Shown here: one piece after another, positions 1-24,155 of the stretch
How positions within the stretch are numbered: position 1 is the first letter of the stretch
Layout: each line of letters starts with the position of its first letter
Assembly (NCBI GenBank): GCA_001940725.1
Contig: MDVR01000080.1
Location: forward strand, 1 to 24,155
Source: Candidatus Heimdallarchaeota archaeon LC_2
GTDB lineage: Archaea > Asgardarchaeota > Heimdallarchaeia > Heimdallarchaeales > Kariarchaeaceae
Direction: 5' to 3'
DNA length: 24,155 bases
Program-made: the position numbers and the translations under genes
Notes under the pieces: model-generated
Told to the model about the DNA's origin: nothing
Seen by the model: the letters and a program-made list of their open reading frames with translations, nothing else
The model's database searches: none

Positions 1-1
1 G

Positions 2-478
2 GTTTCAAAGAATTGTGTAGAGTTGGTAAATCCTGTATCTGCACTCAGATCGATTCTTCGTCCAGATTTATTATCTGGATTGATCAGGTTCTCCTCAAGG
101 AATACACATGTGGAATATCCTCATAGAATATTTGAGACTGGTGAAATTTGTTTAAAGTCAAAGAAAAATACAATAACAAAACAATTTGTTTCAGTCTTAC
201 TTTCGGGGGCTGAAGAAACCTTTGAAACCATACTAGGTATTTTAGACTCACTTTTCAAATTAACAAAAATTGATTATTCTCTCATTGAGACAGATAATCA
301 TTATTATATGTTAGGAAGGTCTGCAACAATTCTCATTGAAAATACTGAGGTGGGTCACATTGGAGAAATCCATCCTCAAATTCTTAATAATTATGGAGTT
401 GAGGTCCCAATGGTCGGTCTTGAATTTGATCTTACAAAAATACCGAAATTAAATTGTGAAGAATTTCAATCAAATTAA
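2..478 (+). CDS. pheT: Phenylalanine--tRNA ligase beta subunit, C-terminal part (5' truncated by window edge)
   Basis: The reading frame is open from base 2 and stops at 476-478, so only the C-terminal ~158 residues are in the window; no start codon is claimed. The segment VNPVSALRSILRPDLLSGL near the left edge matches the conserved motif of the catalytic-like domain of archaeal/eukaryotic-type PheT. Further on, VGHIGEIHPQILNNYGVEVP is the typical closing motif (GEIHP), followed by a strand containing GLEFDL. The full enzyme pairs with PheS and charges tRNA-Phe in the cytoplasm. The gene ends 21 bases before the stop of the convergent HAD gene. Identification is confident because both motifs appear in the right order and at the right distance from the C-terminus. 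Confidence 0.93.
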   Translation, partial: VSKNCVELVNPVSALRSILRPDLLSGLIRFSSRNTHVEYPHRIFETGEICLKSKKNTITKQFVSVLLSGAEETFETILGILDSLFKLTKIDYSLIETDNHYYMLGRSATILIENTEVGHIGEIHPQILNNYGVEVPMVGLEFDLTKIPKLNCEEFQSN

Positions 479-499
479 CCTCTCAATCACAATTTCAAT

Positions 500-1147
500 C
501 TATAATTTTTCAATGACTTTTTGTGCTGCATCAGCAAAATTTTGAGTATATACAACTTCATTTGCAGCTTTGATTACTTCTTCGTTTTCCGTATTAATTG
601 CCACAGCATAACCTACTTGGCCAAACATCCCAATATCATTTACATTATCACCAATTGCTCCACATACATCTAAGTTATACTCGTTTTCCTTTGCAATTTT
701 TTTAATGACATCTGATTTGGAATTTCCAACTTTGATTGTAAGCGAACCATCAAGGATACCATTTGTATGTCCTATTTCATTTGAATAGAAGCGGTCTGCA
801 TTTACTGATAAAGCTACATGCTTAACCATCTCATCCAATCCCCCAGAAACCAAAATTACATCAAACCCAGCGTTTTTTAGTTTACTAACCCCTTCTATAG
901 CTCCTTTTCGTAATTTTGGATTTTTTAACGCTTCTTGGAACTCAAGATAAGATTTACCTTTCCACATAGCAACATCATCTAGAGCCCACTGATCATAATC
1001 AATTTCTCCTGCAAAAAATCTTTCTACATTTTTATTCATTTCATCCTCCAGATCGAATCTCAAATGAATTTTTTCCCATCCAGAAATATCATCTGTTAGT
1101 GTTCCATCAACATCTATGAAAACAGCTCTCTTTACTGACATGATCAT
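500..1147 (-). CDS. HAD-family phosphatase, phosphoserine phosphatase-like
   Basis: This 215-residue protein has the full set of HAD motifs: the nucleophile motif DVDGT at residues 12-16, motif II VSGG near residue 100, a lysine near residue 144, and motif IV GDNVND near residue 168. The cap insertion between motifs I and II and the overall length resemble the SerB-like phosphoserine phosphatase group, which removes phosphate from small phosphorylated metabolites in the cytoplasm. The exact substrate cannot be read from the sequence. ATG at 1147 is used; a second in-frame ATG lies two codons later and is equally plausible. The sequence around and upstream of this start is imperfectly duplicated at 1283-1349. 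Confidence 0.85.
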   Translation of the reverse strand: MIMSVKRAVFIDVDGTLTDDISGWEKIHLRFDLEDEMNKNVERFFAGEIDYDQWALDDVAMWKGKSYLEFQEALKNPKLRKGAIEGVSKLKNAGFDVILVSGGLDEMVKHVALSVNADRFYSNEIGHTNGILDGSLTIKVGNSKSDVIKKIAKENEYNLDVCGAIGDNVNDIGMFGQVGYAVAINTENEEVIKAANEVVYTQNFADAAQKVIEKL

Positions 1148-1215
1148 TTTCTAATATAATTTCACAATTATTAAGAATTCACGTTTAGCTACCCTAAATC
1201 TGATGTCGCCATCAC
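1145..1215. repeat. Imperfect direct repeat, copy 1 (with 1283-1349)
   Basis: The repeat begins with CATTTTCTAATAT at 1145-1157, continues through a TTCACGTT segment and ends with ACCCTAAATCTGATGTCGCCATCAC at 1191-1215. The last 25 bases differ from copy 2 at two positions; the middle is looser. This copy overlaps the start codon of the HAD gene. Within the conserved part, the minus strand can form a hairpin GATG-GCGA-CATC with a GNRA-type loop. Confidence 0.75.
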
Positions 1216-1282
1216 AGTTTAAAATTGAAATTTCAATTATTTCTTTCAATTACTGATTTATCCTATGATCATTTTTTGTATA

Positions 1283-1349
1283 CATTTTCTAATATCAAAG
1301 AAAATGATTACTTCACGTTCTGTAACCCTATATCCGATGTCGCCATCAC
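1283..1349. repeat. Imperfect direct repeat, copy 2 (with 1145-1215)
   Basis: This copy has the same order as copy 1: CATTTTCTAATAT at 1283-1295, TTCACGTT, then ACCCTATATCCGATGTCGCCATCAC ending at 1349. It lies just downstream, in minus-strand sense, of the candidate structured RNA. Confidence 0.75.
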
Positions 1350-1371
1350 TTTCCCATTTTTGTTTTTACAC

Positions 1372-1684
1372 AATAAAGGTTCCATTAAAATAGGTTCTGT
1401 TCCGTTGGAACGGTGCTTCCTTCTGCTTCTCATCCTGCTGGGATTAACAAAGACAGCATTCCCGTGATCTTTAACTACTGGCAGATCATTTTCAGTCCGT
1501 GAACTGAGTACCAGCATTCCTGAATTAACAGGGTAGAACACCCACTAAGGTCTTTCGGTACGCTTCTAACTTTTCCGGTCTTCCTCTGTTTAGAAGAAGC
1601 AACAGGTAGACACTTACCTAGTCCTCTTACCCCTTTATTTCTAAAGGTAATAAGTTAAATTTGTGCAATCTTTGGATTGCAGTT
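1372..1684 (-). ncRNA. Candidate structured RNA, about 310 nt, with SRP Alu-like 5' domain
   Basis: The block is visibly richer in G and C than its surroundings, as RNA genes tend to be in AT-rich archaea. On the minus strand a TATA box (1705-1714) predicts a start near 1684. The ends can pair (1632-1639 with 1372-1379, 8 bp). Inside are two adjacent hairpins: 1605-1618 (4 bp, 6-nt loop) and 1580-1599 (7 bp, 6-nt loop), joined by UGUUG. This arrangement resembles helices 3 and 4 of the SRP RNA Alu domain. Further long-range pairs are 1561-1570 with 1404-1412, and 1511-1516 with 1436-1441. The conserved SRP helix-8 motif (GGAA loop with AGCAG) was not found in normal form, so I do not call it SRP RNA. 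A competing hairpin near 1622-1648 could replace the end pairing. Strand and ends are inferred. Confidence 0.4.
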
Positions 1685-1704
1685 TCTACTATTATGTGAA
1701 TTGA

Positions 1705-1714
1705 CTATTTAAAG
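1705..1714 (-). promoter_or_regulatory. TATA box for the candidate structured RNA
   Basis: On the minus strand the sequence reads CTTTAAATAG. Its centre is about 26 bases before the inferred RNA start at 1684, which is followed at once by a perfect 6-bp hairpin (1665-1680). Confidence 0.4.
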
Positions 1715-1917
1715 TACGGAAGATAAATATCACAGATTTGATTATTGTAAATACGAAAGAGTTCATGTGTTATTATTTATACTTCAAAAAAGTATACTTT
1801 TATTATCCTATGCTATTTTCATTCTTCTCATTTTCAGTGATCAAAAGAATCCAATATTTGCAACTAAACACTTCAATATGCAATTTCTTAATTTAGTTAT
1901 AAAAATAGACCAATATA

Positions 1918-3153
1918 ATGGATTTGCGAAAAGCGGCTGAAGAGTACAAAAGTGATCTTATTAGAATTAGAAGACATGTCCACATGAATCCTGAACTAGG
2001 TTTCTTAGAAAGTGAGACTTCAAAATTTATTCAAGATGAATTGGTAAAATTAGGTCTTGAATACAAATTATTTGCTAGAACTGGATTAACATCTGAGATT
2101 AAAGGAGAAGCAGGTGATGGTAAAACAATATTAATTCGAGCGGATATTGATGCTCTTCCCTTACAAGAGGATAATGATACTGTGTACAAGTCGCACAATG
2201 ATGGTGTGATGCATGCATGCGGTCATGATACACATATTGCTTGTCTGTTGGGTGTGGCTAAACTTCTTAATGAGAATAAAAGTATGTTCAAAGGAAAAGC
2301 CCTTCTGGTTTTTCAACCTGCTGAAGAAGGTTCCAAATTATATGATCCTTCAGGTGAAACTAGTGGTGGTGCAATGCCGATGATACAAGAGGGAGCTATT
2401 GGTGATATTGAAAGCCCAAAAATTGATGCAGCCATCGCCCTCCATATTGTTGCAGGAGATGAAGAAGATACCATGTACCCAAATATTAGTGTAAAAGATG
2501 GTCCTCTGACTGCAGCAGCAGATGAAATTTATGCAGATATTATTGGAAAGGGTGGACATGGGAGTGCACCACATTCAGCAGTGGACCCCGTATATCTAAC
2601 ATCGGTTATAGTTTCCCAATTACAGGGCATGTTAACCAGATACGTTGATCCGATGGAACCACATGTTTTGACCTTTGGCAAGATCGTAGGTGGAACAAGA
2701 CAAAACATCATACCAGATTCTGTCCGAATTGAAGGCACACTTCGTACGCTCGATCGAGATTTACGGGAAAAACTTCTTGGTAAGATTGCTTCATTCATTG
2801 AAACCACTGCCGAATTACATGGAGGTACTGCTAACGTTGAAATAGTAAGGGGTTATGGAGTCGGTGTGAATGATAAGATGTTAAATGACCATATTCGGTC
2901 AGCCTTTACACAATACTATGACAAAGAAAATTTAATAGAGATTGAAAAGGCTCAACTTGGTGCTGAGGATTTCTTTGAGTTTGGGCTTCAAGGAAAATTA
3001 CCAACATCTATGTTTTGGCTAGGTGGGGGAAATCGAGAGAAAAATATGACAAGTCCTAATCACAGCAATTTCTTTGATATAGATGAGGATAGCCTACCAA
3101 TCGGGACCGTTGTGCTAGCTCAAAGTGCTTTAAATTATTTGAATGCAAATTAA
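1918..3153 (+). CDS. M20-family metal-dependent amidohydrolase (N-acyl amino acid/hippurate hydrolase-like)
   Basis: The 411-residue protein matches the M20D amidohydrolases, which remove acyl groups from N-acyl amino acids using two metal ions. It shows HMNPELG at 22-28, RADIDALP near 74-81, the metal-binding HACGHD at 99-104 (with the cysteine ligand typical of this subgroup), the EE pair at 136-137, the dimerisation-domain HGS motif near 214, AEDFF in the C-terminal third and PNHSNF near the end with the last metal-binding histidine. Length is normal for the family. It starts with ATG and has no signal peptide, so it is cytoplasmic. Its stop lies only 5 bases from the stop of the convergent bshB-like gene. 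Related enzymes include deacetylases of N-acetylcysteine derivatives, which would suit the thiol genes nearby, but that is speculation. Confidence 0.9.
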   Translation: MDLRKAAEEYKSDLIRIRRHVHMNPELGFLESETSKFIQDELVKLGLEYKLFARTGLTSEIKGEAGDGKTILIRADIDALPLQEDNDTVYKSHNDGVMHACGHDTHIACLLGVAKLLNENKSMFKGKALLVFQPAEEGSKLYDPSGETSGGAMPMIQEGAIGDIESPKIDAAIALHIVAGDEEDTMYPNISVKDGPLTAAADEIYADIIGKGGHGSAPHSAVDPVYLTSVIVSQLQGMLTRYVDPMEPHVLTFGKIVGGTRQNIIPDSVRIEGTLRTLDRDLREKLLGKIASFIETTAELHGGTANVEIVRGYGVGVNDKMLNDHIRSAFTQYYDKENLIEIEKAQLGAEDFFEFGLQGKLPTSMFWLGGGNREKNMTSPNHSNFFDIDEDSLPIGTVVLAQSALNYLNAN

Positions 3154-3158
3154 CAAAA

Positions 3159-3824
3159 TTATGGAAATTCATTATAATATTTAGTCGGTTTGAATGAACC
3201 TGATAATGCAATTGGAATATTAATGAAGGCTTCAGCATGTTCTGTACTAGCCTGAATTCCTCTTAAATGGGTTCTAGTCTCATGATAATTTGAATAGAAA
3301 CCTTCTCCACCTTTATGGCTTTGAGATTCGTAAACTGCTATAGCTTTCATCCGCATTTCATTCTCTTTTGAAATGTCTATGTAAATATGAGGAAAAGGAA
3401 TCAATACAGTAGTTTCGGTACCCCAGAGACTTTTAACTTGATGAGCCTCTTTGTCAGGATTAGATGTGTGACTTGCCCATTCAACGGCTTCCTTTACAAT
3501 TTCATTTGTTATTTTATGTTCTTTATGATAGTCAAAATCGATATGAGTAATTATTATGTCAGGTTTAAATTCTTGAATAATTCTGACTAATTCGGACTTA
3601 ATGTCCTCGAAATTGGAATTTGTGACATTTCTGAAATTAAGTTGAATTGGATTTGTCTCCAATAATTCACATGCTTTTTCAAATTCACTTACCCTGTTGT
3701 CATCTTTTGTTATTGATACGGCATAGCTTAATTGGTACTTCAAAAGGACTCCGCCCGCAGAGAAAGTTTCATCATCTTGATGTGCAAAAATTGTCATTAG
3801 TTTATTGTTTTTAGCGTTGTTCAT
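3159..3824 (-). CDS. bshB: PIG-L/LmbE-family deacetylase, candidate BshB (GlcNAc-malate deacetylase)
   Basis: This 221-residue protein carries the PIG-L zinc deacetylase signature: AHQDDE at 14-19 (zinc ligands His15 and Asp18, catalytic Asp17) and THIDFDYHKEH at 93-103 with the third ligand His103. The usual proline of AHPDDE is replaced by Gln. Family members remove N-acetyl from GlcNAc conjugates; in bacillithiol synthesis BshB turns GlcNAc-malate into GlcN-malate. The presence of bshA and bshC in the same window is the reason for choosing BshB over other PIG-L functions, such as a bacillithiol-conjugate amidase (Bca) or a deacetylase of other GlcNAc derivatives. The ATG at 3824 lies inside the end of the upstream helicase gene (14-base overlap), so the two are probably cotranscribed and translationally coupled. 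Confidence 0.75.
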   Translation of the reverse strand: MNNAKNNKLMTIFAHQDDETFSAGGVLLKYQLSYAVSITKDDNRVSEFEKACELLETNPIQLNFRNVTNSNFEDIKSELVRIIQEFKPDIIITHIDFDYHKEHKITNEIVKEAVEWASHTSNPDKEAHQVKSLWGTETTVLIPFPHIYIDISKENEMRMKAIAVYESQSHKGGEGFYSNYHETRTHLRGIQASTEHAEAFINIPIALSGSFKPTKYYNEFP

Positions 3825-6800
3825 AATACCATCTCATCTCAATTTCTTCTTCTATACCCCCAAAAATAAACTTGAAATTTTGAGATTTGTTACAATGTTC
3901 GAGGGCATAATATCTTATTTGTGATGCATTTTCTACATTTACTCTCTTGTTGGGAAAATAATCCAAATAATTTCGACTAGCTATTAAGATAACTTTAGAT
4001 TTAGCTCTAGAGGTCAAAACGTTAAATCTGTTTATATCAAAAATAAAATCTTCTTCTGCACTAATCTGATCAGTTGAACTTATTCCTATCGACGCAATAA
4101 TCATTGTTCTATCACTACCTTGGAACTTCTCAACAGAATAAACAGTACTTTTTATGGCATTCATAAATTCCTTTTCTGATAGCAAAGATAAATTCTCATT
4201 CAACAATCTCTCATATAAATTTCGGATGATCAACCTACCTTGAGCATTATGTGGTGCCACGACACCAATTTCATTTTTCCAAAAATTTAACTGATTCTCA
4301 ACTGTTATAGGATTAATCATTTTGAAAAATGCAACAATGATTTCAACTGACATATCACATTCCAGAGGACTTACCGATATTTCGAAATTTTTGTTATGAA
4401 TAATGCTTGATACAACTAAATTCGGATCTAACACAGCTTTCACGTAATTTGGTATATTGTCCGGAACATTCCCCACAATAATCCTATCAGCATTATTTTG
4501 GAAGGCTTTCAAACTTTCATAAAAACCAAGATTACCCGTATAACTTACAATATCACGATGTGATCGATAATTTGTCTTTAATTGCTTAGAGGAAATTTGA
4601 TGACCCGTCCCATAATATTGAAATACGCTTCCAAGTACAATCTCCAAATTTATGGGAGGTTTTATTGGTTGTACCGGTGGAAGCTGGTAATTATCTCCGA
4701 CGAGTACCAATTTAGTTAGATTATCGAGATTCAGATAAACGTGATCTGGAATGTGGAGAGATTCACTTACTTCTTTAGATACTATAGGTTCTTCCTTTTC
4801 AACTTCTGACGGGAATTTTACACTCACTTGAGGTCTGTGGACCATGGTAATACTTGGTAATATTTGATCTACAGGAAGCTGTGATGCCTCATCAATAATT
4901 ATTAAATCGAATGCAAATTCATCAGAATTTACCGCTGAAGGTTTTTTTCCATTAAATCGTAATTTTGTTAATTGGTGAGCATTAGAAAAAATAATCAAAT
5001 CCTCTGTAAAGTGATCTTCAAGTTTCTTGTCATCACTAATAGTGCCTCTTTGTTTGGGATATAGATCCTCATTTAACTTCCAAGTTCCACCCTTATTGCA
5101 CATAAAATCATTAACAAAATCGATATCGTCTTCTCCTAAACCCTCATTACTTACTATTTTTTGGTAACCTGATCTAATAAATAATTTCGCAATTTTTCTC
5201 ACAGGTGTTGGTTGTCCATTTTCATCTACACTCTCACGAAGTTTGTTAACCAATACTTTCATAGCTGGATAAGAAAATGCGGTAATCAAAATTCTGCGAG
5301 GTGGGTTCAAACGATCAGTACGAGTTAGAAATTCGTCAATTAATGCAATTATAGTTTGAGATTTTCCTGTACCTGGCGGTCCATGTATTATCGAAATGGG
5401 TCTGGAAAGAGAGTTTAGAATGGCTTCTTTTTGTGATGGATCAGGATAAGGATAAACTTGGGTATTGAGATTTCCTTGCACTTCTGTTTTATAATTATTA
5501 AGTAATGTAGGTGCAAATAAGTATATTTCTGGTAATAGGTAGAGATTACTTTCTGGGTATTCTAATGATTTCAAAGGTAATAAATTCCAATCAAATGCAA
5601 TTTTCTTTCCTAACCATGAATGACCCAAATTATACAGATTAAGCATTTGAAATAACTTCCTGGACCAAGCATCAAATGAAGTTGGATATAGATACCATTG
5701 ACTAGATATTTCTTTTTCCGTAACTTCTCTAAAATTTTCATATACTCTCACAGTGCTCTCTTGAGTTACAATTTCGTAACAATCATCTAAAGAATTCCAC
5801 GTCATCTGATCTATATTTACGCTCCATGAATATTGGTGAATACTTCCATCTCTCAACTCTGATGGAAGTAAAAGCACTCTACTGCCTTCACTTATTTTCA
5901 TATTAGATGACAAATTTTTCAGTTTAAAAGTGTAGAATCTTCTTTTTTCTGTTGTTCCATCGTGTTCTTGAATATCACTTACTTCACCAGCAGCTAACTT
6001 ACCGATACTGAATTCTGGATACATAGTCCTAATGAAAAGTGCATCATGTTCATCCATAGCTGATGTGAGCTTACTAAACAAAAACCACATGTGTGCAACA
6101 TAATTATAGGTATTTGGTAATCGATTTCTACGAGATATGAAATAATCAGTTGGTTTGGCATATCTGGATATAAGTTCCCGCCCACTCTTTTGAAAATCAA
6201 ATCTTATTCTATCAATAGTTTGAACTTTGTATAGCATTTGTGATTTCAATTCTTTTACTAACTTATATTTATCAGAAATATCAGAGATTGATAAAAGTTC
6301 ATGCCATACTTGAAAATCAACATAGTTAAAGTGATTTCTCCAATATTTTTTCTTGAAAAATCTATTAAATCGTTGTTCAGCTATCGCATGCCACGTATAA
6401 TTAATAATTGCAGGTAATCCAATAGTAGTTTCTACGAAAACTCGAAGATCGTATACCTTCTTATGCTGATGAGGATCTGCAATTCCAGAATCAGTGGGCG
6501 TAAACCATCGAATAATGTAGTAGAATGCATTTCGTGATTCATCATCATCAGTAAAGCTATTTAGATGTCTCTCCAACATCGTCTGTATTGCTTCTAAAAT
6601 TTCTCTGGACCAATAATATATTGCCAATCTTGGGGTATAATATCTCTGTTTACCGTCAATTTCCTCAAAGAAAATAACGAATTGCTCAATAAAATCACAT
6701 ATAATCAATATATCATGTAATATTCTCACACTTTTTTTTGCAAAATTAAATTCATCAGAATCATCTAATCCAGAGTTCACATTGGCATATCCTAAGGTTA

Positions 6801-8334
6801 GAAAATTGTTCTCAGCGATATTTTTTTCAGATAATTTTTCTCCCTTGAGTACAATCTTCAACGAATTAGGCTCATCATCATTCAATTTCCAAAGATTTTC
6901 TAAAGCTTTCAAACATGGATTAACTGTTAAGTCGGTTATTGTAGGGCTAATTTGCTTAATTTCCAGTTTTGCTCTAGCAAGAGGCATTTTCTCTCGAAGC
7001 ATTCTTGACCAAATTGAAATTAGCTTGTTAAAATTATCTGCATATTTGGATGTTTTAGGAACTGAAATACTCAAGTAGTAACTTAAAGCCATGATTCTCT
7101 TGTAAATCGGATCTTCTTCTACATTGACTGTTAATGACATTTCATTCCATATAGGTATGGCAACTGAATGTATAGTTCCTCTATCTGGTTTAATTTCTTT
7201 ATCACTAACAATTGCTTGAGATTTAATTTGTAGTAAAGGTAATTGTGGGTATATTGCCTCGGGGGTTGATCCAATTTGTATATCACTTATTCTTTCGGCT
7301 ACGTCTCCAATGGTATTAAATCCTCTCTGATTAAGTTGTTCAACCATTGATCTAGATGTGTAAGGTAGCAATCGAACGTCCCACTCTTTCCTGTCACCAT
7401 TTTCAGTTACACCTAATGTTGTAATACAATCATTCAAGTAATTACATCTGCCACAAGCAGGTTGAATATTCACTGATGTTTTCTCAACCAAGCATGGGGC
7501 TTGATTTTTCAATTTTTGGATTGCTTTCGCTGTTAGATCAAATAATCTAAATGTCTCATCCCAGCGTAAAATTTCAATCATTGCTTCCAATTCTTCAATT
7601 TCTACCACATAAGTATTTTCAACTTTAGGTAATATCCCATTTGAATCTAGCCGGACATACATTTTATGATTTAGTTTATTATCAAACAAATATTGGTTAA
7701 ATGCTAATGTGTAGAAAGCTAGTTCGACGAACTGTTTCTTTCCAATTGCATCACTTGGAGAGACTTTGATATCTACCATTGAGATACCAACTTTTTCTTT
7801 AATATCTTTCATTGAGAGTTCAATAATTTCTTGATTTTCATTTAAAGTTCTAATTTTATTTTTACTATTATATTCATGTTTTTTCAAAAACATGAGGTCC
7901 GGTCTTAATTTATGTGAGGGGTCCTTTATTGGGATTTTTGTCTTTTCATTAATGATTCCAAGAATCATACGTAAAAATTTTTGTGGAGTCGGAAATTCAT
8001 GTTCTAGTAGGACCTTTGGTGTATTAGAGGTAACATTATCTGCTATATTTAACAATCCTTGTGATGTAAGAGTTGTTTTTACGACTGAACCACTCGGATT
8101 TGATGAAAATACTGCGAAGGATCTTTTATTTATTGATTGGTAAATTTCCTTTTCATACTTTTTTCCAATTTCAAGAATAAATTTTGTATGTCTTCTTGCA
8201 TCTTCCAATTTTTTAATTTCTCTATTTGCAGGGAGGAACCAATCTGGGTCTTTTCTCCCTAAATTAATAAATAATTGACGTTCACAATCAAACTCTGAAA
8301 ATTGAGAAAAGGTTTGTTTATCCAGTTGCCCCAT
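3811..8334 (-). CDS. Dna2-like protein: Fe-S PD-(D/E)XK nuclease fused to SF1 helicase
   Basis: A protein of about 1507 residues. The N-terminal nuclease resembles Cas4/Dna2: a first cysteine in DCERQLF (Cys17), RPDLMF near 144-149, VDIK near 186-189 (catalytic Asp and Lys), a FVELAFYTLAFNQY segment, and a CGRCNYLNDC cluster near 291-300 supplying the other three Fe-S cysteines. A long region of roughly 650 residues without recognised motifs follows. The C-terminal UPF1/Dna2-type helicase has GPPGTGKS (~983), IIDEASQLP (~1143), GDNYQLPP (~1211), NYRSH (~1254), VEKFQGSD (~1400) and NVLTSRAK (~1440). It probably acts in DNA repair, end resection or flap processing. A GTG at 8373 would add 13 residues, but a TATA box at 8364-8370 lies downstream of that GTG, so ATG at 8334 is preferred. 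It overlaps the bshB-like gene by 14 bases. Confidence 0.85.
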   Translation of the reverse strand: MGQLDKQTFSQFSEFDCERQLFINLGRKDPDWFLPANREIKKLEDARRHTKFILEIGKKYEKEIYQSINKRSFAVFSSNPSGSVVKTTLTSQGLLNIADNVTSNTPKVLLEHEFPTPQKFLRMILGIINEKTKIPIKDPSHKLRPDLMFLKKHEYNSKNKIRTLNENQEIIELSMKDIKEKVGISMVDIKVSPSDAIGKKQFVELAFYTLAFNQYLFDNKLNHKMYVRLDSNGILPKVENTYVVEIEELEAMIEILRWDETFRLFDLTAKAIQKLKNQAPCLVEKTSVNIQPACGRCNYLNDCITTLGVTENGDRKEWDVRLLPYTSRSMVEQLNQRGFNTIGDVAERISDIQIGSTPEAIYPQLPLLQIKSQAIVSDKEIKPDRGTIHSVAIPIWNEMSLTVNVEEDPIYKRIMALSYYLSISVPKTSKYADNFNKLISIWSRMLREKMPLARAKLEIKQISPTITDLTVNPCLKALENLWKLNDDEPNSLKIVLKGEKLSEKNIAENNFLTLGYANVNSGLDDSDEFNFAKKSVRILHDILIICDFIEQFVIFFEEIDGKQRYYTPRLAIYYWSREILEAIQTMLERHLNSFTDDDESRNAFYYIIRWFTPTDSGIADPHQHKKVYDLRVFVETTIGLPAIINYTWHAIAEQRFNRFFKKKYWRNHFNYVDFQVWHELLSISDISDKYKLVKELKSQMLYKVQTIDRIRFDFQKSGRELISRYAKPTDYFISRRNRLPNTYNYVAHMWFLFSKLTSAMDEHDALFIRTMYPEFSIGKLAAGEVSDIQEHDGTTEKRRFYTFKLKNLSSNMKISEGSRVLLLPSELRDGSIHQYSWSVNIDQMTWNSLDDCYEIVTQESTVRVYENFREVTEKEISSQWYLYPTSFDAWSRKLFQMLNLYNLGHSWLGKKIAFDWNLLPLKSLEYPESNLYLLPEIYLFAPTLLNNYKTEVQGNLNTQVYPYPDPSQKEAILNSLSRPISIIHGPPGTGKSQTIIALIDEFLTRTDRLNPPRRILITAFSYPAMKVLVNKLRESVDENGQPTPVRKIAKLFIRSGYQKIVSNEGLGEDDIDFVNDFMCNKGGTWKLNEDLYPKQRGTISDDKKLEDHFTEDLIIFSNAHQLTKLRFNGKKPSAVNSDEFAFDLIIIDEASQLPVDQILPSITMVHRPQVSVKFPSEVEKEEPIVSKEVSESLHIPDHVYLNLDNLTKLVLVGDNYQLPPVQPIKPPINLEIVLGSVFQYYGTGHQISSKQLKTNYRSHRDIVSYTGNLGFYESLKAFQNNADRIIVGNVPDNIPNYVKAVLDPNLVVSSIIHNKNFEISVSPLECDMSVEIIVAFFKMINPITVENQLNFWKNEIGVVAPHNAQGRLIIRNLYERLLNENLSLLSEKEFMNAIKSTVYSVEKFQGSDRTMIIASIGISSTDQISAEEDFIFDINRFNVLTSRAKSKVILIASRNYLDYFPNKRVNVENASQIRYYALEHCNKSQNFKFIFGGIEEEIEMRWYYEQR

Positions 8335-8363
8335 ACTATACAATATGTAGATTTTATTTATCA

Positions 8364-8370
8364 ATATATA
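8364..8370 (-). promoter_or_regulatory. TATA box upstream of the nuclease-helicase gene
   Basis: Minus-strand TATATAT centred about 33 bases before ATG 8334 predicts a transcript start only a few bases before the gene. It is the basis for choosing this start. Confidence 0.5.
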
Positions 8371-8587
8371 CACTCTAGTTTAGAATTATAAATTTGCTCA
8401 ATAAGTTTGGAAACCTAAAAAAATTGAGGATTCAGATTTTAAATTTATCAAATCATAAATTTGGATAATCATCTGAAGTATAATTAAAATCTAATTTACA
8501 CTACATTTTTTTTTTAATAAAAAATCTTGTGCGATTTTGATATCTCTAGAACAAAAAAATATGATCGATTGTTATTACTATGAATTA

Positions 8588-10192
8588 ATGACTGTAGATC
8601 CAATTTCTCTGACCATACTTCATAGAAGACTGCAAGGTATTACAGAGGAAATGAGTTTAGTTTTACGAAAAACTGCGTACAGTCCAAATATAAAAGAAAG
8701 AGCTGATTTTTCTTGTGCAATTTTTGATACACAAGGTGATATGGTCGCACAAGCTGAAGCTATTCCTGTTCATCTTGGGAGTATGCCTTTTGTTGCGAAA
8801 CCAATAATCCGTATGTTTCAAGATACATGGCAATCTGGTGATGCCATAATTACAAATTCACCACGTTCTGGTTTTGGAGGAACACATTTACCTGATATTA
8901 CCCTTCTAGCTCCAGTTTTCAATAATGGGGAATTTACCCATTTATTAGCAGCAAGAGCTCATCATGCCGACGTAGGGGGGATGTCTCCCGGTTCATTACC
9001 CGCGCAAAGTACTGAAATATTTCAAGAAGGTTTGATTATTCCTCCAGTTAGACTATACATTGAAGGGAAGGAAAATGTTGATGTTATGAACTTGATTTTG
9101 GAAAATGTGAGAACCCCTTTTGAAAGAAGAGGTGATTTACGTGCTCAGTATTCAGCACTTAGATTAGGAGTGAGACGAATGATTGAATTAACTAATCAAG
9201 AACTTGATTGGGATATTTCCATGATGCAATCTGAATTACATCGAAGGTCAGAAGAAACAACTATTGAAAAATTAAAATCTCTCGGTACCAAAATTAGTTC
9301 ATTTACTGATTATTTAGATTCTGATGGAATTAATGTGGATGATCCTGTCAGAATATCATGTAAAATTACTTTACCTGGAAATGGCACGATTGAATTCGAT
9401 TTTGCTGGTTCTGATGATGAACGAATTGGAAATTGTAATGCTCCATTTTCAGTAACTCAATCTGCTTGTTTCTATATTGTTAGATTATTAGTTGGTGATG
9501 ATGTGTTGACAAATGCAGGATGTTTTCGACCAGTTCATATTATTGCACCAGAAGCTTCAGTTGTAAACCCAACTCCAAACGTTGCTACATCAAGCGCTAA
9601 TACAGAGACATCAAGTCGAATTGTTGATGTCTTGATGGGTGCAATGAACAAAATTATACCCTGGCCAAGCTCCAGCCAAGGTACAATGAATAATTTACTT
9701 ATTGGTGGTATTCATGATGGGAAACCTTGGAGTATTTATGAGACAATTGGAGGAGGAACTGGTGCGGGACCATCCTTTCCAGGTACATCTGCCATTCAAT
9801 CTAATATGACAAACACAGAGAACACCCCAATTGAAGCCTTGGAATTATCATACCCATTAAGGGTGAGAGAATACTCAATCAGAAAAGATTCAGGAGGTAA
9901 AGGTGAATTTAGAGGGGGAGATGGTATCATTCGTGAAATAGAAATATTATCAAACGCTACAATAACTCTTCAAACTGAAAGACGAAGAATAAGTCCATGG
10001 GGTCAAGGACCTGGTGAAACCCATGGAAATAAAGGAATAAATGAAATTTTCGAATTAACAATTAAATCTGATTCTGGGGTTGAAACTTTTGAATGGAGAG
10101 AACTAGATTCAAAAGTGTCTATTTCAAATGTGAAACCAGGCAGCAAAATAAAAATATCAACTCCTGGTGGAGGGGGATTTACGTATGGATAA
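8588..10192 (+). CDS. hyuB: Hydantoinase B / 5-oxoprolinase family subunit (HyuB)
   Basis: The protein (~534 residues from ATG 8588) begins with DPISLTILHRRL and continues with SPNIKERADFSCAIFD, AIPVHLGSMPF, GFGGTHLPDITLLAP, ARAHHADVGGMSPGSLP and a glycine-rich C-terminus ending in PGGGGFTYG. These are the standard landmarks of HyuB, the beta subunit of ATP-dependent N-methylhydantoinase/oxoprolinase/acetone-carboxylase relatives, which with HyuA hydrolyses cyclic amides such as hydantoins or 5-oxoproline. The open frame extends to TTG 8537, but the family normally starts right at this point, so ATG 8588 is preferred. Its partner hyuA is not adjacent: it lies 8.5 kb away on the other strand. 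The substrate cannot be decided from the sequence. Confidence 0.9.
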   Translation: MTVDPISLTILHRRLQGITEEMSLVLRKTAYSPNIKERADFSCAIFDTQGDMVAQAEAIPVHLGSMPFVAKPIIRMFQDTWQSGDAIITNSPRSGFGGTHLPDITLLAPVFNNGEFTHLLAARAHHADVGGMSPGSLPAQSTEIFQEGLIIPPVRLYIEGKENVDVMNLILENVRTPFERRGDLRAQYSALRLGVRRMIELTNQELDWDISMMQSELHRRSEETTIEKLKSLGTKISSFTDYLDSDGINVDDPVRISCKITLPGNGTIEFDFAGSDDERIGNCNAPFSVTQSACFYIVRLLVGDDVLTNAGCFRPVHIIAPEASVVNPTPNVATSSANTETSSRIVDVLMGAMNKIIPWPSSSQGTMNNLLIGGIHDGKPWSIYETIGGGTGAGPSFPGTSAIQSNMTNTENTPIEALELSYPLRVREYSIRKDSGGKGEFRGGDGIIREIEILSNATITLQTERRRISPWGQGPGETHGNKGINEIFELTIKSDSGVETFEWRELDSKVSISNVKPGSKIKISTPGGGGFTYG

Positions 10193-10240
10193 ACCACTAA
10201 ATTTAATATACATAATATACTATACATATATATATAATTG

Positions 10241-10278
10241 TTACAACAAAAAAATGGTGATCGCTAACCCTGTTGTAA
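10241..10278. repeat. Inverted repeat TTACAACA / TGTTGTAA
   Basis: Perfect 8-bp arms at 10241-10248 and 10271-10278 with 22 bases between them, just upstream of the promoter palindrome of the next gene. It may be a regulator site or a hairpin after hyuB. Confidence 0.5.
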
Positions 10279-10290
10279 ATAACTTAAAAA

Positions 10291-10318
10291 AGTATAAAAC
10301 AAAATATAATTTTATACT
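10291..10318 (+). promoter_or_regulatory. Promoter palindrome containing the TATA box
   Basis: Perfect 9-bp inverted repeat: AGTATAAAA at 10291-10299 and TTTTATACT at 10310-10318, with a 10-base AT-rich spacer. The left arm contains a TATAAAA box; transcription would begin near 10322, shortly before ATG 10337. A protein bound here would block TBP, so it is a good candidate operator. Confidence 0.55.
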
Positions 10319-10336
10319 TGATGGGTTTGGGAGTTC

Positions 10337-11668
10337 ATGATGTCATTGGAGATTTGGCAGCAAACAATGCGAGAACAGGAAACCCAAAAATCAGTTGATC
10401 AGTTGAACATCAGTAATCTAGATCTAACAATTCCTGAAGGAGGAGAAAAGGCTCCATTAATACTTGGTATTACTCAATCATCAATAATTCAATCAACCCT
10501 TACAACATACTTAATCGATTTGGGATTCAGAGTAGCTGGACCTTTTGCAAGCATTGACAGTGGAATTCCATTTATTAAAAAGATCTCACCGGATATTATC
10601 ATATTTGATGTAACAAGCAATAAAGAAGAACTTAATCTCTTTATTGAAATATTAAAAAAAGATGAAGTTGAGATTCCAATTTTATTAATTAGTAATGATG
10701 AAGTGTATATAAATTATCCTTTCCAATCAAAGCTAAGATTACCCATTAATCCCCATGATCTTGTGGATGAATTACAGTATCTAAATCAGAATAAGGAAAA
10801 GTTCACACCACTTCATCACACATTAAAGTTCGTAAATAAACTTTTCAGTAGACTTCTTGAGCTCTCACCAAATAATCTTCGTCCACATGTTGAAACAAGT
10901 ATCAACAAAGTAATTTTTGAGTTCTGTTCTAAAAACAATGAATTCTCGAGAATTAGTGAGGAAAGTCTAGCAATAATAATTAAAGATACTTCATTTATGC
11001 AGATTTCTGATCTCATTGAAATATTACAAGAAACCATTCAAAATTTGATTGAAAATTTAAATTTAAAATTTGAATCTAAAATTGGATCTTCATTGATCAA
11101 TGATGCTTTAGAGGCAATAATCATTTCAAGTCCAGATATACCTACATATATTCAAGATTTAATTGCGAAACTAGGGATTGATTCAGGTAAATTTAGACAT
11201 CTTGTGGATGTAATTATTCCAAAACTTGAAGATTTTCCGAAATCATGTTTTGTAGCATTTTTGTCTTTAGGGGACTTAGGGCCTGAACTTGTTACATATG
11301 TCGCGACAGATGATAAGATTTCAAGTGGATTAAATGATGGTGTGGCAGCTCAAATTACCACTCTAGTAGGTCAAGGTAATAGCTATCACACAGGTATTTA
11401 TGGTCCAATTCCAATTCCCACCGCTAATAATATTGTAGCAATGATTTGGAGTAAGATGTTAGGTTCAAATATAAAGGATCATCGAATGGCAGGAACTTCA
11501 TTAAGTGTTGTCGTTATAGGTTTCTATCGGGAATTACTAACCTATTTGCCGTCACATGATTCAATGAAATCAATTTATAGTTTGATGGATGATATTACAC
11601 ATGTCAATGAAGTTAATAAAGATCTTCTCTTCGAGATTCAAGAAAAATTTCTAGACTCTTTTATGTAA
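10337..11668 (+). CDS. Degenerate receiver-domain protein with C-terminal domain of unknown function
   Basis: This 443-residue protein has an N-terminal fold resembling a response-regulator receiver (about residues 39-150): strand LILGIT, helix, strand FRVAGPFAS, then IIIFDVTS with Asp91 at the phosphoacceptor place, and IPILLIS. The acidic pair normally after the first strand is absent (GITQ), and the conserved Lys-Pro near the last strand reads LRLPINP, so this is probably a pseudo-receiver that is not phosphorylated in the usual way. The middle is helical. The C-terminal part contains FLSLGDLGPELVTYV, a segment around GQGNSYHTGIYGPIPIP, and MAGTSLSVVVIGFYRELL; I do not recognise this domain. 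No DNA-binding or kinase domain is visible. Its promoter holds two inverted repeats. The stop is 12 bases from the convergent reductase gene. Confidence 0.75.
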   Translation: MMSLEIWQQTMREQETQKSVDQLNISNLDLTIPEGGEKAPLILGITQSSIIQSTLTTYLIDLGFRVAGPFASIDSGIPFIKKISPDIIIFDVTSNKEELNLFIEILKKDEVEIPILLISNDEVYINYPFQSKLRLPINPHDLVDELQYLNQNKEKFTPLHHTLKFVNKLFSRLLELSPNNLRPHVETSINKVIFEFCSKNNEFSRISEESLAIIIKDTSFMQISDLIEILQETIQNLIENLNLKFESKIGSSLINDALEAIIISSPDIPTYIQDLIAKLGIDSGKFRHLVDVIIPKLEDFPKSCFVAFLSLGDLGPELVTYVATDDKISSGLNDGVAAQITTLVGQGNSYHTGIYGPIPIPTANNIVAMIWSKMLGSNIKDHRMAGTSLSVVVIGFYRELLTYLPSHDSMKSIYSLMDDITHVNEVNKDLLFEIQEKFLDSFM

Positions 11669-11669
11669 T

Positions 11670-11690
11670 ATTAATTTTAATTAAATTAAT
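11670..11690. terminator. Possible bidirectional AT-rich hairpin between convergent genes
   Basis: ATTAATTT at 11670-11677 and AAATTAAT at 11683-11690 form an 8-bp inverted repeat in the short gap, running into the last codons of the reductase gene. The extreme AT content means it may be chance. Confidence 0.25.
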
Positions 11691-12568
11691 AATTCTTTTG
11701 CCAATTGAATACTATGGTCTATTGCTGTATCATAAGAATCAGTTAAACCAGTCACATCACCAATTGCCCATATGTTTTGTATACTAGTCCGAAATTTTGA
11801 ATCGACAATGATATATCCTGATTCATTAAGTTTAATTTTAGAATCTTGGAGAAATTTAGTCGAAGGTTTAGGTTTACCCTCAACAAATAATCCTGATATT
11901 TGGATTTTTTGAGACCCCTGTTCCGACTCAAATGAAACATTTTCCAAAACATCTGACCCCATTGCAACAATCTCTCTTACATTTGTAAAGGTAAGAATAT
12001 TGTCCAAAGAGAAATCTAAATGTTCTGATAGCCACATTAAATACACTTTATTTGCGTGTTGTTTCATAAATTCGGCAGCTCTCCTTGTATATTCATGGGA
12101 ACCAATCACTGCTATATCTTTTCCCCTGTACAATCCCCAATCACATACTGCACAATCAGATATCCCTTTGTGATAAAAATTTGTTTCACCTTCAAAGTCT
12201 AATCTTGGCTGTTTTGCACCTGTTGCAATTACAACTTTCTTAGCGAGGAATTTCTGATGTTTTGTTATTACAGCGATTTCGTCATTGGTTTCAATTGATG
12301 TACAAAGACTGGTCTTATGTTTTACTCCCACCTCTTTTGCCTTTGCGATCATTTCCTCTATATGATCAAGACCGTTGGTACCTTCTGCAATTGATGAAAC
12401 ATTTTGCAAGGCACCTGCTTTTGCAATTTGAGATTCATACGGGGATCCTAGTAACCAAACTTCTAATCCTTTTTCTTTTAATTTTTGAGCAAGAGTGATG
12501 CCGGCAACTCCTGCGCCTATAATTAAATAATCTGTTTGAATATCTGGTGCTGCTGGTCTTTGAAACAC
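11681..12568 (-). CDS. Thioredoxin reductase-like flavoprotein with CAVC redox motif
   Basis: The 295-residue protein has an FAD-binding start (YLIIGAGVAGITLAQKL, 14-30), VVIATGAKQPR (112-122), the redox-active CAVCD at 139-143, and the C-terminal FAD motif IWAIGDVTG. This is the order found in thioredoxin reductases, which pass electrons via flavin to a disulfide. The second nucleotide-binding site is degenerate: the usual GxGxxA reads AVIGSHEYTRRAA (153-165), and the arginine cluster that reads the NADPH 2'-phosphate is not visible. The electron donor may therefore not be NADPH (compare ferredoxin-dependent or deeply rooted thioredoxin reductases). The start is GTG. The gene is divergent from bshC across 129 bases, suggesting a role in thiol redox balance, possibly reducing bacillithiol disulfide or a bacilliredoxin; unlike bacterial YpdA/Bdr it keeps a CxxC. 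Confidence 0.82.
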   Translation of the reverse strand: MFQRPAAPDIQTDYLIIGAGVAGITLAQKLKEKGLEVWLLGSPYESQIAKAGALQNVSSIAEGTNGLDHIEEMIAKAKEVGVKHKTSLCTSIETNDEIAVITKHQKFLAKKVVIATGAKQPRLDFEGETNFYHKGISDCAVCDWGLYRGKDIAVIGSHEYTRRAAEFMKQHANKVYLMWLSEHLDFSLDNILTFTNVREIVAMGSDVLENVSFESEQGSQKIQISGLFVEGKPKPSTKFLQDSKIKLNESGYIIVDSKFRTSIQNIWAIGDVTGLTDSYDTAIDHSIQLAKELLI

Positions 12569-12605
12569 TAAAAAAATTTAGAATATTAAATAAAATAAAG
12601 TTATG

Positions 12606-12628
12606 TTTTTCCGAATAAATTTTTCCGA
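12606..12628. promoter_or_regulatory. Tandem TTTTTCCGA repeats between the reductase and bshC
   Basis: The exact nonamer TTTTTCCGA occurs at 12606-12614 and 12620-12628, 14 bases apart, in the divergent promoter region. It could be a shared regulator site. The evidence is only the repetition and the location. Confidence 0.35.
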
Positions 12629-12655
12629 TAGAACAGAACTTTTTAGATTTGCTTG

Positions 12656-12663
12656 TATAATTA
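12656..12663 (+). promoter_or_regulatory. TATA box of bshC
   Basis: TATAATTA centred near 12660 predicts a start near 12686, about 12 bases before the TTG start of bshC. It also argues against the out-of-frame ATG at 12675 being used. Confidence 0.45.
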
Positions 12664-12697
12664 ATGTTAATATAATGAATTCTCCTCAGAAAATATC

Positions 12698-14335
12698 TTG
12701 AATGATTTGCTAAATCCGAATCATCTGTATGATGAAATTGTCTTATCTGGAAATCAAGTCGATAATTTTTGGGGAGAAGTACCAAATACATTTGAAAATG
12801 TAATCAAGTTGGCAAAGAAACGAATTCCTTCGAATCAGAGAACCGAAGGTGCAAAGGATAAGTTACAGATCCTTAAATCATTTTTAAAGAAATTCCATGT
12901 GGATATGGGGATTTCATCGGATAAAGTAATTAATAATATTGATAACCTAGATAATGGCTCAATTTTAATGGGTCAGCAACCAATTATTTTTGGAGGTCCA
13001 GGGTTTATCGGGAATAAATTTGGATGTTTAATATTTTTAGATAACTTGGCTCATCAGCATGATTTATCATTAAGTCCAGTCTATTTTGTTGGAGATTATG
13101 ATGGATTGCAAAAAGAATTAACTAGAACATATTATCCAAATCCAACATCACACAATGCAGTAATTATTGAATCTGGTGAATTTTTATCTGAAGAAAGTAA
13201 TATTGCGGTTCATGCTGCGAAACTTCCTCCTTCAAGTTGGTTATTAGAAGAATTACAAAATTTAGAAAAAAATTTGCGAAGCTTCAAGAAACAGATCAAG
13301 GGTCAAACAAAATTTCTTTTTGAAGAACGATGGAATCATATATCAACATTATTAAAAACAAGTTTTCTTCATTCTACGACATTATCTGAATGGGCAACAA
13401 AAATATGGGGTATTCTTGCGAATGTCTTAAACGACTTTGGAATAGTCTTCTTACCCACTTCCCATCCTGAGGTAAGAAAATTAGTTGCACCTGAATTTCA
13501 CCGATTTATCAAAAATAGAGAACTCTATGCATCTACATTTCAAAAAACAATGAAGCAAATGCAAGACATGGGTTATAAGCCATCTTTACCTCATAGACAT
13601 AATAATTATTCACCGTTCACTCTGGAATGTGAGGGTGATGAGACTCGTGTGACAACTGAAATAAATTTAAGAGATAATGAAATATGGGCTGAAGGGAAAT
13701 GTCCATGTTGTGATAAAGCCTTCAGTATAAAGGTTACAACAGTTGCTGATCTAGATAAAATAGCAACAAAAATTGGACCCAGAGTTGACACGTCTCAAGC
13801 AATATTTCAAGATTTAATGAATATTCAAATTCGAATTTCGGGACCTGGTGAAATTGCATATTATACTCAAGCAGTTCCTGCTCTCAAAGCAATAGGATTT
13901 AATGTACCAATATTTGTTAAATATAAACGGGCTTTCTATAATACTGATTTTAATGAAAAACTCGGTTCGATGTTACATTCTAGAAAACAACCAAGTTTAC
14001 ATCAACCAACATTATTTGAAATCCTGAGAAAAAGATTTAATGCGATAAAAGAAGAAAGTTCTGAAGGTGTGATAGAGGCTGAAATAGAAATGAAATTATT
14101 TATCAACAATCAATATGATTCACTTCAATCTCATAAACAAAGTATGGATATTCAAAAGTACTTAGGATGGCAATTTGGGAAATTTGATCAATTCAAATTT
14201 GGTCAAGAGGTTTCATGGAGTTGGATTGATTTGGCATTGCAAACGGGTCCTAAAGATTACATAAATACATATTGTCGAATGTATCATAAACACTCCTTGG
14301 TTGGGAGCTTGTATTACATTAATACTTCGATTTAA
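12698..14335 (+). CDS. bshC: BshC-like bacillithiol synthase (cysteine-adding enzyme)
   Basis: The 545-residue length matches bacterial BshC (about 540). Landmarks are MGQQPIIFGGPGFIGNKFG (like GQQ...GGPLY..YK in BshC), followed after a helix by SPVYFVGDYDGLQKEL, in the place of the BshC motif PVFW...EDHD..E; the central part and long C-terminal helices also fit. BshC joins L-cysteine to GlcN-malate, the last step of bacillithiol synthesis, in the cytoplasm. A CPCC cluster in the middle (GKCPCCDKAF) may bind a metal; I cannot say whether bacterial enzymes have it. The active-site region is diverged from the bacterial form, so activity is not certain. The start is TTG 12698; no in-frame ATG precedes it after the upstream stop. 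The stop directly abuts the stop of convergent bshA with no bases between. Confidence 0.82.
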   Translation: MNDLLNPNHLYDEIVLSGNQVDNFWGEVPNTFENVIKLAKKRIPSNQRTEGAKDKLQILKSFLKKFHVDMGISSDKVINNIDNLDNGSILMGQQPIIFGGPGFIGNKFGCLIFLDNLAHQHDLSLSPVYFVGDYDGLQKELTRTYYPNPTSHNAVIIESGEFLSEESNIAVHAAKLPPSSWLLEELQNLEKNLRSFKKQIKGQTKFLFEERWNHISTLLKTSFLHSTTLSEWATKIWGILANVLNDFGIVFLPTSHPEVRKLVAPEFHRFIKNRELYASTFQKTMKQMQDMGYKPSLPHRHNNYSPFTLECEGDETRVTTEINLRDNEIWAEGKCPCCDKAFSIKVTTVADLDKIATKIGPRVDTSQAIFQDLMNIQIRISGPGEIAYYTQAVPALKAIGFNVPIFVKYKRAFYNTDFNEKLGSMLHSRKQPSLHQPTLFEILRKRFNAIKEESSEGVIEAEIEMKLFINNQYDSLQSHKQSMDIQKYLGWQFGKFDQFKFGQEVSWSWIDLALQTGPKDYINTYCRMYHKHSLVGSLYYINTSI

Positions 14336-15457
14336 TTAGCACTTAACTCTACAATCTACTGAATCAAGACATAAAATTGAGTCGTATATATTTTCATATT
14401 CTTTTATAATTTTATCAGTCGAGAATTTCTCTTGAATAACCTCACGACCTTTTTTGCCAAGTTTTTGTCTCAATTGCTCATTAGACATTAATTTGGCTAA
14501 TTGTTCTACAGCATCACTTTTCGAATTGTGATCAAATAATAATCCGCTTTCTCCATGTTTGCATATTTCTGGAATTCCACCTACACTTGACGCCAAAACA
14601 GCAGTTTCTGTTGCCATTGCTTCCGCTATTGTTAAACCAAACGATTCTATTCTACTGGTAGAGGCTAGAATTGAAGCTTTAGATAATAACTTGGGTATGT
14701 CTTTTCGAGCACCGAGAAAATTAACCCGATCTTTAATTTTTAGTTCCCTAGCAACTCTCTGACACACTGGTGAATCTGGTCCATTTCCTACAAGATTTAA
14801 TTTCCACTTTGGGAAATCATCTGCCAATTCTGCAAATATTTGTATCATATATGGGACATTTTTTACTGGTCTAAAATTAGATGCATGCATAATACTTAAT
14901 TCTCTTTCCTCCGACATAGGATAAAATTCATTTGTGTTGATAAAGTTATAAATTGTTTTAACTGAATTCTTTTTGAGATTGAATACCTGTTCAGTCTCCC
15001 TGGCAAGGAAATTAGAAACTGAAGTTATTCCGTTCATATCCTGTATGGCGAGTTGCAAGGTTTCATTATAACTGGGATCTTTACCTAAGGTGTGTGTGTC
15101 CGATCCATGGGTTGTTACAACATTTCTGATTCCGCTCATTTTCTTTGCTAGATATGAAACAACTGCATGGGGTATTGCATAATGAGAATGCATAATATCG
15201 ATATGATGATTTCGAACAATTTCTGCAATTTTAGCAGATGCTTGGATTGTATAAGGAGCTCCAATTTCTTTAAATAATGCATAAGATGGTCTTTCTATTA
15301 AATGAAAAGTAATATTATCTAGCTTATCAAAATCCTTTAGGAAGAATGGTTTTTTGTAAAAAAGAAAATGAACTTCATGTCCTATATTGGCTAGTTCAAT
15401 ACCTAGTCTAGTTGCAATTAGTCCAGATCCTCCCATTGTAGGAAATCCGGTCATCAA
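14336..15457 (-). CDS. bshA: BshA-like glycosyltransferase (GlcNAc-malate synthase)
   Basis: A GT-B fold, GT4-family glycosyltransferase of 373 residues, close to bacterial BshA (about 377). It shows FPTMGGSGLIATRLGIELA at the N-terminus, HSHYAIPHAVVSYLAKKM, TTHGSDTHTLGKDPSY, SVSNFLARET, IMHASNFRPVKN, LVGNGP, FLGARKD, and the ESFGLTIAEAMA nucleotide-sugar site followed by SVGGIPEI. The combination GGSG + HYAIPHA + THG(S/T)D + HxSNFRPVK is specific for BshA, which makes GlcNAc-malate from UDP-GlcNAc and L-malate. TTG 15457 and ATG 15454 are the listed starts, but homologues begin a few residues earlier (MKI...); here IKILMTGFP would need an ATT start at 15464-15466, which has AGGAG (15475-15479) 8 bases ahead. 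It is convergent with bshC and divergent from the E2F-like gene. Confidence 0.9.
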   Translation of the reverse strand: MMTGFPTMGGSGLIATRLGIELANIGHEVHFLFYKKPFFLKDFDKLDNITFHLIERPSYALFKEIGAPYTIQASAKIAEIVRNHHIDIMHSHYAIPHAVVSYLAKKMSGIRNVVTTHGSDTHTLGKDPSYNETLQLAIQDMNGITSVSNFLARETEQVFNLKKNSVKTIYNFINTNEFYPMSEERELSIMHASNFRPVKNVPYMIQIFAELADDFPKWKLNLVGNGPDSPVCQRVARELKIKDRVNFLGARKDIPKLLSKASILASTSRIESFGLTIAEAMATETAVLASSVGGIPEICKHGESGLLFDHNSKSDAVEQLAKLMSNEQLRQKLGKKGREVIQEKFSTDKIIKEYENIYDSILCLDSVDCRVKC

Positions 15458-15474
15458 TATTTTAATGAATGCTT

Positions 15475-15479
15475 CTCCT
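15475..15479 (-). promoter_or_regulatory. Ribosome binding site that bears on the bshA start
   Basis: Minus-strand AGGAG sits 8 bases before ATT 15466 but 17 or more before the TTG/ATG starts. The spacing favours the ATT codon, which would be an unusual start. Confidence 0.4.
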
Positions 15480-15681
15480 CTGTGTAATTATTAAAATTTG
15501 AGATCAACCATTAAAAAATTAATTGTATGGGTCTAATTGCTTTTTCTAATAATTATAAAATATGTGATTTTGTTATTATTCATAAATATTTTAAATTAAT
15601 ATCATTTTATTAAAAAGTTCAAACTGGATTAAGTTAAATTCTAATTTGACCAATTTACGATAGATAATTAATTAATATTGG

Positions 15682-15690
15682 TTTATATTT
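15682..15690 (+). promoter_or_regulatory. TATA box of the E2F-like gene
   Basis: TTTATATTT centred 27 bases before GTG 15713 predicts an essentially leaderless transcript. The remaining divergent region toward bshA (from 15467) is very AT-rich and shows no further clear element. Confidence 0.5.
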
Positions 15691-15712
15691 CTTATATGTA
15701 CCTTTTAACTGA

Positions 15713-16072
15713 GTGATAATTTTGAAACTTGAAGAAATTGCTAGAAAATCCATCGAAATCATAAAGGAACGGGGTGGTGAAGGGGTAACGACCGCTGAAT
15801 TGGCAAGAAGATTGAATGTGCCTAAACGACGTGTTTATGATGTGAAGGCTATCATGAAAGCAGCTAATCTAATTACTACAACACGAGATCGTGATGGCAC
15901 AAAAATATTCTGGAATGTAAGTATTGAAAGTAGTTCATCTACAGAAATTAGTAGAATTCGTTCAAATAAAATAAAAATAACTACGACAGGGTTCATTACT
16001 AATGTTTCAAATAGAGGGACTGAAGTAATAATTGAAGGTACAAGTCCAAGTATGTCTATTGAACCATTGTAA
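15713..16072 (+). CDS. E2F/DP-like winged-helix DNA-binding protein
   Basis: A 119-residue protein whose first ~70 residues match the E2F/DP winged helix: helix 1 LEEIARKSIEIIKERG, then VTTAELARRLNV, the recognition helix PKRRVYDVKAIMKAANLI (37-54) and a wing ending in KIFW. Eukaryotic E2F has KRRIYDITNVLEGIGLI and HIQW in the same order, and RRxYD makes its base contacts. The rest (71-119) has no dimerisation or marked-box domain that I can see and looks like short strands. It is probably a small homodimeric transcription regulator. GTG 15713 is chosen because of the TATA box; TTG 15722 is possible. It is divergent from bshA, so it may regulate that gene; this is inference. The stop is 15 bases from the convergent LigB-like gene. 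Confidence 0.8.
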   Translation: MIILKLEEIARKSIEIIKERGGEGVTTAELARRLNVPKRRVYDVKAIMKAANLITTTRDRDGTKIFWNVSIESSSSTEISRIRSNKIKITTTGFITNVSNRGTEVIIEGTSPSMSIEPL

Positions 16073-16087
16073 TTTATTTTAATCATA

Positions 16088-16852
16088 TCATTCGAACTTA
16101 ACTACAGCACAGCCACAACCAATAAATCCGGAATAATCAATTATTTTTCCAGTTAGTTGATCTGAAAATCCAGATAAGATGTATATTGGTTTTAACGATT
16201 GCTCAGTTTTAGCAAAATATGAAAGAGGAAACTTAAGTAAAGCTTCAGTGTCTCCACTACTCAACAATTTTAAAAATAATTCATCATCATCTTTCTCAAA
16301 TGGGAAGGCATTGGTTTCTTCTTGGAAATCCTGAGTTAACTCCGTTGAAGCAATAAATAATACATTATCGTTTTTTTCTTTGACAATTTCTGCGATTTTC
16401 TTTCCCCAATCTAGATGCTCTTGTTGAGTTCCCATTGATGTCGAAATTTGAATAATTGGGATTCTTGAATTTGGATCAATAATTCGTAACGGTATAATAG
16501 AACCATAATCTAGAATCACATTCATTTCGTCTTCCCTCCCTGCAAGAAATCCCAATTCTTCTCCTCTTTGTTGTAGGTATAATGCAAGTTTCTTATGAGA
16601 TTTTCTTATGTCTACAATATCTGGTCGTCTAAAACTTTGTAGATTCCCAGTACAAGTATCTGTAATTCTAATTCTAAATGTTTCTGAATTAAAATGAGGA
16701 CTACAAATTAATATAACATCTGGAGGAAATTTAAGTAAATCATCATGAATATCATTTAAACTGGAGAACAGATCTGGTATTAATGAGCTTATCTTATCAC
16801 CACCTAACTCAGGTAAAAGAAATGGGATATGAGGTAGTACAAGGGATCTCAT
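16088..16852 (-). CDS. LigB-like class III extradiol dioxygenase-fold protein
   Basis: The 254-residue protein follows the pattern of the LigB-subunit/MEMO-related family: LVLPHIPFLLPELGG at the N-terminus (His8), PPDVILICSPHF (His53), an acidic GREDEMNVILDYGSIIPLRI region, STSMGTQQEHLDWGKKIAEIV, VLFIASTELTQDF, and a closing GFIGCGCAVV. Two of the usual metal ligands (His8, His53) are in place. The common SGDLSH motif is changed to STELTQ, so a conserved histidine is lost. Whether it is an oxygenase, or has another role like the MEMO-type proteins, cannot be decided. The start is ATG. It is the last gene of a four-gene minus-strand run, 94 bases after the amidohydrolase, with a possible TATA-like CTTTAAAT about 35 bases ahead of the start. 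Confidence 0.72.
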   Translation of the reverse strand: MRSLVLPHIPFLLPELGGDKISSLIPDLFSSLNDIHDDLLKFPPDVILICSPHFNSETFRIRITDTCTGNLQSFRRPDIVDIRKSHKKLALYLQQRGEELGFLAGREDEMNVILDYGSIIPLRIIDPNSRIPIIQISTSMGTQQEHLDWGKKIAEIVKEKNDNVLFIASTELTQDFQEETNAFPFEKDDDELFLKLLSSGDTEALLKFPLSYFAKTEQSLKPIYILSGFSDQLTGKIIDYSGFIGCGCAVVKFE

Positions 16853-16946
16853 CTTGGTTCGTATCGCAACTACATTTTGTATGATTTAAAGGCTATTTAT
16901 TAGGAATTTTTATTTATCGAATATTTGTTAAATTCATTTATAATCA

Positions 16947-18200
16947 TTATAATCCATTATTTACTGTAAGAATCCCTCCCTTAATTACTGCTTTAATGTT
17001 ATTTTTATCCTGAATAGAGGATATATCTGAAAACGGATTTGAATTTAATAACAATAAATCAGCATCAAAGCCTATTTTTAATTCACCTGATTTTGGTGCA
17101 CGGGGGCCGAGTGTTTTAGGACCCATATGAGTTGCAGTACGGAGTGCCTCCAAAGGACTCATTCTTACATCCTCAACATAATATTCTAATTCTCTAGCAT
17201 TCAGTCCCCAAGGTACAAGGGAGTCCATACCTGAAGAGTATATATCTGTACCGAGTGCTATTTTCACTCCTTTTTGATAAGCCAATTTCATTGTTTCTTT
17301 GTGCTTATCAGCAACTACACTTATTTTGTCCATTACTTCCTTTGAAGCTCCGAATTTTTCTCCAAAATCCCGTAACCTTTGTTGAATAAATATTGTAGGA
17401 ACGAGAATAGCATCTTTATCTATCATCAAATCACAGAGCTCATCATCCAACCAAGTTCCATGCTCGATCGTTTTAACTCCCGCTTTAAGAGCCGCTCTGA
17501 TACCCGCAGCACCATGAGTGTGCGATGCTATTATTCTATCTTTTGATGTTGCCTCAGTAACTAAAGCTTCAAGTTCTACATCCGAAAATTCTTGATGGTG
17601 TGGTGAATCACGCTGGCTCATAACTCCTCCAGATCCCATAATTTTAATTACGTCCGCCCCTTCCCTAAATTGAATTCTCATAGCTTTTACTGCTTCCCAT
17701 GGTCCATCAACGGGACCTAAAGATCCCCAAGCCTCACCAGCTCTTTTTCTAACGAAATCCAAAGGGTAATTATGACTATCTGCATGTCCCGATGTAATTC
17801 CTAATGCAGACCCTGCCGAATATAGGTTTGGTCCCGGTGCTGTTCCATCATTGATAGCATCTCTTAATTTAAGCCCAATACCTCCTAATTCTCTTACACT
17901 TGTAAATCCAGCCTCAATACAAGCTTTTGCATCATAAATCGCTCTTGCAGCCATAGAAATTGGAGACGAAAGGTTCCATTCAGCTTCAGATGCTCCTTTG
18001 ACACCAAAAAAATGAACATGACAATCCCATAAACCTGGTAAGACTGTTTTACATTTATAGGTCAGATCTGCGTTTGGGCTTCCTTCGGCAGTACCAGCAT
18101 ATGTAATTTTTCCATTATCATAAATTACGGCTCCATCTTTAATTGGTTCATTATACCCATCGAATAATAATTCAGCCACGATCTTTGTAGATTTTGACAT
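16947..18200 (-). CDS. Amidohydrolase-superfamily metal-dependent hydrolase (prolidase/imidazolonepropionase-like)
   Basis: This 417-residue protein has the amidohydrolase metal centre in order: DCHVHFFG with His61 and His63, ADVIKIMGSGG with Lys186 (the residue usually carboxylated), SHTHGAAG with His227/His229, TIEHGTW with His247, and LGTDIYSSG with the late Asp. The N-terminal ~50 and C-terminal ~60 residues form the usual small beta-sandwich. The VIKIMGSGGVMS segment is typical of the subgroup that includes Xaa-Pro or Xaa-Arg dipeptidases and related hydrolases annotated as imidazolonepropionase-like. The substrate is unknown, likely a dipeptide or cyclic amide. No signal peptide. It lies 60 bases downstream of the thiamine-binding gene, same strand. 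Confidence 0.88.
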   Translation of the reverse strand: MSKSTKIVAELLFDGYNEPIKDGAVIYDNGKITYAGTAEGSPNADLTYKCKTVLPGLWDCHVHFFGVKGASEAEWNLSSPISMAARAIYDAKACIEAGFTSVRELGGIGLKLRDAINDGTAPGPNLYSAGSALGITSGHADSHNYPLDFVRKRAGEAWGSLGPVDGPWEAVKAMRIQFREGADVIKIMGSGGVMSQRDSPHHQEFSDVELEALVTEATSKDRIIASHTHGAAGIRAALKAGVKTIEHGTWLDDELCDLMIDKDAILVPTIFIQQRLRDFGEKFGASKEVMDKISVVADKHKETMKLAYQKGVKIALGTDIYSSGMDSLVPWGLNARELEYYVEDVRMSPLEALRTATHMGPKTLGPRAPKSGELKIGFDADLLLLNSNPFSDISSIQDKNNIKAVIKGGILTVNNGL

Positions 18201-18260
18201 AAAAATTCGTTTGACGACAAAATTAAAGATTTGTTAAGAGGAATATACCATATTGATCTT

Positions 18261-18581
18261 TCATTTTAACGCAGATACTTTATCTTCCATTTTTCGTGTT
18301 TTGTCTCTACGATCATCAATGGTCAAACGAGTCATGACCCTTTGTATACCCTCATCAAATAAAGCTTCATGACCTTTTTTCACAACTTTGAATATGGTAT
18401 CAATATCATCAGCTTCAATAATTGTTCCCATAGGATGATGTAGAGTTTTGATCTCACTAAAGCTATCAATCACTTTAACTGCTTTTTTTATATATTTAGA
18501 AACACTGGTACTCTCTGGTCCAATTACTGAGTAAGTAAGTTCTGCAATTACTTTCATTTTGGGTGAAATATCATTATCCAT
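18261..18581 (-). CDS. MTH1187-family (DUF77) thiamine-binding protein
   Basis: The 106-residue protein matches the small MTH1187/YkoF-like family: VIAELTYSVIGPESTSVSKYIKKAV, HHPMGTIIEADDIDTIF and the ending TRLTIDDRRDKTRKMEDKV. Members form ferredoxin-like oligomers and some bind thiamine or a related pyrimidine. The family usually starts at MKVIAEL (ATG 18557), but a TATA box at 18604-18610 lies about 26 bases before ATG 18581, so a leaderless transcript from 18581 with eight extra residues is preferred. It sits between hyuA and the amidohydrolase on the same strand. Confidence 0.88.
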   Translation of the reverse strand: MDNDISPKMKVIAELTYSVIGPESTSVSKYIKKAVKVIDSFSEIKTLHHPMGTIIEADDIDTIFKVVKKGHEALFDEGIQRVMTRLTIDDRRDKTRKMEDKVSALK

Positions 18582-18603
18582 AATTTGTAAATAACGTCAA
18601 ATG

Positions 18604-18610
18604 TTATAAA
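18604..18610 (-). promoter_or_regulatory. TATA box of the MTH1187-family gene
   Basis: Minus-strand TTTATAA, centred about 26 bases before ATG 18581, supports a leaderless transcript and decides the start. Confidence 0.5.
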
Positions 18611-18642
18611 TTCAGTAATGGTATTATATTCTTAATGATAAC

Positions 18643-20622
18643 CTAATTAATTTTATTTGCAATTATGAATCCAAATTGATTTAATTCTGCGCTCCAGTTT
18701 CTAGGAATCCATGTTGTAGTGTCTAGTTGATTAATTATAAGGGGTCCATTCTCTTTCCAGTTTGAACCAAGGTCATCTTTTCTGTAGACTGGAGCTTCTT
18801 CTTCATAACCAAGTACTTTTGTGTAGTTCAACGGTTTTGGTTTGTTTTTCGATTCTAATTTTGGAATTATGGGATCATCATGAGGAATGATGAGAGTAGC
18901 TCTAATAGCTACTAATTCAATAGGCTCATTTTTTGCAACAAATCCATACTTTTCTTTATGTAAATCCAAAAATCCAGTTTTAATTTCATCTTTATCAGAA
19001 CTAAATTTAACCGTTAACTCATAAGATTGACCTTTAAACCTCATCGATAAAAATCTCTTAAGAATTCTATCTGTTAAATCAAGACCATCAGTTTGTGCTA
19101 AGTCAAGTGCATCATCCTCCAGATTTGTATAATACCTATGAAGCGTGGGAATATCAATTGCGTCCCATGAAGTAACCAATCCTTTTGATGTATCGTAACT
19201 ATAATCAGCTCCAATTAGACCCATTGCTGCCCAAGCGCCTGGTATTGGCGGAATTACAACTTGAGAAATGTGCATAAGCTCGGCTAATTCACACGCATGA
19301 ACTGGACCAGCTCCGCCAAAGGCTAATAATTTAAATTTTCGTGGATCTAATCCTCGTTGAGTTGTTACAGATCTCAAAGCTGCAGATATATTTTCATGAA
19401 AAATTCTCCGAGATCCAATTATGGCATCAGTTTTAGTAATATTCATACTATCAGCAAGATTTTCCATTGCATCTTCAGCTAGTGATTTCTTCATGATTAG
19501 TTCACCTCCTGCCAAGCTTTCTGCCAAAACTCCAAAAGATAAATCTGCATCTGTAACTGTTGGTATCAATCCACCTGCGTCATACGCCACAGGACCTGGA
19601 GCGGCACCCGCACTTTCTGGACCAACCTGTAATAATCCCGAAACAACTTGAATTAAACTACCTCCTCCAGCTCCAATTGTTTCTACATCGATTGATGGAG
19701 TTGAAATGGGTAATCCTCCAACTTTTAAAGATTGAAAAGATGCGTTTCTACCTTCAACAATAGAGGCAACATCGGTACTAGTCCCACCGATATCTAGAGT
19801 TAATAAATTAGGAATATTTAATACTCGAGAAGTAAATTCCGCTGCTTGGATTCCTCCAGCCAAACCTGAAAATAATGTATGAACTGGAAATTCTGCAATA
19901 GTTTTCCCTCTTGCTAGACCTTTTGATGATTTCATTACAGCAAATATCTCAGATAATTTTTCCTCTTGAATTTTTGATGCCAAATTTGCCAAGTATTTCT
20001 TCATTAATGGTTTTACATATGCATCCATTACTGTGGTACTCATTCTTTCATATTCGCGATATTCAGGGAGAATGACTGAAGAAACAGAAATAATTTGATC
20101 GCCTAGACTTTCAGCAATTTTTATTTCATGAATTGGATTTAGAAATGAAAACAAGGTGCAGATGGCTATACTATCATACTCTTTTTCTGACATTTCTTTT
20201 ATTAATTCCACAATTGTTGACACATCAAGAGGTATTTCTATTGTTCCATCAGCAATAATCCTTTCATCAATTTCAAATCGTAATTCTGCTGGAACCAATG
20301 GTGAGGGTCTCGTTGGATATAAAGAATAAATATTCTCCCTATTTTGTCGACCAATTTCTATTATATCTTTGAATCCTTTTGTTGTAATCAAAGCAACTTT
20401 TGCACCTTTCCGTTCGATTACTGCGTTAGTAGCAACAGTAGAACCATGCAATACTTCCTTTACAAATCCTAATCTGCGTAATGACGTAAGTACTGCTAAT
20501 AATGGATTATGGGGAGTTGACGGTACTTTTATTACAATTATCTCATCTTGTGAAATTGCAATTGTATCGGTAAATGTACCTCCAGTATCAATTCCTGCAA
20601 TAATCCAATTGTTATTTTCCAC
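18643..20622 (-). CDS. hyuA: Hydantoinase A / 5-oxoprolinase family subunit (HyuA)
   Basis: The 659-residue protein starts with the actin-like ATP-binding motif IAGIDTGGTFTDTI, followed by HGSTVATNAVIERKGAKVALITTKGFKDIIEIGRQ (shown only as a landmark around residues 60-95), the second phosphate motif TLDIGGTSTDVASI, GAGGGSLIQV, GPESAGAAPGP and LLAFGGAGPVHACELA. These are the classic landmarks of HyuA, the ATP-using alpha subunit that works with HyuB on cyclic amides. Length is in the normal range (650-700). The start is GTG 20622, placed four codons before the glycine motif region as in homologues; a TATA-like TTATAA at 20661-20667 (minus strand) lies about 42 bases ahead. It heads a minus-strand run with the thiamine-binding gene, the amidohydrolase and the LigB-like gene. 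Confidence 0.93.
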   Translation of the reverse strand: MENNNWIIAGIDTGGTFTDTIAISQDEIIVIKVPSTPHNPLLAVLTSLRRLGFVKEVLHGSTVATNAVIERKGAKVALITTKGFKDIIEIGRQNRENIYSLYPTRPSPLVPAELRFEIDERIIADGTIEIPLDVSTIVELIKEMSEKEYDSIAICTLFSFLNPIHEIKIAESLGDQIISVSSVILPEYREYERMSTTVMDAYVKPLMKKYLANLASKIQEEKLSEIFAVMKSSKGLARGKTIAEFPVHTLFSGLAGGIQAAEFTSRVLNIPNLLTLDIGGTSTDVASIVEGRNASFQSLKVGGLPISTPSIDVETIGAGGGSLIQVVSGLLQVGPESAGAAPGPVAYDAGGLIPTVTDADLSFGVLAESLAGGELIMKKSLAEDAMENLADSMNITKTDAIIGSRRIFHENISAALRSVTTQRGLDPRKFKLLAFGGAGPVHACELAELMHISQVVIPPIPGAWAAMGLIGADYSYDTSKGLVTSWDAIDIPTLHRYYTNLEDDALDLAQTDGLDLTDRILKRFLSMRFKGQSYELTVKFSSDKDEIKTGFLDLHKEKYGFVAKNEPIELVAIRATLIIPHDDPIIPKLESKNKPKPLNYTKVLGYEEEAPVYRKDDLGSNWKENGPLIINQLDTTTWIPRNWSAELNQFGFIIANKIN

Positions 20623-20660
20623 GGTTCATGGTTATTCTATGATTTTAATATCTCAATCGA

Positions 20661-20667
20661 TTATAAC
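20661..20667 (-). promoter_or_regulatory. TATA-like box of hyuA
   Basis: Minus-strand GTTATAA predicts a start near 20638, giving hyuA a leader of roughly 16 bases. Confidence 0.4.
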
Positions 20668-20691
20668 TTAGAAATTTGGGAGAACATTATC

Positions 20692-20699
20692 ATATAATT
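20692..20699 (+). promoter_or_regulatory. TATA box of rnpB
   Basis: ATATAATT centred near 20696 predicts initiation near 20722, a few bases before the P1 helix of the RNase P RNA. Confidence 0.5.
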
Positions 20700-20726
20700 A
20701 TTATTTGTGGATGAGATAGTCTCTTT

Positions 20727-21024
20727 AGCGGAGTAGACGAGTAGTAAAGGTTCTTCGAATCAGGAAAGTCCGGCTACCACAGAGAAAGGGATATTGTGAA
20801 AGCAATCAGGTGAGAATCTGGCTCTGGTAATAGAAACGTAAGCTCCTTGGGAGCCTGGAACGAGCTATCATCCCGGTACAAGCAGAATTAAATTCATTCG
20901 GTTTACCGATCAGTGTTCTCGCATTGTGAATTTAGGTATGTGCATAGATCAATACTACTATAGAAAAAGCAGGTTTTAATTAACCGTGCATCTTAACAGA
21001 AGCTGGCTTATGTTCTACACCGCT
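20727..21024 (+). ncRNA. rnpB: RNase P RNA
   Basis: The RNA is about 298 nt. Its ends pair as helix P1 (20727-20737 with 21014-21024, ten pairs and one mismatch). The universal conserved region I, GGAAAGTCCGG, is at 20763-20773, and conserved region V, ACAGAAGCTGGCTTA, at 20996-21010; the two make helix P4 of the catalytic core. A GAAACGTAAGC segment in between fits the central conserved part. RNase P trims 5' leaders from pre-tRNAs. The gene is GC-richer than its surroundings, has a TATA box 30 bases ahead and a T-run at its end. It is the only plus-strand gene between hyuA and tfb. Confidence 0.93.
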
Positions 21025-21029
21025 TTTTT
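21024..21029 (+). terminator. T-run terminator of rnpB
   Basis: A run of T directly follows the 3' strand of P1, as expected for archaeal termination. The 180 bases from here to the tfb stop hold no recognisable gene. Confidence 0.55.
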
Positions 21030-21212
21030 ATTTATTTAATATATCAAAAATAAACAATGAGAACAGATATTTAATTTTAAGAATTATTGACACTCAAACA
21101 ATTCATAGAAATTTCTAATTGTTAAAATTGAAAAAATATAATAATGAAAAAAATGAATGAACCCTAATTCATTCACTATTAGATTAAGAACTGAAATATT
21201 AGTAATAATGAT

Positions 21213-22175
21213 TTATTCGTCTCGTTTTCCTATATTCATGGGTGGTCTGAAGAATACTGGTGTAGCAGCAGCTCCACGTCTAACTTCAACGTCAATGGTT
21301 AGAGCTTCACTTATTGCTCTAAAACGGTTCCTAAGTGTAACCGGAGTCGTCATGGCGGCGTCAGCAACCATTTGTTGAGTCCTTCTTTCGCCAGTTCTTA
21401 AACAGGCTAGGTATATAGCAGCTGCTGCAATTGACATGGGTGATTTTCCAACATCCAATTTTCCTTCTCGTGCATCTGCAATTATCTTTCTTGCCTGGTT
21501 TTCGGTTTCTTGAGTTAATTCTAATTTTGATGATAATCTTGGGATCATATCAAGAGCATTTGATATTTTTGGCTTTATGTTTAATTCCATCATGTATACC
21601 CTCATGCATCGCGCAATTATCTTTTTGTCTACACTTGAAGTTTCTTCTAGATCTTTTAAGACGATTGCAAAATTGTGCTTTCTGGCCGCAAGATAGACTG
21701 CAGCTGCTATCATGGAATTGATCGATCTGCCTCTTATGAGTTTGGCTTTAAGTGCTCGACGATAAAAGAATGAAGCTGTGCTTTGTGTTTCCTGAGGAAG
21801 ACTTAACGAAGCAGCTAATCTCTTTAATTCTCTTAATGCAGTCCTTAGATTTCTAATTTCTGATTTTGATGTCCTTGAATTAACCCATCTCAATCTCCTC
21901 ATTCTTTGACGTGTAATAGAAGAAATTCTACCTCCAAATGCATCACGTGAAGTCGAAGATATATCAGTAGACAAACCATAATCGGCTCTAAGTATTGAAA
22001 CAGGAGGTCCAGTTGTGGATTTATTTCGAGAATCATCGTTGTTGTAAATTGGGCTACTGGAGGATTCAATGATTCGATCTAAAACAAGTCCACAAGCTGT
22101 ACACACAACTATTCCATCTCTATATTTTTCTGCGATTTTAGTTGAACCGCAATCAGTACATATTCTATCTTTCAT
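21213..22175 (-). CDS. tfb: Transcription initiation factor TFB (TFIIB family)
   Basis: The 320-residue protein has the N-terminal zinc ribbon CTDC-x15-CTAC (Cys6, 9, 25, 28), a linker with the B-reader region, and two cyclin-like repeats: the first includes SINSMIAAAVYLAARKHN, the second GKSPMSIAAAAIYLACLRTG, followed by VTLRNRFRAISEAL. TFB binds TBP at the TATA box and recruits RNA polymerase. The frame stays open to 22229, but ATG 22175 (MKDRICTDCG) puts the zinc ribbon at the usual distance and is preferred. The transcript probably starts near 22233, giving a leader of nearly 60 bases that can fold. The promoter carries several palindromes, suggesting tight control, perhaps autoregulation. 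Whether the genome has other TFB genes cannot be seen here. Confidence 0.95.
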   Translation of the reverse strand: MKDRICTDCGSTKIAEKYRDGIVVCTACGLVLDRIIESSSSPIYNNDDSRNKSTTGPPVSILRADYGLSTDISSTSRDAFGGRISSITRQRMRRLRWVNSRTSKSEIRNLRTALRELKRLAASLSLPQETQSTASFFYRRALKAKLIRGRSINSMIAAAVYLAARKHNFAIVLKDLEETSSVDKKIIARCMRVYMMELNIKPKISNALDMIPRLSSKLELTQETENQARKIIADAREGKLDVGKSPMSIAAAAIYLACLRTGERRTQQMVADAAMTTPVTLRNRFRAISEALTIDVEVRRGAAATPVFFRPPMNIGKRDE

Positions 22176-22223
22176 TTTAATCAGCTCTATAATGTAGCAG
22201 AACCCGTGGGGGATACGGAAAAA

Positions 22224-22241
22224 CCACAATTAGGGGTGTGG
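22224..22241. promoter_or_regulatory. Inverted repeat at the predicted tfb start site
   Basis: CCACA at 22224-22228 and TGTGG at 22237-22241 form perfect 5-bp arms over the predicted transcript start. A second small hairpin, CCGT/ACGG, lies at 22204-22218 in the leader. Confidence 0.4.
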
Positions 22242-22251
22242 AACTTTCTGC

Positions 22252-22263
22252 TATATATATATA
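22252..22263 (-). promoter_or_regulatory. TATA box of tfb
   Basis: An uninterrupted TATATATATATA tract. Its centre predicts initiation near 22233 on the minus strand. Confidence 0.5.
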
Positions 22264-22288
22264 CTCTTTTTTTAGTATATAAGTTTTC

Positions 22289-22356
22289 TTACCACCATGG
22301 TGATATATACCCTCATAGTAGTACTATATTTCACATATTACCACCGTAGTAGTAAT
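22289..22356. promoter_or_regulatory. Three evenly spaced palindromes upstream of tfb
   Basis: Site A: TTACCACCATGGTGATA with the perfect core CACCATGGTG at 22293-22302. Site B: ATAGTA-G-TACTAT at 22315-22327. Site C: ATTACCACCGTAGTAGTAAT at 22337-22356. Centres are about 24 and 25 bases apart. A and C share TTACCACC(A/G)T(G/A)GT. They lie upstream of the tfb TATA box, so the bound protein could activate tfb or control the promoter from above. Confidence 0.55.
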
Positions 22357-22646
22357 ATATATTTCTCAGAATGAATTTTTCGTACAGATCAATACGAGAT
22401 ACAAACTTTCTAGAATCTATATGTATGATTCATATAATAGTATTTGTGGTAAGTTGTTACAATAGGTTAATAATATCACCCTATTAAGAGTATAATTGTT
22501 CAATTCTCAAAAAACAAATGAATTGAGTTTTTGTCAAATTCAATCAACTAGTGAAAATAGTTGACATGATGTTAATGAATGAATAAAATACTACCCACTT
22601 TTCGATTAGGTTAACGTTTATTAGTGCTATAAATTAATATTCGAAA
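22357..22646. other. Non-coding stretch before the secreted protein gene
   Basis: AT-rich sequence without a recognisable gene. A short inverted repeat CAATTC/GAATTG occurs around 22501-22525; a TATA-like CTATAAATT at 22627-22635 is close to the next start. Nothing else is supported. Confidence 0.4.
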
Positions 22647-23402
22647 ATGAACAAATCGATTATTTCACTAATCGTTCTATTTTATATCCTAGTAAGCACT
22701 CAGTCAATAGGTGCTACAGACTACACAAAAATTGGGGTGTCCAATGGTGACGGATTCACATTCTTTTTGGATGAATATACTTTAACTGACAACGATATAA
22801 CAACTCACGAAATGTTTCTTGGCACCGATGAGCGTACAGAAACAGAACTGTATGTTTCAGAAGGAGAAGAATTTCGAATGGTTGTTGGGGATGAAACTCC
22901 TGTAATTAATGAAGAGGAAGGTGAAGCAACTTTTCTTGTCATATTTGAAACACCTTCAAATACAGGTCAAGTACATGAATCATTGGATGGATCGTTTATT
23001 AGTTCTACTGATTGGGCTGGAGTGAGAGAAGAAATTGATTCAATTTTCACCGAAATTTTATCAGCGGGTGAAAATGATTTTACTATTATTGATACATCAT
23101 CTGAGTTTGGAATGAATGTAAATTTCACAACTTTTGAATCAGAAGATTATGGTAATTTTAGTACTTCATTTCTTGGAGAAGTCCGTTTCGACAAAAGTAC
23201 TGGTGTCATGAAACGCTTTGATTTAACAACTGCTAACACAATTGAATTTTTAGACGATATAGAAATGCATTTTGAACACATAAAAATGCATTTCATCGGT
23301 GATGGAGCTAGTGATGGTCTATCTTTACCTGGTTTCGAATTGTATATTGGATTCTTTAGTTTATTCACTTATATTCTGCTTACAAAGAAAAAACAATCTT
23401 AG
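22647..23402 (+). CDS. Secreted/cell-surface protein with PGF-type C-terminal membrane anchor
   Basis: This 251-residue protein starts with a signal peptide: MNK, then a hydrophobic stretch SIISLIVLFYILV, and a probable cleavage after SIGA near residue 23. The mature part is acidic and rich in Thr, Ser, Glu and Asp, as in extracellular archaeal proteins, and seems mostly beta-strand. The C-terminus has the layout of archaeal sorting signals: LSLPGFELYIGFFSLFTYILL followed by KKK, i.e. a PGF motif, one hydrophobic helix and a short positive tail. Such tails are removed by an archaeosortase-type enzyme or stay as a membrane anchor. No catalytic domain is recognised. The function is unknown. Confidence 0.8.
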   Translation: MNKSIISLIVLFYILVSTQSIGATDYTKIGVSNGDGFTFFLDEYTLTDNDITTHEMFLGTDERTETELYVSEGEEFRMVVGDETPVINEEEGEATFLVIFETPSNTGQVHESLDGSFISSTDWAGVREEIDSIFTEILSAGENDFTIIDTSSEFGMNVNFTTFESEDYGNFSTSFLGEVRFDKSTGVMKRFDLTTANTIEFLDDIEMHFEHIKMHFIGDGASDGLSLPGFELYIGFFSLFTYILLTKKKQS

Positions 23403-23549
23403 ATCATTTCTATCCCAATAATTGATTGTACTAATGAATATAATATATCTGATAATCTTGTCAAATATTTTCAAATATGATAAATTCCAATTCATTTTGC
23501 AGTTATTTTAATATTCCACAGATGATTAGATATCAAGGATAATCGAATA

Positions 23550-24155
23550 ATGAAATCAATCCCCGAAAAAGAAAGTGATGAGAAACCATCTGAAAATGCT
23601 ACTAAGGATGTTATTGATAACGAATCGGTACAATCTTCTTATGAAATACCACCCTTAGCAAGTGAAACAGATAAAAATCTTTTTTCAAATATTAAAAAAG
23701 TAGTTTTAGAGTATATAACTCGAAGTAGTCATGGTTATAAAACCGAAAAGGGTGAATTCAGAGCCTCATCAATTGGTTACTGTAGCAGGAAAATTCTACT
23801 AAATAAAAACACAGATAAAATTTTGTCTCAAGACGACATAAAACTTCTTCCCGAATGGAAACAAAGACAATTAGAATCTCCTGCTGATGTTGAGATAGAA
23901 ACTGGTGCGCATATTTCTGGACAAGCAATTCATGAAATAGTTCAAACTGCTCTCGAAAAAGATGTTGTCGGAATGGAAGAGGAGGTTTCTTTTGAGGGTC
24001 CTAATTTTAAACTGATTGGGCATTATGATCTTTTAATGACTGATGAGGAAGGAAATAAAATTGTCATTGATATCAAATCTACTGGGACATACAGACACTT
24101 CTTGCCGAATCAGGCTCATTTAACTCAATTGATGGCATACCAAGGTATGCTTGAT
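23550..24155 (+). CDS. Cas4/RecB-like PD-(D/E)XK nuclease, N-terminal part (3' truncated by window edge)
   Basis: From ATG 23550 the frame is open to the last base, 202 codons. After a ~40-residue charged, low-complexity N-terminus it shows SSIGYCSRKILL (first Cys, as in Cas4 CxRxxYL), a conserved histidine helix GAHISGQAIHEIVQ, GHYDLLM (catalytic Asp), IVIDIKST (catalytic Asp and Lys) and HLTQLMAYQGML (QxxxY motif). Cas4-like enzymes usually have three more cysteines near the C-terminus, which would be outside the window. It may be a DNA-repair exonuclease. No CRISPR repeats or cas genes are present here, so a CRISPR role is not supported. Confidence 0.82.
   Translation, partial: MKSIPEKESDEKPSENATKDVIDNESVQSSYEIPPLASETDKNLFSNIKKVVLEYITRSSHGYKTEKGEFRASSIGYCSRKILLNKNTDKILSQDDIKLLPEWKQRQLESPADVEIETGAHISGQAIHEIVQTALEKDVVGMEEEVSFEGPNFKLIGHYDLLMTDEEGNKIVIDIKSTGTYRHFLPNQAHLTQLMAYQGMLD

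What the first reader, a model, noticed from the sequence alone, without database searches (positions are those of the whole stretch)
3159..15457. Candidate complete bacillithiol pathway (BshA, BshB, BshC) in an archaeon
The window holds homologues for all three steps of bacillithiol synthesis. BshA (14336-15457) has highly specific motifs; BshC (12698-14335) has the right length and GQQ/GGP landmarks; the PIG-L protein (3159-3824) fits BshB. bshA and bshC are tail-to-tail with no intervening base. Bacillithiol is established for Firmicutes and some other bacteria; a full set beside TFB and archaeal promoters suggests that some (probably Asgard) archaea make bacillithiol or a variant thiol. 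The BshC active-site region is diverged, so the product may differ.
Basis: partly seen in the sequence, partly recalled or inferred. Interest (0 to 1): 0.85.

Follow-up and report, generated by a model that had tools for sequence, protein, structure and literature searches.

The report
Bacillithiol-type thiol pathway in Asgard archaea
This archaeal contig carries relatives of all three enzymes with which bacteria make the protective thiol bacillithiol; the same three genes keep company in many other Asgard archaea and some Bathyarchaeia, so archaea close to the ancestry of our own cells probably make this thiol or a near relative.

The parts
12698..14335 (+). Archaeal-type BshC: predicted cysteine-adding enzyme (last step), 545 aa, TTG start
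13628..13711 (+). Zinc-ribbon-like insert of BshC (C311 ... C335-x2-C338, aspartate at 314)
   Evidence: metal binding is inferred
14336..15457 (-). BshA: predicted UDP-GlcNAc:L-malate GT4 glycosyltransferase (first step), 373 aa
   Evidence: TIGR03999 348.2 bits, cut-off 273.7; [quoted passage not shown]
3159..3824 (-). PIG-L family protein, predicted GlcNAc-malate deacetylase (BshB role), 221 aa
   Evidence: PF02585 63.1 bits; H15, D17, D18, E19 and H103 invariant in 21 linked PIG-Ls; one clade with linked PIG-Ls, 100/98
11681..12568 (-). Thioredoxin-reductase-like flavoprotein with CAVC motif, divergently next to bshC; candidate thiol-disulfide reductase
   Evidence: TIGR01292 158.3 bits, cut-off 343.45; same gene next to bshC in 8 of 12 clade loci that have upstream sequence, window included; CxxC in 11 of 11
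8537..10192 (+). HyuB-like (hydantoinase B/oxoprolinase) protein recurrently near bshC; role unknown
   Evidence: PF02538 586.5 bits; near bshC in 7 of 12 clade loci, window included
18643..20622 (-). HyuA-like (hydantoinase A/oxoprolinase) protein, possible partner of HyuB; role unknown
   Evidence: PF01968 247 bits; also in L002, L007, L025
500..1147 (-). Phosphoserine-phosphatase-like HAD protein; next to the PIG-L gene in four relatives (possible serine/cysteine supply)
   Evidence: TIGR01491 128.9 bits, cut-off 151.9; adjacency in L005, L008, L011, L012

Best explanation
The contig comes from a Heimdallarchaeia-type Asgard archaeon (probably Kariarchaeaceae) that makes bacillithiol, or a molecule with the same cysteinyl-glucosaminyl core, by an archaeal version of the three-step pathway. 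BshA joins UDP-GlcNAc to L-malate; the PIG-L protein removes the acetyl group with a metal-dependent active site; the archaeal BshC couples cysteine to the freed amine in a class-I-synthetase-like fold. The neighbouring CxxC flavoprotein probably keeps this thiol or a partner protein reduced. Shown here: homology, predicted fold, conserved residues, conserved linkage across two archaeal phyla, co-occurrence with DinB proteins. Inferred: substrates, product, the reductase role.
For: BshA over the curated equivalog cut-off, keeping the UDP-GlcNAc residues named for S. aureus BshA with one T to S. BshC fold and shared residues. Linkage: 91 of 227 Asgard genomes hold BshC (E 1e-3) and BshA (E 1e-50), 85 on one contig, 84 within 5 kb, 71 within 500 b; without the 9 genomes of bacterial type, 82, 78, 77 and 71. 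Of the 79 that also have the linked-type PIG-L it lies within 1 kb of bshC or bshA in 52, within 30 kb in 12, on another contig in 15. Linked PIG-Ls are one clade over Heimdall-, Thor- and Bathyarchaeota. Neighbours: GlmM in six of six Thor loci; DinB_2-type genes in three of four Bathyarchaeal loci. DinB_2 in 102 of 120 BshC genomes and 14 of 107 others. bshA-C gene content correctly predicted bacillithiol in Thermus and, with nmbA, N-methyl-bacillithiol in Polaribacter (PMC6282198, passages).
Against: BshC and PIG-L miss their equivalog cut-offs. In all ten genomes of the window's clade with a linked PIG-L, another PIG-L scores higher against BshB1, e.g. 97.0 vs 53.0 bits in G007. Two arginines invariant in the 27 bacterial-side BshC rows align with Y409 and V505 (alignment there uncertain). 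29 Asgard genomes have BshC without BshA and 7 the reverse, so BshC can have another partner. The DinB association is not corrected for ancestry and is weak in group g (7 of 14). The malate site of BshA could not be checked (papers not held). [quoted passage not shown] In the window the PIG-L gene lies 8.9 kb from bshC.
Confidence: 0.72

Rival explanations
1. The set makes a different thiol: BshA uses another acceptor than malate, or BshC another amino acid, giving a new cysteinyl-glucosaminide relative of bacillithiol and mycothiol.
For: Archaeal BshC forms its own clade with long stem branches (1.55 and 1.61) and side-specific residues. In other Asgards BshC occurs without BshA: GT2-bshB1-bshC clusters in 14 genomes. 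Thor BshA (L013) and three Bathyarchaeal BshAs carry EGMP and ESAP where the window has ESFG.
Against: The window BshA keeps ESFG and the listed GlcNAc residues and passes the BshA equivalog cut-off.
Confidence: 0.18
2. The cluster is not a thiol pathway; the enzymes serve cell-surface glycan or another amide-forming pathway that uses the same folds.
For: Product unknown; hydantoinase-type proteins recur in the neighbourhood; 29 of 120 Asgard genomes with BshC have no BshA at E 1e-50.
Against: Three-gene linkage over two phyla, DinB co-occurrence, GlmM, DinB-type and flavoprotein neighbours.
Confidence: 0.07
3. The contig is chimeric or bacterial contamination.
For: Short contig from an unnamed source; BshA is best known from bacteria.
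Against: A TFIIB-type factor on the same contig; BshA, E2F-like and HyuA in the same order and strands in L025; the BshC/BshA pair lies on 3.33-Mb and 3.16-Mb contigs of other Asgard genomes.
Confidence: 0.01

Closest known systems
Bacterial bacillithiol pathway (BshA, BshB1/BshB2, BshC)
   Same: Same three enzyme superfamilies in the same expected order of action; BshA over the equivalog cut-off; BshC of the same predicted fold.
   Different: BshC in a separate archaeal clade with a zinc-ribbon-like insert; deacetylase in a separate archaeal PIG-L clade below the BshB1 cut-off; a CxxC flavoprotein beside bshC that is not YpdA/Bdr by score.
Mycothiol pathway (MshA, MshB, MshC, MshD)
   Same: Also GT4, PIG-L deacetylase and a synthetase-fold cysteine ligase (recalled).
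   Different: Window GT4 scores 68.5 bits to MshA against 348.2 to BshA; no MshD match among the nine window proteins scanned.
Class I lysyl-tRNA synthetase (1IRX)
Thioredoxin reductase and YpdA/Bdr
   Same: The flanking flavoprotein is of this superfamily and keeps a CxxC.
   Different: 158.3 bits to TrxR (cut-off 343.45) and 30.8 to YpdA (cut-off 339.9): over neither cut-off.

Membership tests
BshA | NCBIfam TIGR03999 equivalog cut-off | tested here: met
   348.2 vs 273.7 bits
BshA | UDP-GlcNAc residues named for S. aureus BshA (ESFG, H118, N171, T120, K209, E288) | tested here: met
   window E271-S-F-G274, H117, N171, S119 (T to S), K199, E279, read by me from the PDB alignments against residues named in PMC10361700 (passages)
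BshA | Malate-binding site | not tested
   structure papers not held
BshC | NCBIfam TIGR03998 equivalog cut-off | tested here: not met
   75.4 vs 265.8 bits; positive control L072 386.5 bits
BshC superfamily (PF10079) | Pfam gathering score | tested here: met
   70.6 vs 27 bits
BshC | Fold of solved BshC | tested here: met
BshC | Residues conserved across the family | tested here: met
   all 18 columns shared by both sides at 80% or more keep their residue in the window
BshC | C-terminal domain PF24850 precomputed for most listed relatives of L072 BshC | tested here: inconclusive
   not listed for the window and not precomputed for its relatives, but no bacterial BshC was run through the scan
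BshB1 | NCBIfam TIGR04001 equivalog cut-off | tested here: not met
   53.7 vs 182.5 bits; positive controls L072 222.5 and L056 202.7
BshB (as a function) | Metal site of PIG-L deacetylases (H, D, H; ligand roles recalled) | tested here: met
   H15, D18, H103 and D17 invariant in 21 linked PIG-Ls
BshB (as a function) | Linked to bshA/bshC and co-inherited with them | tested here: met
   within 30 kb in 64 of 79 genomes; one clade
Bacillithiol producer | Thiol detected in cells | not testable with these tools
   needs mass spectrometry
Bacillithiol disulfide reductase YpdA/Bdr (for the flavoprotein) | TIGR04018 cut-off | tested here: not met
   30.8 vs 339.9 bits

The most novel reading that the evidence does not exclude
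Archaea have their own anciently separated branch of cysteinyl-glucosaminide thiol synthesis, with a zinc-ribbon BshC and its own deacetylase clade, kept across Asgards and Bathyarchaeia; and at least one Asgard lineage (probably two) has replaced BshA by a GT2 glycosyltransferase and so makes a thiol with a different aglycone that has not been described.
Probability: 0.35. Interest if true: 0.87.

Novelty: new variant of a known kind. Interest (0 to 1): 0.7.

Why it matters
[quoted passage not shown]), and a 2025 survey found no archaeon with the pathway (PMC12719100, passages). If Heimdall-, Thor- and Bathyarchaeia make it, the thiol chemistry of the archaeal relatives of eukaryotes becomes predictable and testable, and it would not be glutathione-like. 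The catalysis of BshC was unsolved as of a 2015 review, with no activity shown in vitro (PMC4360819, passages); an archaeal clade with a different domain make-up gives new enzymes on which to solve it.

Tried and rejected
Mycothiol reading: rejected on BshA vs MshA scores. Chimera: rejected. Naming the PIG-L BshB by score alone: rejected. Naming the flavoprotein YpdA: rejected. Structure papers for BshA and BshC (PMC5954418, PMC6511738, PMC4303302) are not held, so ligand contacts of malate and of BshC substrates stay unchecked. A BshA tree with bacteria was not made: none of the organism names shown for the 120 listed BshA hits is bacterial, and most hits carry none. M20 peptidase, LigB-like, amidohydrolase, thiamine-binding-protein-like and TFIIB neighbours showed no clear tie to the pathway. 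YpdA and bacilliredoxin were not searched across genomes. The DinB statistic is not corrected for shared ancestry.

Full report
Check of the observation. BshA passes its curated equivalog cut-off with a wide margin (348.2 vs 273.7 bits; next family 135.7). BshC passes Pfam's superfamily score (70.6 vs 27) but not the equivalog cut-off (75.4 vs 265.8). The PIG-L protein is a PIG-L (63.1 bits) with weak BshB1 and BshB2 scores (53.7 and 48.9).

BshB. By score the case is weak: in 16 genomes no protein passes the BshB1 cut-off, and in all ten genomes of the window's clade that hold a linked PIG-L another PIG-L scores higher (G007 97.0 vs 53.0; G002 92.9 vs 50.5); in G193, G197 and G078 the linked protein is the only match at E 1e-5. 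The tree restores the case: the linked PIG-Ls (window, nine clade relatives, two of group b, six Thor, three Bathy, four of group d; 25 rows) form one clade (100/98) that holds none of the 31 other PIG-Ls chosen from the same and other Asgard genomes, nor the eight BshB1-type rows. The deacetylase motif and H103 are invariant in 21 linked proteins. So one PIG-L lineage has stayed with bshA and bshC across two archaeal phyla.

Distribution and linkage. The BshC profile finds 120 of 227 Asgard genomes (E 1e-3), BshA at E 1e-50 98 of 227, 89 over the cut-off, the PIG-L profile at E 1e-25 106 of 227. 91 genomes have BshC and BshA; 85 share a contig, 84 lie within 5 kb, 71 within 500 b. Nine of the 91 are of the bacterial type; without them the numbers are 82, 78, 77 and 71. 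79 of the 91 also match the PIG-L profile: within 1 kb of bshC or bshA in 52, within 30 kb in 12, on another contig in 15. 29 genomes have BshC without BshA and 7 BshA without BshC. Two Asgard genomes with the pair are essentially one contig each (3,326,783 and 3,157,242 bases). In the class of a Bathyarchaeial locus 26 of 201 sampled genomes match the BshC profile, 15 of them at E below 1e-90 and 11 weakly or as fragments.

Functional neighbours. Six of six Thor loci carry near the cluster a gene of the family of archaeal phosphoglucosamine mutase GlmM (clustering; one scanned, 524.4 bits, cut-off 439), on the route to UDP-GlcNAc. Three of four Bathyarchaeal loci carry a DinB_2-type gene, next to bshA in two (one scanned, PF12867 41.3 bits). 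DinB_2, the superfamily of bacterial thiol-S-transferases (PMC4360819 passages), occurs in 116 of 227 Asgard genomes: 102 of the 120 with BshC and 14 of the 107 without (Fisher p 1e-29, not corrected for ancestry). It is present in 10 of 11, 24 of 24, 41 of 46, 7 of 7, 7 of 9, 12 of 12 and 7 of 14 genomes of groups a, b, c, d, e, f and g. In the window's own clade a TrxR-like flavoprotein with CxxC stands next to bshC in 8 of 12 loci with upstream sequence; a more distant relative stands next to the PIG-L gene in two group-b loci. HyuB-like and HyuA-like proteins recur nearby without a clear role.

BshA. Residues named for S. aureus BshA in PMC10361700 (passages) are kept in the window (ESFG, H, N, K, E; one T to S; my reading of the alignments). 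The Thor BshA in the alignment (L013) reads EGMP and three Bathy BshAs ESAP at that motif, so sugar use may differ there.

Other Asgard versions. (e) Nine genomes have bacterial-type BshC and BshA; in seven these lie on one contig with BshB1 between them over its cut-off. In L072 bshC, bshB1 and bshA are all over their equivalog cut-offs (386.5 and 222.5 bits; 423.5); the same gene order is read in L073-L075. This speaks against the statement that no archaeon holds the complete pathway (PMC12719100, passages), which rested on BLAST in RefSeq with Chlorobaculum queries, E 1e-20, 25% identity. (g) Fourteen genomes have BshC but no BshA over cut-off; a homologue of one GT2 glycosyltransferase is found in 14 of 14 directly before bshB1-bshC, cut by a contig end in two, and 13 of 14 have BshB1 over the cut-off. 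(f) Twelve genomes have BshC, none with BshA over cut-off, all with BshB1-like proteins below cut-off; in four of four clustered loci an aminotransferase-family gene stands beside bshC (one scanned); nine of 12 have a weaker GT2 homologue elsewhere. None of six genomes of groups a to d searched had a GT2 match at E 1e-25.

Literature. Searches for bacillithiol with archaea and BshA, with Asgard, with BshC and archaea, with heimdall and with bathyarch (of which 20 of 197 listed) gave one review that proposes archaeal bacillithiol from 39 BshA and 39 BshC InterPro hits, mostly Asgard (PMC7278568, passages of section 13), and the 2025 survey that found none. The passages seen do not describe the deacetylase, the linkage, an archaeal BshC clade or the GT2 variant; only open-licence PMC papers were searched, and mostly listings and passages were seen.

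Verdict. A real, conserved archaeal bacillithiol-type pathway, very probably for a cysteinyl-glucosaminyl thiol; bacillithiol itself is the likeliest product but unproven.

Noticed in passing
L072:7162-10564, L073-L075 (G067-G075): Bacterial-type bshC-bshB1-bshA operon in another Asgard group, all three over equivalog cut-offs in L072; its BshC lies inside the bacterial side of the tree, so probably acquired from bacteria.
   Followed up: partly
L056:1409-4736 and L057-L064: GT2 glycosyltransferase, BshB1 and archaeal BshC side by side without BshA: possible new thiol with another aglycone.
   Followed up: partly
L065, L066, L068, L070: Archaeal BshC beside an aminotransferase-family gene, without BshA or linked PIG-L; the same gene family stands next to bshC in Thor loci.
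   Followed up: partly
L024:12820-13852, L015:3582-4606, L014:14547-15029: DinB_2-type genes (thiol-S-transferase superfamily; one scanned) next to bshA in L024 and L015 and two genes away in L014.
   Followed up: partly
L088:5193-6575 and five other Thor loci: Archaeal phosphoglucosamine mutase GlmM family gene near the bsh cluster.
   Followed up: partly
window 15455-15466, minus strand: bshA has no ATG/GTG/TTG where relatives start; the frame upstream reads IKILMTGFPT, so an ATT start three codons before the TTG is possible.
   Followed up: partly
window 3811-8373: 1520-aa SF1 helicase-like protein between the PIG-L gene and the rest, with weak likeness to defence proteins (MkoA 99.7 bits).
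   Followed up: partly
window 15713-16072: Small protein with an E2F/DP-type winged helix (PF02319, 35.7 bits), conserved near the set in L002 and L025; proteins of similar type near bshC in group d.
   Followed up: no
L013 and L014/L018/L024 BshA: BshA motif ESFG reads EGMP in Thor and ESAP in Bathy; the sugar donor may differ.
   Followed up: no
G288:C1: One Bathyarchaeial-class genome has two BshC matches on one contig, one with an in-frame TAG.
   Followed up: no
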